A program made the translations under genes and the position numbers. Shown one piece after another: positions 1 through 64,000 of a stretch of DNA of 64,000 bases. The stretch comes from Streptomyces davaonensis JCM 4913 (lineage in GTDB: Bacteria > Actinomycetota > Actinomycetes > Streptomycetales > Streptomycetaceae): assembly GCF_000349325.1 (NCBI RefSeq), contig NC_020504.1:8226326-8290325 (forward strand), read 5' to 3'. Position 1 is the first letter of the stretch, and each line of letters starts with the position of its first letter. Below the pieces are notes generated by a model. It worked only from the letters and a program-made list of their open reading frames with translations, made no database searches and was not told where the DNA came from.

Positions 1-208
1 CCGTTTCAACTCAGAGCCGGACGACTCGAGATCGCGGCGGGACGCCCGCACCGCGCTCACGTGCGTCAACTGTCCGAGCGCGACGCCACCGTGACGAGAG
101 TCGCGCGGCGCTGTCCGTCCAGCACACGCGGCGCATGTACCGGCGCATGGGCGGGATCGGGCGGACCGACGACGCCGAGGTGACGGTCGATCAACTCGCC
201 CTTGGCCC
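1..208. other. left-edge stretch without a supported gene
   Basis: All six frames are either interrupted or have composition typical of antisense frames in high-GC DNA. I see no start with a ribosome binding site and no recognisable protein. It may hold the 3' flank of the membrane protein gene that ends at 209. Confidence 0.4.
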
Positions 209-1180
209 CTATGACACCGAGGCGAGTTCCCGCTCCGCCGCCGGCTCGCTCTCCGTCCGGGACTTCAGCAGGGCGCCGAGCACCACCGCGCCGAGGCCGA
301 GCGCCGCCCACCAGGTCAGCGTCAGGACGGGACCGGTCGCCGCGGCGCCGTCGAAGAACGCCGTGGAGCGCAGCGCGCTCGCGCCCGCGCCCGGCGGCAG
401 CCACTGCCCGATCGCGCCGACCGGCTGGGGTAGCATCTCCGGCGCCGAGGCCGCCCCCGAGAAGGGGTTGCCGAGCAGCATCATGACGCCTGCGGTGATC
501 CCGATCCCGGGGGTCCCGATCAGGGCCGCAAGACCGGCGACGGCGGCGCCCACCGCCAGAGTCGCCAGGCTGAACACCCCTGCCTCCGCCCACCAGTTGC
601 CGTCGACGACCCCCAGCCAGCTGTGCGCCACGGCCGCCGCGGCGAGGCCCACCAGCGCGGCGGACGCGACCAGGGCGGCCACCGCCCGAGTGCCGCGCAG
701 ACCGAGCAGCGTCACCACCGCGCCCCCGGCGATACCGGCCAAGGCGAGCGGCAGCACGCTCGAGGTGAGGGCCGCGCCCCGGGGATCGTCTGCGGGCGCG
801 GGCACCACATCGACGGTCCGGACCTCGGTGCCCATGGCGGCGGCCTGCTGCTGGAGCAACTGGGCCACGACCGGACTTCCCGCAGAGGCCGTGAGCAGCT
901 CGGTGCCGCCCGGGGTCACGACGATCGCGCCGTATACGGACCGGTCCTCGACGGCGTCCCGGGCAGCGGCCTCGTCGGCGTAGCGGTGGATCTCGAACGC
1001 CCCCTCGTGTCGGGCCAGTTGGCGTTCCACCTGGGCGGTGGCGGCGGCCGGACCGGCCACGCCGAGCGGCAGGTCGCGGGGTGCGGTGCGGGCGGCGGGC
1101 CAGGCGAAGGCCCACAGAGCGAGGGCGGCGAGGACCGGGACTAGGACGACGACCGCGATCAGTCGGCGGCGGGTGGACAT
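209..1180 (-). CDS. multi-pass membrane protein, ABC-2/YhgE-Pip-like
   Basis: A 323-residue integral membrane protein. It has one N-terminal membrane segment (about residues 7-27), then a soluble outward domain of roughly 130 residues, then about five hydrophobic segments in the C-terminal half. That topology resembles YhgE/Pip and ABC-2 permease-like proteins. No ATPase partner is adjacent, so transport is only a possibility. The start is an ATG directly followed by a basic MSTRRR stretch. It is divergent from a TetR-family gene with two operator-like repeats between them, so it is probably repressed by that regulator and may be an efflux or drug-tolerance protein. The precise function is unknown. 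Confidence 0.7.
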   Translation of the reverse strand: MSTRRRLIAVVVLVPVLAALALWAFAWPAARTAPRDLPLGVAGPAAATAQVERQLARHEGAFEIHRYADEAAARDAVEDRSVYGAIVVTPGGTELLTASAGSPVVAQLLQQQAAAMGTEVRTVDVVPAPADDPRGAALTSSVLPLALAGIAGGAVVTLLGLRGTRAVAALVASAALVGLAAAAVAHSWLGVVDGNWWAEAGVFSLATLAVGAAVAGLAALIGTPGIGITAGVMMLLGNPFSGAASAPEMLPQPVGAIGQWLPPGAGASALRSTAFFDGAAATGPVLTLTWWAALGLGAVVLGALLKSRTESEPAAERELASVS

Positions 1181-1230
1181 GGTTTCCCCTTGCGTACGCG
1201 GTGGTGCTCACAGAGATCGACTCTTAAAGA

Positions 1231-1247
1231 GAACGATCATTCGTTTT
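1231..1247. promoter_or_regulatory. TetR operator candidate 1
   Basis: AACGATCATTCGTT at 1232-1245 is an imperfect palindrome (AACGA/TCGTT arms) between the divergent membrane-protein and TetR genes. The segment TTCGTTTTA recurs in a second copy near 1299. Inferred binding site of the adjacent TetR protein. Confidence 0.5.
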
Positions 1248-1290
1248 AGTGGAGGCATCAGCGTCGCGCCGCCCGGCCCACTTGTCAAGA

Positions 1291-1308
1291 AGGAACGTTC
1301 GTTTTAAA
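1291..1308. promoter_or_regulatory. TetR operator candidate 2
   Basis: GAACGTTC at 1293-1300 is a perfect palindrome followed by GTTTTA. It shares TTCGTTTTA with the first copy about 58 bp away. It lies just upstream of the regulator's ribosome binding site, which suits autorepression. Confidence 0.5.
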
Positions 1309-1318
1309 TTGAGGGACC

Positions 1319-1948
1319 ATGGCCCGCGTATCCCAGGAACATCTCGACGCCCGCCGCCGCCAGATCCTGGAAGGCGCCGCCCGCTGCTTCGCCCGCAACG
1401 GCTTCCACGCCACCTCCATGCAGGACGTACTGAAGGAGGTCGACCTCTCGGCCGGAGCGGTGTACCGCTACTTCAGCGGGAAGGACGAGCTGATCTCCGC
1501 GATCGTCAAGGGCGTCCTCGCCGAGCTGGTCACCGTGTTCGAGGAGGTCACCCGGCAGAGCCCGCCCCCGCCGCTGGACGAGCTGGTCGGCGAGGTGCTC
1601 GGCCGCGCGATGCGCATCTGGGGCTCCCTCACCATCGACGACGCACCGGCCTTCCCGAGGCTGATGATGCAGGTCTGGGCGGAGACGGCGCGCGACCCGG
1701 ACCTCTCGGGCGTGATGGACGAGGTGTACGGCGTGGTGAGCGTGGCCTGGACCCGGGTGTTCGAGGGCTACCAGGACGCCGGCATGATGCGGGCGGACAT
1801 CCCAGCCGAACACGTCGCCCGGACCATGGTCGCCGCCGTGCAGGGCTTCATCGCCCAGCAGTCCCTGTTCGGGCCGGTTCCGGTCGAGGTCCTCCAGGAC
1901 GGACTGCGCGCCCTGATGAGCATGGCCGCGCCGCGATCGGACGCCTGA
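1319..1948 (+). CDS. TetR/AcrR family transcriptional regulator
   Basis: A 209-residue one-component repressor. The N-terminal helix-turn-helix (about residues 10-55) carries the family pattern of a recognition helix followed by [10 protein letters not shown]. The remaining all-helical part is the ligand and dimerisation domain. The ATG is preceded by GAGGGA. It is divergent from the membrane protein at 209-1180 with two similar repeats in the 138-bp gap, so local auto- and cross-regulation is the natural inference. The ligand cannot be deduced. Confidence 0.9.
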
Positions 1949-1964
1949 CCGGATCACAGCTCGG

Positions 1965-1980
1965 TTAACGTTCCCGAAAC
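1965..1980 (+). promoter_or_regulatory. GlnR-like box upstream of urease
   Basis: TTAAC-N6-GAAAC lies about 100 bp before ureA. It fits the actinomycete GlnR half-site pair gTnAC-N6-GaAAC with one change (G to T at the first position). GlnR control of urease genes is established in Streptomyces, so the assignment is plausible but rests on one pair of half-sites. Confidence 0.55.
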
Positions 1981-2076
1981 TCGGTCCAACTAGCCTCCCT
2001 CCACGCCACCAGGGACTTTGCCCGTGGCCGCGGCAACCGGGCCCCGCACGGTCCGGAGCGAGAGGTGAGGTGGGAC

Positions 2077-2379
2077 GTGCAACTGACCCCGCACGAGCAG
2101 GAGAGGCTGCTGATCCATGTCGCGGCCGACGTCGCCGAGAAGCGCCGGGCCCGCGGGCTCAAGCTCAACCACCCCGAGGCCGTCGCCCTCATCACCTCCC
2201 ACCTCCTCGAAGGCGCACGCGACGGCCGTACGGTCGCCGAGCTGATGTCCTCCGGCCGCAAGCTGCTCACCCGGGACGACGTCATGGAGGGCGTCCCGGA
2301 GATGATCCACGAGGTCCAGGTCGAGGCGACCTTCCCCGACGGCACCAAGCTCGTCACCGTCCACGAGCCGATCGTCTGA
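2077..2379 (+). CDS. ureA: urease subunit gamma
   Basis: The 100-residue small subunit of nickel urease (urea to ammonia and carbamate, cytoplasmic). The start [11 protein letters not shown] and the segment after residue 30 ([11 protein letters not shown]) are typical. I chose GTG at 2077 over the in-frame GTG at 2065 because it gives the usual 100-residue length and has GGTGAGG 7-13 bases upstream. It is first in ureA-B-C-F-G-D, 14 bp before ureB. Confidence 0.97.
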
Positions 2380-2393
2380 GGGAGGGCGCTTCG

Positions 2394-2705
2394 ATGATTC
2401 CCGGAGAGGTCCACTTCGCTGAGGGGCCGATCGTCTACAACGCAGGCCGTGAGGTCACCCGGCTGACCGTCCTCAATGCCGCCGACCGGCCCGTCCAGGT
2501 CGGCTCCCACTACCACTTCGCCGAGGCCAACCCCGGTCTGGACTTCGACCGCGCCGCCGCCCGCGGCAAGCGGCTCAACATCGCCGCCGGCACCGCCGTG
2601 CGCTTCGAGCCCGGGATCCCCGTCGACGTCGAACTCGTCCCGCTGGCCGGCGCCCGTGTCGTGCCCGGACTGCGCGGGGAGACCGGAGGTGCCCTCGATG
2701 CCTGA
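2394..2705 (+). CDS. ureB: urease subunit beta
   Basis: A 103-residue structural subunit starting MIPGEV. It contains the conserved block [15 protein letters not shown] and the family-typical [18 protein letters not shown] at 2394 follows GGAGGG. The end overlaps ureC by 8 bases, implying translational coupling. The separate gamma and beta genes follow the usual bacterial three-subunit plan, not the fused Helicobacter type. Confidence 0.97.
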
Positions 2706-4419
2706 GATCTCGCGTGCCGCCTACGCCGACCTGTTCGGCCCGACGACCGGGGACCGGATCCGGCTCGCCGACACCGATCTGCTCGTGGAGATCGAGGAGG
2801 ACCGCTCGGGCGGGCCCGGACTCGCCGGTGACGAGGCCGTGTTCGGCGGCGGCAAGGTCATCCGCGAGTCCATGGGCCAGTCGCGTGCTACGCGCGCAGA
2901 CGGCACCCCCGACACGGTCATCACCGGTGCCGTGGTGATCGACCACTGGGGCGTCGTCAAGGCCGACATCGGCATCCGCGACGGCCGGATCGCCGGCATC
3001 GGCAAGGCGGGCAACCCCGACACCATGGACGGGGTGCACCCGGATCTCGTCATCGGCCCCGAGACCGAGGTCATCGCGGGCAACGGCAAGATACTCACCG
3101 CCGGTGCCATCGACGCGCACGTCCACTTCATCTGCCCGCAGATCGCCGACGAGGCGCTCGCCTCGGGCATCACGACGCTGATCGGCGGCGGCACCGGACC
3201 TGCCGAGGGCTCCAAGGCGACCACCGTGACACCGGGGCCGTGGCATCTGGCGCGGATGCTGGAGGCGATGGAGTCCTATCCGCTGAACATCGGCTTCCTC
3301 GGCAAGGGCAACACCGTCTCGCACGAGGCGATGCTGTCGCAGATCCGCGGGGGTGCGATGGGCCTGAAGCTGCACGAGGACTGGGGCTCGACGCCCGCCG
3401 TCATAGACGCCTCGCTGACCGTCGCCGACCGTACCGGCATCCAGATCGCCATCCACACCGACACCCTGAACGAAGCCGGGTTCGTCGGGGACACCCTCGC
3501 CGCCATCGGGGGCCGCGGCATTCACGCGTACCACACCGAGGGCGCGGGCGGCGGGCACGCGCCGGACATCATGACCGTGGTCTCCGAGCCGCATGTGCTG
3601 CCCAGCTCCACCAACCCGACGCGGCCGTTCACCGTCAACACCGCCGAGGAACACCTCGACATGCTGATGGTGTGCCACCACCTCAACCCGGCGGTCCCGG
3701 AGGACCTGGCCTTCGCCGAGTCCCGGATCCGGCCGTCCACGATCGGCGCCGAGGACATCCTGCACGACCTCGGCGCCATCTCGATCATCTCCTCCGACTC
3801 ACAGGCCATGGGCCGCGTCGGCGAGGTCGTCCTGCGCACCTGGCAGACCGCGCATGTCATGAAGCGGCGGCGAGGGGCGCTGCCGGGGGACGGGCGCGCG
3901 GACAATCTGCGGGTACGGCGCTATGTCGCCAAGTACACGATCAACCCGGCCCTCGCCCAGGGCATCGCCGGGCAGGTCGGGTCCGTGGAGTCCGGGAAGC
4001 TGGCCGATCTGGTGCTGTGGGAGCCCGCGTTCTTCGGGGTCAAGCCGCAACTCGTCCTCAAGGGCGGGCAGATCGCGTACGCGCAGATGGGCGACGCCAA
4101 CGCCTCCATCCCGACGCCGCAGCCGGTCCTGCCGCGGCCGATGTTCGGGGCGATCGGGCGCGGGCCCGCCGCCAATTCCGTGAACTTCGTGGCGCCGCTG
4201 GCGATCGAGGACGGGCTGCCGGAACGGCTCCAGCTCGGCAAGCGGTTCGTCGGGATCGACTCCACGCGCGGAGTCACCAAGGCCGACATGCGGGAGAACG
4301 ACGCCCGGCCGCGTGTCGAGGTCGACCCCGACAGCTTCGCCGTGCGCATCGACGGGGAGCTGGTCGAGGCCACTCCTGCCGTCGAACTGCCCATGGCTCA
4401 GCGGTACTTCCTCTTCTGA
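2698..4419 (+). CDS. ureC: urease subunit alpha (catalytic)
   Basis: A 573-residue catalytic subunit of the amidohydrolase superfamily. All active-site elements are visible: His141 and His143 (DAHVHF), the carbamylated nickel-bridging Lys224 (GLKLHEDWG), Cys326-His327 on the mobile flap (MVCHHL) and the Asp-containing SSDSQAMGR. These match the numbering of enterobacterial urease shifted by seven. The start ATG lies inside the ureB end, and the stop overlaps ureF by one base. It should be a fully functional urease once loaded with nickel by UreF, UreG and UreD. Confidence 0.98.
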
Positions 4420-5093
4420 TGTCCAGGGCAGCGCTTCTCGTCCTGGCCGACGGCCGCTTTCCCGCCGGGGGGCATGCGCACTCCGGTGGGGCGGAGGCGG
4501 CCGTCAAGGCCGGGCGGGTGACCGGGGCGGCGAGTCTGGAGGAGTTCTGTCGCGGGCGGCTGCACACCGTGGGCCGGGTGTGCGCGGCGGTCGCGGCGGC
4601 GGCGTCCCTCGGGGTGGATCCGGTGGCGCTGGACGCGGCGGCGGATGCGCGGACGCCGTCCCCTGCGCTGCGGCTTGCTGCGCGGAAGCTGGGGCGGCAG
4701 TTGATGCGGGCCGCTCGGGCCACCTGGCCCTCCGGTGAACTCGACGCTCTCGCCAGGTCGTTCCCCAAGGGGGCCCATCAGCCCGTGGTGCTCGGGGTGA
4801 CGGCCCGCGCGGCCGGGCTCGGTGCGGTGGATGCCGCGTACTGCGCGGTGTACGAGAGTGTCAGTGGGCCTGCGTCCGCGACGGTGCGGCTGTTGAGTCT
4901 TGATCCGTTCGACGCTACGGCTGTGCTGGCTCGGTTGGCGCCTGAGATGGACCTGGTCGCGGACCAGGCGGTGGAGGCGGCGCGGGACGTCGTCGACACG
5001 GGCGTCGAGGCCCTGCCCGCGGGGTCGTCGCCCCTGTTGGAGATCGGGGCGGAGGTCCATGCGGCCTGGGGGGTGCGGCTGTTCGCGTCCTGA
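4419..5093 (+). CDS. ureF: urease accessory protein UreF
   Basis: A 224-residue all-helical accessory protein. With UreD and UreG it forms the complex that delivers nickel to apo-urease, and it modulates the UreG GTPase. The family start ([19 protein letters not shown]) and the C-terminal [18 protein letters not shown] are recognisable. The ATG overlaps the ureC stop (TGATG). Codon use is slightly less strict than in ureC, as is usual for accessory genes. Confidence 0.95.
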
Positions 5094-5137
5094 GTCCCGC
5101 CTCGAACCGAGCACCACCGGCAGAACTGGAGCCGTAC

Positions 5138-5802
<665 letters not shown>

Positions 5803-5815
<13 letters not shown>

Positions 5816-6573
5816 TCGCCGCCGGCGTCACCGCCACCGCCCGCATCGGCGCACGCGGTGACGGCAGGGGCGGTACGGCGCTGCCCGTGCTGGAGGGCGA
5901 TGGGCCGCTCGCCCTGCGGCGCACCCGGGGGAGCGGTGCCGAGGCGCGGGTCATGCTGGTCGGTGCCATGAGCGGACCCCTCGGCGGCGACCGGTTCGCC
6001 GTCGAGGCCGAGGTGGCGGCCGGGGCCCGGCTGCACGTCGGATCCGCCGCCGCGACCATCGCCCTGCCCGGCCAGGCCAAGGGCGCGGCCCGCTACGACG
6101 TACGGATCACCGTGGCCGACGGCGGCGAACTGCACTGGCTGCCCGAGCAGTTGATCTCCGCCGCGGGCAGCGAGCTGTTCGTCACCACGCGGGTCGATCT
6201 CCAGGCCGGTGCCCGGCTGGTCCTGCGTGAGGAGCAGGTCCTCGGGCGCGTGGGCGAGGAACCGGGGCGGCTCACCAGCCGACTGACCCTGCGCGTCGCC
6301 GGGCGCACCGTCCTCGATCAGGAACTGGCCTGCGGACCCGGCGCCCCGGGCGGCTGGGACGGTCCCGCCGGGCTCGCCGGACATCGCGCGGTCGGGCAAC
6401 TCGTCGTCGTACGACCCGAGTTCGAGAAAGCGCCGGATGCCGCTCGGGTGCTCGGCGAACAGGCCGTACTGATGCCGCTGCCCGGGCCCGCCGTACTGGT
6501 GACCGCCGTCGCAGCGGACGCGCGGGTGCTGCGCCGGATCCTGGACGAGGCGCTGGCGTCGCTCACTCCCTGA
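5803..6573 (+). CDS. ureD: urease accessory protein UreD/UreH
   Basis: A 256-residue beta-rich scaffold protein of the nickel-insertion complex. Family blocks include [14 protein letters not shown] and the conserved LHWLPEQLI. It overlaps the end of ureG. The upstream GTG at 5803 is the longest start, but GTG at 5812, sharing GTGA with the ureG stop, is an equally good coupled start (253 residues). It is last in the urease operon and converges with the gene ending at 6592. Confidence 0.93.
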
Positions 6574-6591
6574 GTCGCGCTTCCTGCGCGC

Positions 6592-7617
6592 TCACCTCTC
6601 GAACCACGCGTCCTCCGCCGCGTAGTCGAACAGGTCCGGGTACACCTTCGCGAGCAGCGGGAACGCCTCCCGCCAGTCCCGCTCGGCCAGCACCCGCTCC
6701 AGCCACTGCACCGTCTCGGGCAGCGCCTGTACGTAGGTCGTCACCGGCCGGTAGCCCAACTCCCGTTCGGCAGCCGTCATGTCGCACACCACCGGGCGCT
6801 CGGCCGACCACGGAGTCCGTCCCACGGCGGGGTTCGGCGGCGGGCCCTCCAGGAGGACCGTCTCCGGGTCCACGCCCATCACCGCGTCCACCGCCGCCCC
6901 GATCTCCGCGACCGTCGGTGCCTGCGGATCCGCCGCGTTGAGCACCCGCGAGCCCGGCCGGGCCGCCGCCAGCCGGATCAGCTCGGCGAGGTTGCGGGTC
7001 CCGGACGGATGGAAGCGGCTCTCTCCGGAGAAGGCGAGCGCTCTTCGGCGGCGGCCGTCCAGGTTGCGCTTGACGAAGTACAGTTCGCGGGGGAGCGGGC
7101 TGTACGGGCCGTGGACCGCGCAGGCGCGGAGCAGAGTGGTGGGCAACGCGCCGGCGGAGGCGAGGAGTTCGTGCTCCAGTGCCGCCTTGCCCGAGCGGTA
7201 GGTGTCCCCGTCCGCCCGGACCGTCGGCTGGTCCTCCCGGATCGGCACCGGATACGCGGGGAAGCCGTCCGGCTCTCCCATCGTGGCGAAGCCCCGGCCC
7301 CGGTCGTCCTCGTACACCTCCGCGCTGGAGATCACCACCGCCGAGCCGATCCGCCCGGCCAGCGCGGTCAACTGGTGGGCGTGCGCGGCGCCGTAGGCCA
7401 CCAGGTCGACGACCGTGTCGCAGCCGTCGCCGATCGCCGCGGCCAGCGCGGAGTCGTCGTCGCGGTCGGCCGCCACCACCCGCACCTCGTCCGGCCAGCC
7501 CTCGACCCGGGTGGCGCGCCGGGAGAGTGCCGTCACCTCCCAGCCGTCCCCGGCGAGGGCGGCCACCGCCGCACGACCGATCTGTCCCGTCGCCCCGATC
7601 ACCACCACGCGTCCCAT
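6592..7617 (-). CDS. NAD-dependent epimerase/dehydratase-like protein
   Basis: A 341-residue protein with an extended-SDR Rossmann fold. It starts MGRVVVIGATGQIGRAAVAA, which carries the glycine-rich GATGQIG nucleotide loop. The middle shows a sugar-epimerase-like pattern (ISSAEVYEDDRGRG and a later YRSGKAALE region where the SDR Tyr/Lys pair is expected). The substrate cannot be told from sequence; it could be a reductase rather than an epimerase. It is a single gene convergent with ureD. Confidence 0.85.
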   Translation of the reverse strand: MGRVVVIGATGQIGRAAVAALAGDGWEVTALSRRATRVEGWPDEVRVVAADRDDDSALAAAIGDGCDTVVDLVAYGAAHAHQLTALAGRIGSAVVISSAEVYEDDRGRGFATMGEPDGFPAYPVPIREDQPTVRADGDTYRSGKAALEHELLASAGALPTTLLRACAVHGPYSPLPRELYFVKRNLDGRRRRALAFSGESRFHPSGTRNLAELIRLAAARPGSRVLNAADPQAPTVAEIGAAVDAVMGVDPETVLLEGPPPNPAVGRTPWSAERPVVCDMTAAERELGYRPVTTYVQALPETVQWLERVLAERDWREAFPLLAKVYPDLFDYAAEDAWFER

Positions 7618-7666
7618 GCGGTGAGGGTACGGTCGTCAACTCACCTTGATCCAGCGGAACATGCCC

Positions 7667-8392
7667 TCAGCCGAGCGGCATCTTCGGGAACCTGCGCGTC
7701 TTCTGCTCGCGGGCCGCGGCCTGCTCCGCCTTGGCGACGGCCGCGTACTGGTCGACGTACTCCTGCTCGGAGAGGGACAGGATGGCGTACATGATCTCGT
7801 CGGTGATGGCGCGCAGGATGGCCTTCTCGTTCTCCATGCCGGCGTAGCGGGAGAAGTCCAGGGGCTTGCCGAAGCGGATCACCACGGGGTGGATGTTCGG
7901 GATGACCTTGCCGGGCGGCTGGGCCTCGAAGGTGCCGATCATCGCGCAGGGGATCACCGGCACGCCCGCCTTGAGCGCCATGACCGCGACGCCGACCTTG
8001 CCCTTGTACAGGCGGCCGTCGTGGGAGCGGGTGCCCTCCGGGTAGATGCCCAGCAGTTCGTCCTTGCGCAGGACGCCGAGGCCCTCGCGGATCGCGGCCT
8101 GGCCGGCCTCCTTGCCGGAGCGGTCGACCGGGATCTGGCCGGCGCTGCGGAAGAAGAACGCGGTCAGCCGGCCCTTGAGGCCGGGCCCGGTGAAGTACTC
8201 GGCCTTGGCCAGGAAGGTGATGCGGCGCTTGAGGATCGCGGGCATCAGGAAGTGGTCCGAGAAGGACAGGTGGTTGCCCGCCACGATCGCCGCCCCGGAC
8301 GACGGGACGTGTTCCAGCCCTTCCGTGCGCGGGCGGAAGACGAGTCTCAACAAGGGGCCCAGCAACACGTACTTGAGCAGGTAGTAGAACAA
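7667..8392 (-). CDS. lysophospholipid acyltransferase (PlsC family)
   Basis: A 241-residue membrane-associated acyltransferase, probably transferring acyl chains to lysophosphatidic acid or a related acceptor. The catalytic box NHLSFSDH (about residues 41-48) and the acceptor-binding EGTRSHDG box (about residue 119) are present. The hydrophobic N-terminus (LLKYVLLGPLLRLVF) should anchor it. The start appears to be TTG at 8392 with GAGGAG about 10 bases upstream; an internal GTG is the alternative. Confidence 0.88.
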   Translation of the reverse strand: MFYYLLKYVLLGPLLRLVFRPRTEGLEHVPSSGAAIVAGNHLSFSDHFLMPAILKRRITFLAKAEYFTGPGLKGRLTAFFFRSAGQIPVDRSGKEAGQAAIREGLGVLRKDELLGIYPEGTRSHDGRLYKGKVGVAVMALKAGVPVIPCAMIGTFEAQPPGKVIPNIHPVVIRFGKPLDFSRYAGMENEKAILRAITDEIMYAILSLSEQEYVDQYAAVAKAEQAAAREQKTRRFPKMPLG

Positions 8393-8530
8393 GGAGGCGC
8401 TCCTCTACTTGCAGGTCAACCGGCGTGTTGTGGGGGTGCCAGTGTAGGCACAGGCGGGTGGGGCGGGAACCGGCTCGGAGGCGACTGGCGCGGACCTTTC
8501 CGACGACCTTGACAGGGAACTCACAACCCG

Positions 8531-9760
8531 TCAGAGCCGCACCACCACCAGCGCCGTGTCGTCGGTGGCGCCGCCGGGCGGCAGCAGGTCCAGCAGGACC
8601 GCGTCCGCGAGGGTCTCGGGGTCGTCGTGACAGTGCCGGACGAGGGAGTCGGCGAGCCGGGCCAGACCGGCGTAGATGTCCTCCCGTCTGCGTTCCACCA
8701 GGCCGTCGGTGTAGAGCACGAGGGTGGCGCCCTCGGTGAACTCCGTCTCCGCCTGCGGTCGTTGGACGGGATCGGGGCGGGCGTCGAGCGGCGGGTCGGT
8801 GGCCCGGTCGAGGAACTCCACCCGGCCGTCGGGGTGCAGCAGCGCGGGCGGCGGATGCCCGGCGCTGCTGTAGGCGATGGTGTGCCGGTCGAGATCGACG
8901 AATGTGGTGACCGCGGTGGCCGATTCCGCACCGTCGACGACATGCGCGTACCGGCCGAGGACGTCGAGCGCCTGGCCCGGCCCCTCGGCGACTCGTGAGG
9001 CGGCGCTCAGCGCGCTGCGCAGCTGGCCCATCACCCCGGCCGCCGCGAGGCCGTGGCCGACCACGTCCCCGACGGAGACGCCGATGCGGTTGCCGCCGAC
9101 CAGGTCGACCAGGTCGTACCAGTCCCCGCACACGTTCAGCGCGCCGACCGCGGGCCGGTAGCGCACCGCGACGGCCTGGTGGCGGACCTGGCGGCGGGCG
9201 GGCAGCATCGCCTCCTGGAGGGCGAGCGCGACCTCCCGTTCGCGGGCGTGGGCCTGCCGGAGCCGGTCGTTGAGCTCCTGGAGTTCCCGGGCCCTGGTGT
9301 ACAGCTCGGCCTCCATCACGCGGGCCCGGCTGCCGGTCGGGCCGCCGCGGGCCCGGATCAGTTCCGTGACCTCCTCGACCCGGTGGACCAGCAGGACCAC
9401 CTTGCCGTCGGGGCCGAGGACCGGGGCGTTGACCGGGCTCCAGTAGCGCTCCTCCCACTGCCCCGGCCGTTCCACGGACTCCACGTCGTAGCGCTGGAGC
9501 GCCATCACGTCCCGCTCGCCGGTGGCGACCACCCGCTGGAGGGAGGCCGCCAGATTGCGCATGCCGGTGGCGGCGGAGTCGTTGGGGTTGTCGGGGAACG
9601 CGTCGAAGAGATAGCGGCCGACGAGGTCCTCGCGGCTGCGCCCGGTCATGAGCAGGAAGTCTTCGTTGACATCCGCGTAGATCAACTCGGGTGTCAGCAG
9701 TGCCACCATGCCGGGCAGGGCCTGGAAGACTGCCCCGTAGTCGATCGCCGTGTCGCTCAT
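8531..9760 (-). CDS. PP2C/SpoIIE-type phosphatase with PAS domain
   Basis: A 409-residue protein. An N-terminal PAS-like sensor (about 5-125) is followed by a short coiled-coil stretch (about 140-185) and a PP2C/SpoIIE phosphatase domain (about 200-405) with the metal-binding CGDWYDLV and GDVVGHG boxes. Such RsbU-like proteins dephosphorylate anti-anti-sigma factors. ATG at 9760 is preferred over an upstream start because GAGGCGGG lies just before it. It is next to a second, larger phosphatase of the same class. Confidence 0.88.
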   Translation of the reverse strand: MSDTAIDYGAVFQALPGMVALLTPELIYADVNEDFLLMTGRSREDLVGRYLFDAFPDNPNDSAATGMRNLAASLQRVVATGERDVMALQRYDVESVERPGQWEERYWSPVNAPVLGPDGKVVLLVHRVEEVTELIRARGGPTGSRARVMEAELYTRARELQELNDRLRQAHAREREVALALQEAMLPARRQVRHQAVAVRYRPAVGALNVCGDWYDLVDLVGGNRIGVSVGDVVGHGLAAAGVMGQLRSALSAASRVAEGPGQALDVLGRYAHVVDGAESATAVTTFVDLDRHTIAYSSAGHPPPALLHPDGRVEFLDRATDPPLDARPDPVQRPQAETEFTEGATLVLYTDGLVERRREDIYAGLARLADSLVRHCHDDPETLADAVLLDLLPPGGATDDTALVVVRL

Positions 9761-9829
9761 GAGTCCCGCCTCATCACCGAGATCACCCCAGTTTGGCATG
9801 GCATGTGGCATATGCGCCCAAGGTGCCGA

Positions 9830-12277
9830 TCAGTCCACCGGCTCCGTGAGGGACTGCTCGGCCCAGATGATCTTGCCCTCGGGGGCGAAGCGCGTGCCCC
9901 ATCGCTGGGCGAACTGGGACACCAGCAACAGCCCCCGGCCGCCCTCGTCGGTGGCGCGCGGATGGCGCAGATGCGGGGCGGAGGCGCCGCCGTCCAGGAC
10001 CTCGCAGATCAGCGAGCGCTCCTTGATCAGCCGCAGCCGGATGGGCCCGGCCGCGTGCCGGATGGCGTTGGTGACCAGCTCGCTGACGATCAGTTCGGTG
10101 GTGAAGGCCAGCGGCTCCAGATCCCATTCGGAAAGCTGGCGGGTGGCGCCCTTGCGGGCGTCGGCGACCACGGCGGGATCGCTCGGCAGGTCCCAGTCCG
10201 CGACCTGGTCGGAGCCCAGCAGCCGGGTGCGGGCCATCAGCAGCACCACGTCGTCCTGCGGCCGCACCGGGACCAGCGCGTCCACCACGGCCCTGGCGTG
10301 CAGCGCGAGGGAGGGCGCGGTCCGTTCCAGGGCCGGGCGCAGCCGGTCCCGGTCCGCGTCCCTGGTCCCGGCGTCGCCGCGGGCCAGCAGGCCGTCGGTG
10401 TACAGGGCGAGCGTGCTGCCCTCGGCCAGCACCAGCTCGACCGCCTCGAAGGGCGGGCCGCCCACGCCGAGCGGCGGCCCCTGCGGCAGATCGACGAAGG
10501 TCACCTCGCCGTCGGGCAGCAGGACGGCGGGGGAGGGATGGCCGGCGGCGGCCATGGTGCACTGCCCGTCCACCGGGTCGTACACCGCGTACAGGCACCC
10601 CGCCCCCACGCCCCGCATGCTGTCGGCGCCCTCGGTGTCCGGCGCCACGCCCTCGTCCCGGGCCGACCTGCCGACCAGGTCGTCGAGATGGGCCAGCACC
10701 TCGTCGGGCCGCAGATCCAGCGCGGCGAGCGTCCGTACGGCCGTACGCAGGCGGCCCATGGCCGCGGCGGCGTCGATGCCGTGCCCCGGCACCTCGCCCA
10801 CCACCAGCGCGACCCGCGCCCCGGACAGCGGCACGAGGTCGTACCAGTCGCCGCCGAGGCCGGTCAGCTCGTCGGCGGGCCGGTAGCAGGAGGCGACCTC
10901 CACGGCGTCCTGGTCGCACAGCCGGTGGGGGAGCAGACTGCGCTGGAGGACCAGGGCGGCGTCCCGTTCGCGGGTGTAGCGGCGGGCGTTGTCCACGCAG
11001 ACAGCGGCCCGCGACACCAGGTCCTCGGCGAGCCGCAGATCGTCCGCGTCGAACGGCTCCTTGCGGCTGCGCCGGAAGAACGTGGTGATCCCCAGCGTGA
11101 CGCCCCGCGCGCGGACCGGCACGATCATCACGCTGTGCAGCCCCAGCTCCCGGAAGGTGGCCTCCCGGCCCAGCACGTCCACGGCCCATTCCCGGGCGAG
11201 CGGATCGAGCCGCTCGGCACGCCAGGAGCGGCCACTGGTCAGCGAGCGGATCGGCGGCGACCCCGCGAGATAGGTGGCCACGGCTCCTATGCCGACGGCC
11301 GCGTCCTCGGTTTCCGAGCGATGTCCGGCCCGGCGCAGCGCCACCGGCCCGGTCCGGCTCAGCGGCCCGGGTGCGGGTTCCCCGCCGCTGAGCACCGAGT
11401 CGAGCAGATCCACCCAGACCAGGTCGGCGAAGCCCGGCACCGCCACGTCCGCCAGCTCCTGGGCGGTGTGCACCACGTCCAGCGTGCGTCCGATGTGCCG
11501 GCCCGCGCGGTCCAGCAGGGCGAGCCGCTGTCGGGCCCGGTGCCGCTCGCTGACGTCGACGACCGTGTAGTACACGCCCATCGCCCGGCCCTGGTCGTCG
11601 TCGAGCCGGGTGAACGACATCATGTGCGCCGTCTCCCGGTACGGTGCCGAGCGCAGATGCCCGAGGTGCTCGTACCCGACGATCGGCTCCCCGGTCTCCA
11701 GCACCCGCCGCATCTGCGTCTCCAGGGCCGCCGCGTCCAGGCCCGGCTGGATGTCCGCGAGCCGCCGCCCCAGCCGCTGGTAGGGCGGTCCGCCGCCGTA
11801 CTCCTCCAGCGCGGCGTTGGACCAGACGAACCGCAGATCGGTGTCCACGATCGCTATGCCGACGGGCGAGCGGGCCGCCATCTGCTCCAGCACCGTCCGG
11901 CTCATGTCCCAGCCCGGCGCCTGCTCCATCTCCGACAGCAGCGCCAGCCAGCGCGCCGAACCGTCCTCCTCCGGCGCGGCGACGACCCGCGTCATCACCC
12001 GCACCGGGGTCCCGTCCGCGCGCCGGGCGGTCAGCAGCCCCGCCCAGCCGCCGTCCCGGCGGCACCGCTCGCCCAGCTCCGGGAGGCGCGCCGCGTCCTC
12101 GTCCGTCAGCAGCCCGGCCACCGGCCGGCCCACCACCTCGGCCGGACCATAGGCCAGCAGCCGCTGGGCCGCGTGGGTCCAGCAGGTCACCAGACCCCGG
12201 TCGTCGAGCAGCACGGGCACGGCATCGGCCACATCGAACCGATGCCGTGCTGCGGCGCGCTCCTCCTGTGTGCCCAC
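9830..12277 (-). CDS. PAS-PAS-GAF-PP2C-HATPase regulatory phosphatase
   Basis: An 815-residue multidomain regulator. Two PAS domains (about 15-115 and 135-245) and a GAF domain (about 265-430) precede a SpoIIE/PP2C phosphatase domain (about 455-660; GGDWYDLVPL, GEVPGHGID) and a C-terminal RsbW-like kinase ATPase (about 690-810; the GGRGLLLVS glycine loop is visible). One chain therefore carries both switch activities used in partner switching of sigma factors. I take GTG at 12277, preceded by GGAGAGG; a GTG at 12319 would add 14 residues. Confidence 0.87.
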   Translation of the reverse strand: MGTQEERAAARHRFDVADAVPVLLDDRGLVTCWTHAAQRLLAYGPAEVVGRPVAGLLTDEDAARLPELGERCRRDGGWAGLLTARRADGTPVRVMTRVVAAPEEDGSARWLALLSEMEQAPGWDMSRTVLEQMAARSPVGIAIVDTDLRFVWSNAALEEYGGGPPYQRLGRRLADIQPGLDAAALETQMRRVLETGEPIVGYEHLGHLRSAPYRETAHMMSFTRLDDDQGRAMGVYYTVVDVSERHRARQRLALLDRAGRHIGRTLDVVHTAQELADVAVPGFADLVWVDLLDSVLSGGEPAPGPLSRTGPVALRRAGHRSETEDAAVGIGAVATYLAGSPPIRSLTSGRSWRAERLDPLAREWAVDVLGREATFRELGLHSVMIVPVRARGVTLGITTFFRRSRKEPFDADDLRLAEDLVSRAAVCVDNARRYTRERDAALVLQRSLLPHRLCDQDAVEVASCYRPADELTGLGGDWYDLVPLSGARVALVVGEVPGHGIDAAAAMGRLRTAVRTLAALDLRPDEVLAHLDDLVGRSARDEGVAPDTEGADSMRGVGAGCLYAVYDPVDGQCTMAAAGHPSPAVLLPDGEVTFVDLPQGPPLGVGGPPFEAVELVLAEGSTLALYTDGLLARGDAGTRDADRDRLRPALERTAPSLALHARAVVDALVPVRPQDDVVLLMARTRLLGSDQVADWDLPSDPAVVADARKGATRQLSEWDLEPLAFTTELIVSELVTNAIRHAAGPIRLRLIKERSLICEVLDGGASAPHLRHPRATDEGGRGLLLVSQFAQRWGTRFAPEGKIIWAEQSLTEPVD

Positions 12278-12400
12278 GGCCGACCTCTCCGTCGCTGAGA
12301 GTCGCTGAGAGTGGTCCACGTCAGTGGTCTACCACCTCTGATCCCAGTGTTCACCCTCGCAGTGCGAAGGAGAGACGGCCACTGCGGGCACTCTCCTCGC

Positions 12401-13618
12401 CTACTTCAGTACCTTCTCCAGCGCGGCCAGCGCACCCGCCAGCTCCTCGGCGGTGATCGTCAGCGGCGGAGCCAGCCGGATCGTGGAGCCGTGCGTGTCC
12501 TTGACCAGCACGCCCTCCCGCATCAGCCGCTCACTGATCTCCCGGCCGGTGCCCACCGAGGGGTCGATGTCCACGCCCGCCCACAGGCCGCGGGCGCGGA
12601 AGCCGACCACGCCCTTGCCGACGAGTTCGGTCAGCCCGTCCCTCAGGCCGACGCCGAGGTCGGCCGCCCGGCGCTGGAACTCGCCGGTCTCCAGCAGCTC
12701 CACCACCGCGGTGCCGACGGCGGCGGCCAGCGGGTTGCCGCCGAACGTGGAGCCGTGCTCGCCGGGCCGCAGCACCCCGAGCACCTCGCGCTTGGCCACC
12801 ACGGCGGACACCGGGACGATGCCGCCGCCCAGCGCCTTGCCGAGCAGCAGCATGTCGGGCACGACCGCCTCGTGCTCGACGGCGAGGGTACGGCCGGTGC
12901 GGCCGAGGCCCGACTGGATCTCGTCCGCGATGAACAGACAGCCCTTGCGGCTGGTCAGCTCCCGCACTCCGGCCAGATAGCCGTCGTCGGGGATGACCAC
13001 GCCCGCCTCGCCCTGGATCGGCTCGATGAGGACCGCCGCCGTGGTGTCGTCGACGGCCTCCTCCAGCGCGGCCAGGTCGTTGTAGGGGACGACCCGGAAG
13101 CCCGGGGTGAAGGGTCCGAAGCCGGAGCGGGCGGTCTCGTCGGTGGAGAAGCTGACGATGGTCGTCGTACGGCCGTGGAAGTTGTCCGCCGCGACCACGA
13201 TGGTGGCCTGGCCGTCCGGGACACCCTTGACCTCGTACGCCCACTTGCGGGCCACCTTGACCGCGCTCTCCACGGCCTCGGCGCCGGTGTTCATGGGCAG
13301 CACCATGTCCAGGCCGGTCAGCGCGGCCAGGCGCTCGGCGAACTCGGCGAGCTTGTCGTTGTGGAACGCCCGCGAGGTGAGCGTGAGCAGATCCAGCTGC
13401 CGGTGGGCGGCCTCGATCAGCCCGGGGTGGCGGTGGCCGAAGTTGAGCGCCGAGTAGCCCGCCAGCATGTCCAGGTAGCGGTTGCCCTCGACGTCCTCCA
13501 CCCAGGTGCCCTCGGCGCGCGCGACGACGACCGGCAGCGGGTGGTAGTTGTGCGCGAGGACGGGCTCCTCGGCGCGGATCAGGTCGGCGGAGGAACGGGT
13601 GTGCGCGGGTGCGGTCAT
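12401..13618 (-). CDS. rocD: ornithine aminotransferase
   Basis: A 405-residue PLP-dependent class III aminotransferase converting ornithine and 2-oxoglutarate to glutamate semialdehyde and glutamate. Diagnostic segments are LDMLAGYSALNFGHRHP, MNTGAEAVESAVKVARKW, FIADEIQSGLGRTG and the PLP-lysine region LLGKALGGG. ATG at 13618 overlaps the ddaH stop by 4 bases (ATGA), so the two genes are coupled. The context is arginine-derivative catabolism. Confidence 0.94.
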   Translation of the reverse strand: MTAPAHTRSSADLIRAEEPVLAHNYHPLPVVVARAEGTWVEDVEGNRYLDMLAGYSALNFGHRHPGLIEAAHRQLDLLTLTSRAFHNDKLAEFAERLAALTGLDMVLPMNTGAEAVESAVKVARKWAYEVKGVPDGQATIVVAADNFHGRTTTIVSFSTDETARSGFGPFTPGFRVVPYNDLAALEEAVDDTTAAVLIEPIQGEAGVVIPDDGYLAGVRELTSRKGCLFIADEIQSGLGRTGRTLAVEHEAVVPDMLLLGKALGGGIVPVSAVVAKREVLGVLRPGEHGSTFGGNPLAAAVGTAVVELLETGEFQRRAADLGVGLRDGLTELVGKGVVGFRARGLWAGVDIDPSVGTGREISERLMREGVLVKDTHGSTIRLAPPLTITAEELAGALAALEKVLK

Positions 13619-14427
13619 GAGCGGATCTCCTGGGTGCAGCACTTGATGCCGCCGCCGGCCTTCAGCAGCTCGGACAGGTCGACGGGGACGGGGACGTAGC
13701 CACGCAGGGCCAGCTGGTCGGCGAGGGCGGTCGCACCGGGCGCGATGAAGACGTGCAGGCCGTCGGAGACGGAGTTCAGACCGAACGCCATCGCGTCCTC
13801 ACGGGTCGCCAGCACCGCGTCCGGGTACAGCCGCCGGAGCACCTCGCGGCTCCCCGGCGAGAACGCCTCCGGGTAGTAGGCGATGTTGTTCTCGTCCAGC
13901 ACGAACAGCGCGGTGTCCAGGTGGTAGAAGTACGGGTCCACCAGCGTCAGGCTGATCACCGGGACGCCGAAGAACTCCTGCACCTCGCGATGGGCCTCGC
14001 GGGTGGTGCGGAAACCGGTGCCGGCCAGCACATAGCGGCCCGCGGGGACCAGGTCGCCCTCGCCCTCGCACACCGACTCGGGGCGGTAGACGTCGAATCC
14101 GGACGCCTTGAACCACGTCTCGTAGTGGGTGGACTCCGGGCGCCGCTCGGCCGCGTGGAAGAGCGAGCCGAAGACCCGGCCGTCCACGCTGACCGCGCAG
14201 TTCGCGGCGAAGACCATGTCGGGGAGTCCGGGGACCGGCTCCACGGTGTCGACGGCGTGGCCGTGGGCGCGGTAGGCGCGGATCAGCGACTGCCACTGCT
14301 CCTGGGCGAGATCGACGTCGACCCGGGTGTCGGGTTGCATCCAGGGGTTGATCGCGTACTGCACGGCGAAGTGTCTGGGTTCGCAGACGAGGAAGCGCCG
14401 CCGGCGCGGCACACGGGTTTCGGGCAC
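13615..14427 (-). CDS. ddaH: dimethylargininase / amidinotransferase-fold hydrolase
   Basis: A 270-residue guanidine-modifying enzyme hydrolysing dimethylarginine (or a related guanidine compound) to citrulline plus an amine. Family features are FAANCAVSVDG, the catalytic His region FYHLDTALFVLDE and the catalytic Cys near the C-terminus (GGGIKCCTQEIR). GTG at 14427 has GGAGG upstream and gives a normal length. It is the first gene of the ddaH-rocD pair. Arginine deiminase specificity is possible, but the size favours DDAH. Confidence 0.88.
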   Translation of the reverse strand: MPETRVPRRRRFLVCEPRHFAVQYAINPWMQPDTRVDVDLAQEQWQSLIRAYRAHGHAVDTVEPVPGLPDMVFAANCAVSVDGRVFGSLFHAAERRPESTHYETWFKASGFDVYRPESVCEGEGDLVPAGRYVLAGTGFRTTREAHREVQEFFGVPVISLTLVDPYFYHLDTALFVLDENNIAYYPEAFSPGSREVLRRLYPDAVLATREDAMAFGLNSVSDGLHVFIAPGATALADQLALRGYVPVPVDLSELLKAGGGIKCCTQEIRS

Positions 14428-14470
14428 AGAGGGGTTCCTCCGCTTCCTGCGGTGGGACTGGGTTGACACC

Positions 14471-14500
14471 ACGGTAGAAAGTGACCCAGACGCCCGACAA
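14471..14500 (-). promoter_or_regulatory. candidate promoter of ddaH-rocD
   Basis: On the minus strand TTGTCG (14500-14495) is separated by 18 bases from TACCGT (14476-14471). Transcription would start near 14464, giving a leader of about 37 bases before the ddaH GTG. The match to the vegetative consensus is moderate. Confidence 0.35.
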
Positions 14501-14510
14501 GGAACAAGGG

Positions 14511-14526
14511 CTGCGTGTTCACGCAG
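14511..14526. promoter_or_regulatory. candidate Lrp/AsnC operator
   Basis: CTGCGTG-TT-CACGCAG is a perfect 7-bp inverted repeat just upstream of the candidate ddaH -35 element. GCTGCGT is repeated 21 bp further on at 14531, about two helical turns away. It lies between ddaH and the Lrp/AsnC gene, as expected for a site bound by that regulator. Confidence 0.45.
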
Positions 14527-14548
14527 GAATGCTGCGTTGTTTCCCTGC

Positions 14549-15064
14549 TCAGCGCAGGTCTGATGCGCCCTCTCCCGTGCTCTCCGGGGCCGCTTGGCTC
14601 GCGCCGGCCTCCGGACTGTCCGGGAGTAGATGGGACAGCACCATCACGCTGATCGTCTTCCGGATGAAAGGCTCGACGCGGATCCGCTCCAGCACCTCCT
14701 CGAAGTGCTCCACATCCCGTGCCCGCACGTGCAGCAACGCGTCCGCGCCACCCGTCACCGTCATCGCCGCGGTGATCTCCGGATAGTTGCGCACCACCTC
14801 CGCCAGCCGCCGCGGCGGGGCCGCGCCCTCGCAGTACACCTCCACGTACGCCTCCGTGCGCCAGCCCAGCGCCGACGGCTTCACCGTGGCCGTGAACCCG
14901 GTGATCACGCCGGACTCCCGCAGCCGGTCCACGCGCCGTTTCACGGCAGTGGAGGACAGCCCGACGGCCGCGCCGATCTCGTTGAAACTGGTCCTGGCGT
15001 TCGCCATCAGGGCGGTGATGATCTTCCGGTCGAGCTCGTCGAACGGCGTGGTCCTGCTGTTCAT
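14549..15064 (-). CDS. Lrp/AsnC family transcriptional regulator
   Basis: A 171-residue regulator. The N-terminal winged helix-turn-helix (about 8-60; DRKIITALMANARTSFNEI then SSTAVKRRVDRL) is followed by a RAM effector domain (about 70-150). The C-terminal 20 residues are a flexible acidic tail. It sits immediately upstream of ddaH-rocD on the same strand, so arginine, ornithine or a related amino acid is a likely effector. The start ATG is well defined. Confidence 0.92.
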   Translation of the reverse strand: MNSRTTPFDELDRKIITALMANARTSFNEIGAAVGLSSTAVKRRVDRLRESGVITGFTATVKPSALGWRTEAYVEVYCEGAAPPRRLAEVVRNYPEITAAMTVTGGADALLHVRARDVEHFEEVLERIRVEPFIRKTISVMVLSHLLPDSPEAGASQAAPESTGEGASDLR

Positions 15065-15142
15065 GGCGGCACCCTACCCAGCGGAAACGTCCACAGCCCG
15101 GCCCGTGTGCAGGCGTACGAATTGCTCCTACACTCCACGTTC

Positions 15143-15892
15143 ATGCTGCGTGCCCTGGCTGTCGACGACGAACGCCCCTCGCTGGAGGAACTGCTCTACC
15201 TCCTGAACGCCGATCCCCGCATCGGCAGCGCGGAGGGCGCCGGGGACGCCACCGAGGCGCTGCGCCGGATCAACCGGGCGCTGGAGTCGGGGCCCGCCGG
15301 GCCCGAGGCGATCGACGTCGTCTTCCTCGACATCAACATGCCCGGCCTCGACGGCCTGGACCTCGCCCGGCTGCTCGGCGGGTTCGCCAAGCCCCCGCTG
15401 GTCGTGTTCGTCACCGCGCACGAGGACTTCGCCGTGCAGGCCTTCGACCTCAAGGCCGTCGACTACGTCCTCAAGCCGGTCCGCAAGGAGCGCCTCGGCG
15501 AGGCCGTCCGCCGGGCCGCCGAACTGATCGGCGCCGGGCCCCGAATACCCGTGCACGAGCCCGACCCGGACCACATACCCGTCGAACTCGGCGGCGTGAC
15601 CCGCTTCGTGCCCGTCGAGGAGATCACCCATGTCGAGGCCCAGGGCGACTACGCCCGGCTGCACACCGACAAGGGTAGCCACCTGGTCCGCATCCCGCTG
15701 TCCACCCTGGAGGACCGCTGGCGCTCCCGCGGCTTCGTCCGCATCCACCGCCGCCATCTGGTCGCCCTGCGCCACATCGGCGAACTCCGGCTGGACGCGG
15801 GCACGGTCAGCGTCCTCGTCGGCGCCGAGGAACTCCAGGTCAGCCGGCGCCACGCGCGCGAGCTGCGGGACCTGCTGATGAGGAGGCCGTGA
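15143..15892 (+). CDS. LytTR-family response regulator
   Basis: A 249-residue response regulator. It has a receiver domain (about 1-125; acidic pocket VDDE, phospho-acceptor Asp63 in VFLDINMPGLDG, Lys in DYVLKPV) and a LytTR DNA-binding domain (about 145-245; HVEAQGDYARLHT, FVRIHRRHLV). It is first in a four-gene operon, with its stop overlapping the next start (GTGA). Its partner kinase lies at 17977-19191. Confidence 0.94.
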   Translation: MLRALAVDDERPSLEELLYLLNADPRIGSAEGAGDATEALRRINRALESGPAGPEAIDVVFLDINMPGLDGLDLARLLGGFAKPPLVVFVTAHEDFAVQAFDLKAVDYVLKPVRKERLGEAVRRAAELIGAGPRIPVHEPDPDHIPVELGGVTRFVPVEEITHVEAQGDYARLHTDKGSHLVRIPLSTLEDRWRSRGFVRIHRRHLVALRHIGELRLDAGTVSVLVGAEELQVSRRHARELRDLLMRRP

Positions 15893-16263
15893 CCGTGGCC
15901 GCCCAGGACCCCGCCGACCGCCGCGTCGTCGTCACCGGACCGCCCCGGCGCACGCGCCCCGCCTCCGGCTACTACCGCCCGCGCACCGAGATCGACGAGC
16001 AGACCACCCTCGGCCACACCTACGTCCGCTCCCTGATGCGCTCCCAACTGCGCGCCGCCCTGGCCGTCGTCGCCGTCCTCGGACTCCTGATCGGCCCGCT
16101 GCCCCTGCTCTTCGCCACCATCCCGGACTCCGACCGCCTGGAATGGACCGTCCTCGGCTTCTGCCTGTACGCCCCGCTCGTGCTGCTCGCCCGCTGGTAC
16201 GTGCGGCGCGCCGAGCGCAACGAGCGCGACTTCGTCCGCCTCGTCGAGGACCAGGACCGCTGA
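15889..16263 (+). CDS. small membrane protein paired with symporter
   Basis: A 124-residue protein with two central membrane segments (about 57-77 and 85-104) and charged termini. The size, topology and position before an SSS symporter resemble DUF485-type partners of acetate permeases, but I see no decisive motif. GTG at 15889 overlaps the regulator's stop; the symporter begins 7 bp downstream. Probably a subunit or assembly factor of that symporter. Confidence 0.8.
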   Translation: MTVAAQDPADRRVVVTGPPRRTRPASGYYRPRTEIDEQTTLGHTYVRSLMRSQLRAALAVVAVLGLLIGPLPLLFATIPDSDRLEWTVLGFCLYAPLVLLARWYVRRAERNERDFVRLVEDQDR

Positions 16264-16270
16264 GGGGCAC

Positions 16271-17980
16271 GTGAACGAGAACTTCGCCGTCCCCGCCGTC
16301 GCGCTCGTCGTCCTCGCGACTGTCTTCGTCGGCGCCTTCGGCCTGCGCATCTCCCGCACCACCTCCGACTTCTACGTCGCGTCCCGCACCGTCGGCCCCC
16401 GCCTCAACGCCGCCGCCATCAGCGGCGAGTACCTCTCCGCCGCCTCCTTCCTCGGCATCGCCGGACTGGTCCTGGTCCAGGGCCCCGACATGCTCTGGTA
16501 CCCGGTCGGCTACACCGCCGGATACCTGGTCCTGCTCCTGTTCGTCGCCGCCCCGCTGCGCCGCTCCGGCGCCTACACCCTCCCCGACTTCGCCGAGGCC
16601 CGGCTCGCCTCCCAGGCGGTACGACGGCTCGCCGGAGCCTTCGTCGTCGGCGTCGGCTGGCTCTACCTGCTGCCCCAACTCCAGGGCGCCGGGCTGACGC
16701 TGACCGTGCTCACCGGCGCGCCCGACTGGCTCGGCGGAGTGATCGTGGCGGTCGTGGTGGTCGCCATCGTCGCCGCGGGCGGCATGCGCAGCATCACCTT
16801 CGTCCAGGCCTTCCAGTACTGGCTGAAGCTGACCGCCCTGCTGGTGCCCGCCCTGTTCCTGGTCCTCGCCTGGCAGAGCGACGGCGCGCCCCACCACGCC
16901 TTCGACGAACCCGCCGCCTTCCGCGAACAGCGCACCGTTCGCGTCGACGACAGCCTGGACCTGCGCCTGGAACGACCGCTGACCGTCACGGTGAGCGGCA
17001 CCGTCGACGGCCGCGCCCACGAGGAGCAGCGCCTCGAACTCCCCGCCGGCACCCACCGCATCGACCGCGGCACCCGGCTGACCTTCGCCGAGGGAGCGGC
17101 CCTTCCCGAGGCCGAGCGCGACAGCGACGGCAGCCTGTCGCCGTCCCAGGCCGAGAGTCGCGGCGAGCGCCCGCTGTACGCCACGTACGGACTGATCATC
17201 GCCACCTTCCTCGGCACCATGGGCCTGCCCCATGTCGTCGTCCGCTTCTACACCAGCCCGCACGGAGTCGCCGCCCGCCGCACCACGGTCGCGGTCCTGG
17301 GCCTGATCGGCGCCTTCTACCTGCTGCCCCCGGTCTACGGCGCCCTCGGCCGCCTGTACGCCCCCGAACTGACCCTCACCGGCGACGCGGACGCCGCGGT
17401 CCTGCTGCTGCCCGAGCGCATGATCGGCGGAGTCGGCGGCGACCTGCTGGGCGCGCTGGTCGCCGGGGGCGCCTTCGCCGCGTTCCTGTCGACCGCCTCA
17501 GGGCTGACCATGGCCGTCGCGGGCGTCCTCACTCAGGACGTCCTCCCCTCGCGCGGCGTACGGCACTTCCGGCTCGGCACGCTGCTCGCCATGGCCGTAC
17601 CGCTCGCGGCGAGCGCCCTGGTGGGCGGGCTGCCGGTCGCCGACGCGGTGGGGCTCGCCTTCGCGGTGTCGGCATCGTCCTTCTGCCCGCTGCTGGTGCT
17701 CGGCATCTGGTGGCACCGGCTCACCCCGCCCGGGGCGGCCGCCGGAATGCTGGTGGGCGGCGGCTCCGCCCTGCTCGCCGTGGCGGCGACGATGTCCGGC
17801 TTCCCCGGCACCGGAGCCCTGCACGCCCTGCTCGCCTGGCCCGCCCTCTGGTCGGTACCGCTGGCCTTCCTCACGATGATGCTGGTGTCCCTGGCCACCC
17901 CGAGCCGAGTCCCGTCCGGGACAGCGGCGATCCTGGCCCGGTTCCATTTGCCGGAGGAACTGGCGGAGGTGAAGTCATGA
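16271..17980 (+). CDS. sodium:solute symporter family protein (ActP/MctC-like)
   Basis: A 569-residue SSS-family secondary transporter, probably for a small monocarboxylate such as acetate, pyruvate or propionate. Early segments (SGEYLSAASFLGIAGLV) and the later HVVVRFYTSP block are typical. About 100 residues between roughly 200 and 300 form a large hydrophilic, beta-rich loop outside the membrane, as in MctC-like members. GTG start. Its end overlaps the sensor kinase start (ATGA), which ties transporter and kinase synthesis together. Confidence 0.9.
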   Translation: MNENFAVPAVALVVLATVFVGAFGLRISRTTSDFYVASRTVGPRLNAAAISGEYLSAASFLGIAGLVLVQGPDMLWYPVGYTAGYLVLLLFVAAPLRRSGAYTLPDFAEARLASQAVRRLAGAFVVGVGWLYLLPQLQGAGLTLTVLTGAPDWLGGVIVAVVVVAIVAAGGMRSITFVQAFQYWLKLTALLVPALFLVLAWQSDGAPHHAFDEPAAFREQRTVRVDDSLDLRLERPLTVTVSGTVDGRAHEEQRLELPAGTHRIDRGTRLTFAEGAALPEAERDSDGSLSPSQAESRGERPLYATYGLIIATFLGTMGLPHVVVRFYTSPHGVAARRTTVAVLGLIGAFYLLPPVYGALGRLYAPELTLTGDADAAVLLLPERMIGGVGGDLLGALVAGGAFAAFLSTASGLTMAVAGVLTQDVLPSRGVRHFRLGTLLAMAVPLAASALVGGLPVADAVGLAFAVSASSFCPLLVLGIWWHRLTPPGAAAGMLVGGGSALLAVAATMSGFPGTGALHALLAWPALWSVPLAFLTMMLVSLATPSRVPSGTAAILARFHLPEELAEVKS

Positions 17981-19191
17981 GTGGGTTCATTGCCGGACTG
18001 TGCGTCGCGATCCTGCCCCTGCTGGCCGCCGGGTTCTGGCTCGGTCGGCGCACCGCCCGCCCCGAGAGTCAGGGCGGACTCGGCACGCCCGTCGAGCACG
18101 CCACCTTCGAGACCCTGCACACCGCCTCCCTCGCCGCGCCCCCGCTCCGGGCGGGCCTGACGGAGGAGACGGCCCGCAAGTCGGCGCGCAGGCTGCGCTC
18201 GCTGCTCGGCACGGACGCCCTGTGTCTCACCGACCAGAAGGAGGTGCTGGCCTGGGACGGAGTCGGCGCCCATCACCGTGCCGAGATCATGGAACGCCTC
18301 TCCGGACCCCTGGACTCCGGCCGCGGCGAGGCCTTCCCGCTGACCTGCGACACCCCCGACTGCCCTCTGCGCTGGGCGGTCGTCACCCCCCTCACCGTCG
18401 ACGACCGCGTTCACGGCGCCCTCGTCGCCTGTGCGCCCCGCGAGTCCGCCGTACTGGTCCGGGCCGCCGGAGAGGTCGCCCGCTGGGTCTCCGTCCAGTT
18501 GGAGTTGGCCGATCTGGACCAGTCCCGCACCCGGCTGATCGAGGCCGAGATCAAGGCACTTCGCGCCCAGATCTCCCCGCACTTCATCTTCAACTCGCTC
18601 GCGGTGATCGCCAGCTTCGTGCGCACCGACCCCGAACGCGCCCGCGAACTGCTCCTGGAGTTCGCCGACTTCACCCGCTACTCGTTCCGCAGGCACGGCG
18701 ACTTCACCACGCTCGCCGACGAACTCCACGCCATCGACCACTACTTGGCACTGGTCCGGGCGAGATTCGGCGACCGCCTCTCCGTCACCCTCCAGATCGC
18801 CCCCGAGGTGCTGCCGGTCGCCCTGCCCTTCCTCTGTCTCCAGCCGCTGGTGGAGAACGCCGTCAAGCACGGCCTGGAGGGCCGAGCCGCCACCACCGGG
18901 AAGTGCAGGATCAGCATCACGGCCCAGGACGCGGGCGCGGAGGCCCTGGTCGTCATCGAGGACGACGGCGCCGGAATGGACCCCGTCCTGCTGCGCCGCA
19001 TCCTCGCCGGCGAGGTCAGCCCCTCCGGGGGCATCGGCCTCTCCAACGTCGACGACCGGCTCCGTCAGGTCTACGGAGACGACTACGGCCTCGTCATCGA
19101 GACCGCCGTGGGAGCGGGGATGAAGGTGACCGCCCGGCTGCCCAAGTACCAGCCGGGCGTGCACTCCGCGGGCCGGCTGACCGGCGCCTGA
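17977..19191 (+). CDS. LytS-type sensor histidine kinase
   Basis: A 404-residue kinase. It has one N-terminal membrane segment (about 4-22), a GAF-like sensory region (about 45-175), a His_kinase domain with phospho-acceptor His202 in AQISPHFIFNSL, and a C-terminal ATPase with the N box LQPLVENAVKHGLEG and DDGAGMDP. It lacks the multi-span 5TM sensor of LytS proper. It is coupled to the symporter and is the natural partner of the LytTR regulator at 15143. Confidence 0.93.
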   Translation: MSGFIAGLCVAILPLLAAGFWLGRRTARPESQGGLGTPVEHATFETLHTASLAAPPLRAGLTEETARKSARRLRSLLGTDALCLTDQKEVLAWDGVGAHHRAEIMERLSGPLDSGRGEAFPLTCDTPDCPLRWAVVTPLTVDDRVHGALVACAPRESAVLVRAAGEVARWVSVQLELADLDQSRTRLIEAEIKALRAQISPHFIFNSLAVIASFVRTDPERARELLLEFADFTRYSFRRHGDFTTLADELHAIDHYLALVRARFGDRLSVTLQIAPEVLPVALPFLCLQPLVENAVKHGLEGRAATTGKCRISITAQDAGAEALVVIEDDGAGMDPVLLRRILAGEVSPSGGIGLSNVDDRLRQVYGDDYGLVIETAVGAGMKVTARLPKYQPGVHSAGRLTGA

Positions 19192-19194
19192 GGG

Positions 19195-19365
19195 TCACGT
19201 ACTGCGCGTGACCACCATACCGAGGGTGATCAGCCCGAGCACGACCCAGCCGAACCACAGCCAGCCGTTGCTGCCGAGCGCCACCGTGTAGGCGGTCACC
19301 ACGACGAGACCGCCGACGGTGAGCACCCCCATCGTCCGCGTAGAGCCGTCCGTAGAACCGGGCAT
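19195..19365 (-). CDS. small two-helix membrane protein
   Basis: A 56-residue protein with two hydrophobic helices (about 13-31 and 35-52). ATG at 19365 is preceded by GAGGAGGG. It starts 13 bp after the Ser/Thr kinase stop on the same strand and is probably the last gene of that operon. It converges with the sensor kinase gene with only 3 bp between stops. No family recognised. Confidence 0.7.
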   Translation of the reverse strand: MPGSTDGSTRTMGVLTVGGLVVVTAYTVALGSNGWLWFGWVVLGLITLGMVVTRST

Positions 19366-19378
19366 CGCAACACCCTCC

Positions 19379-21148
19379 TCATGGTTCGTCCCCCTCCATG
19401 GTGCCCCCGTTCTGCTTCCGGACGGTGCACACGGCGAAATGTGTGCCCGTTTTCCAGGCCCCCTGGCTGGTCCACGACCCGGCCGTATAGACGGAAGGGT
19501 CGAATCCGTAGTCCCGCGGCGGCACCTCACGGGCACAGGCCGCGTCGGACTCGGTACGCGCCTCGGTGAGCGTCACATCCTCGCCCAGCCGGGTGAACCC
19601 CAGCACCTGCTCGTCGTACGCCCCGGCGCAGGACACCAGCCGCGCCTCCCGATTCGAACGTACGTCCACGCAGTCCCGGCGCTGCATGGTCGCCGTGTCC
19701 GCGAAGGCCGTCCCCGGCTTGCGGTACCCGCCCAGCGGCCCGTACACCGGCCCGTGCGCGCCGAGCACCAGACAGGCCGTACGCCGCCCGGCGGCCTCGA
19801 ATCCGGCCTCCGTCGGCACCACCGCGAAGGCCCGCACATCCGCGAGCCTGCCCCGCAACTCCTGCGTCCGTTCCTCGCACCGCGCGGCCCCCTCCGTCCG
19901 CGCCTCCTGAACCGACGCCGCCTTCACGAACGTCATCACCTGCCCGTCCGGCGCCTGGTCCGCGCAGCTCGGATCCAGGGTCAGCCGAGGCGTCCCCTGG
20001 AAGGGAGCGGCCCCGGGCCAGTCCGCGAGCACGCAGTCCCCGCCCTCCAGCGCCCGAGCCAGCCCGACCCCCTCGCCGTACGGCCGCGGAGACCCCTCGT
20101 CGCCGGACTGCCCGGCCACGGCGTACCAGACCCCGCTCCCGGCCAGCGCAAGCCCCAGCAGCCCGGCGAGCGCGGAGTGCAGCACCCGGCGCCGGGCGTG
20201 CCGGGGCCTGGGCGCGGCGGGTGCCGCCCACTGCGGCTGGGAGCCGAGGTCGGTCTGCGTCCGGGAGTACGCCCCGGCCTGCGGCACCACGATCCGCGAC
20301 AGCGCCGCCTCCGCCTCGACCGCGGACGGCCGTGCCGCCGGATCCTTCGCGAGCAGCGCGTGCACGACCGGCTCCAGCGCACCGGCGCGCAGCGCGGGCC
20401 GCGGCTCCTCGTCGACCACGGCCGTCAGCTCCGCCAGATGCGACGCGCGGGTGAACGGGCCCTGCCCCTCGACCCCGAAGTAGAGCGTGCACCCCAGCGA
20501 GAACAGATCGGCGGCCGGGGTGGGCGCCCCGCCGGTGGCCCGCTCCGGCGCCAGATACCCGGAGGTCCCCACCAGCGCGGACGCCATCGTCCACCGGGTC
20601 TCCCCGGTGGACGGCTGTACGGAGATGCCGTAGTCGGTGAGCAGCACCCGGCCGTACTGGGCGCCGGTGCGGTCCGGCGCGAGCAGGATGTTCGCCGGCT
20701 TCACATCCCGGTGCAGCACGCCCCGCTGATGGCCCGCGTTCAGCGCGTCCAGCACGGCGAGTCCGATGCGGGCGCACTCCGCCGGGGCGAGCGGGCCGCG
20801 CTGCTCGACCAGGTCACGCAGGTCCACGGCGCCCGCCACGTACTCCATGACGATCCAGGGCAGCCCCTCGTGCTCCAGCACGTCGTGCACGGTCACCACG
20901 TGCGGGTGGTCGCGCAGCCCGGCCGCGTGCCGGGCCTCGGCGCGGGCCCGCGCGACCCGGGCCTCCCGCTCGTGGTCGGCCTCGGCCGGGTCCCGGAACA
21001 CGATCTCCTTGAGCGCGACCTCACAGACGAGTCTCTGGTCGTGGGCGAGCCAGACGTGCCCCATGCCGCCGCCCCCGAGCCGGTGCAGCAGCAGATAGCG
21101 GCCGGCGATGACCCGGCCCACTCCCGACGTCGATGATCCTGAAGGCAT
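19379..21148 (-). CDS. transmembrane Ser/Thr protein kinase
   Basis: A 589-residue eukaryotic-like kinase. The catalytic domain (about 17-288) has the glycine loop LGGGGMGHVW, Lys47 (EVALKEI), HRDVKPAN at 146-153 and YLAPERA at about 198. The metal-binding DFG reads DYG (172-174). A single membrane segment (about 323-343) leads to an outer domain of about 240 residues rich in Cys and acidic residues, without PASTA repeats. ATG at 21148 is the domain-proper start. It follows a PASTA-bearing lipoprotein gene by 28 bp. Confidence 0.92.
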   Translation of the reverse strand: MPSGSSTSGVGRVIAGRYLLLHRLGGGGMGHVWLAHDQRLVCEVALKEIVFRDPAEADHEREARVARARAEARHAAGLRDHPHVVTVHDVLEHEGLPWIVMEYVAGAVDLRDLVEQRGPLAPAECARIGLAVLDALNAGHQRGVLHRDVKPANILLAPDRTGAQYGRVLLTDYGISVQPSTGETRWTMASALVGTSGYLAPERATGGAPTPAADLFSLGCTLYFGVEGQGPFTRASHLAELTAVVDEEPRPALRAGALEPVVHALLAKDPAARPSAVEAEAALSRIVVPQAGAYSRTQTDLGSQPQWAAPAAPRPRHARRRVLHSALAGLLGLALAGSGVWYAVAGQSGDEGSPRPYGEGVGLARALEGGDCVLADWPGAAPFQGTPRLTLDPSCADQAPDGQVMTFVKAASVQEARTEGAARCEERTQELRGRLADVRAFAVVPTEAGFEAAGRRTACLVLGAHGPVYGPLGGYRKPGTAFADTATMQRRDCVDVRSNREARLVSCAGAYDEQVLGFTRLGEDVTLTEARTESDAACAREVPPRDYGFDPSVYTAGSWTSQGAWKTGTHFAVCTVRKQNGGTMEGDEP

Positions 21149-21176
21149 CCGGTGACTCCCGGGTCCGCGGGGGGTT

Positions 21177-22475
21177 CTACGTGGTCGCGCTGGTGGTGGG
21201 GGTGGCGCTGGGGGTCGTGCTGGGCGTGACGCTGGGCGGGGGAGGTTCGCTGCTGGTGGTCGGGGGAGCGGCGGTGGTGGGTGGGGGTGCGCTGGTGGTG
21301 CTGGGCGGTGGTGCGCTGGTCGTGGTCGGTGTGGGCGGCGGTGCGGTGGTCGACGGGGCCTTGGTCGACGGGGGTGGCGTCGAGGACGGCGGCTTCTGCG
21401 AGGACGGTGGCGCCTCACTCGTGGTCCCGGACGAACTGGGCGAGCCGGACGAACTGGACGGCCCGGACGACGAGGGCGCCGCAGCGGACGACGAAGGCAC
21501 CGGCAGGTCGGGCGGACCGGATGTGCTCCTCGAAGACTCGGGGTCAGGCTCCGCCACGGTCAGCGTCACGTACTCCCCGAACGCCAGCCGAGCCCCCGCC
21601 GCCGGATTCGACCCCGTGACGACCGCACCGTCCGACGGCAGCCCCTCCCCGGCGTACCCGACCGCCAGACCCCGATCGGTCAGCCGACTCGCGGCCTGCC
21701 CGAACGTCGCCCCCACGACATCGGGGACCGCCCGCCGCTCCCGCGCATCGAAGCCGGTGTCGTCCTCGCCCCCCGTTCCGACGGGCCGGTTGATGCCCCG
21801 GGCGGGCTCCTCCACGTCGACCAGGGCGAGCCGCTCCACTTTCCGGGACGCGGGCCGCACGGTCACCACCGAGGCGCGGTCGTATCCCTTCCACTTCTCG
21901 TTCCCGTCCTCGAACTCGACGGAAATACGGCTGGTGTCGCCCTCGAAGGGCCGCAGCGGATTTCCGCACGAACACTTCACGGCGGGCTGACCCTGCGCAT
22001 CGACGAGAACGGCGATCCCCGCTTGGAGCAAGGAGTCGAAGGGGACGGCCTTTTCCTTTTTGTAGTCGTGGTTCTTCACGAGTGTGTCGTGACGCAACAG
22101 AACAGGTGTGAGCCCGTCCAGATAAGCCGGAATCCCTTCCGTGGTGATCTCCAGCGCCCGCGCCCAGGCCGCGGCCTTCCGCTCGTTCGCGGGGTCGGTC
22201 AGAAACCGCTCCAACTTGCCGACGTCACAGATCGTCGGCTGCTTGGAGCCGCCGTAGAGCCCCGGAGTATCACCCTGCTGGAGACCACCGTGGACACCCT
22301 GCGACCGGACCTGGGCATCACGCCCCAGACCGCTGCTCTCGTCGAAGAAGGGCGCGAGCGACGGAACTCCCGCGGCGACCGCCTTCACCGTGAGCAAAGG
22401 CGCCGCTCTGTCACACGCACTCAGCGCAAGAACGCCGACCAGCAGAACCCGCACGAACAATCCACGCGTCATCAC
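21177..22475 (-). CDS. PASTA-domain lipoprotein with Ser/Thr/Pro tail
   Basis: A 432-residue exported lipoprotein. A signal peptide ends in the lipobox LSAC (Cys at about 20). A structured region (about 30-240) is followed by one PASTA domain (about 242-305; VPDVVGATFGQAASRL, VTGSNPAAGARL) and an extremely Ser/Thr/Pro-rich tail of about 120 residues. PASTA domains usually bind muropeptides or lipid II. Directly upstream of a receptor kinase lacking PASTA, it may act as the ligand-binding partner. GTG at 22475 and ATG at 22472 are adjacent possible starts. Confidence 0.82.
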   Translation of the reverse strand: MMTRGLFVRVLLVGVLALSACDRAAPLLTVKAVAAGVPSLAPFFDESSGLGRDAQVRSQGVHGGLQQGDTPGLYGGSKQPTICDVGKLERFLTDPANERKAAAWARALEITTEGIPAYLDGLTPVLLRHDTLVKNHDYKKEKAVPFDSLLQAGIAVLVDAQGQPAVKCSCGNPLRPFEGDTSRISVEFEDGNEKWKGYDRASVVTVRPASRKVERLALVDVEEPARGINRPVGTGGEDDTGFDARERRAVPDVVGATFGQAASRLTDRGLAVGYAGEGLPSDGAVVTGSNPAAGARLAFGEYVTLTVAEPDPESSRSTSGPPDLPVPSSSAAAPSSSGPSSSSGSPSSSGTTSEAPPSSQKPPSSTPPPSTKAPSTTAPPPTPTTTSAPPPSTTSAPPPTTAAPPTTSSEPPPPSVTPSTTPSATPTTSATT

Positions 22476-22539
22476 CGCTCCCCCCGGCGGTTCCCCCGAC
22501 GCGTTTCATGCTACTGAACGGAATACCGATTCAGGCCGA

Positions 22540-23490
22540 TTAGTTTCCGCGTGCGTTCAATGAGGCCAAATAGGCGTTGTACGCCTCGAGTTCCTTGTCG
22601 CCGTCCCGGTCGGCGGCCCGGTCCTTGCGCTTGGCCTGCCGCTGCTCGGAGCCGTACCACTGGAACAGCAGCGCGATCAGCACCAGTACGGACGGGATCT
22701 CGCTGAACGCCCAGGCGATTCCACCGGCCGCGTTCTGGTCGGAGAGCGCGTCGATGCCGAGCGAGGCGGGCGGGTTCTTGAACGTCTCGACCATGGGGGT
22801 GGACCCCATCATCAGCGCGATGCCGAAGAAGGCGTGGAACGGCATACCCGCGAACAGCTCCAGCATCCGCATCAGATAGCCGGGCCGGTGCGGCCCCGGG
22901 TCCACGCCGATGATCGGCCAGAAGAACACCACACCGACGGCGAAGAAGTGCACCATCATCGCGACGTGCCCGGTCTTCGAGCCCATCAGGAAGTCGAAGA
23001 GCGGGGTGAAGTACAGCGCGTACAGGCTCGCGATGAACATCGGAATGGTGAAGAGCGGGTGCGTGATGACCCGCATGTACCGGCTGTGCAGCAGCATCAG
23101 CAGCAGTTCACGCGGCCCCTTGCGTCCCCGGCCCGCGACCGGCAGCGCGCGCAGCGCCAGGGTCATCGGGGCGCCGAGCAGGATCAGGATCGGCGACAGC
23201 ATGCTGATCACCATGTGCTGCACCATGTGCACGCTGAACATGACCATGCCGTAGTCGTTCAGCTTGGTGCACATCATCAGGGCGACGGACAGCACACCGA
23301 CGACGTACGACACCGTCCGCGCCGCCGACCAGGAGTCCCCGCGCCGCCGCAGCCGCATCACACCCCAGCCGTACAGGGCGAGCCCGGCCAGACAGGCGAT
23401 GAGGAAGAAGGGATCCGCCGACCACTGAAGTCCTCGCCCCAGCGTGAACGGCGGCAGATCCATCATCATGCCGTGCCCGCTGTGATCCAT
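22540..23490 (-). CDS. ctaG: cytochrome c oxidase assembly protein CtaG/caa3-type
   Basis: A 316-residue multi-pass membrane protein of the caa3_CtaG family, implicated in copper insertion into cytochrome oxidase. The His-rich N-terminus (MDHSGHGMMMD), MVQHMVISMLSPILILLGAP and the central AMMVHFFAVGVVFF segment are typical, with seven or so membrane helices. ATG at 23490 follows AGGAG. The C-terminus is charged and cytoplasmic. It is a single gene behind the pfkA terminator. Confidence 0.88.
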   Translation of the reverse strand: MDHSGHGMMMDLPPFTLGRGLQWSADPFFLIACLAGLALYGWGVMRLRRRGDSWSAARTVSYVVGVLSVALMMCTKLNDYGMVMFSVHMVQHMVISMLSPILILLGAPMTLALRALPVAGRGRKGPRELLLMLLHSRYMRVITHPLFTIPMFIASLYALYFTPLFDFLMGSKTGHVAMMVHFFAVGVVFFWPIIGVDPGPHRPGYLMRMLELFAGMPFHAFFGIALMMGSTPMVETFKNPPASLGIDALSDQNAAGGIAWAFSEIPSVLVLIALLFQWYGSEQRQAKRKDRAADRDGDKELEAYNAYLASLNARGN

Positions 23491-23546
23491 GCGGCGGCTC
23501 CTGTTTCGTGGGGGTTGTGCAAGTCTGTCCGGCCCCCACATTAGAA

Positions 23547-23578
23547 CGGCCCCCGGTCACGCTCGTGACCGGGGGCCG
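23547..23578 (-). terminator. strong hairpin terminator after pfkA
   Basis: A perfect 14-bp stem (arms 23547-23560 and 23565-23578) with a 4-base GCTC loop sits 26 bp beyond the pfkA stop and upstream of ctaG. On the minus strand it is followed by mixed bases rather than a U-tract, as is common in Streptomyces. Confidence 0.75.
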
Positions 23579-23603
23579 GTTGTTCTCGTCTGGACGAGCC
23601 GGA

Positions 23604-24629
23604 CTACAGGACGCACTCCGCCTCGGTGTACCGGTCCTCCGGCACCGTCTTTAGCGTCTCCACGGCCTCGGCCAGCGACACCATCACGATGTCGGTGCCG
23701 CGCAGCGCGGTCATCTTCCCGAACTCACCGCGGTGCACGGCCTCCACCGCGTGCCACCCGAAGCGGGTGGCGAGGACCCGGTCGTACGCGGTCGGTGTGC
23801 CGCCCCGCTGCACATGCCCGAGGATCACCGGCCGCGCCTCCTTGCCGAGCCGGTGCTCCAGCTCGAGGGAGAGCTGACGCGCGATGCCCGCGAAGCGCTC
23901 GTGGCCGTAGACGTCCTTGCCGCCCTCGTCGAACTCCATGGACCCGGCCTTGGGCTTGGCGCCCTCCGCCGCCACGACGATGGCGAACCGCTTGCCCGCC
24001 TCGAACCGCTCGCCGACCTTGCGGGCCAACTCCTCGATGTCGAAGGGGCGCTCGGGCACGACGACGGCGTGCGCGCCGGCCGCCATACCGGAGTGCAGCG
24101 CGATCCAGCCGGTGTGGCGGCCCATGACCTCCACCACCAGCACCCGCTGATGCGACTCGGCTGTGGTCTTCAGCCGGTCGAGTGCCTCGGTCGCGACGCC
24201 GACGGCCGTGTCGAAGCCGAAGGTGACATCCGTGACCGCGATGTCGTTGTCGATGGTCTTCGGCACGCCGACGATCGGCAGGCCGTTGTCCGACAGCAGC
24301 CGGGCCGCCTTGAGGGTGCCCTCACCGCCGATCGGGATGATGGCGTCGAGCCCGAGCTCCTGCACATGACCCCTGGCCCGCTCCACGCCGTCCCGCAGAT
24401 GCGAGGGCTGGACACGGGAGGAGCCGAGGATGGTGCCGCCGCGGGCGAGGATGCCGCCCACCGCGTCGAGGTCGAGCTTGAGGTAGTCGCACTCCAGGAG
24501 GCCTTTCCAGCCGTCCCGGAAACCGATGACCTCGTCGCCGTGGTCGACGACGGCACGGTGCACGACGGACCGGATGACGGCGTTCAGGCCGGGGCAGTCG
24601 CCGCCGGACGTGAGGACACCAATGCGCAT
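23604..24629 (-). CDS. pfkA: 6-phosphofructokinase
   Basis: A 341-residue glycolytic kinase converting fructose 6-phosphate to the 1,6-bisphosphate. Motifs are TSGGDCPGLNAVIR at the N-terminus, GGEGTLKAA (phosphate-donor site), PKTIDNDI and MGRHTGWIAL. The donor-site Gly after GGE is Gly, not Asp, which in this family indicates ATP rather than pyrophosphate use. ATG at 24629 starts at the first family residue. The length and the PKTIDND form match the actinomycete PfkA group. Confidence 0.95.
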   Translation of the reverse strand: MRIGVLTSGGDCPGLNAVIRSVVHRAVVDHGDEVIGFRDGWKGLLECDYLKLDLDAVGGILARGGTILGSSRVQPSHLRDGVERARGHVQELGLDAIIPIGGEGTLKAARLLSDNGLPIVGVPKTIDNDIAVTDVTFGFDTAVGVATEALDRLKTTAESHQRVLVVEVMGRHTGWIALHSGMAAGAHAVVVPERPFDIEELARKVGERFEAGKRFAIVVAAEGAKPKAGSMEFDEGGKDVYGHERFAGIARQLSLELEHRLGKEARPVILGHVQRGGTPTAYDRVLATRFGWHAVEAVHRGEFGKMTALRGTDIVMVSLAEAVETLKTVPEDRYTEAECVL

Positions 24630-24843
24630 AGCCCGAAATACCTTCTCAACGTGGGCCGGGGACCGGACCACGTTGTCCGGCTTGATCCCGGCCACCCTAC
24701 CGGCGTGAGGGGGTGGCACCGTACCGGGCGTCCGCCTGCTGGACGCGCCCGCACATGTGAGCGGACGTACCGTCAGGCGGGCCCGGTGAGCACGGTGGCA
24801 GGGCGCGCTGGAAGGCCGCTTCAGTACCCCTGGAGCACCCGGG

Positions 24844-25572
24844 TCACGCGGGCTGCTGGGCTGCCGCGATGCGCTCGTTGCGCAGCGCCTCGTACCAGCG
24901 GTCGTCCGTCGGCGGCAGGGCGTTCACGTCCAGCGCCAGCTTCAGCAGCAGATCGGCGATGAGCGGGTTCCGGGCGAGCACCGGGCCGTGCATGTAGGTA
25001 CCGAAGACCGTGTCGTTGTACGCGCCCTCGGTGCCGTCGCCCGTGCCGTTGCCGTTGCCCAGGCGGACCTGGGCGAGCGGGCGGGCGGTCGGGCCGAGGT
25101 GGGTGACGCCCTGGTGGTTCTCGAAGCCGGTCAGCGGGGGCAGGCCGAGCCGCGGGTCGACGTCGCCGAGCACGTCGCCGACGCACCGCTCGCCCTCGCC
25201 GCGCACCGAGACCACGTCCAGCAGCCCGAGGCCGGGCTCGCGCTGGCCGAGGTCGTTGATGAACTCGTGGCCGAGGATCTGGTAGCCCGCGCACACGGAG
25301 AAGACGATCGCGCCGTTCTCCACGGCCCGGTACAGGCCGCCGTCGCGGCGCAGCCGCTCGGCCGCGAGGCGCTGCGGCCGGTCCTCGCCGCCGCCGATCA
25401 GGTAGATGTCGCCGGAGGTCGGGATCGGCTGGTCGCTGCGCACGTCGAGCCGGGCCACGTCCAGGCCGCGCTGCCGGGCCCGGCGCTCCACGACGAGGAC
25501 GTTGCCCTGGTCGCCGTAAGTGCTCAGCAGGTCCGGGTAGATCCAGACGACCCGCAGTTGGTTGTCACTCAT
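24844..25572 (-). CDS. gatD: lipid II isoglutaminyl synthase, glutaminase subunit GatD
   Basis: A 242-residue class I glutamine amidotransferase. It supplies ammonia to MurT for amidating D-glutamate in lipid II. Nucleophile Cys94 lies in FSVCAGYQILG and His195 in GTYMHGPVLA. It starts 24 bp after murT on the same strand, the usual murT-gatD pair. ATG at 25572 gives the expected YPDLLSTYGD N-terminus. Confidence 0.94.
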   Translation of the reverse strand: MSDNQLRVVWIYPDLLSTYGDQGNVLVVERRARQRGLDVARLDVRSDQPIPTSGDIYLIGGGEDRPQRLAAERLRRDGGLYRAVENGAIVFSVCAGYQILGHEFINDLGQREPGLGLLDVVSVRGEGERCVGDVLGDVDPRLGLPPLTGFENHQGVTHLGPTARPLAQVRLGNGNGTGDGTEGAYNDTVFGTYMHGPVLARNPLIADLLLKLALDVNALPPTDDRWYEALRNERIAAAQQPA

Positions 25573-25596
25573 GAAGTCACTGTCCTTACGGATACG

Positions 25597-26835
25597 TCAG
25601 TTGCCGACGCGGCGGCGCAGGTCCTGGAACGCGGTGTAGTTGGCGATGACCTCGATCCGGCCGGGCGGGCACAGCTGCACCGCCTGGTCGAGGTTCTCGC
25701 AGACCTGGAACTGCTGGTTCGCGACCTCCAGGCGCACCGCGAGGTCCAGCTTGCGGTCGCCGATGACACAGATCGGGTGACCGGTCAGACGCGTGTAGTC
25801 GACGTCCCACAGCCAGGAGGTGTCGGTGCCGTCGGCGCCGCGCGCGTTCACCGAGAGGATCACCGGGGTGGGCGGCGGGTCGATCAGGGAGAACGTCTCG
25901 AGCCAGCCGGCCGGGTTCTTCGCGAGCAGCAGACGCAGGTCGCGGCCCTGGAACTGGACGACGTCATAGCGGCCCGCCACGGCCTGCACCTGGTACATGC
26001 GCTCCAGGGCGACCTGCGGCGGCACCCCGAACACGGCGGCGACGGCGGCCGAGGAGGCGGCGTTGGCCTTGTTGGCGCGGCCCGGCAGCTGGAGGTGGAT
26101 GGGCCAGGCGGAGCCGTGCGGGTCGAGGACGTGGTCGCCGGAGAGCGCCCAGCTCGGCGTCGGCCGCCTAAAGCCGCACTCGCCGCAGAACCAGTCGTCG
26201 CCGGGCCGCTGCATCACACCGCCGCAGGACGGGCAGGACCAGGCGTCGTCCTTCCACATCTGCCCGGCGGCGACCCAGATCACATTGGCGGAGGAGGACG
26301 CGGCCCACACCACCAGCGGGTCGTCGGCGTTGGCGACGATCACGGCCTTCGACCCGGCGAGCCCCTCACGCCAGTTCTCGGCGAGCATGCGGGTCTCGGC
26401 CGCGCGGTCGAGCTGGTCGCGGGAGAGGTTCAGCAGGGCGATGCACTTGGGGTCGGTGTCCCGGGCGACGCCCGCCAGGTACTTCTCATCGACCTCGATG
26501 ACGCCGTACCGCGCCTCGGAGCCGCCGGCCAGCGCGGAGGTGATGCCCGCGGGCATGTTGGCGCCGAGCGCGTTGGAGACGACCGGGCCCGCGGCGCGCA
26601 GCGCTTCCGCGATCAGCCGGGTCGTCGTGGTCTTGCCGTTGGTCGCCGACACCAGGACCACGTCCAGGTTCTGCGCCAACCGTGCGAGGAGGTCGGGGTC
26701 GAGCTTCAGCGCCACCCGGCCGCCGATCACCGATCCGCTGCCGCGCCCCGCCGCGCGCGATGCCGCCGCGACCGCCTTGCCCGCGGTAACGGCGATCTTG
26801 GCCCGCGGAGTGAGCGGGTCCGAGTTGCCTGCCAT
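25597..26835 (-). CDS. murT: lipid II isoglutaminyl synthase, Mur-ligase subunit MurT
   Basis: A 412-residue Mur-ligase-fold enzyme that activates the lipid II D-glutamate with ATP for amidation. The P-loop ATNGKTTT is at 64-71. A four-Cys zinc ribbon (CPSCGG then CGECG, about 206-228) is inserted in the middle domain. The C-terminal DUF1727-type region ends the protein. It is divergent from def with an 83-bp gap. The pair is often essential in Gram-positive bacteria. Confidence 0.95.
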   Translation of the reverse strand: MAGNSDPLTPRAKIAVTAGKAVAAASRAAGRGSGSVIGGRVALKLDPDLLARLAQNLDVVLVSATNGKTTTTRLIAEALRAAGPVVSNALGANMPAGITSALAGGSEARYGVIEVDEKYLAGVARDTDPKCIALLNLSRDQLDRAAETRMLAENWREGLAGSKAVIVANADDPLVVWAASSSANVIWVAAGQMWKDDAWSCPSCGGVMQRPGDDWFCGECGFRRPTPSWALSGDHVLDPHGSAWPIHLQLPGRANKANAASSAAVAAVFGVPPQVALERMYQVQAVAGRYDVVQFQGRDLRLLLAKNPAGWLETFSLIDPPPTPVILSVNARGADGTDTSWLWDVDYTRLTGHPICVIGDRKLDLAVRLEVANQQFQVCENLDQAVQLCPPGRIEVIANYTAFQDLRRRVGN

Positions 26836-26918
26836 CAGTCCTCGATCCTCCCAACGTCGTAGGTGGTCAGCCTATCGAGATCCATTCGCACTCCCGAATC
26901 GGCCGTAATCTTGCCGCC

Positions 26919-27458
26919 ATGCGACATGGCTCCATCCCGGGCGCCCACGGGCGTGTCCGGCCTCTCACCCTGCTCGGCGACCCGGTGCTGCACGCCCCCG
27001 CCAAGGACGTCACCGACTTCGGCCCCGAACTGGCGGCGCTCGTCGAGGACATGTTCGCGACGATGTACGCGGCCCAGGGCGTCGGCCTCGCGGCGAACCA
27101 AGTCGGCGAGCCGCTGCGGGTGTTCGTCTACGACTGCCCCGACGACGAGGACGTGCGGCATCTGGGCCATGTGGTGAACCCGCGCTTGGTGACGGCCGAC
27201 GGAGTGGTGATCCGCGGCCCCGAGGGCTGCCTGTCCCTGCCGGGCCTGGAGGCCGGGACGGAACGTTACGACCACGCCGTGGTCGAGGGGTTCACGGTCA
27301 CGGGGGAGCCGGTGACGGTGCACGGTACGGGTTTCTTCGCGAGGTGCTTGCAGCATGAGTGCGACCACGTGGAGGGGACGGTGTATGCGGACCGGGTGGA
27401 GGGCCGGCGTCACAGAAGGCTGATGCGCCAGGTGAGCAGAGCGTCCTGGAGCAAGTGA
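26919..27458 (+). CDS. def: peptide deformylase
   Basis: A 179-residue metalloenzyme removing the N-formyl group from new proteins. All three signature boxes are present: GVGLAANQ (about 52-59), EGCLSLPG (about 104-111; metal-ligand Cys) and QHECDH (about 145-150; two metal His and catalytic Glu). The spacing is normal, so it should be active. It is divergent from murT and converges with a TetR gene 11 bp beyond its stop. Confidence 0.96.
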   Translation: MRHGSIPGAHGRVRPLTLLGDPVLHAPAKDVTDFGPELAALVEDMFATMYAAQGVGLAANQVGEPLRVFVYDCPDDEDVRHLGHVVNPRLVTADGVVIRGPEGCLSLPGLEAGTERYDHAVVEGFTVTGEPVTVHGTGFFARCLQHECDHVEGTVYADRVEGRRHRRLMRQVSRASWSK

Positions 27459-27469
27459 GCGGACCTGCC

Positions 27470-28114
27470 TCAGAACCCCGGACCGCCCATCTTGTCCCCT
27501 GCCGCGGCGAGCCTTCCCCAGAGCAGATCGGCGAGGCTGCGTACCAACTCCGCTCGCGAGCACGGCCGTTCGCCCAGCCACCAGTCACCGGCGGCGTGCA
27601 TCATCCCGACGATCCCGTGCCCCCACACCCGGGCCAGCTGCTGGCTCCCGGGCCCGAGGTCGAGACGGTCCTCGATGACCTGCGCCAACTCCTCACCCAT
27701 CCGCCGCAGGAGAGGAGCCGAGTGCTTGCCGACGTCGAACCCCTGGTCCCCGGTCTGGCCACCCTCCGCGGGGTGCATCAGGAACCGGTACACCTGAGGC
27801 CGAGCCTCGATCGCGGCAAGGTAGGTGTCGAGCGTGGCCTCGACCCGCTCCCGCCGCTCCGCGGGAGCGTCCAGCGCGGCCCGCAGGGAGTCCAGCAGCG
27901 CGTCCGTGTGTCGCTTGGCCAAGGCGGCGTAAAGACCGCCCTTGTCGCCGAAGTGCCGGTAGAGGATCGGCTTGGTGATACCGGCCTCCGCCGCGATGGC
28001 GTTCATCGAGGCCTGCGGACCGTCGCGCAGCACCACCCTGTCGGCGGCCTCCAGCAGCTCACGCCGTCGGCGATCCGCCGACCGCTGCTGCTCGGTCCGC
28101 TGTGTGGTGTCCAT
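27470..28114 (-). CDS. TetR family transcriptional regulator
   Basis: A 214-residue repressor. The helix-turn-helix region (about 15-62) includes SMNAIAAEAGITKPILYRHF. It is divergent from an acyl-CoA dehydrogenase across a 172-bp gap that contains inverted GTAAC/GTTAC half-sites. It probably controls that gene in response to a fatty acyl or related ligand. The start ATG is unambiguous. Confidence 0.9.
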   Translation of the reverse strand: MDTTQRTEQQRSADRRRRELLEAADRVVLRDGPQASMNAIAAEAGITKPILYRHFGDKGGLYAALAKRHTDALLDSLRAALDAPAERRERVEATLDTYLAAIEARPQVYRFLMHPAEGGQTGDQGFDVGKHSAPLLRRMGEELAQVIEDRLDLGPGSQQLARVWGHGIVGMMHAAGDWWLGERPCSRAELVRSLADLLWGRLAAAGDKMGGPGF

Positions 28115-28229
28115 GTGCTCTCCCCACCCGTGCTGTTTCGGTGACGCCTGCGCAAACTAACACTCAACACGTTGCTGACATCGAACGGGCTGCCGACCGG
28201 TCATCGGTGGTTGACTTTTCCTACCCACC

Positions 28230-28258
28230 GGTAACAGACTGCGGTTACCGCAAGTAAC
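28230..28258. promoter_or_regulatory. GTAAC/GTTAC operator cluster
   Basis: GGTAAC (28230-28235) and GTTACC (28244-28249) form a perfect inverted repeat with an 8-bp spacer. GTTAC (28244-28248) also pairs with GTAAC (28254-28258) over 5 bp. It sits 29 bp before the dehydrogenase start, where a repressor would block transcription or initiation. Confidence 0.45.
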
Positions 28259-28286
28259 ATGCACGTGCGCCACCGCTGGAGGGGTC

Positions 28287-29516
28287 ATGGCCGAGTTCAC
28301 CATGGAGCTCAACGACGAACAGAAGGAGGTCCGGGACTGGCTGCACGGCTTCGCCGCCGATGTCATCCGCCCCGCGGCCGCCGAATGGGACGAGCGTGAG
28401 GAGACTCCCTGGCCGGTCATCCAGGAGGCCGCGAAGGTCGGCATCTACTCCCTCGACTTCTACGCCCAGCAGTACTTCGACCCCACCGGCCTCGGCATCC
28501 CGATGGCCATGGAGGAGCTGTTCTGGGGCGACGCGGGCATCGCGCTGTCCATCGTCGGCACCGGCCTCGCCGCGGTGGGCGTCCTCGCCAACGGCACCGA
28601 GGAGCAGATCGGCACCTGGATCCCCCAGATGTACGGCGACGCCAACGATGTCAAGGTCGCCGCGTTCTGCTCCTCCGAGCCCGACGCCGGGTCCGACGTC
28701 GCCTCCATGCGCACGCGTGCCGTGTACGACGAGGCCACGGACGAGTGGGTGCTCAACGGCACGAAGACCTGGGCGACCAACGGCGGCATCGCCAATGTCC
28801 ATGTCGTCGTCGCGGTCGTCGACGCCGAGCTGGGCTCCAAGGGCCACGCGTCCTTCATCGTCCCGCCGAACACGCCCGGCCTGTCCCAGGGGCAGAAGTT
28901 CAAGAAGCACGGCATCCGTGCCTCGCACACCGCCGAGGTCGTCCTGGAGAACGTCCGGGTGCCCGGCTCCTGCCTCCTCGGCGGCAAGGAGAAGCTCGAC
29001 GAGCGCCTGGCCCGGGCCCGCGAGCGGGCGAAGGCCGGCGGGGGCGAGCGGGTGAAGAACGCGGCGATGGCGACGTTCGAGGCGTCGCGTCCGGCGGTGG
29101 GTGCGATGGCGGTGGGTACCGCCCGTGCCGCGTACGAGGTGGCCCTGGAGTACGCGACGACCCGTGAGCAGTTCGGGCGCCCCATCATCGACAACCAGGG
29201 TGTCGCCTTCCAGCTCGCCGACATGCGTACGTCGATCGACGCGGCGCGGCTTCTGGTGTGGCGGGCGTCCTGGATGGCGGTCAATGGCAAACCGTTCACG
29301 GCGGCCGAGGGCTCGATGTCGAAGCTGTTCGCCAGCGAGACCGCCAAGAAGGTCACCGGCCAGGCGATCCAGATCCTCGGCGGCAACGGCTACACGCGGG
29401 AGTACCCCGTGGAGCGGATGCACCGGGACGCGGCGATCTACACGATCTTCGAAGGCACCAGCGAGATCCAGCGACTGGTGATCGCCCGGACGCTCTCGGG
29501 GATGCCGATCCGCTAG
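28287..29516 (+). CDS. acyl-CoA dehydrogenase
   Basis: A 409-residue flavoenzyme introducing the alpha,beta double bond into acyl-CoA. N-terminal helical domain (about 5-120), beta middle domain (about 125-235) and C-terminal helical domain (about 250-400) are in order. The FAD/substrate block [16 protein letters not shown] and the catalytic-Glu region [11 protein letters not shown] are intact. GGAGGGG precedes the ATG. Its stop TAG overlaps the convergent cupin gene's stop in a shared CTAG. Chain-length preference is unknown. Confidence 0.93.
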
Positions 29517-30034
29517 CCATGTTTGAGCGGCGTCAGCTGCTCGATGTCATAGCGACTGCGCAGCTCCTCGATCGCCGCTGGATCCGGCGGGCCCCCGCTG
29601 CCCAGGATTTCCAGCAGCTCCTCGAAGTACCGCTCGTGATCCGGTGGCGGGCTCGCCTGGAAGAACATTTTTGCGGGCTCGTCCGTCGGGTTGGCGAAGG
29701 CGTGGGGGCAGCCGGGGGGTACGGCGATCACCGTGCCCGGTGTCGCGCGTACCACCCGGTTGCCCGAACTCGACTGCCAGCGCTGCCAGTTGTCCGGGGT
29801 CCGGATGCGCGGCTCGAAGGCGAGTACGTCCAGCTCGCCCTCCAGCACGTAGAACAACTCCTCGCTGCGGGTGTGCACATGGGCGCCCACGTCGAAGCCC
29901 GGGGGCACGATCACCTCGAAGGTGGACGCCATGCGCGAGTGGGAACCGGTGACCTTGAAGGTCACGTGCTGGGCCGGGGTCTGCACGACCCGGCCGTGGC
30001 CCGGGGGCACCAGCAGCCCCTCCGTCGCCGTCAT
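29513..30034 (-). CDS. cupin protein, probable tetrahydroxynaphthalene oxygenase
   Basis: A 173-residue single-cupin protein. Cupin motif 1 ([20 protein letters not shown], about 51-70, with two His and Glu metal ligands) and motif 2 ([11 protein letters not shown]) are complete. It follows the P450 by 7 bp in the rppA operon. That matches the MomA-type quinone-forming cupin monooxygenases that oxidise tetrahydroxynaphthalene to flaviolin. The function is inferred from this context. Confidence 0.75.
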
Positions 30035-30041
30035 CGGCCGC

Positions 30042-31256
30042 TCACCACGTCACGGGCAGGGCCTCGGGCCCACGGATCAACGCGCCCTTCTTGAACGGCA
30101 CCTTCTCCGGCGGCACCGCGAGCCGCAGCCCCGGCAGCCGGTCCAGCAGCGCGTCCACCAGGAGCTGCGACTCCATCCGCGCCAGCATCCCGCCGGGGCA
30201 GTAGTGCGGACCGAAGCCGAAGGAGACATGCGGGTTCGGCGAGCGTGAGAAGTCGATCGTCTCCGGGAACGGGAAGACGTCCGGGTCACGGTTGGCGGCC
30301 AGATACGAGACGTAGATCGCGTCCCCGGCCCGGATCCGTACGCCCCGGATGCCCACGTCCTCGGTGGCGATCCGGGACAGGCCCACCGCGTTGCGGTGCG
30401 GGATGTACCGCAGCAGTTCGTCGATGGCCTGGGGGCGGATCTCCGGCTCGGCGCGCAGCCGTTCGGCCAGATCGGGCCGGGTCAGCAGGATGTAGAACAT
30501 CTGCCCGCTGTTGTTGGTGACCGCCTCGCCGCCGATCTGGAGGAGCACCGCGAGCCCCACGGCCTCCTCCGTCGTCACCTCGTCCCGGCCCACGGCGGCG
30601 CCGAGCAGGGAGGTGACGTCCTCGGCGGAGCTGTTCTCCCGGTCCCCGATGAGCGCGGCGAAATAGGCGCCCATCTCGTTCTTGGCCTTCTCGCTGACGT
30701 CGGCGCCGTGCGCGGACGAGAGGATCAGCTGGGTCCAGGTGTGCATGATGTGGCGGTCGGCCGCCGGTACCCCCATCAGCTCGCAGATCACCGCGATGGG
30801 GAACGGGGAGAGGACCGCCGCGCTGAGATCGGCGGGGGGTTCGTCCTGGAGGAGTTCGTCGACCAGCTCGTCCAGCATGCGACGGGACTTCTCCCGGATG
30901 CGTTCCACGCCCTTCGCGGTGAACGCGGCGGCCACCGATCGGCGCAGCCGGTTGTGGTCCGGCGGGTCCAGGAAGCCGACCGCGCCACGGGCCGGGATGA
31001 AGTGCGGGGCGAGCCGGGTGACCGGCCGGTCCATGACCGCCTCGCGGCTGAACCGGGGGTCGTTGGTCACCATGCGTACGTCGTCGTACCGGGTGACCAG
31101 CCAGGCCCAGCCCTCGCCGTTGGGCAGCTGGATCCGGGTGATGGGGCCCTCCCGCATCAGCTCGGTCAGCACCGGGTCGAAGTCGACCCCGGACAGATCG
31201 AGCGCCGGCCAGTGCCGGATCGGGGGGAGGATCTCGGTGAGCGTCTCTTCGGTCAT
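30042..31256 (-). CDS. cytochrome P450, CYP158-like
   Basis: A 404-residue P450. It has the ExxR motif at 280-283 (ELLR) and heme-ligand Cys353 in FGFGPHYCPGG. The I-helix region (about 240-252) reads IGGEAVTNNSGQ. Length and Cys position equal those of CYP158A2, which couples flaviolin molecules into dimers and trimers. ATG at 31256 overlaps the rppA stop by 4 bases. In this operon it should polymerise the product of RppA and the cupin into a dark pigment. Confidence 0.9.
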   Translation of the reverse strand: MTEETLTEILPPIRHWPALDLSGVDFDPVLTELMREGPITRIQLPNGEGWAWLVTRYDDVRMVTNDPRFSREAVMDRPVTRLAPHFIPARGAVGFLDPPDHNRLRRSVAAAFTAKGVERIREKSRRMLDELVDELLQDEPPADLSAAVLSPFPIAVICELMGVPAADRHIMHTWTQLILSSAHGADVSEKAKNEMGAYFAALIGDRENSSAEDVTSLLGAAVGRDEVTTEEAVGLAVLLQIGGEAVTNNSGQMFYILLTRPDLAERLRAEPEIRPQAIDELLRYIPHRNAVGLSRIATEDVGIRGVRIRAGDAIYVSYLAANRDPDVFPFPETIDFSRSPNPHVSFGFGPHYCPGGMLARMESQLLVDALLDRLPGLRLAVPPEKVPFKKGALIRGPEALPVTW

Positions 31257-32317
31257 GCCGCCTCTTCGTCCATGCGCTGCCAGCGGCCGAGACTCATCTC
31301 GGCGGTGATACCGGGACCGAACCCGGCGAGCAGCCCGCGCGCCCGGTGCCGGGCACCGCCCTCGTCGAACAGCCGGCGCAGCGCGTCCAGGACGACGGCG
31401 CTGGCGATGTTGCCGTACTCGGTGAGCGTGGCCCGGCTGAAGCGGAAGGCGTGCGGGTCGACCTGGAGGAACTTGCTGAGGTCGTCGAGTATTCGGGGAC
31501 CGCCCGCGTGGACGATGTAGAAGTCCAGGTCGGCCGCGTCCCAGCCGTGCAGCCCCGCGAGGTCCTGGAGCGCCGGGGCGAGCGGCTCCATGGTGGCGGG
31601 CACCCGCTTGTCCAGCAGGAAGTGGAAGCCGGTGGCCCGGACGTCGTACATGATCCACTCCTCGGTCTTGGGGATCAGGTACGAGCCGTTGCGCTCCAGC
31701 TCGATGCCCTCGCCGCCCCGGCCGCGCACCACGGCGGCGGCGATCCCGTCGCCGAACAGTCCGTTGGAGAGCAGGGAGCCGACGCCGAGGTCGGTGGGCT
31801 GGTAGCACAGCGAGCAGAACTCGCAGGCCACGATGAGCGCGTTGGCCTCCGGGTAGGCCGTGCAGAAGTCGTGCGCCCGGTTGATCGCCGCACCGCCGGC
31901 CGCGCAGCCCAGCTGGGCTATGGGTATCTGGCGGGTGGTGGGGTCGAAGTCCAGCTCGTTGATCAGCCAGGCCGTGAGCGAGGGCATCATGAACCCCGTG
32001 CACGAGACGTAGATGATCACGTCGATGTCGCTGGTGAGCAGCTCCGCGTCGTCGAGCGCCCGCTGGACGACGGAGGGGACCCGGGCCTTGGCCTCGGCCA
32101 CGTAGATCTTGTTGCGTTCCTCGAAGCCGGGGTGCTTCAGCGTCTCCTCGATGGGCTGCACGATGTGCCGGGTGCGTACACCCGTGTTCTCGATCAGCCG
32201 GAGCGCCAGCGGCAGTTGAGGGTGGTCGGCGTGCCGGGAGGCCGCCAGCTCCAGCGTCTCCTCCATCGTGATCACATGCTCTGGAACGGACACCGAGGGT
32301 CTGCACAAAGTCGCCAT
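31253..32317 (-). CDS. rppA: 1,3,6,8-tetrahydroxynaphthalene synthase (type III PKS)
   Basis: A 354-residue chalcone-synthase-fold enzyme condensing five malonyl-CoA into tetrahydroxynaphthalene. Catalytic triad Cys138 (QLGCAAGG), His270 (YIVHAGGP) and Asn303 (EYGNIAS) are at the positions known for the Streptomyces enzyme, as is Cys106 (VSCTGFM). It is first in the rppA-P450-cupin operon. The pigment route (flaviolin, HPQ melanin-like polymers) is well established for this gene set. Confidence 0.95.
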   Translation of the reverse strand: MATLCRPSVSVPEHVITMEETLELAASRHADHPQLPLALRLIENTGVRTRHIVQPIEETLKHPGFEERNKIYVAEAKARVPSVVQRALDDAELLTSDIDVIIYVSCTGFMMPSLTAWLINELDFDPTTRQIPIAQLGCAAGGAAINRAHDFCTAYPEANALIVACEFCSLCYQPTDLGVGSLLSNGLFGDGIAAAVVRGRGGEGIELERNGSYLIPKTEEWIMYDVRATGFHFLLDKRVPATMEPLAPALQDLAGLHGWDAADLDFYIVHAGGPRILDDLSKFLQVDPHAFRFSRATLTEYGNIASAVVLDALRRLFDEGGARHRARGLLAGFGPGITAEMSLGRWQRMDEEAA

Positions 32318-32428
32318 GAACCGTGCCTGCTTTCGCCTCAGAGGGTGGTCCAGTCCACGATCACCCGAGGGGGCGACGACTTCGCGCCGGGTTACTCCGA
32401 AAGCGGGATGACTGTACGTACCTCAGGG

Positions 32429-32662
32429 CTAGGGCCTGCTCCCGCTGCTGTGCGCAATGCACGCCACGTCGATACGATCCGCCAGCTTCGCCAGCTCGAT
32501 CGTCAGCGCGGCCACCGTGTCCTCATCCAGGTCCTCCCCGGCCTCGACGAGATGCAGCCACCGCCCACCCACGGTTCGCAACAACCGGCTCACATCGGCG
32601 GCAGCCACCTGCAACGTCCCGCGGTCATCGACGATCAGAGGCAGAGTCACTTCGCGGTTCAC
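32429..32662 (-). CDS. small conserved hypothetical protein
   Basis: A predicted 77-residue soluble protein with alternating beta and helical character, start GTG at 32662. No family recognised and no catalytic residues stand out. It lies between the dehydrogenase start region side and rppA, on the minus strand like both. Codon third positions are mostly G or C, which supports real coding. A longer frame upstream would overlap the dehydrogenase gene's end and is less likely. Confidence 0.55.
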   Translation of the reverse strand: MNREVTLPLIVDDRGTLQVAAADVSRLLRTVGGRWLHLVEAGEDLDEDTVAALTIELAKLADRIDVACIAHSSGSRP

Positions 32663-32687
32663 AAAACGGATCGTAGCCGCGCAGCGC

Positions 32688-34082
32688 TCACGCACCGTGC
32701 CAAACAGTAGTGATGTTGCAGAACTCCCGGATTCCGTGCCCGGACAGCTCACGCCCGTACCCCGACCGCTTGGCCCCGCCGAACGGGAACGCCGGATGGG
32801 AGGCGGTCATCCCGTTCACGTACACGCTGCCCGCCTCCAGATCCCGTACGAACCGGTCGACCTCGGTCTCGTCCCGCGTCCACACGTTGGAACTGAGCCC
32901 GAACGGCGTGTCGTTGGCGATCAGCACGGCCTCGTCGAGGTCGCCCGCGCGGTACAGCGTGGCGACCGGCCCGAAGGCCTCCTCGCGGTGGATGCGCATC
33001 TCCCGGGTGATGCCGGCGAGGACCGTCGGCGGGTAGTACCAGCCGGGCAGCTCGGGCCTGCGCAGCCGGTGGCCGCCGCACAGCGCCGTCGCCCCGCTGC
33101 GCGTGGCGTCGTCGACGAGTTCCTCCACATCGGTCCGCCCCTGTTCCGTCGCGAGCGGCCCGACCTCGGTCTCCTCCGCCATCGGGTCGCCGACCGTCAG
33201 CGCCTTCATGCCCGCCACGAACCGCTCGGCGAAGGCGTCGTAGACGTCGGTGTGCACGATGAACCGCTTGGCCGCGATGCACGACTGGCCGTTGTTCTGC
33301 ACCCGCGCGGTCACCGCGATCTGCGCGGCCCGGTCGAGGTCGGCGGAGGGCATGACGACGTACGGGTCGCTGCCGCCGAGCTCCAGCACGCTCTTCTTGA
33401 CCATGTCCCCGGCGACGGAGGCGACCGCGCGGCCCGCGGGCTCGCTGCCGGTGAGGGTGGCCGCCTTGACGCGCTCGTCGCGCAGGATCTCCTCCACCGC
33501 GCCGGCGCCGATCAGCAGCGTCTGGAAGGCGCCCTCCGGGTAGCCCGCCCGGTGGAAGAGGTCCTCCAGGTACAGCGCGGTCTGCGGCACGTTGGAGGCG
33601 TGCTTGAGCAGGCCGACGTTGCCCGCCATCAGCGCGGGCGCGGCGAACCGTACGACCTGCCAGAGCGGGAAGTTCCACGGCATCACGGCGAGCACCGGGC
33701 CGAGCGGCCGGTAGCGGACCCGGACCCGGGAGGCGCCGGAGTCCGACACATCGGCGTCGGCGGGCTCCTCGTCGGCGAGGAGTTGCTCGGCGTGCCCGGC
33801 GTACCAGCGCATCGCCTTGGCGCACTTGGCGGCCTCGGCGCGGGCCTGCCGGATCGGCTTGCCCATCTCGGTGGTCATCACCCGTGCGATGTCCTGCTGG
33901 TCCTCGTCCAGGAGGTCCGCCGCCCGGTTCAGCAACCGGGCGCGCTCGGCGAACGCGGTCGTCCGGTACGTGCGGAACGTGGCCTCGGCGAGCTGGAGGC
34001 GGCGCTCGGTCTCCTCGGCGCCCATCGCCTCGTACGTCTTCAGTGTCTCGCCGTTCGCCGGGTTCACCGTTGCGATGGGCAT
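32688..34082 (-). CDS. NAD(P)-dependent succinic-semialdehyde-type dehydrogenase
   Basis: A 464-residue aldehyde dehydrogenase. The general base Glu234 (LELGGSDPY) and nucleophile Cys268 (NNGQSCIAAKR) are present. PWNFPLWQVVRFAAPAL and the LGG-S-DPY variant are typical of bacterial succinate-semialdehyde (GabD1-like) enzymes. ATG at 34082 has GGGAGG upstream. Physiological substrate is inferred from family resemblance only. Confidence 0.9.
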   Translation of the reverse strand: MPIATVNPANGETLKTYEAMGAEETERRLQLAEATFRTYRTTAFAERARLLNRAADLLDEDQQDIARVMTTEMGKPIRQARAEAAKCAKAMRWYAGHAEQLLADEEPADADVSDSGASRVRVRYRPLGPVLAVMPWNFPLWQVVRFAAPALMAGNVGLLKHASNVPQTALYLEDLFHRAGYPEGAFQTLLIGAGAVEEILRDERVKAATLTGSEPAGRAVASVAGDMVKKSVLELGGSDPYVVMPSADLDRAAQIAVTARVQNNGQSCIAAKRFIVHTDVYDAFAERFVAGMKALTVGDPMAEETEVGPLATEQGRTDVEELVDDATRSGATALCGGHRLRRPELPGWYYPPTVLAGITREMRIHREEAFGPVATLYRAGDLDEAVLIANDTPFGLSSNVWTRDETEVDRFVRDLEAGSVYVNGMTASHPAFPFGGAKRSGYGRELSGHGIREFCNITTVWHGA

Positions 34083-34150
34083 GACTGACCTCCCGGGGAG
34101 CTGATGTGTTTCGACCTTCCCGCGCGTCGCCGGTGGCCGCAACGCGGCGT

Positions 34151-34612
34151 TCAGCCCGAGTGCTCCAGGAGGCGGTCGAGAAACGCGCCCTGCGCCTTGA
34201 CGATCACCTCGCGCGCGCCGTCCAGGTCGAACCAGGCCACCCGGTCCAGCTCGGGGAACTCCTCAGTCCGCCCCGACTTGGGCGGCCACTCCATCCGGAA
34301 GGTGCCCGGGGTGACGGTGCCCGGATCGAGGTCGGCCTCGATGGCCCACACGGTGACGAGCTTGCCGCCCGACTGGCGGACCTCGCCGAGCGGTACGGCG
34401 TCCCCGTCGGGCGGTGCAAGACCCAGCTCCTCCTGGAACTCGCGCCGGGCCGCGTCCCAGGCGGTCTCCGTCTCCGGTTCGTACTCGCCCTTCGGCACGC
34501 TCCACGCCCCTGCCCCGCGCCGGGCGAAGAAGGGGCCGCCCATATGGCCGAGCAGCACCTGGAGGCCCTCGCCGGTGCGGCGGTACAGCAGCAGGCCCGC
34601 GCTGTGCTTCAC
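34151..34612 (-). CDS. NUDIX hydrolase
   Basis: A 153-residue NUDIX pyrophosphohydrolase. The box begins at GEYEPE and ends REFQEELG (about residues 42-63), with the metal-binding Glu residues intact. It starts KHSAGLLLYRR, as in small NUDIX proteins that travel with DNA ligases. GTG at 34612 overlaps the ligase stop (GTGA), so the two are coupled. It may sanitise nucleotides or process ligase-linked end groups; the substrate is unknown. Confidence 0.9.
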   Translation of the reverse strand: MKHSAGLLLYRRTGEGLQVLLGHMGGPFFARRGAGAWSVPKGEYEPETETAWDAARREFQEELGLAPPDGDAVPLGEVRQSGGKLVTVWAIEADLDPGTVTPGTFRMEWPPKSGRTEEFPELDRVAWFDLDGAREVIVKAQGAFLDRLLEHSG

Positions 34613-36147
34613 GGCTTCACCTCGGGGTGGGCGGCGAGCAGGGTCTCCACCGTGTCGGCCTCCTCGGGGCGCTTGTCCTCCCGGTAGCGGACCACGCGGG
34701 CGAAGCGCAGGGTGACTCCGGCCGGGTAGCGGGTGGACCGCTGGAGGCCGTCGTAGGCGATCTCGACGACGAGTTCGGGGCGTACGGTCACCATGTACTC
34801 GCTCTCCTCGACCGCCAGCTCCCTCAGGCGCTTCGTCTGCCAGGTCAGCATCGCGTCGGTCATCCCCTTGAAGGTCTTGCCGAGCATCGCGAAGGAGCCG
34901 TCGGCGGTGCGGGCGCCGAGGTGGAGGTTGGAGAGCTTGCCGGTGCGCCGTCCGTGGCCCCATTCGGCGGCCAGGACGACCAGGTCGAGGGTGTGCACGG
35001 GCTTGACCTTCAGCCAGGACGCGCCGCGCCGCCCGGCGCTGTAGGCGGCGTCCAGCGCCTTCACGACCACGCCCTCGTGGCCTCGCTCCAGGGTCCGGGC
35101 GAGGAAGTCCTCGGCCTGCCGGGCGTCCTGGGGCCCCGTCACCAGGGTGCGCCGGACCCGCATCGGCTCCGGGACCAGGCGGGCCAGTTCCGCGTGGCGC
35201 TCGGCGAAGGGCAGGTCGAGGAGGTCGCGGTCGTCGACGGACAGCGCGTCGAAGAAGACGGGGGAGACGGGCACGGCGTGCGCCGCCGTCGCCACGTCCA
35301 CGCGTTTGCCGACGCGCCCTGCGGTCTCCTGGAAGGAACGGGGCCGTCCCGCCTCGTCGAAGGCGATGACCTCGCCGTCCAGGATGAACCGCTCGCCTCT
35401 CAACTGCATTGCGGCGGTGGTGAGTTCGGGCAGTCGGTCGGTGATGTCGTCGAGGGTGCGGGTGTAGATCCGTACCGTGTCGCCGTCCCGGTGGAGCTGG
35501 ACCCGGATGCCGTCCAGCTTCTCCTCGACCGCGCAGGCGCCGAGCTTGTCGACCGCCTCGGACACCGAGGCAGCGCTGTGCGCCAGCATCGGCAGGACCG
35601 GCCGGCCCACGGTGAGCCGGAACCGATCCAGCGCGCCGGGACCGTCGCCGAGCAGCGCCTCGGCCACCGTCTGGAGCGAGCCGGCCAGCATCACCGCCCG
35701 CCGTACGTCCGCCGCCGGGGCGCCGGTCGCCTCGGCCAGGCCCTCCACGGCCACGGCGTCCAGCGCCCCTTGCCGGACCTCACCGGTGATCAGCCCGAAC
35801 AGAAAGCGCTGCTCGTCCTTTGTCGCCGAGCCCATCAACTCGCCCACCAGCCGGGCCCGTTCGGCCTGGGATCCGGCGCCCGACACCTTGGCGAGGGTGG
35901 AGAGCAAGGCATCGACCTCGGCGACGGTCAGGGTGGGTCCGTCGGCGGGAGTGACCGGACGGCTGAGCACCTTCCACCCGAGCCCGATCCGACCCTGCGG
36001 CAACCGCCCCGCCAGATACGGGATGACGATCGGCACATCCGCGGCTTCGGCGTCCCGGAACAACTCCGCCAGCAGAGCGACCTTCCGGGACCGGGCCGAG
36101 GTCGCGGCGACCTCCTGGGACACCTGGGCGATCCGGGTCAGCAGCAT
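34609..36147 (-). CDS. ATP-dependent DNA ligase
   Basis: A 512-residue ATP-dependent ligase. N-terminal DNA-binding helical domain (about 1-180), nucleotidyltransferase domain with adenylated Lys210 in EEKLDGIRV, then an OB-fold domain with GHEGVVVKA and SWLKVKP (motifs IV and V). ATG at 36147 gives the usual MLLTRIAQVS start; an ATG at 36156 adds three residues, and neither has a strong ribosome site. A repair ligase alongside the NAD-dependent LigA expected elsewhere. Confidence 0.92.
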   Translation of the reverse strand: MLLTRIAQVSQEVAATSARSRKVALLAELFRDAEAADVPIVIPYLAGRLPQGRIGLGWKVLSRPVTPADGPTLTVAEVDALLSTLAKVSGAGSQAERARLVGELMGSATKDEQRFLFGLITGEVRQGALDAVAVEGLAEATGAPAADVRRAVMLAGSLQTVAEALLGDGPGALDRFRLTVGRPVLPMLAHSAASVSEAVDKLGACAVEEKLDGIRVQLHRDGDTVRIYTRTLDDITDRLPELTTAAMQLRGERFILDGEVIAFDEAGRPRSFQETAGRVGKRVDVATAAHAVPVSPVFFDALSVDDRDLLDLPFAERHAELARLVPEPMRVRRTLVTGPQDARQAEDFLARTLERGHEGVVVKALDAAYSAGRRGASWLKVKPVHTLDLVVLAAEWGHGRRTGKLSNLHLGARTADGSFAMLGKTFKGMTDAMLTWQTKRLRELAVEESEYMVTVRPELVVEIAYDGLQRSTRYPAGVTLRFARVVRYREDKRPEEADTVETLLAAHPEVKP

Positions 36148-36205
36148 GCAATCCATGGTGCGACGCGCTTCGCTGATTTACACGTGGAGGGGAAGGGCCG
36201 TTTCC

Positions 36206-37129
36206 TCAGAGGGCTGCGTCCAGGTCGGACATCAGCAACTCTCCGTTGATCGTGGCCCCGGCCCGGTACCCGCCCGCCGCCGCGTTGACGACCTGTTCGG
36301 CGAACCCCATCGCGTTGCCCGCCGCCCACACCCCAGCCACACTCGTCAGCCCCGTCGGATCGACCACCGGATACGCCCCGAACGGCGTCTCGGTGAGCTC
36401 CGCCCCCAGCCGCTGGAGCAGATCGGTCTGCGGAACGGCGCGGGGCGCGACGAAGAGGGCCTCACGGGCATGCGTGGAGCCGTCCGCGAGGCGTACCCCG
36501 GTCAGCCGGTCCTCCTCGACCAGCACCTCGGCGACCGCCCCCGGCACCACCTTCACCCCCGCCACCCCCAACCTGCGCACATCGTCGGCAGACAGCTCGC
36601 TCTCCTCGACCTCGTGCAGGAACAGGGTCACGTCCTTCGACCACTGGGACACCATGAGCGCCTGGTGCACGCTCAGCGGAGTCGTCGTGAGGACGCCGAA
36701 CGCTTGGTCGCGGACCTCCCAGCCATGGCAGTACGGACAGTGCAGCGCGTCCCGTCCGAACCGCTCGGCGAGTCCGGGCACGTCCGGCAGCTCGTCCTTG
36801 AGGCCGGTGGCGATCACCAGGCGCCGGGCCCGCACACTCCGCCCGCTCTCCAGGGCCACGGTGAAGTCGGAGTCCTTCGTGACGTCCACCGCACGGTCCC
36901 GGACCAGGTCGACGCCGTACCGGGCGATCTCCTCGCGCCCGATGGCCAGGAACTCGGCCGGCGCCATGCCGTCCCGGGAGAGATAGCCCTGCATATGGGC
37001 GGAGGGCGCGTTGCGGGGTTCGCCCGCGTCGATCACCAGGGTCCGGCGCCGGGCGCGGCCCAGCACCAGGGCCGCGGACAGGCCCGCCGCGCCGCCGCCG
37101 ATCACGATCACTTCATAGGTCTCGGTCAT
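36206..37129 (-). CDS. thioredoxin-reductase-like FAD/NAD(P) oxidoreductase
   Basis: A 307-residue two-domain flavoprotein. FAD loop GGGAAGLSAA at 11-20, redox-active CPYC at 131-134 within HCPYCHGWE, NAD(P) domain and C-terminal FAD motif (GVWAAGNAMG). It resembles thioredoxin reductase in length, but the CPYCHGWE variant marks a separate group whose electron acceptor is uncertain. It is divergent from an XRE-cupin regulator with a 64-bp gap and may be controlled by it. Confidence 0.9.
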   Translation of the reverse strand: MTETYEVIVIGGGAAGLSAALVLGRARRRTLVIDAGEPRNAPSAHMQGYLSRDGMAPAEFLAIGREEIARYGVDLVRDRAVDVTKDSDFTVALESGRSVRARRLVIATGLKDELPDVPGLAERFGRDALHCPYCHGWEVRDQAFGVLTTTPLSVHQALMVSQWSKDVTLFLHEVEESELSADDVRRLGVAGVKVVPGAVAEVLVEEDRLTGVRLADGSTHAREALFVAPRAVPQTDLLQRLGAELTETPFGAYPVVDPTGLTSVAGVWAAGNAMGFAEQVVNAAAGGYRAGATINGELLMSDLDAAL

Positions 37130-37158
37130 GTCGCCACGGTCGCTCCACAGGCGCGGGA

Positions 37159-37189
37159 TTGACAAACATCTTTGCCGATTCTGCAATAT
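37159..37189 (+). promoter_or_regulatory. candidate leaderless promoter of XRE-cupin gene
   Basis: TTGACA (37159-37164) with TGCAAT 17 bases on (37182-37187). Transcription would begin at about 37194, the second in-frame ATG. No ribosome binding site precedes either ATG, which fits a leaderless transcript. Confidence 0.5.
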
Positions 37190-37193
37190 GTCC

Positions 37194-37778
37194 ATGAGTA
37201 CCGAAGACGTTCTCGCCGAGGTGGGTGCCCGGCTGCGGCGGCTCCGCAAGGAGCGCGAGGTGACCCTGGCGACGCTGTCCGAGACGACCGGCATCTCCGT
37301 CAGCACCCTGTCGCGCCTGGAGTCCGGCCTGCGCAAGCCGAGCCTGGAGCTGCTGCTGCCGATCGCGCAGGCGCACCAGGTGCCGCTGGACGAGCTGGTC
37401 GGGGCGCCGCCGGTGGGCGACCCGCGGGTGCGGGCCGAACCCCTGGTGCGCCACGGCCGTACGTTCTGGCCGCTCACCCGGCAGCCCGGCGGTCTCCAGG
37501 CCTTCAAGGTGCTGGTGCCGCAGAGCCAGGAGCAGCCCGAGCCGCGTACCCATGAGGGCTACGAGTGGCTGTATGTGCTGTCCGGGAAGCTGCGGGTGGT
37601 CCTGGGCGAGCACGACGTGGTGATGACGGCCGGGGAGGCGGCCGAGTTCGACACCCGGGTGCCGCACTGGTTCGGGTCGACGGGGGAGGGGCCCGCGGAG
37701 TTCCTGAGCCTGTTCGGGCCGCAGGGGGAGCGGATGCACGTACGGGCGAAACCCACCCGGACGCGTGACCTTCCCTGA
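37194..37778 (+). CDS. XRE-family regulator with C-terminal cupin
   Basis: A 194-residue regulator. Helix-turn-helix (about 8-62; LATLSETTGISVSTLSRLES) is joined to a C-terminal cupin (about 105-180) with the THEGYEWLYVLSGKLRV motif, probably a small-ligand sensor. ATG at 37194 is chosen because the candidate promoter would start transcription there; ATG at 37188 adds two residues. It is divergent from the CPYC oxidoreductase. Confidence 0.88.
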   Translation: MSTEDVLAEVGARLRRLRKEREVTLATLSETTGISVSTLSRLESGLRKPSLELLLPIAQAHQVPLDELVGAPPVGDPRVRAEPLVRHGRTFWPLTRQPGGLQAFKVLVPQSQEQPEPRTHEGYEWLYVLSGKLRVVLGEHDVVMTAGEAAEFDTRVPHWFGSTGEGPAEFLSLFGPQGERMHVRAKPTRTRDLP

Positions 37779-37783
37779 TCGGC

Positions 37784-37795
37784 AAGCGACCGCTT
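37784..37795. promoter_or_regulatory. AAGCG-AC-CGCTT palindrome
   Basis: A perfect 5-bp-arm palindrome 51 bp upstream of the quinone reductase start, adjoining TAGTAT (37795-37800), which could be the -10 element. This shape is common for TetR regulators of acyl-CoA genes in actinobacteria. No regulator gene is adjacent. Confidence 0.45.
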
Positions 37796-37845
37796 AGTAT
37801 GCGAACCGACCCCGGTCAGACGACGCAGTCCCGTGGAGGCACCGC

Positions 37846-38814
37846 ATGCAGGCTTGGCAAGTGCACGAGAACGGCGAGCCGAGTGAGGTGATGCGGCTTG
37901 CGGACGTCGAGCGGCCCACGCCCGGCGACGGCCAGGTCCTGCTGAAGGTGCGCGCCGCGAACATCAACTTCCCGGACGTGCTGATGTGCCGGGGCCACTA
38001 CCAGGTCCGCCCGCCGCTGCCGTTCACCCCGGGCGTGGAGATCTGCGGCGAGACCGCGGACGGCCGCCGCGTCCTCGCCAACCCCGCACTGCCCCACGGC
38101 GGCTTCGCCGAGTACGCCGTTGCGGACGCCGCCGCCCTGCTGCCCGCCCCGGACTCGCTGGACGACGCCGAGGCCGCCGCGCTGCACATCGGCTACCAGA
38201 CGGGCTGGTTCGGACTGCACCGCCGGGCCGGGCTCGAAGCGGGGGAGACGCTGCTCGTCCACGCTGCCGCAGGAGGAGTCGGCAGCGCGGCCGTGCAGCT
38301 CGGCAAGGCCGCCGGCGCCACCGTCATCGGTGTCGTCGGCGGCGCCGAGAAGGCCGCGGTCGCCCGGGAGCTGGGCTGCGACGTGGTGATCGACCGGCGT
38401 GCCGAGGATGTCGTGGCCGCCGTGAAGGAGGCCACCGGCGGCCGGGGCGCCGATGTGATCTACGACCCCGTCGGCGGTGAGGCGTACGCGCAGTCCACCA
38501 AGGTCGTCGCCTTCGAGGGCCGGATCGTCGTCGTCGGGTTCGCGAGCGGCACGATCCCCAGCCCGGGGCTCAACCACGCGCTGGTGAAGAACTACTCGAT
38601 CCTCGGCCTGCACTGGGGCCTGTACAACACCAAGAACCCCAAGCTGGTCCAGCACTGCCACGAGCAGCTCACCGAACTGGCCGCCCGGGGCGCGATCAAG
38701 CCGCTGATCAGCGAGCGCGTCCCGCTCGCCGAGGCCGCGGCGGCCGTGCAGCGCGTCGGCGACGGCGTCACCACCGGCCGGGTCGCCGTCGTACCGACAG
38801 GAGCACAGGCATGA
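37846..38814 (+). CDS. zinc-independent quinone oxidoreductase (MDR family)
   Basis: A 322-residue NADPH:quinone-oxidoreductase-like enzyme. It has the MDR fold without zinc-ligand cysteines. The nucleotide loop is HAAAGGVGSAAVQLG. GGAGG precedes the ATG. The end overlaps the next dehydrogenase start by 4 bases. In an operon with two acyl-CoA dehydrogenases it may reduce an enoyl or quinone intermediate of a fatty-acyl or sterol-like degradation route. Confidence 0.88.
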   Translation: MQAWQVHENGEPSEVMRLADVERPTPGDGQVLLKVRAANINFPDVLMCRGHYQVRPPLPFTPGVEICGETADGRRVLANPALPHGGFAEYAVADAAALLPAPDSLDDAEAAALHIGYQTGWFGLHRRAGLEAGETLLVHAAAGGVGSAAVQLGKAAGATVIGVVGGAEKAAVARELGCDVVIDRRAEDVVAAVKEATGGRGADVIYDPVGGEAYAQSTKVVAFEGRIVVVGFASGTIPSPGLNHALVKNYSILGLHWGLYNTKNPKLVQHCHEQLTELAARGAIKPLISERVPLAEAAAAVQRVGDGVTTGRVAVVPTGAQA

Positions 38815-39992
38815 CCGACGCCGCCGAACTCAAGCGCCGCACCGCCGAGTTGCTGGCCGCGCACCCGCCCGCCACCACCGACCGTCTCGACTTCCTCCGG
38901 GCCCGCTTCGACGCCGGACTCGCCTGGGTGCACTACCCCGAGGGCCTCGGCGGCCTCGGCGCCCCGCGCTCCCTCCAGGTCGTCGTGGACGCCGAGTTGG
39001 AGGCCGCGGGCGCTCCCGACAACGACCCGCGACGGATCGGGATCGGCCTCGGCATGGCCGCCCCGACGATCCTCCAGTTCGGCACCGAGGAGCAGAAGCG
39101 GACGTTCCTGCGTCCGCTGTGGACCGGCGAGGAGGTCTGGTGCCAGCTCTTCAGCGAGCCCGGCGCCGGGTCCGACCTGGCCGCGCTCGGCACCCGGGCC
39201 GTCCGTGAGGGCGAGGACTGGGTCGTCAACGGGCAGAAGGTGTGGACGTCCAGCGCCCATCTCGCCCGCTGGGCGATCCTCATCGCGCGCACCGACCCGG
39301 ACGTGCCCAAGCATGCGGGCATCACCTACTTCCTGTGCGACATGACCGACCCGGGCGTCGAGGTGCGGCCGCTGCGCCAGATCACCGGTGAGGCCGAGTT
39401 CAACGAGGTGTTCCTCACCGATGTCCGGATCCCGGACTCCCGCCGCCTCGGCGCGGTCGGCAACGGCTGGAAGGTCGCGCAGACCACGCTGAACAACGAG
39501 CGCGTCGCCATCGGCGGGATGCGGCTGCCCCGCGAGGGCGGCATGATCGGTCCGGTCACCAAGACCTGGCGCGAGCGGCCCGAACTGCGCACCCACGAAC
39601 TCCATCAGCGGCTGCTGAAGTTGTGGGTCGACGCCGAGGTCGCCCGGCTCACCGGCGAGCGGCTGCGCCAGCAGCTCGTCGCGGGCCAGCCCGGCCCCGA
39701 GGGCGCCGGGATGAAGCTCGGCTTCGCCCGCCTCAACCAGGAGATCAGCGGCCTCGAGGTCGAACTCCTCGGCGAGGAGGGCCTGTTGTACGAGGACTGG
39801 ACCATGCGCCGGCCCGAACTCGTGGACTTCACCGGACGCGACGCCGGATATCGCTATCTGCGCTCCAAGGGCAACAGCATCGAGGGCGGGACGAGCGAGG
39901 TCCTGCTGAACATCGTCGCCGAGCGCGTGCTGGGCCTGCCCGCCGAGCCGCGCACCGACAAGGACGTCGCATGGAAGGACCTGGCCCGATGA
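38811..39992 (+). CDS. acyl-CoA dehydrogenase, catalytic-type subunit
   Basis: A 393-residue acyl-CoA dehydrogenase. The FAD block SEPGAGSDLAALGTRAV is conserved, and the expected catalytic Glu is kept in SIEGGTSEVLLNIV near the C-terminus. It is coupled to the next gene (ATGA overlap). The partner subunit lacks that Glu, so the two probably form a heteromeric enzyme. Confidence 0.9.
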   Translation: MTDAAELKRRTAELLAAHPPATTDRLDFLRARFDAGLAWVHYPEGLGGLGAPRSLQVVVDAELEAAGAPDNDPRRIGIGLGMAAPTILQFGTEEQKRTFLRPLWTGEEVWCQLFSEPGAGSDLAALGTRAVREGEDWVVNGQKVWTSSAHLARWAILIARTDPDVPKHAGITYFLCDMTDPGVEVRPLRQITGEAEFNEVFLTDVRIPDSRRLGAVGNGWKVAQTTLNNERVAIGGMRLPREGGMIGPVTKTWRERPELRTHELHQRLLKLWVDAEVARLTGERLRQQLVAGQPGPEGAGMKLGFARLNQEISGLEVELLGEEGLLYEDWTMRRPELVDFTGRDAGYRYLRSKGNSIEGGTSEVLLNIVAERVLGLPAEPRTDKDVAWKDLAR

Positions 39993-41071
39993 GCGCACAG
40001 CCCGATCTGCTGTACTCGGAGGAGGAAGAGGCGCTGCGCGCCGCCGTCCGCGACCTGCTCGCCGACCACTGCGACGCGCCCGGCGTCATCGCGCGCACCG
40101 AGTCGGGCACCCCGCACGACCGCCAGGCGTGGAAGGCGCTCACCGACGGCATGGGCCTCGCGGGCCTCCTGGTCCCGGAGGAGCACGGCGGCCAGGGCGC
40201 CACGCACCGTGAAGCCGCCGTGGTACTGGAGGAGTTGGGCCGCGCGGTCGCGCCCGTCCCGTACCTCACCAGCGCCGTGGTCGCCACCGAGGCAGTGCTG
40301 GCCTGCGCCGCCCACGACCTCCTCGCCGACCTCGCGTCCGGCCGGCGCATCGGCGCCCTCGCCGTCGCCCTGAACATCGCTCCGGGCGCCGCCTACCAGG
40401 TCGTACGGCATGAGGACGGCACTCTGCACGGAGAGCTGACGGCGATCGCGGACGCGGCCGTCGCCGATGTCCTGCTCGTGCCCGCGGACGACGGCGGTCT
40501 GTACGCCGTGGACGCCGAGGCCGTCACCGTCACCCCGCAGGTGTCCCTGGACCTGACCCGGCCGGTGGCGACGGTGACCCTGGACGGAGCTGCCGGGCAG
40601 CTGCTGGGCGACGCGGAACCGGCCGTACGGCGGGCTCTGCTCGCCGGTGCCGGGCTGCTCGCCTCCGAGCAACTCGGCCTCGCCGAATGGACGTTGACGG
40701 AGACCGTGCGCTACCTGAAGGAGCGCAAGCAGTTCAACCGCCCCGTCGGCGGCTTCCAGGCGCTCAAGCACCGGCTCGCCCAGCTGTGGCTGGAGGTCGT
40801 CAACCTGCGCGCCGCCGCCCGCAACGCGGCGGACTCCCTTGCACGCGGCGAGGACACGGAGGTAGCGGTCGCCGTGGCCCAGGCCTACGCGGCGCCCGTC
40901 GCCGTGCACACCGCCGAGGAGGCGCTGCAACTGCACGCCGGGATCGGCATGACCTGGGAGCACCCGGTACACCTGTACCTGAAGCGGGCCAAGGCGGACT
41001 CCATCGCCTACGGCACCGCGGGTGCCCACCGTGCCGCACTGGCCGAACTGGTCGACCTCCAGGCCCCCTGA
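39989..41071 (+). CDS. acyl-CoA dehydrogenase-like partner subunit
   Basis: A 360-residue acyl-CoA dehydrogenase-like protein. N-terminal and C-terminal helical domains are present, but the C-terminal catalytic block reads SIAYGTAGAHR, with no Glu at the expected place. The middle domain is also short. This is the pattern of the non-catalytic partner in alpha2beta2 dehydrogenases such as mycobacterial cholesterol-pathway FadE pairs. It ends 22 bp before a terminator. Confidence 0.88.
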   Translation: MSAQPDLLYSEEEEALRAAVRDLLADHCDAPGVIARTESGTPHDRQAWKALTDGMGLAGLLVPEEHGGQGATHREAAVVLEELGRAVAPVPYLTSAVVATEAVLACAAHDLLADLASGRRIGALAVALNIAPGAAYQVVRHEDGTLHGELTAIADAAVADVLLVPADDGGLYAVDAEAVTVTPQVSLDLTRPVATVTLDGAAGQLLGDAEPAVRRALLAGAGLLASEQLGLAEWTLTETVRYLKERKQFNRPVGGFQALKHRLAQLWLEVVNLRAAARNAADSLARGEDTEVAVAVAQAYAAPVAVHTAEEALQLHAGIGMTWEHPVHLYLKRAKADSIAYGTAGAHRAALAELVDLQAP

Positions 41072-41092
41072 CGCAGCCCGGAGTTCACCCGG

Positions 41093-41123
41093 AAAAGCCC
41101 GCCCTGCCTGGGGCGGGCTTTTT
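41093..41123 (+). terminator. intrinsic terminator
   Basis: Stem AAAAGCCCGCCC (41093-41104), a 6-base loop and the matching GGGCGGGCTTTT (41111-41122), ending in a T run. It closes the quinone reductase-dehydrogenase operon. Confidence 0.85.
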
Positions 41124-41251
41124 CGTGCGGGTGGGCGGAAGGAGTGAACGGGTGGCGGCAGTCCGGCCAACTCCTTGCACGTACCGGTTCGTTGAGCGCC
41201 TGACCGCTTCATACTCCCTGTGGTTCGGATCGGCCCACAGGGAGGCAGAAC

Positions 41252-42115
41252 ATGGCGCTCATCACTCGTCGCAGAGCCGTCACCACGGTCGGCGCCGCAC
41301 TCGCGGGTGTCCTCGCCCCGCCCGTCGGCAGCGCGTTCGCCACTGAGAACAAGCACCGTCCCCGCCCGCTCTGGCGCGCCCACGCCCACAACGACTACGA
41401 GCACCCGCGCCCCCTCCTCGACGCGCTCGACCACCGCTTCGGCAGCCTGGAGGCCGACATCTACCTGGTCGGCGACCAACTGCTGGTCGCCCACGACCCG
41501 GAGGACCTCGACCCGGCGCGCACCCTGGAGTCCCTGTACCTCGACCCGCTCGCCGCCCGCGTCAAGGCCAACCACGGCTCCGTGTACCGCGGTCACCGCA
41601 AGCCCCTTCAGCTGCTCATCGACATCAAGACCGAGGGCTCCTCGACGTACCTCGAACTCGACCGTCATCTCCAGCGCTACAAGCACCTGTTCACGACCTA
41701 CGCGCACGGCCGCGTCCACTCCGGCCCGGTCACCGCCGTGATCTCCGGTGACCGCGCGGCCCGGGTGCCGATGGAGGCACAGAGGACGCGTCGCGCCTTC
41801 TACGACGGCCGCCTCGCCGACCTGGGCAGTGCGGCCCCCGCCTCCTTCATCCCGCTGATCAGCGACAACTGGAACAACCACTTCACCTGGCGGGGCGTCG
41901 GCGCCTTCCCCGACGCCGAGCGGCAGAAGCTGACGACGATCATTCAGGCGGCGCACTCCCGCGGCCAGCGCGTGCGGTTCTGGGCCACCCCCGACCTTCC
42001 GGGCCCGGAGCGCGACGCGCTGTGGACCGAACTCGTCGCCGCCGACGTCGACCACCTCAACACCGACGACCTCGCGGGCCTCGAAGCCTTCCTGGAGGCG
42101 AACGACCGGGCCTGA
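41252..42115 (+). CDS. secreted PLC/GDPD-like phosphodiesterase
   Basis: A 287-residue exported protein. A twin-arginine signal (RRRAVTTVGAALAGV) starts it, with cleavage probably after residue 30. The mature part has a TIM-barrel phosphodiesterase character: HAHNDYEHPRPLLDALDHRF, EADIYLV, VAHDP. It resembles the phosphatidylinositol-specific PLC / glycerophosphodiesterase-like group, probably cleaving phosphodiesters outside the cell. GGGAGG precedes the ATG. Confidence 0.82.
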   Translation: MALITRRRAVTTVGAALAGVLAPPVGSAFATENKHRPRPLWRAHAHNDYEHPRPLLDALDHRFGSLEADIYLVGDQLLVAHDPEDLDPARTLESLYLDPLAARVKANHGSVYRGHRKPLQLLIDIKTEGSSTYLELDRHLQRYKHLFTTYAHGRVHSGPVTAVISGDRAARVPMEAQRTRRAFYDGRLADLGSAAPASFIPLISDNWNNHFTWRGVGAFPDAERQKLTTIIQAAHSRGQRVRFWATPDLPGPERDALWTELVAADVDHLNTDDLAGLEAFLEANDRA

Positions 42116-42238
42116 GAGCCGGCGTGACACCACACGTTCGGCGGACAGGTCAGCCGCCCGGACGAACCCTCCGCTACGCCACACTTACGGCCGAACGCCG
42201 TGAACCGGACGTGTGCGGCGTGGCGGAGGAGGTTGACG

Positions 42239-42433
42239 ATGGCCGTGTCCATCTCTGTGGTGCTGCTGCTCCTGATCCTTGCGGTGATCTTCCTGCGCAA
42301 CGGCGGCCTGAAGGTCTCCCACGCGCTGGTGTGCGCGCTGCTCGGCTTCTACATGGCCAGCACGAGCATCGCGCCCACCATCCACAGCGGCCTCACCGCC
42401 ACTGCCGACATCGTCAGCAGCCTGAGACCGTGA
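42239..42433 (+). CDS. small membrane protein
   Basis: A 64-residue protein with two hydrophobic segments (about 3-20 and 27-45). ATG at 42239 follows a strong GGAGGAGG. It converges with the phosphodiester glycosidase gene 18 bp away. No family name can be given; similar tiny membrane proteins are common in Streptomyces. Confidence 0.7.
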   Translation: MAVSISVVLLLLILAVIFLRNGGLKVSHALVCALLGFYMASTSIAPTIHSGLTATADIVSSLRP

Positions 42434-42451
42434 GGCCGCCGTGGCGCCGCG

Positions 42452-43684
42452 TCACGGGGTGGTGAACACTCCGATGCCGTTCGGGACGGCGCGTTCCGCA
42501 CCGCCCGAGGGATGATTGCGCACCGTGACCCCGGCGGCCCCCGGGGCGCGGGCGACCAAGGTCGAGGACCCGCCGCCGTCCAGGCTGAAGGCGTCGACCG
42601 AGCCCAACTCCCGCATGGTGTCCGCGATTTCGGCGATGGTCAGCCCCTTGTACGCCGCCCCGCCGTCGAGCGAGAACAGCAGCACCTGCCTCCCGCCGTC
42701 CCCGATGCCCACGGCGCTGCGCACCGCCGCCGTCCGGTCGTCGAGACCCGCGAGCGGCTGTCCGCCGGCCAGTACCGGATACCCGCCGAGCGCGAACCGG
42801 TAGGGGATCTTCGAGTCGGCCGCCACCAGTCGGTGCCGTACCTTCACCGGCTGCCCAGTGGCGAGCTTGCGCAACTCCTGCGCCCCCGCCTCGCGGCCCA
42901 CCAGCACGGTCGTCCCGGCCTCGATGGCACCGCGGCCCGGAGTGTCGGCCGTGGCCACCACCCGGCCGCCCTTGATCGTCACCTCATGGGTGTCCGTGCT
43001 GCACGGCGCGGCCCGGTTGGTGTCGGTGCCGCAGGTCGCCCGCACCCGGGAGACCGAGCCCCAGTCGGCGGTGAACGCCCCGACGGAGTTCACCGGCAGC
43101 GCGTACTGGTTGAGCCCGCCGAGCCCGAAGTTCCCGGTGGCCGTGCGCACCGAGCCGGTCAGCGCCAGGTCGTCAAGACGGGCCCGCCGGTCCACGCCCA
43201 TGCCGAGGACGTCCTCGGTGGAGGTGCCGGGCGGCAGCGCGGGCCCGAACCGCTGACCGTTCGGCACCGCCGCCTTGAGCGTACGGCCGCTCGCGACCGC
43301 GGGGCCCACGCTCGCGCCGGTCACCTCGACGCCCGGGTGCTGGGTCTCGGTGATGTTGAAGAAGTCGCCGTTCACCCCGGCCACCGCGCCCCGGGTGTCG
43401 GCCAGCCGGGACACGGTGTCCCGCGCGGCCACCTGCCCCGGGTACAGCAGATCCAGGGTGACGTGCGGGTCGGTCAGGTCGACGCGCAGCAGATGGCCGT
43501 GGGCGGTGCCCTGTGCTCCTTGGATGTCGAACTGTTCGTACGTCACGCCCGGCGCGATCCGGCCGCCGGGAACGCCGCTGGCCGGTGCCGCCCCCACCAG
43601 GGCGGTACCGGCCAGCGAGCCGAGTGCGGTGAATAGGGTCAGTGCCGTTCTGGCTGCCGTGAAACGTCTCTGACGCTCTGTCAC
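42452..43684 (-). CDS. secreted phosphodiester glycosidase (NAGPA family)
   Basis: A 410-residue exported protein with a signal peptide ending near ASG (about residue 36). The NAGPA-type catalytic part is marked by GVNGDFFNITETQ and the C-terminal FSLDGGAAYKGLTIAEIADT and DAFSLDGGGSSTLV blocks. Members hydrolyse N-acetylglucosamine-1-phosphodiesters and related links and are often near exopolysaccharide genes, none of which is adjacent. GTG start at 43684. Confidence 0.82.
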   Translation of the reverse strand: MTERQRRFTAARTALTLFTALGSLAGTALVGAAPASGVPGGRIAPGVTYEQFDIQGAQGTAHGHLLRVDLTDPHVTLDLLYPGQVAARDTVSRLADTRGAVAGVNGDFFNITETQHPGVEVTGASVGPAVASGRTLKAAVPNGQRFGPALPPGTSTEDVLGMGVDRRARLDDLALTGSVRTATGNFGLGGLNQYALPVNSVGAFTADWGSVSRVRATCGTDTNRAAPCSTDTHEVTIKGGRVVATADTPGRGAIEAGTTVLVGREAGAQELRKLATGQPVKVRHRLVAADSKIPYRFALGGYPVLAGGQPLAGLDDRTAAVRSAVGIGDGGRQVLLFSLDGGAAYKGLTIAEIADTMRELGSVDAFSLDGGGSSTLVARAPGAAGVTVRNHPSGGAERAVPNGIGVFTTP

Positions 43685-43759
43685 AGTCCCCCCTGAGGGT
43701 TCGTCAACTGTCCCAGGACTCAGGGGAAGTGCATCAGATCGAGGCGGTCATCGGGGTGG

Positions 43760-44119
43760 CTATGTGCCGACGACGCGAGAACGGGTCAGAAAACGCACCC
43801 CCTCGGGCGCCTCCAGCGAGAATCCGCTGCCGCGGCCCTCGACCACGTCGACGATCAGCCGGGTGTGGCTCCACGCCTGGTACTGGCTGCGGGACATCCA
43901 GAAGGACACCGGCTCCTCGACGCCGTCCACGTACAGCTCCGCGAGCAGCACGTCCGAGTTGCCGGTGCGGAACTCGCCGTCCGGGTAGCACATGGGCGCG
44001 CTGCCGTCGCAGCAGCCGCCGGACTGGTGGAACATCAGCGGGCCGTGCGCCGCGTGCAGCCGCCGCACCAGATCGGCGGCCGCGGGCGTCAGCTCGACGC
44101 GCGGGATCTCCTCGTACAT
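43760..44119 (-). CDS. DUF779 domain protein
   Basis: A 119-residue small protein with the DUF779 pattern: FHQSGGCCDGSAPMCYP, a conserved Cys-rich stretch that could bind metal. Such proteins are frequently adjacent to aldehyde or alcohol dehydrogenases. Here it is divergent from the mycothiol-dependent formaldehyde dehydrogenase, so a role in aldehyde metabolism is likely, though unproven. ATG at 44119 or at 44128 (three residues more) can start it. Confidence 0.75.
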   Translation of the reverse strand: MYEEIPRVELTPAAADLVRRLHAAHGPLMFHQSGGCCDGSAPMCYPDGEFRTGNSDVLLAELYVDGVEEPVSFWMSRSQYQAWSHTRLIVDVVEGRGSGFSLEAPEGVRFLTRSRVVGT

Positions 44120-44270
44120 GCCAACCATCCCCAGGGGAGCCGGATCCGGATCGACCAGGGGAGCACGGGGGAGGTTGCGAGAGCGTTGCAGGGCGAGACC
44201 CGGCCGGCGCTGCCTCCGTCTTGACCGCCGGTCGGCGCTCCCTGATGCTGTGTTGCGGCAAGTGAAATGT

Positions 44271-44287
44271 GTGCCGTAATAAGCAAC
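44271..44287. promoter_or_regulatory. weak shared-operator match before formaldehyde dehydrogenase
   Basis: GTGCCG-TAATA-AGCAAC has three changes from GTTGCG-N5-CGCAAC. A TTGC-G-GCAA palindrome lies at 44253-44261. It is about 37 bp before the dehydrogenase ATG. Probable only if the stronger sites at 45533 and 49128 are real. Confidence 0.3.
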
Positions 44288-44323
44288 ATCTGGATCATGT
44301 CTCGAACCAGCCGAGGAGTGGCC

Positions 44324-45409
44324 ATGACGCATCAGGTCCGTGCTGTCGTCGCGCGGGGCAAGGGTGCCCCCGTAAGCCTGGAAACGATCATCGTGCCCGA
44401 CCCGGGGCCGGGTGAGGCCCTGGTGAGGATCGAGGCCTGCGGGGTGTGCCACACCGATCTGCACTATCGCGAGGGCGGGATCAACGACGACTTCCCGTTC
44501 CTGCTGGGCCATGAGGCCGCGGGCGTCGTGGAGTCGGTGGGGGAGGGGGTCACGGACGTCGCTCCTGGTGACTTCGTCATCCTGAACTGGCGTGCCGTGT
44601 GCGGTCAGTGCCGGGCCTGTCTGCGCGGGCGGCCCTGGTACTGCTTCAGCACCCACAACGCCAAGCAGAGGATGACCCTGCTCGACGGCACCGAGCTGGC
44701 GCCGGCCCTGGGCATCGGCGCCTTCGCGGAGAAGACGCTGGTCGCGGCCGGACAGTGCACCAAGGTCGACCGTGCCGCGTCGGCGGCCGCCGCCGGTCTG
44801 CTGGGCTGTGGTGTGATGGCGGGTCTCGGCGCGGCCATCAACACCGGGAACGTCGGCCGCGGGGACTCGGTCGCCGTCATCGGCTGCGGCGGTGTCGGGG
44901 CCGCGGCGATCGCCGGGGCGAACCTGGCGGGCGCGGCGAAGGTCATCGCGGTCGACATCGACGACCGCAAGCTCGCCACGGCCCAGAAGCTGGGCGCCAC
45001 CCACACCGTCAACTCCAAGGACGTCGACGCGGTCGCGGCGATCCGTGAGCTGACCGGCGGCTTCGGCGCCGACGTCGTCATCGAGGCGGTCGGCCGCCCG
45101 GAGACGTACCAGCAGGCCTTCTACGCCCGCGACCTCGCCGGCACCGTCGTCCTGGTCGGCGTGCCGACGCCCGAGATGAAGCTGGAACTGCCCCTGCTGG
45201 ACGTCTTCGGCCGCGGCGGGGCGCTGAAGTCCTCCTGGTACGGGGACTGTCTGCCCAGCCGGGACTTCCCGATGCTCATCGACCTCCATCTCCAGGGCCG
45301 GCTCGACCTGGACGCGTTCGTCACGGAGACCATCGCGCTGGACGAGGTGGAGAAGGCTTTCGAGCGGATGCACGACGGCGACGTGCTGCGCTCAGTGGTG
45401 GTCCTCTGA
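44324..45409 (+). CDS. S-(hydroxymethyl)mycothiol dehydrogenase (formaldehyde detoxification)
   Basis: A 361-residue zinc-dependent MDR alcohol dehydrogenase. Catalytic zinc ligands are Cys42 (GVCHTDLHY) and His63-Glu64 (LLGHEAAG). Structural zinc Cys are at 93, 96, 99 and 107. NAD loop [10 protein letters not shown]. The start [13 protein letters not shown] is close to actinobacterial mycothiol-dependent formaldehyde dehydrogenase. It would oxidise the formaldehyde released by the betaine oxygenase encoded next door. CGAGGAG precedes the ATG. Confidence 0.87.
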
Positions 45410-45532
45410 CACCCGTCGGCGTCCACTGTTGTTGTTCTATGCGAGATAAGTTCTTCATGGCGCAACATGAAAATGGCGCTCGGAGCGCCCTCTGAACTTC
45501 TTGACAGGGGTTCGGGGCGACCCCAGACTGAT

Positions 45533-45549
45533 GTTGCGCTTACCGCAAT
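45533..45549. promoter_or_regulatory. shared operator before Rieske operon
   Basis: GTTGCG-CTTAC-CGCAAT, one change from the perfect inverted repeat seen at 49128. It is 28 bp upstream of the Rieske ferredoxin start. A further CGCAACAT half-site occurs at 45461. Confidence 0.55.
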
Positions 45550-45577
45550 CCGTTTCGTTATACGCACCCGAGGTGTC

Positions 45578-45940
45578 ATGATGATTCCCGCGTGCCGTCT
45601 TGCGGACCTTCCGCGAGGCGAGGCCCACCGGCTGGACATCGATCCGCCGGTCTCCGTGTTCCACACCGACGACGGCGAGCTCTTCGCGATCGACGACACC
45701 TGCACCCACCAGGACGCGTCGCTCGCCGACGGCTGGCTGGAGGGCTGCGAGGTGGAATGCCCGCTGCATGCTTCCAAGTTCGACCTGAGGACCGGCGCGG
45801 TCGACGCCCCGCCGGCCAAGCTGCCGGTCCGGACGCACGAAGTCGTGGTCGAGGACGGCACGGTCTACGTCCGGCTCTCCACGGACGCGCCCAACCTGCC
45901 GCCCTGCGTCGCCGCCCGGCTCGCCGGGGGGCCCGCGTGA
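45578..45940 (+). CDS. Rieske-type ferredoxin
   Basis: A 120-residue Rieske [2Fe-2S] electron carrier. Cluster ligands are Cys42-His44 (CTHQDASL) and Cys61-His64 (CPLHASKF). It resembles the ferredoxin components of aromatic-ring dioxygenases. It overlaps the reductase gene by 4 bases and precedes the terminal oxygenase, so it should shuttle electrons from the reductase to the oxygenase. ATG at 45578 follows GAGG; a second ATG is at 45581. Confidence 0.9.
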   Translation: MMIPACRLADLPRGEAHRLDIDPPVSVFHTDDGELFAIDDTCTHQDASLADGWLEGCEVECPLHASKFDLRTGAVDAPPAKLPVRTHEVVVEDGTVYVRLSTDAPNLPPCVAARLAGGPA

Positions 45941-47097
45941 GGACCGTCGCCGTGGTCGGCGCCTCACTGGCCGGCCTGTCGGCGGCGCGCTCCCTGCGCA
46001 AGCAGGGCTTCGACGGCCGGCTGGTCGTCATCGGGGACGAGCTCCACCGCCCGTACGACCGGCCCCCGCTCTCCAAGGAGTTCCTGGCCGGCGCACTCGG
46101 CGAGGCCGAACTCGCCCTGGAGGCGGCGGAGGAGGACCTCGGGGCCGAGTGGCTGCTCGGCGTCCGCGCCACCGGGCTCGACCATGCACGGCGTGCCGTG
46201 CGCCTGGCCGGCGGACGGGAGGTGCGGGCGGACGGCGTCGTCATCGCGACCGGCGCCGCGGCGCGCGCCCTGCCGGGATCGGAGGGCCTGGCCGGGGTGC
46301 ACACCCTGCGCACCCTGGACGACGCCCGCGCCCTGCGGGACGAACTGGCCCGCGGCGGACGGCTGGTGGTGATCGGCGGCGGGTTCATCGGAGCCGAGGT
46401 CGCCTCCACCGCGTACGCCCTCGGGCTCGACGTGACCGTCGTGGAGGCGGCCCCGACACCGCTCGCCGGACCGCTCGGCGAGACCATGGGCGCGCTGGTC
46501 TCCGCACTCCACTCCGACCACGGCGTACGGCTGGTGTGCGGTGTCGCCGTCAAGGGGCTGAGCGGGGAGACCCGTGTCGACGCCGTCCTGCTGGAGGACG
46601 GTCGCGGCATCCCCGCCGACATCGTCGTCGTCGGTGTGGGCGCGCGCCCGAACGTGGAGTGGCTGGAAGGCTCCGGCATTGTCCTCGACAACGGCGTCAA
46701 GTGCGGCGCCGACGGCCGCACCAGCCTGGCCGGCGTGGTCGCGGTCGGCGACTGCGCCAACTGGTACGACCCGCGTGCCGGTCTCCATCGCCGCGTCGAG
46801 CACTGGACCGGCGCACGCGAACGCCCCGACGCCGCGGTCGCCACCCTGCTGGCGGGCGGTGCGGTGGAACCGGGTGTGCCCCGGCCGCCGTACTTCTGGT
46901 CGGACCAGTACGGCGTGAAGATCCAGTTCGCCGGTCACGCGGCCGGCGCGGACAGCGTCACCATCGAGGCGGGCAGCGCGGACGACCGCGATGTCCTCGC
47001 CGTCTACCGGCGGGCCGGCCGGCCCGTCGCCGTGCTCGGGATGAACCAGCCGCGGCTGTTCATGCGCGGGCGCAAGCAACTCGCCGCCACCGCGTGA
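45937..47097 (+). CDS. FAD-dependent ferredoxin reductase
   Basis: A 386-residue flavoprotein of the BphA4/rubredoxin-reductase type. FAD loop GASLAGLSAARSL at the N-terminus, NAD loop VIGGGFIGAEVAS (about 148-160), and the C-terminal FAD motif VVAVGDCANWYDP. It would pass NADH electrons to the Rieske ferredoxin encoded immediately upstream. GTG start overlapping the ferredoxin end. The oxygenase gene begins 36 bp later. Confidence 0.92.
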   Translation: MRTVAVVGASLAGLSAARSLRKQGFDGRLVVIGDELHRPYDRPPLSKEFLAGALGEAELALEAAEEDLGAEWLLGVRATGLDHARRAVRLAGGREVRADGVVIATGAAARALPGSEGLAGVHTLRTLDDARALRDELARGGRLVVIGGGFIGAEVASTAYALGLDVTVVEAAPTPLAGPLGETMGALVSALHSDHGVRLVCGVAVKGLSGETRVDAVLLEDGRGIPADIVVVGVGARPNVEWLEGSGIVLDNGVKCGADGRTSLAGVVAVGDCANWYDPRAGLHRRVEHWTGARERPDAAVATLLAGGAVEPGVPRPPYFWSDQYGVKIQFAGHAAGADSVTIEAGSADDRDVLAVYRRAGRPVAVLGMNQPRLFMRGRKQLAATA

Positions 47098-47132
47098 ATG
47101 ACCCCTCCACGACGTTCTCCCGAGGAGTGCCA

Positions 47133-48263
47133 GTGACCTCGACCAGCCTGCCGGACAGCCTGATCGCCACTCTTCCCGGCTCCGCCTACACGGATCCCGG
47201 CATTTTCGCCCAGGAGCAGGAGCGCATATTCGAGACCATGTGGTTCTGCGTCGCCCGCGCCTCGGAGTTGGCGAAGCCCGGCGCCTTCCGCACCGTCGAT
47301 GTGGGCCGGGAGAGCATCCTCGTCACCCGGGCGCGGGACAACAGCATCCGCGCCTACTTCAATGTGTGCCGTCACCGTGGGGCGCGGGTGTGCACGGAGG
47401 AGTCCGGCGAGGTCAAGCGGGCGTTCCAATGCCCGTACCACGCCTGGACGTACGACCTGAACGGGAAGCTGGTCGCGGCGCCCAATCTCACCAAGATGCC
47501 CGATGTGGGCCGTACCGAGTACGGGCTGGTGAGCGTGGCCGTGCGGGAATGGCTGGGCTATGTGTGGGTCTGCCTCGCGGAGGACCCGCCCTCCTTCGAG
47601 GAGGGGGTCATGGGCGAGGTCGTCGACCGGCTCGGTGATGTCGAGTCGATCGAGCACTACGGCATCGAGAATCTCTCCGTGGGCAGGCGGATCGTCTACG
47701 ACGTGCGGGCGAACTGGAAGCTGATCATCGAGAACTTCATGGAGTGCTACCACTGCGCCACCATCCACCCCGAACTCACCGAGGTGCTGCCGGAGTTCGC
47801 GGACGGATACGCCGCCCAGTACTACGTGGGGCACGGCGCCGAGTTCGGCGAGGAGGTGCAGGGGTTCACGGTGGACGGTTCGCAGGGCCTTGACCGTATC
47901 CCGGGAGTGGCCGAGGACCAGGACCGCCGCTACTACGCGATCACCGTCCGGCCGCAGGTCTTCATCAATCTCGTGCCCGACCACGTGATCTTCCATCGGA
48001 TGTATCCGGTGGCCGTGGACCGCACGGTGGTCGAGTGCGACTGGCTGTATCTGCCGCATGTCGTGGAGGGCGGCAAGGACGTCAGCCGGTCGGTGGAGTT
48101 GTTCCACCGGGTCAATCAGCAGGACTTCGACGCCTGCGAGCGCACCCAGCCCGGCATGAGTTCCCGTATGTACGCCAAGGGGGGAGTGCTGGTGCCCAGT
48201 GAGCACCACATCGGCGCGTTCCACAGCTGGGTGAACGAGCGCCTGGGCACCCCTCAGGGGTGA
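47133..48263 (+). CDS. gbcA: Rieske oxygenase, probable glycine betaine monooxygenase
   Basis: A 376-residue terminal oxygenase. Rieske ligands are Cys79-His81 and Cys100-His103 (CRHRGARVC, CPYHAWTY). The mononuclear iron site lies in ENFMECYHCATIHPEL (His207, His212). It resembles GbcA, which N-demethylates glycine betaine to dimethylglycine plus formaldehyde. Choline monooxygenase is the alternative, but BetA and BetB already cover that step in the locus. GTG at 47133 has CGAGGAG at ideal spacing. Confidence 0.82.
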   Translation: MTSTSLPDSLIATLPGSAYTDPGIFAQEQERIFETMWFCVARASELAKPGAFRTVDVGRESILVTRARDNSIRAYFNVCRHRGARVCTEESGEVKRAFQCPYHAWTYDLNGKLVAAPNLTKMPDVGRTEYGLVSVAVREWLGYVWVCLAEDPPSFEEGVMGEVVDRLGDVESIEHYGIENLSVGRRIVYDVRANWKLIIENFMECYHCATIHPELTEVLPEFADGYAAQYYVGHGAEFGEEVQGFTVDGSQGLDRIPGVAEDQDRRYYAITVRPQVFINLVPDHVIFHRMYPVAVDRTVVECDWLYLPHVVEGGKDVSRSVELFHRVNQQDFDACERTQPGMSSRMYAKGGVLVPSEHHIGAFHSWVNERLGTPQG

Positions 48264-48264
48264 C

Positions 48265-49062
48265 TCAGCCCAGGTAGCCCATCCGGTGGCTGATCTCCTC
48301 GGCGCCCTTGAGCAGGATCGGGGAGAGCTCGTGCAGCCGCTCCTCGGTGAGCCGGTACCCGGGTCCGGAAGCGCTGAGCGCCGCGATGACGTCGCCGTCC
48401 CGGTTGCGGACCGGGGCGGCCATCGCGTGCAGACCGATCTCCAGCTCCTCCAGCGTGTACGCGTAGCCCCGCTCGCGCGCCTCCGTGATGTTCTTCTCCA
48501 GCTTGGTCTTCGCGGTGATCGTGCGCGGGGTGACCTTCTTCATGCCGGCGGCACCCAGCAGGGCGGCGCGCTCCTTGGTGGGCATGTACGCCAGCAGGAT
48601 CTTGCCGCTGGAGGTCGCGTGCAGCGGGGTCAGCTGGCCCACCCAGTTGTGCGCGGTGATGGCTCCCGGACCGCGCACCTGGTAGAGGTTGATCGCGTAG
48701 TGCTCCTGCATGACGGCGATGTTGACCGTCTCGCCGAGCTCCTCCGCGAGCCGCTCGCAGATCGGCCGGCCCTGCTGGGTGATGTCGATGCGGCCGGTGA
48801 CCGCACCGGCCAGCCGGACGATGCCGAAGCCGAGCCGGTACTTGCCCCGCTCACCGGCCTGCTCCACCAGACCGCGCGCCTCCAGGGCGCCGAGCAACCG
48901 GAACGCGGTCGACTTGTGCACGTCGATCTCGCCCGCCACCTCGCTCACGCCCGCCTCGCCGCGCTGCGCGAGGATCTCCAGGACGCTGATGGCCCGATCC
49001 ACCGACTGCACGCCGCCCGCGGATGAACTCGACGTTTCCGGGTCAGGGCTGTAGTTGCTCAT
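48265..49062 (-). CDS. IclR family regulator of betaine genes
   Basis: A 265-residue IclR-type regulator. Helix-turn-helix (about 18-75; [15 protein letters not shown], then [18 protein letters not shown]) followed by an effector domain (about 90-260). It is divergent from betA with a perfect operator-like repeat in the 150-bp gap. It is the only regulator inside the catabolic locus, so it likely governs these operons in response to choline, betaine or a demethylation product. Confidence 0.88.
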
Positions 49063-49127
49063 AGTGAAACTATACGCGTAGTAAACAACTTCACTGCAAG
49101 TAACAGCACCGAAATCAAGATCTCGAA

Positions 49128-49144
49128 GTTGCGCTGTTCGCAAC
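49128..49144. promoter_or_regulatory. perfect shared operator between iclR and betA
   Basis: GTTGCG-CTGTT-CGCAAC, a perfect 6-bp inverted repeat with a 5-bp spacer, 66 bp from the iclR start and 69 bp from betA. It is the best copy of a motif repeated before the other betaine transcription units. Confidence 0.6.
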
Positions 49145-49212
49145 CTGGTGCGCATGGCGGGACCCGGACTAGCATGCCTCGCACATCTACACCGCGAGCG
49201 AGACGAGGCACC

Positions 49213-50883
49213 ATGGCTCCTGTGCAGTACGACTTCGTCATCGTCGGCGGCGGGTCCGCCGGCAGCGCGCTGGCGAACCGGCTCTCCGCGGACCCGGGCA
49301 ACCGGGTGCTGGTCCTGGAGGCGGGCAGGTCGGACTACCCGTGGGATGTCTTCATCCATATGCCCGCGGCGCTGACCTACCCGATCGGCAGCCGGTTCTA
49401 CGACTGGAAGTACGAGTCCGAGCCCGAGCCCCACATGGGCGGCCGACGCGTCTACCACGCGCGCGGCAAGGTGCTCGGCGGCTCCAGCAGCATCAACGGC
49501 ATGATCTTCCAGCGCGGCAACCCCATGGACTACGAGCGCTGGGCGGCCGACCCGGGCATGGAGACCTGGGACTACGCCCACTGCCTGCCGTACTTCCGGC
49601 GCATGGAGAACTGCCTGGCGGCCGACCCGGACGACGAGTTCCGCGGCCACGACGGCCCCCTCGTCCTCGAACGCGGCCCGGCGACGAACCCCCTCTTCGG
49701 CGCCTTCCTCAAGGCCACCGAGGAGGCCGGTTACGCGCCCACCGACGACGTCAACGGCTACCGGCAGGAGGGCTTCGCGAAGTTCGACCGCAACGTCCAC
49801 CGGGGCCGCCGTCTGTCGGCCTCCAAGGCGTACCTCAAGCCCGCGATGAAGCGCCCGAATCTCACCGTCCGCACCCGCGCCCTGGTGACCCGCGTCCTGT
49901 TCGAGGGCAAGCGTGCCGTCGGTGTCGAGTACCGGCGCGGCCGGGGACCGCTCCAGCAGGTCCGTGCCGCGGAGGTCATCCTGTGCGGCGGCGCCATCAA
50001 CTCCCCGCAGCTCCTCCAGCTCTCCGGCGTCGGCAACGCGGCCGAACTGCGCGCCCTGGGCATCGACGTCGTCCACGACCTCCCCGGTGTCGGCGAGAAC
50101 ATGCAGGACCATCTGGAGGTCTACGTCCAGTACGCGTGCAGGCAACCCGTCTCCATGCAGCCGTACATGGCGAAGTGGCGCGCCCCCTTCATCGGACTCC
50201 AGTGGCTGTTCCGCAAGGGCCCGGCCGCGACGAACCACTTCGAGGCCGGCGGCTTCGCCCGCAGCAACGAGGACGTCGACTACCCCAACCTGATGTTCCA
50301 CTTCCTCCCGGTCGCGGTCCGCTACGACGGCTCCTCGCCGGCCGGCGGACACGGCTACCAGGTGCACGTCGGGCCCATGTACTCCGACGCCATCGGCTCG
50401 GTGAAGATCAAGAGCAAGGACCCGCGCGAACACCCGGCGCTGCGCTTCAACTACCTCTCCACCGAGCAGGACCGCCGCGAGTGGGTGGAGGCGATCCGGG
50501 TGGCCCGCAGGCTCCTCGACCAGCCGGCGCTCGCTCCCTACAACGGCGGGGAGATCTCGCCCGGCCCGAAGGTGGAGACCGACGAGGAGATCCTGGCCTG
50601 GGTCGCGAAGGAGGGCGAGACCGCCCTGCACCCGTCCTGCACATGCAAGATGGGCACCGATGAGCTGGCCGTCGTAGACCCCGCCAGCCTGCGGGTGCAC
50701 GGCGTGCAGGGTCTGCGCGTGGTGGACGCGTCGGTGATGCCGTACGTCACCAACGGCAACATCTACGCTCCGGTCATGATGATCGCCGAGAAGGCCGCCG
50801 ACCTGATCCTCGGCAAGGAACCGCTCGCGCCGTCGAAGGCCGCGTACTACCGCCATCGCGACGCCCAGAAGCAGACGGGGTAG
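49213..50883 (+). CDS. betA: choline dehydrogenase (GMC family)
   Basis: A 556-residue FAD-dependent GMC oxidoreductase oxidising choline to betaine aldehyde. Dinucleotide motif [16 protein letters not shown] signature [13 protein letters not shown] (about 79-91) and catalytic His block HPSCTCKMG (about 476-484) are present. The ATG at 49213 is followed by a tight [14 protein letters not shown] start. A MetF-like gene begins 3 bp after its stop. Confidence 0.92.
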
Positions 50884-50886
50884 GCG

Positions 50887-51723
50887 TTGGGCACCGCAGG
50901 GCTCAAGGCGCTGCTGCACCGCGTCCGTTACGAGGTGCTGCCCGCCAAGTCGACCGAGGACAAGGTCCTCGCCCATGTGCCGCGCGACGTCGTCGTCACC
51001 GTGACGGCGTCACCGGTCAAGGGCCTGGAACCGACCCTGGACCTCACCGCCCGGCTCGCGGCGCACGGCTACCGGGTCGTTCCGCATGTGCCGGCCCGGC
51101 TGCTCCGCGACGACCGGCACCTGAAGGAGGTCGCGGGCCGGCTCCGGGAGGCGGGCGTGGACGACGTCTTCGTCCCGGCCGGCGACGCCGACCCGCCGGC
51201 CGGGGGCTTCGAGGGGGCGCTTCCGGTGCTGCGCAGGCTGAGCGAGCTGGGCAGCCCCTTCGCCCGCGTCGGCGTCACCGGCTACCCCGAGAGCCATCCG
51301 CTCATCCACGACGACGTCACCATCCAGGCGATGTGGGACAAGCGCGCGTACGCCACCTACATCGTCAGCAATCTGTGCTTCGACCCGCGGGTGTTGGGGG
51401 AGTGGCTCGCTCGCATCCGGCGCCGGGACGTCGCCCTGCCGGTCCATGTGGGCGTCGCGGGCCCCGTGCAGCGGACGAAGCTGCTGGCGATGGCCACGAG
51501 GATCGGAGTGGGGGAGTCGACGCGCTTCCTGGCCAAGCACCCCGCGTGGTTCGCGCGTTTCGCGGCTCCGGGCGGGTACGCCCCCGAGCGGCTGCTGACC
51601 CGCACGCAGGAAGCCCTGACCGCACCCTCGGCGGGCGTGGCCGGTCTGCATGTGTTCACCTTCAACCAGATCGCCGAGACGGAGCGATGGCGCCGCGCAC
51701 TGCTGGACCGGCTGGGTGGCTGA
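50887..51723 (+). CDS. methylenetetrahydrofolate reductase-like protein
   Basis: A 278-residue MetF-fold flavoprotein, likely converting methylene- to methyl-tetrahydrofolate. The expected early segment YEVLPAKS replaces the usual FEFFPP motif, and the later HVPARL and GVTGYPESHP blocks recall MetF. It starts with TTG at 50887, three bases after betA, and the lack of any better start supports this. Its place in a demethylation locus fits one-carbon recycling. Sequence divergence leaves the exact reaction open. Confidence 0.75.
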   Translation: MGTAGLKALLHRVRYEVLPAKSTEDKVLAHVPRDVVVTVTASPVKGLEPTLDLTARLAAHGYRVVPHVPARLLRDDRHLKEVAGRLREAGVDDVFVPAGDADPPAGGFEGALPVLRRLSELGSPFARVGVTGYPESHPLIHDDVTIQAMWDKRAYATYIVSNLCFDPRVLGEWLARIRRRDVALPVHVGVAGPVQRTKLLAMATRIGVGESTRFLAKHPAWFARFAAPGGYAPERLLTRTQEALTAPSAGVAGLHVFTFNQIAETERWRRALLDRLGG

Positions 51724-51742
51724 ACCCGCGCCGTATACGACA

Positions 51743-51771
51743 AGGGCGGGACCGGAGTCCGGTCCCGCCCT
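51743..51771. terminator. bidirectional hairpin terminator
   Basis: A perfect 14-bp stem (51743-51756 with 51758-51771) with a single central base sits between convergent metF-like and purU genes and can serve both. Confidence 0.75.
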
Positions 51772-51783
51772 CGGTGCGGTGGC

Positions 51784-52656
51784 TCAGCGGAAGATCACCG
51801 TGCGGTTGCCGTCCACCATCACGCGGCTCTCGCTGTGCCACTTCACCGCGTGCGCGAGCACCTGCGCCTCCACGTCCCGCCCGACCGTGACCAGTTCTCC
51901 CGGGTCCAGCGAGTGATCCACCCGGACCACGTCCTGCTCGATGATCTGACCCTCGTCCAGGTCCGGCGTCACATAGTGCGCCGTCGCCCCGACGAGCTTC
52001 ACTCCGCGCTGGTAGGCCTGGTCGTAGGGGCGTGCGCCCTTGAAGCTGGGCAGGAAGGAGTGGTGGATGTTGATGGCGCGGCCCTCCAACTGCTTGCACA
52101 GGTCGTCGGAGAGGATCTGCATGTACCGGGCCAGGACCACCAGGTCGACGTCCAGTTCACGCACCAGCTCCAGCAGCCGCGCCTCGGCCTCGGGCTTGGT
52201 GTCCTTGGTCACCGGGATGTGGTGGAAGGGGATGCCGTAGGTCTCCGCGAGCCCCTCGAAGTCCCGGTGATTGGAGACGATCGCGGGGATCTCGATGTTG
52301 AGGGCGCCGGTGCGCCGACGGAACAGCAGGTCGTTCAGGCAGTGGCCGAACCTGGACACCATGATCAGCGTCCGGGTCGGCGTGGCCGCCTCGCTCAGGG
52401 CCCAGGAGATGGCGTAGGCCTGGGCGACGGGACCGAAGCGGCTGCGCAGACTCTCCAGGCCGGCGTCCGGATCGGAGACGTCGAAGTGGACCCGCATGAA
52501 GAAGCGGCCCTGAAGTCGGTCGTCGAACTGCTGGCTTTCCAGGATGTTTCCGGAGTTCCTGACGAGAAAGCCGCTCACGGCGTGCACCAGTCCCGCGCTG
52601 TCGGGACAGGAGAGGGTCAGGACGTACTCACGGCCGGGTTGGGGGCGAGGGGACAT
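51784..52656 (-). CDS. purU: formyltetrahydrofolate deformylase
   Basis: A 290-residue enzyme hydrolysing 10-formyl-tetrahydrofolate to formate and tetrahydrofolate. An N-terminal ACT domain (about 10-85) precedes a formyltransferase-fold domain with catalytic Asn-His-Asp features (INIHHSFLPSFKGARPY, HYVTPDLDEGQIIEQD). It frees folate loaded by the demethylating oxidases. ATG at 52656 with GGAGG upstream. It is divergent from betB. Confidence 0.94.
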   Translation of the reverse strand: MSPRPQPGREYVLTLSCPDSAGLVHAVSGFLVRNSGNILESQQFDDRLQGRFFMRVHFDVSDPDAGLESLRSRFGPVAQAYAISWALSEAATPTRTLIMVSRFGHCLNDLLFRRRTGALNIEIPAIVSNHRDFEGLAETYGIPFHHIPVTKDTKPEAEARLLELVRELDVDLVVLARYMQILSDDLCKQLEGRAINIHHSFLPSFKGARPYDQAYQRGVKLVGATAHYVTPDLDEGQIIEQDVVRVDHSLDPGELVTVGRDVEAQVLAHAVKWHSESRVMVDGNRTVIFR

Positions 52657-52670
52657 GCGCGGCCTCCGTC

Positions 52671-52687
52671 GGTGCGTATTGCACAAC
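52671..52687. promoter_or_regulatory. shared operator copy, purU-betB region
   Basis: GGTGCG-TATTG-CACAAC has two mismatches to the perfect repeat. A second copy begins 19 bp on. It lies just upstream of the purU start. Confidence 0.45.
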
Positions 52688-52689
52688 AT

Positions 52690-52706
52690 GGTGAGCGATA
52701 CGCAAC
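52690..52706. promoter_or_regulatory. second shared operator copy, purU-betB region
   Basis: GGTGAG-CGATA-CGCAAC, a full right half-site and a weaker left half, 19 bp from the previous copy (about two helical turns), allowing side-by-side binding. Confidence 0.45.
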
Positions 52707-52832
52707 ATCGTCGGCTCGGTGCCGCTTGCGGTCAAGGGTGGGCGGGTAAAGGGGCGCATGGCGAAATCGTCATCCGCCGACCTCTTGACGCGGCTCTGTC
52801 CATTCGACACTGTGTTCCACCACAAGCAATCG

Positions 52833-52849
52833 GGTGCACGATGCGCAAC
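52833..52849. promoter_or_regulatory. shared operator copy before betB
   Basis: GGTGCA-CGATG-CGCAAC lies 25 bp before the betB GTG start. The right half-site is intact and the left has two changes. Confidence 0.45.
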
Positions 52850-52874
52850 GAATCCTCAGGGAAAGGCTCGTCGC

Positions 52875-57453
<4,579 letters not shown>

Positions 57454-57466
57454 GGAGCGACTGACC

Positions 57467-58444
57467 ATGGCAAGGCAAGCAAGACAGTGGCGAGTCGGCG
57501 CGGCCGGCATAGCGGTCCTCGGCCTCACCCTCACCGCCTGCGGTGGTGCGAAGGTCGGTGACAGCTCCTCGGACGCCGGTGGTTCCGGCAGTTCCGGCAA
57601 GTGCGGCACCTTCAACATCGCGGTCAACCCGTGGGTGGGCTACGAGGCCAACGCGGCGGTCATCGCGCACGTCGCGGAGAACGACCTCGGCTGCAAGGTC
57701 ACCAAGAAGGACCTGAAGGAGGAGATCGCCTGGCAGGGCTTCGGCACCGGTGAGGTCGACGCCGTCGTGGAGAACTGGGGCCACGACGACCTGAAGAAGA
57801 AGTACATCACCGACCAGAAGACCGCCGTCGACGCCGGAGCCACCGGCAACGAAGGCCTCATCGGCTGGTACGTGCCGCCGTGGCTGGCCAAGGAGCACCC
57901 GGACATCCTCGACTGGAACAACCTCGACAAGTACGCGGCCGAGTTCAAGACCTCCGAGTCCGGAGGCAAGGGCCAACTCCTCGACGGCGACCCGTCGTTC
58001 GTCACCAACGACGAGTCGCTGGTGAAGAACCTGAAGCTGGACTACAAGGTCGTGTACGCGGGCAGCGAGACCGCGCTCATCCAGGCCTTCCGCAAGGCGG
58101 AGAAGGACAAGGAATGGGTGATCGGCTACTTCTACGAGCCGCAGTGGTTCATGTCCGAGGTGCCGCTGGAGAAGATCAAGCTGCCCGAGTACAAGGAGGG
58201 CTGCGACGCCGACCCGGAGAAGATCAGCTGCGACTACCCGGTGTACAAGCTGGACAAGATCGTCAGCGCGAAGTTCGCCAAGTCCGGCAGCCCGGCCTAT
58301 GACCTGGTGAAGAACTTCACCTGGACCAACGACGACCAGAACGTCGTGGCGAAGTACATCGCGGTGGACAAGATGACGCCCGAGGCCGCGGCGGAGAAGT
58401 GGGTCGAGGCCAACCGCGACAAGGTGGAGGCCTGGATCAAGTAA
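57467..58444 (+). CDS. betaine-type ABC transporter substrate-binding lipoprotein
   Basis: A 325-residue lipoprotein of the OpuAC/ProX type. Signal peptide with lipobox LTAC (Cys about 25). Aromatic residues able to cradle a quaternary amine are seen in NPWVGY, NWGHDD, GWYVPPWL and EPQWF. AAGGAG precedes the ATG at 57467. It ends the betB-transporter operon, followed by a strong terminator. Confidence 0.92.
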   Translation: MARQARQWRVGAAGIAVLGLTLTACGGAKVGDSSSDAGGSGSSGKCGTFNIAVNPWVGYEANAAVIAHVAENDLGCKVTKKDLKEEIAWQGFGTGEVDAVVENWGHDDLKKKYITDQKTAVDAGATGNEGLIGWYVPPWLAKEHPDILDWNNLDKYAAEFKTSESGGKGQLLDGDPSFVTNDESLVKNLKLDYKVVYAGSETALIQAFRKAEKDKEWVIGYFYEPQWFMSEVPLEKIKLPEYKEGCDADPEKISCDYPVYKLDKIVSAKFAKSGSPAYDLVKNFTWTNDDQNVVAKYIAVDKMTPEAAAEKWVEANRDKVEAWIK

Positions 58445-58454
58445 CCCCCTCTTC

Positions 58455-58502
58455 GATGCCCGGTGGGCGGTGCGCAGGGACACGCACCGCCCACCGGGCA
58501 TC
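58455..58502 (+). terminator. long-stem terminator
   Basis: A perfect 20-bp stem (58455-58474 with 58483-58502) and an 8-base loop, then CCTGTTTT, ends the transporter operon before the demethylation operon. Confidence 0.85.
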
Positions 58503-58571
58503 CCTGTTTTCCGGGCCGTTCTCCGACGTCAGCGCACCTCTTGACACCCACCTGGACGGCAGGCACATTGA

Positions 58572-61064
<2,493 letters not shown>

Positions 61065-61077
61065 CCGGGGGAAGCCG

Positions 61078-61938
61078 ATGACCGCGCAGACACTCGACGG
61101 CAGGGCGACCGCCGCCGCGATACGCCGCGAACTCGCCGAGCGCGTGGCCAAGTCGACCGCCACCACCGGCCGCCCACCGGGCCTCGGCACCGTGCTGGTC
61201 GGCGACGACCCGGGCAGCCACGCCTACGTCGCCGGCAAGCACCGCGACTGTGCCCAGGTGGGCATCGCCTCCATCCGCCGGGACCTGCCCGCCGACGCCT
61301 CCCAGCGCCAGGTCGAGGACACGATCGACGAGCTGAACGCCGACCCGGACTGCACCGGCTACATCGTCCAACTCCCGCTCCCGCACCACCTGGACGCGGG
61401 CGCCGTACTCGAACGCATGGACCCGGCCAAGGACGCCGACGGACTGCACCCCGTCAACCTCGGCCGCCTCACCCTGGGCGTCGATGCTCCACTGCCGTGC
61501 ACCCCGCGCGGCATCGTCGAACTGCTCCGCCGCCACGACGTACCCCTCGCCGGAGCACGCGTCTGCGTGATCGGCCGGGGCGTCACCGTGGGCCGCCCGC
61601 TCGGCCTCCTCCTCACCCGCCGCTCCGAGAACTCCACCGTCACCTTGTGCCACACCGGCACCAAGGGCCTGGCCTGGCATGTACGCGAGGCCGACATCGT
61701 GGTGGCCGCCGCCGGCTCGCCCGGACTGATCACCAAGGACATGCTCCGCCCCGGCGCGGCCGTCCTGGACGTCGGCATCACCCGCACCGACGACGGCCTG
61801 GTCGGCGACGTCCACCCGGACGCCGCTCAGGTCGCCGGATGGCTCGCGCCCATGCCCGGCGGCGTGGGCCCCATGACCCGGGCGATGCTGCTGGCCAACG
61901 TCGTCGAGGCCGCCGAGAGGAACGCGAACACCGTATGA
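61078..61938 (+). CDS. folD: methylenetetrahydrofolate dehydrogenase/cyclohydrolase
   Basis: A 286-residue bifunctional enzyme oxidising methylene-tetrahydrofolate to 10-formyl-tetrahydrofolate. The catalytic Lys lies in YVAGKHRDC (about residue 55), and the folate/NADP blocks [33 protein letters not shown] and [10 protein letters not shown] are intact. It would process the one-carbon units made by the neighbouring demethylase. ATG at 61078; a GTG at 61057 inside the previous gene is possible. Confidence 0.93.
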
Positions 61939-61969
61939 ACCTGTCCCTGCCCCACGACGGAGACGCCCG

Positions 61970-63202
61970 ATGAGCCCCCGCACCCCCGGCGCCGACCTCC
62001 CCGACCACCCCGACTTCCTGTGGCGTACCCCCGACCCGAAGCGGTCGTACGACGTGGTGATCGTCGGCGGCGGCGGACACGGCCTCGCCACCGCGCACTA
62101 CCTCGCCAGGAACCACGGCATCACCAATGTCGCGGTGCTGGAGAAGGGCTGGCTCGCGGGCGGCAACATGGCCCGCAACACCACGATCATCCGCTCCAAC
62201 TACCTGTGGGACGAGAGCGCAGGCATCTACGAGCACGCGCTCAAGCTCTGGGAGGGCCTGGCCGAGGAGCTGGACTACCCGATCCTCTTCTCCCAGCGAG
62301 GCGTGCTGAACCTCGCCCACAGCCTCCAGGACGTCCGCGACAGTGTGCGCCGAGTGGAGGCGAACCGCCTCAACGGCGTGGACGCGGAGTGGCTCGACGC
62401 GGAGGGCGTGCGCGAGGTCTGCCCGATCGTCAACATCTCCCCGGACGTGCGCTACCCGGTCCTGGGCGCCACGTACCAGCCCCGCGCCGGTATCGCCAAG
62501 CACGACTACGTGGCCTGGGGCCTGGCCCGCTCGGCGGACGCGGCGGGCATCGACATCATCCAGAACTGCGAGGTCACGGGCCTGGACGTGGTCGCCGGCC
62601 GAGTGACCGGAGTCCGGACGAATCTGGGCCCGATCGCGGCGGGCAAGGTGGCCCTGTGCTCGGCGGGCCACACCTCGGTCCTGGCGGCCATGGCCGGCAT
62701 CGAACTCCCCCTCCAGAGCCACCCGTTGCAGGCCCTGGTCTCGGAGCTGCTGGAACCGGTCCACCCGACGGTCGTCATGTCCAACGCGGTCCATGTGTAC
62801 GTCAGCCAGGCCCACAAGGGCGAGTTGGTGATGGGCGCCGGCATCGACGCGTACAACTCCTACACCCAGCGCGGCGCCTTCCACATCATCGAGGAGCAGA
62901 TGTCGGCGGCCCTGGAGCTGTTCCCGGTCTTCGCCCGCGCCCACGTCCTGCGCACCTGGGGCGGCATCGTCGACGTCAGCCCCGACGCCTCACCGATCAT
63001 CGGCCTCACCCCGGTGGACAACCTCTACCTCAACTGCGGCTGGGGAACGGGCGGTTTCAAGGCCACGCCGGGCGTCGGCTGGGTCTACGCCGACACGATC
63101 GCCAACGACACCCCGCACGCCCTCAACGCTCCCTTCTCGCTCGACCGTTTCACCACCGGCGCGCTCGTCGACGAGCACGGCGCGGCTGCGGTGGCCCACT
63201 AG
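61970..63202 (+). CDS. soxB: sarcosine oxidase subunit beta
   Basis: A 410-residue FAD/FMN subunit oxidising sarcosine. FAD loop [14 protein letters not shown]. His178 in [14 protein letters not shown] corresponds to the covalent flavin-linking His of corynebacterial SoxB. The C-terminal block [18 protein letters not shown] is typical. It starts 32 bp after folD and is followed 19 bp later by the SoxD-SoxA frame. Confidence 0.94.
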
Positions 63203-63221
63203 GACGTTCTGGAGCCGATCC

Positions 63222-64000
63222 ATGCTGCTCATCCCCTGCCCGTGGTGCGGGCCCCGCGACGAGGCCGAGTTCCACTACGGCGGCCAGGCACACGTTCCGT
63301 ACCCGGAGGACCCCGCATCCCTCACCGACGAGGACTGGTCCCGCTACCTCTTCTTCCGAGCCAACCCCAAGGGCCCCTTCGCCGAGCGCTGGACCCACAC
63401 AGCAGGCTGCCGCCGCTGGTTCAACGCGCTACGAGACACCTCGACGAACGAGATCCTGACGGTGTACAGGACAGGGGAGGAACGCCCACCGACACCAGAA
63501 CCGAGGCCGGTATTTCCAGCCCGTCCGGCGTTCGAGGACGAGGCCCCTTCAGGGCCGACGGGGGTCCAGGGGGCGGAGCCCCTTCAGGATGGGACGGGTA
63601 GGGGCGGCGGGGGCGAGACTCAGCCGTTCCGCCACGCGACCCGCGGCCGCATCGACCGCGACACCCCCCTCACCTTCACCTTCGACGGCACCGAGTACCA
63701 GGGCTACCGCGGCGACACCCTCGCCTCCGCACTGCTGGCGAACGGCGTCATCCAGACCGGCACCAGCATCAAACTCGGCCGCCCCCGAGGCATCTTCTCC
63801 GCAGGCGTCGAAGAACCCAACGCGGTCATCCAGATCGAGGAACCCTTCCCCGAGCCGATGCTGCCCGCAACGACCGTCGAGCTGTACGACGGCCTCGTGG
63901 CCACCAGCCTCTCCGGCCAGGGCCGCCTCGCCACCACCCCCGACCCCGCCCGCTACGACGCCGCACACGCCCACTGCGACCTGCTGATCGTCGGCGCAGG
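63222..64000 (+). CDS. in-frame SoxD-SoxA fusion (partial, runs off the window)
   Basis: One uninterrupted frame of 259 visible codons. Residues 1-95 are SoxD: zinc ligands Cys6, Cys9, His59 and Cys63 sit at the numbers known for that subunit, followed by WFNALRDTS. Residues about 97-133 form a Gly/Pro-rich linker. From about 134 it is SoxA: RIDRDTPLTFTFDGTEYQG, DTLASALLANGV and, at the edge, the dinucleotide start DLLIVGAG. No ATG, GTG or TTG occurs in frame between GTG 63462 (in SoxD) and ATG 63861 (inside SoxA), so SoxA cannot be started separately. Confidence 0.85.
   Translation, partial: MLLIPCPWCGPRDEAEFHYGGQAHVPYPEDPASLTDEDWSRYLFFRANPKGPFAERWTHTAGCRRWFNALRDTSTNEILTVYRTGEERPPTPEPRPVFPARPAFEDEAPSGPTGVQGAEPLQDGTGRGGGGETQPFRHATRGRIDRDTPLTFTFDGTEYQGYRGDTLASALLANGVIQTGTSIKLGRPRGIFSAGVEEPNAVIQIEEPFPEPMLPATTVELYDGLVATSLSGQGRLATTPDPARYDAAHAHCDLLIVGA
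63511..63620. repeat. dispersed Streptomyces-type intergenic repeat inside soxDA
   Basis: About 110 bp matching a GC-rich repeat I recognise from Streptomyces intergenic regions (CCAGCCCGTCCGGCGTT, GGGGTCCAGGGGGCGGAGCC, ACGGGTAGGGGCGGCGGGGG). Internal hairpins are GGCCC-CTTCA-GGGCC at 63542-63556 and GGGGC-GGA-GCCCC at 63570-63582. Here it is translated as the linker joining SoxD to SoxA. Edges are approximate. Confidence 0.55.

Follow-up and report, generated by a model that had tools for sequence, protein, structure and literature searches.

In Streptomyces davaonensis JCM 4913, the delta and alpha subunits of heterotetrameric sarcosine oxidase (SoxD and SoxA) are encoded by one uninterrupted reading frame, here called soxDA, in which both parts are joined by a copy of a dispersed repeat that elsewhere in the genome lies mostly between genes. 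Many related loci share this arrangement, and sequence comparison suggests that soxD and soxA probably once had an overlapping stop and start, that the repeat took its place in a single event, and that the linker diversified later.

Organisation of the sarcosine oxidase locus

The analysed window covers 64,000 nucleotides (contig NC_020504.1, positions 8,226,326 to 8,290,325), and all features of the locus described here lie on its plus strand. The beta-subunit gene soxB (61970..63202, 410 aa) is recognised by TIGR01373 with 632.8 bits against a cut-off of 529.45 and is followed, after a spacer of 19 bases, by the ATG of soxDA at position 63222. From there, the frame stays open past the end of the window and comprises 1072 codons before its stop (9548-12766 in the extended locus L009). 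This stop shares an eight-base overlap with a candidate ATG for the following gene, which, from its position, we take to be soxG. Further upstream (57269-61938), the genes resemble, by eye, those for the binding protein of a glycine betaine transporter, for a protein similar to dimethylglycine oxidase and for FolD; such a set would suit a breakdown of betaine to glycine.

The sequence-only reading had described the frame as a SoxD running without a stop into SoxA, and profile searches agree, i.e., the domain sets of both subunits score above their cut-offs. The SoxD part (63222..63485, residues 1-88) matches PF04267 at residues 3-83 (122.4 bits, cut-off 27) as well as TIGR01374 (122.1 bits, curated cut-off 116.5), and the chains 1vrq_D and 2gag_D align with residues ~1-90 of the fusion. 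Its residues C6, C9, H59 and C63, which we take to be the zinc ligands, are invariant in an alignment of 24 sequences. The SoxA part starts at residue 135 (63624..64000, on past the window to position 12766 of L009, genome C1 8292765). It passes the curated TIGR01372 cut-off of 1164 with 1278.2 bits, aligns with 2gag_A over residues 138-1072 and shows the Pfam domains Fer2_4 (148-230), Pyr_redox_2 (253-512), SO_alpha_A3 (591-673), GCV_T (688-953) and GCV_T_C (978-1064). AlphaFold, run on 24 sequences, gave a mean pLDDT of 40.9, which is too low for the model to be used.

With regard to the known SoxBDAG enzymes (2gag, 1vrq), the SoxD and SoxA domains and the soxB gene just upstream are the same. 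In the solved enzymes, however, D and A are separate chains, and they are separate genes in 36 relatives, whereas S. davaonensis has one frame with a linker of 46 residues. That is, judged from the genes, the four separate chains of a heterotetrameric sarcosine oxidase are not encoded here, since delta and alpha share one frame.

The linker (residues 89-134, 63486..63623) contains neither an in-frame stop nor an in-frame ATG, GTG or TTG. The earlier claim that SoxA has no start codon of its own holds for the whole stretch between codon 81, i.e., the GTG at 63462 encoding V81 of SoxD, and codon 213 (ATG, 63858). Frame +1 of the junction is likewise stop-free and frame +2 contains a single TAG, such that the openness of the frame in one genome alone is weak evidence and the rest of the support comes from the comparison with relatives. 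The codon score of the linker is -0.36, compared to 0.29 for SoxD and 0.52 for SoxA, i.e., the linker is unlike normal coding DNA. Such a non-coding-like codon usage is expected for a recruited repeat, yet it lends no support to translation.

The dispersed repeat

The repeat inside the soxDA frame has its core at 63516..63618 (RPAFEDEAPSGPTGVQGAEPLQDGTGRGGGGE), which is slightly shorter than the 63511-63620 proposed from the sequence alone. A genome search with this core yields 46 matches at E<=1e-6, where the best other copy is 92% identical, and the wider query 63490-63640 yields 58 matches at E<=0.001; both counts include the soxDA copy itself and some pieces of single places. The proposal that the junction belongs to a common repeat is thus confirmed.

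Copies of the repeat are ~105-130 bp long, stand mostly between genes and in some cases form inverted pairs. For 26 copies, a simple codon model was used to predict the neighbouring genes. In 21 of these, repeat and 5' gene share one orientation (11 copies with convergent and 10 with tandem neighbours), i.e., the usual place of the repeat is just 3' of a gene. The soxDA copy likewise stands just 3' relative to soxD. Among the other five, two copies stand between genes that both run against the repeat, one stands between divergent genes, one lacks a predicted gene on one side and one (L103, see below) is intragenic.

In the majority consensus of 15 other copies, a single sense frame is free of stops, namely the one in which the soxDA copy begins to be read. 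Considering the copies one by one, this soxDA-type frame is open in 7/15 and another one in 8/15; one copy has none, i.e., 14/15 provide at least one stop-free sense frame. With regard to a palindromic structure, folding of the consensus RNA gave a z-score of -1.05, with 29 of 200 shuffles being as good.

Repeat copies within other proteins

In-frame copies of the repeat occur in a few unrelated proteins of Streptomyces. Protein searches based on the linker led to 3 proteins from 14 candidates and to 9 from 88 candidates (the latter with a length range of 344/1.75-0.55; length and word limits apply to both searches), of which 7/9 are not sarcosine oxidase. One intragenic copy lies on the minus strand of the genome in a Trypsin_2-type protein with an open frame of more than 1043 aa (L103, genome C1 3091377-3094505), where it is in frame at about residue 503. 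Further similar PAFEAEP segments adjoin this copy, and the homologues L211-L213 come without most of the stretch. Among database proteins of Streptomyces, the repeat is found mid-protein in the PLP decarboxylases P0123 and P0126 and in the acyl-CoA dehydrogenase P0122. In the TPR proteins P0127-P0130, it forms part of the N-terminal tail, with its first part in another frame (P0129 being taken from its table row only).

Residues 141-182 of P0123 are absent from the S. davaonensis homologue, whose matched parts abut (C1 7239081-7239491 and 7239489-7240436). The loop that holds the repeat in this PLP decarboxylase also varies in relatives without the repeat.

At L119 (386-2332, minus strand; genome C1 7200160-7200286), the repeat stands in an open frame ahead of an ADP_ribosyl_GH domain. 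We did not include it among the translated copies, since a simple gene caller puts the start, whose position is uncertain, after the repeat.

Distribution of the fusion

The SoxD query matched in 120 of the 392 genomes of the genus Streptomyces. Among the SoxD loci with at least 83% identity, 64/68 are fused, where the total counts G106, which was matched in pieces. Of the remaining four, two are truncated where their contigs stop (G261, G099), G106 is a draft genome with a frameshift and G331 has separate genes. The fusion is thus no peculiarity of one strain, and its presence in 64/68 close loci implies that it is not a recent event. For a less similar SoxD type, all 20 loci taken have separate genes. 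One more locus of this type (L078 in G279) was considered as fused and dropped from the fused set, since masked bases at the junction hide the frame and an ATGA is present.

PF04267 was searched for at the level of the order (293 genomes) and of the phylum (346 genomes). Apart from Streptomyces, a single genome, which falls outside the order (G628), showed open frames of more than 1000 codons with this domain. The order-wide search added L159 and L160 to the 64 loci, resulting in the n=66 fused loci used in the following. The locus from G628 (L155), with SoxD-like and SoxA-like parts in one open frame and a GC-rich linker, was considered as a second independent fusion. Given four in-frame starts before SoxA and identities of 44% and 35%, it stays a candidate and was left out of the 66; the repeat HMM described below found no repeat in its linker.

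A triple SoxB-SoxD-SoxA fusion was also considered, because many open frames reach ~1500 codons, and was dropped. Among the loci worked through, the frame of SoxB differs from that of SoxD in L015, L020, L022 and L028; in L036 both frames agree and the open frame has only 1061 codons, i.e., a stop lies between them.

In the protein database, 577 entries match residues 1-140, and the 120 listed have the length of a fusion, with the exception of one entry marked as partial. These are mostly named as alpha or delta subunit; other names are family protein or 'ferredoxin', or the name is missing. Among the open-licence literature matches listed, neither a fusion of SoxD with SoxA nor the repeat described here was the subject of any paper.

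Origin of the fusion

In all 36 separate soxD/soxA pairs, the start of soxA overlaps the stop of soxD, with soxA in another frame. Comparison with relatives, as had been suggested, places the overlap at four bases in 34/36 pairs and at one base in the other two (L093, L149). The ATGA start of these relatives is absent from the S. davaonensis locus, and SoxA, as we read the sequences, begins again in many of the fused loci at roughly those residues that come after the old start (T-x-P-F-R).

In a FastTree phylogeny of SoxB, SoxD and SoxA-N from 101 loci, the fused loci form one group (0.981), which has the separate loci L072 and L143 as its neighbours (0.992). IQ-TREE, applied to 45 of the 101, gave a support of 68 for the fused clade and of 99 for the fused clade plus its sister, with a different order inside the clade. 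L077 was left out of both trees.

With regard to the repeat itself, 23 of 30 chosen genomes contain matches. Of the seven without a match, four belong to other genera, one is G117, whose locus is fused, and two are the sister genomes G331 and G469, which hold the separate loci next to the fused clade. Many copies can be present where all SoxD loci are of the separate type, i.e., the repeat alone does not bring about the fusion. At the level of the linkers, a repeat HMM built from 15 copies of the S. davaonensis genome, without the soxDA copy, matches 54/66 fused linkers and finds no repeat in 12/66 (L018 and L032 at contig ends and L099 without SoxB were skipped in this test).

Overlapping pairs, sister genomes without a repeat match and repeat-matching linkers together make a single replacement by the repeat probable. 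The overlap in relatives, the fused frame, its spread and the identity of the repeat are observed, and the direction and the cause of the event are inferred. The sequence-only reading had already proposed that an inserted or expanded repeat may have removed the soxD stop and the soxA start. Its direction is backed by the 36/36 overlapping pairs and by the sister genomes G331 and G469 without any match, while its cause is open to a rival history.

In this rival history, the fusion came first, i.e., the soxD stop was lost along with a slight change of frame. The tolerant linker would have been colonised by the repeat only later, perhaps several times. The product would be the same, and we give this course of events a real but less than even chance. 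It would account for the 12/66 fused linkers without a detectable repeat and for the fused genome G117 without any match. On the other hand, the repeat-less fused loci are found mostly among the repeat-bearing ones in the FastTree phylogeny, the repeat-less L159 from the first-branching pair is paired with the repeat-bearing L160, and neither of the two separate sister genomes gave a repeat match. The sister loci L012 and L013 agree in 97.4% of their SoxA-N parts but differ in the repeat variant that occupies the linker, which fits a later arrival of the repeat as well. The variant of L012 is identical to the genome consensus at 97/101 positions, which suggests that the linker copy was replaced by another genomic copy. 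Thus, copies at the soxDA junction can be replaced, and the founding copy is not necessarily the ancestor of the repeat present today. Late colonisation is further in line with the PLP decarboxylase, where the repeat sits in a loop that is variable also in repeat-less relatives, and a single origin is weakened by the IQ-TREE support of only 68 compared to 0.981 from FastTree. On balance, we lean towards the insertion of the repeat as the cause of the SoxD-SoxA fusion.

Translation of the linker

That the anatomy is as read above and that soxDA yields a fused SoxD-SoxA translation product is held with high confidence. Zero in-frame stops across the 66 linkers follow from the definition of a fused locus; in the two other frames, stops are present in 14/66 and 49/66 linkers. 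Linker length takes 33 different values among the 61 loci bounded by the SoxA motif. The dN/dS ratio (20 pairs) is 0.51 for the linker, compared to 0.13 for SoxD and 0.215 for the N-terminal part of SoxA, where the linker value is biased downward because the pairs stem from the 40/66 loci with linkers alignable at >=60% identity.

With its richness in G, P, A, E and S and a rate of change above that of the domains, the linker behaves as expected of an exposed tether. Such a tether could also be cut in the cell, which would turn the fused product into four subunits again. Reading the linkers by eye revealed no common cleavage motif, and we regard cleavage as unlikely.

Still less probable is that, despite the open frame, an unusual or internal start gives rise to a separate SoxA such that no fused protein exists. 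At least one in-frame GTG, ATG or TTG precedes the SoxA motif in 36/61 loci, and V81 is encoded by GTG in S. davaonensis. The codons before the motif could act as internal starts in the 36 loci. They stand, however, at scattered positions, 25/61 loci including S. davaonensis have none between codon 89 and the motif, and the ATGA used by the separate relatives is missing here. The motif-bounded counts refer to 61/66 loci since five lack the motif as written; under rougher bounds, 27/66 linkers are free of start codons. Linker ends were rough in L015, L017 and L036, where the SoxA match began late, and the recount used the motif as the end. As the fused loci are related, none of these counts represents independent trials.

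Finally, an assembly or annotation artefact, for which the frameshift in the draft genome G106 could be cited, is practically negligible given the fusion in 66 loci, many of them from genomes of one or few contigs.

Discussion

A close parallel is provided by the Rickettsia palindromic elements (RPE), which PMC10969869 describes as dispersed repeats of ~150 bp that stand in frame inside unrelated protein genes; RPE are mentioned further in PMC2635572. The Streptomyces repeat resembles RPE in this behaviour. RPE-like traits observed for it are dispersed copies, in-frame copies in unrelated genes, an empty counterpart site and a stop-free frame. Compared to RPE as described there, it differs in its length of ~105-130 bp, in its mostly intergenic position and in that one copy joins two subunits. 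It resembles REP/BIME and MITE-type repeats in its many intergenic copies, some of them in inverted pairs. REPs, however, are given as 20-40 bp in PMC3733652, and the S. davaonensis repeat is longer.

The course of events that we favour, i.e., fusion by insertion of the repeat, would start from an ancestral ATGA overlap of soxD stop and soxA start, which would have coupled the translation of both genes. A repeat of the kind usually found 3' of genes would then have landed at the soxD/soxA junction and replaced stop and start, such that soxD and soxA came to lie in one frame. The fusion would have been inherited from then on, with the linker free to vary in length and sequence while the frame stayed open, and the repeat-derived linker may serve as a flexible tether. 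The product is likely a three-chain enzyme (SoxB, SoxDA, SoxG) that performs the ordinary sarcosine oxidase reaction. In it, the tether may take over from translational coupling in ensuring that delta and alpha are supplied in equal amounts and assemble with each other.

More generally, the data favour, by a modest degree, the view that a common intergenic repeat of Streptomyces, most copies of which have a stop-free sense frame, is a recurring source of in-frame linkers. It would have fused SoxD and SoxA once and entered loops and tails of several unrelated proteins, i.e., an RPE-like process in a free-living actinomycete. Automatic annotation pipelines label such fusions as alpha only or delta only. 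The soxDA locus would represent a clade-wide and lasting case in which a normally intergenic repeat is read as protein and joins two subunits into one chain. Since the state before, the state after and many linkers can be compared, both the origin of a gene fusion and the requirements on its linker become testable.
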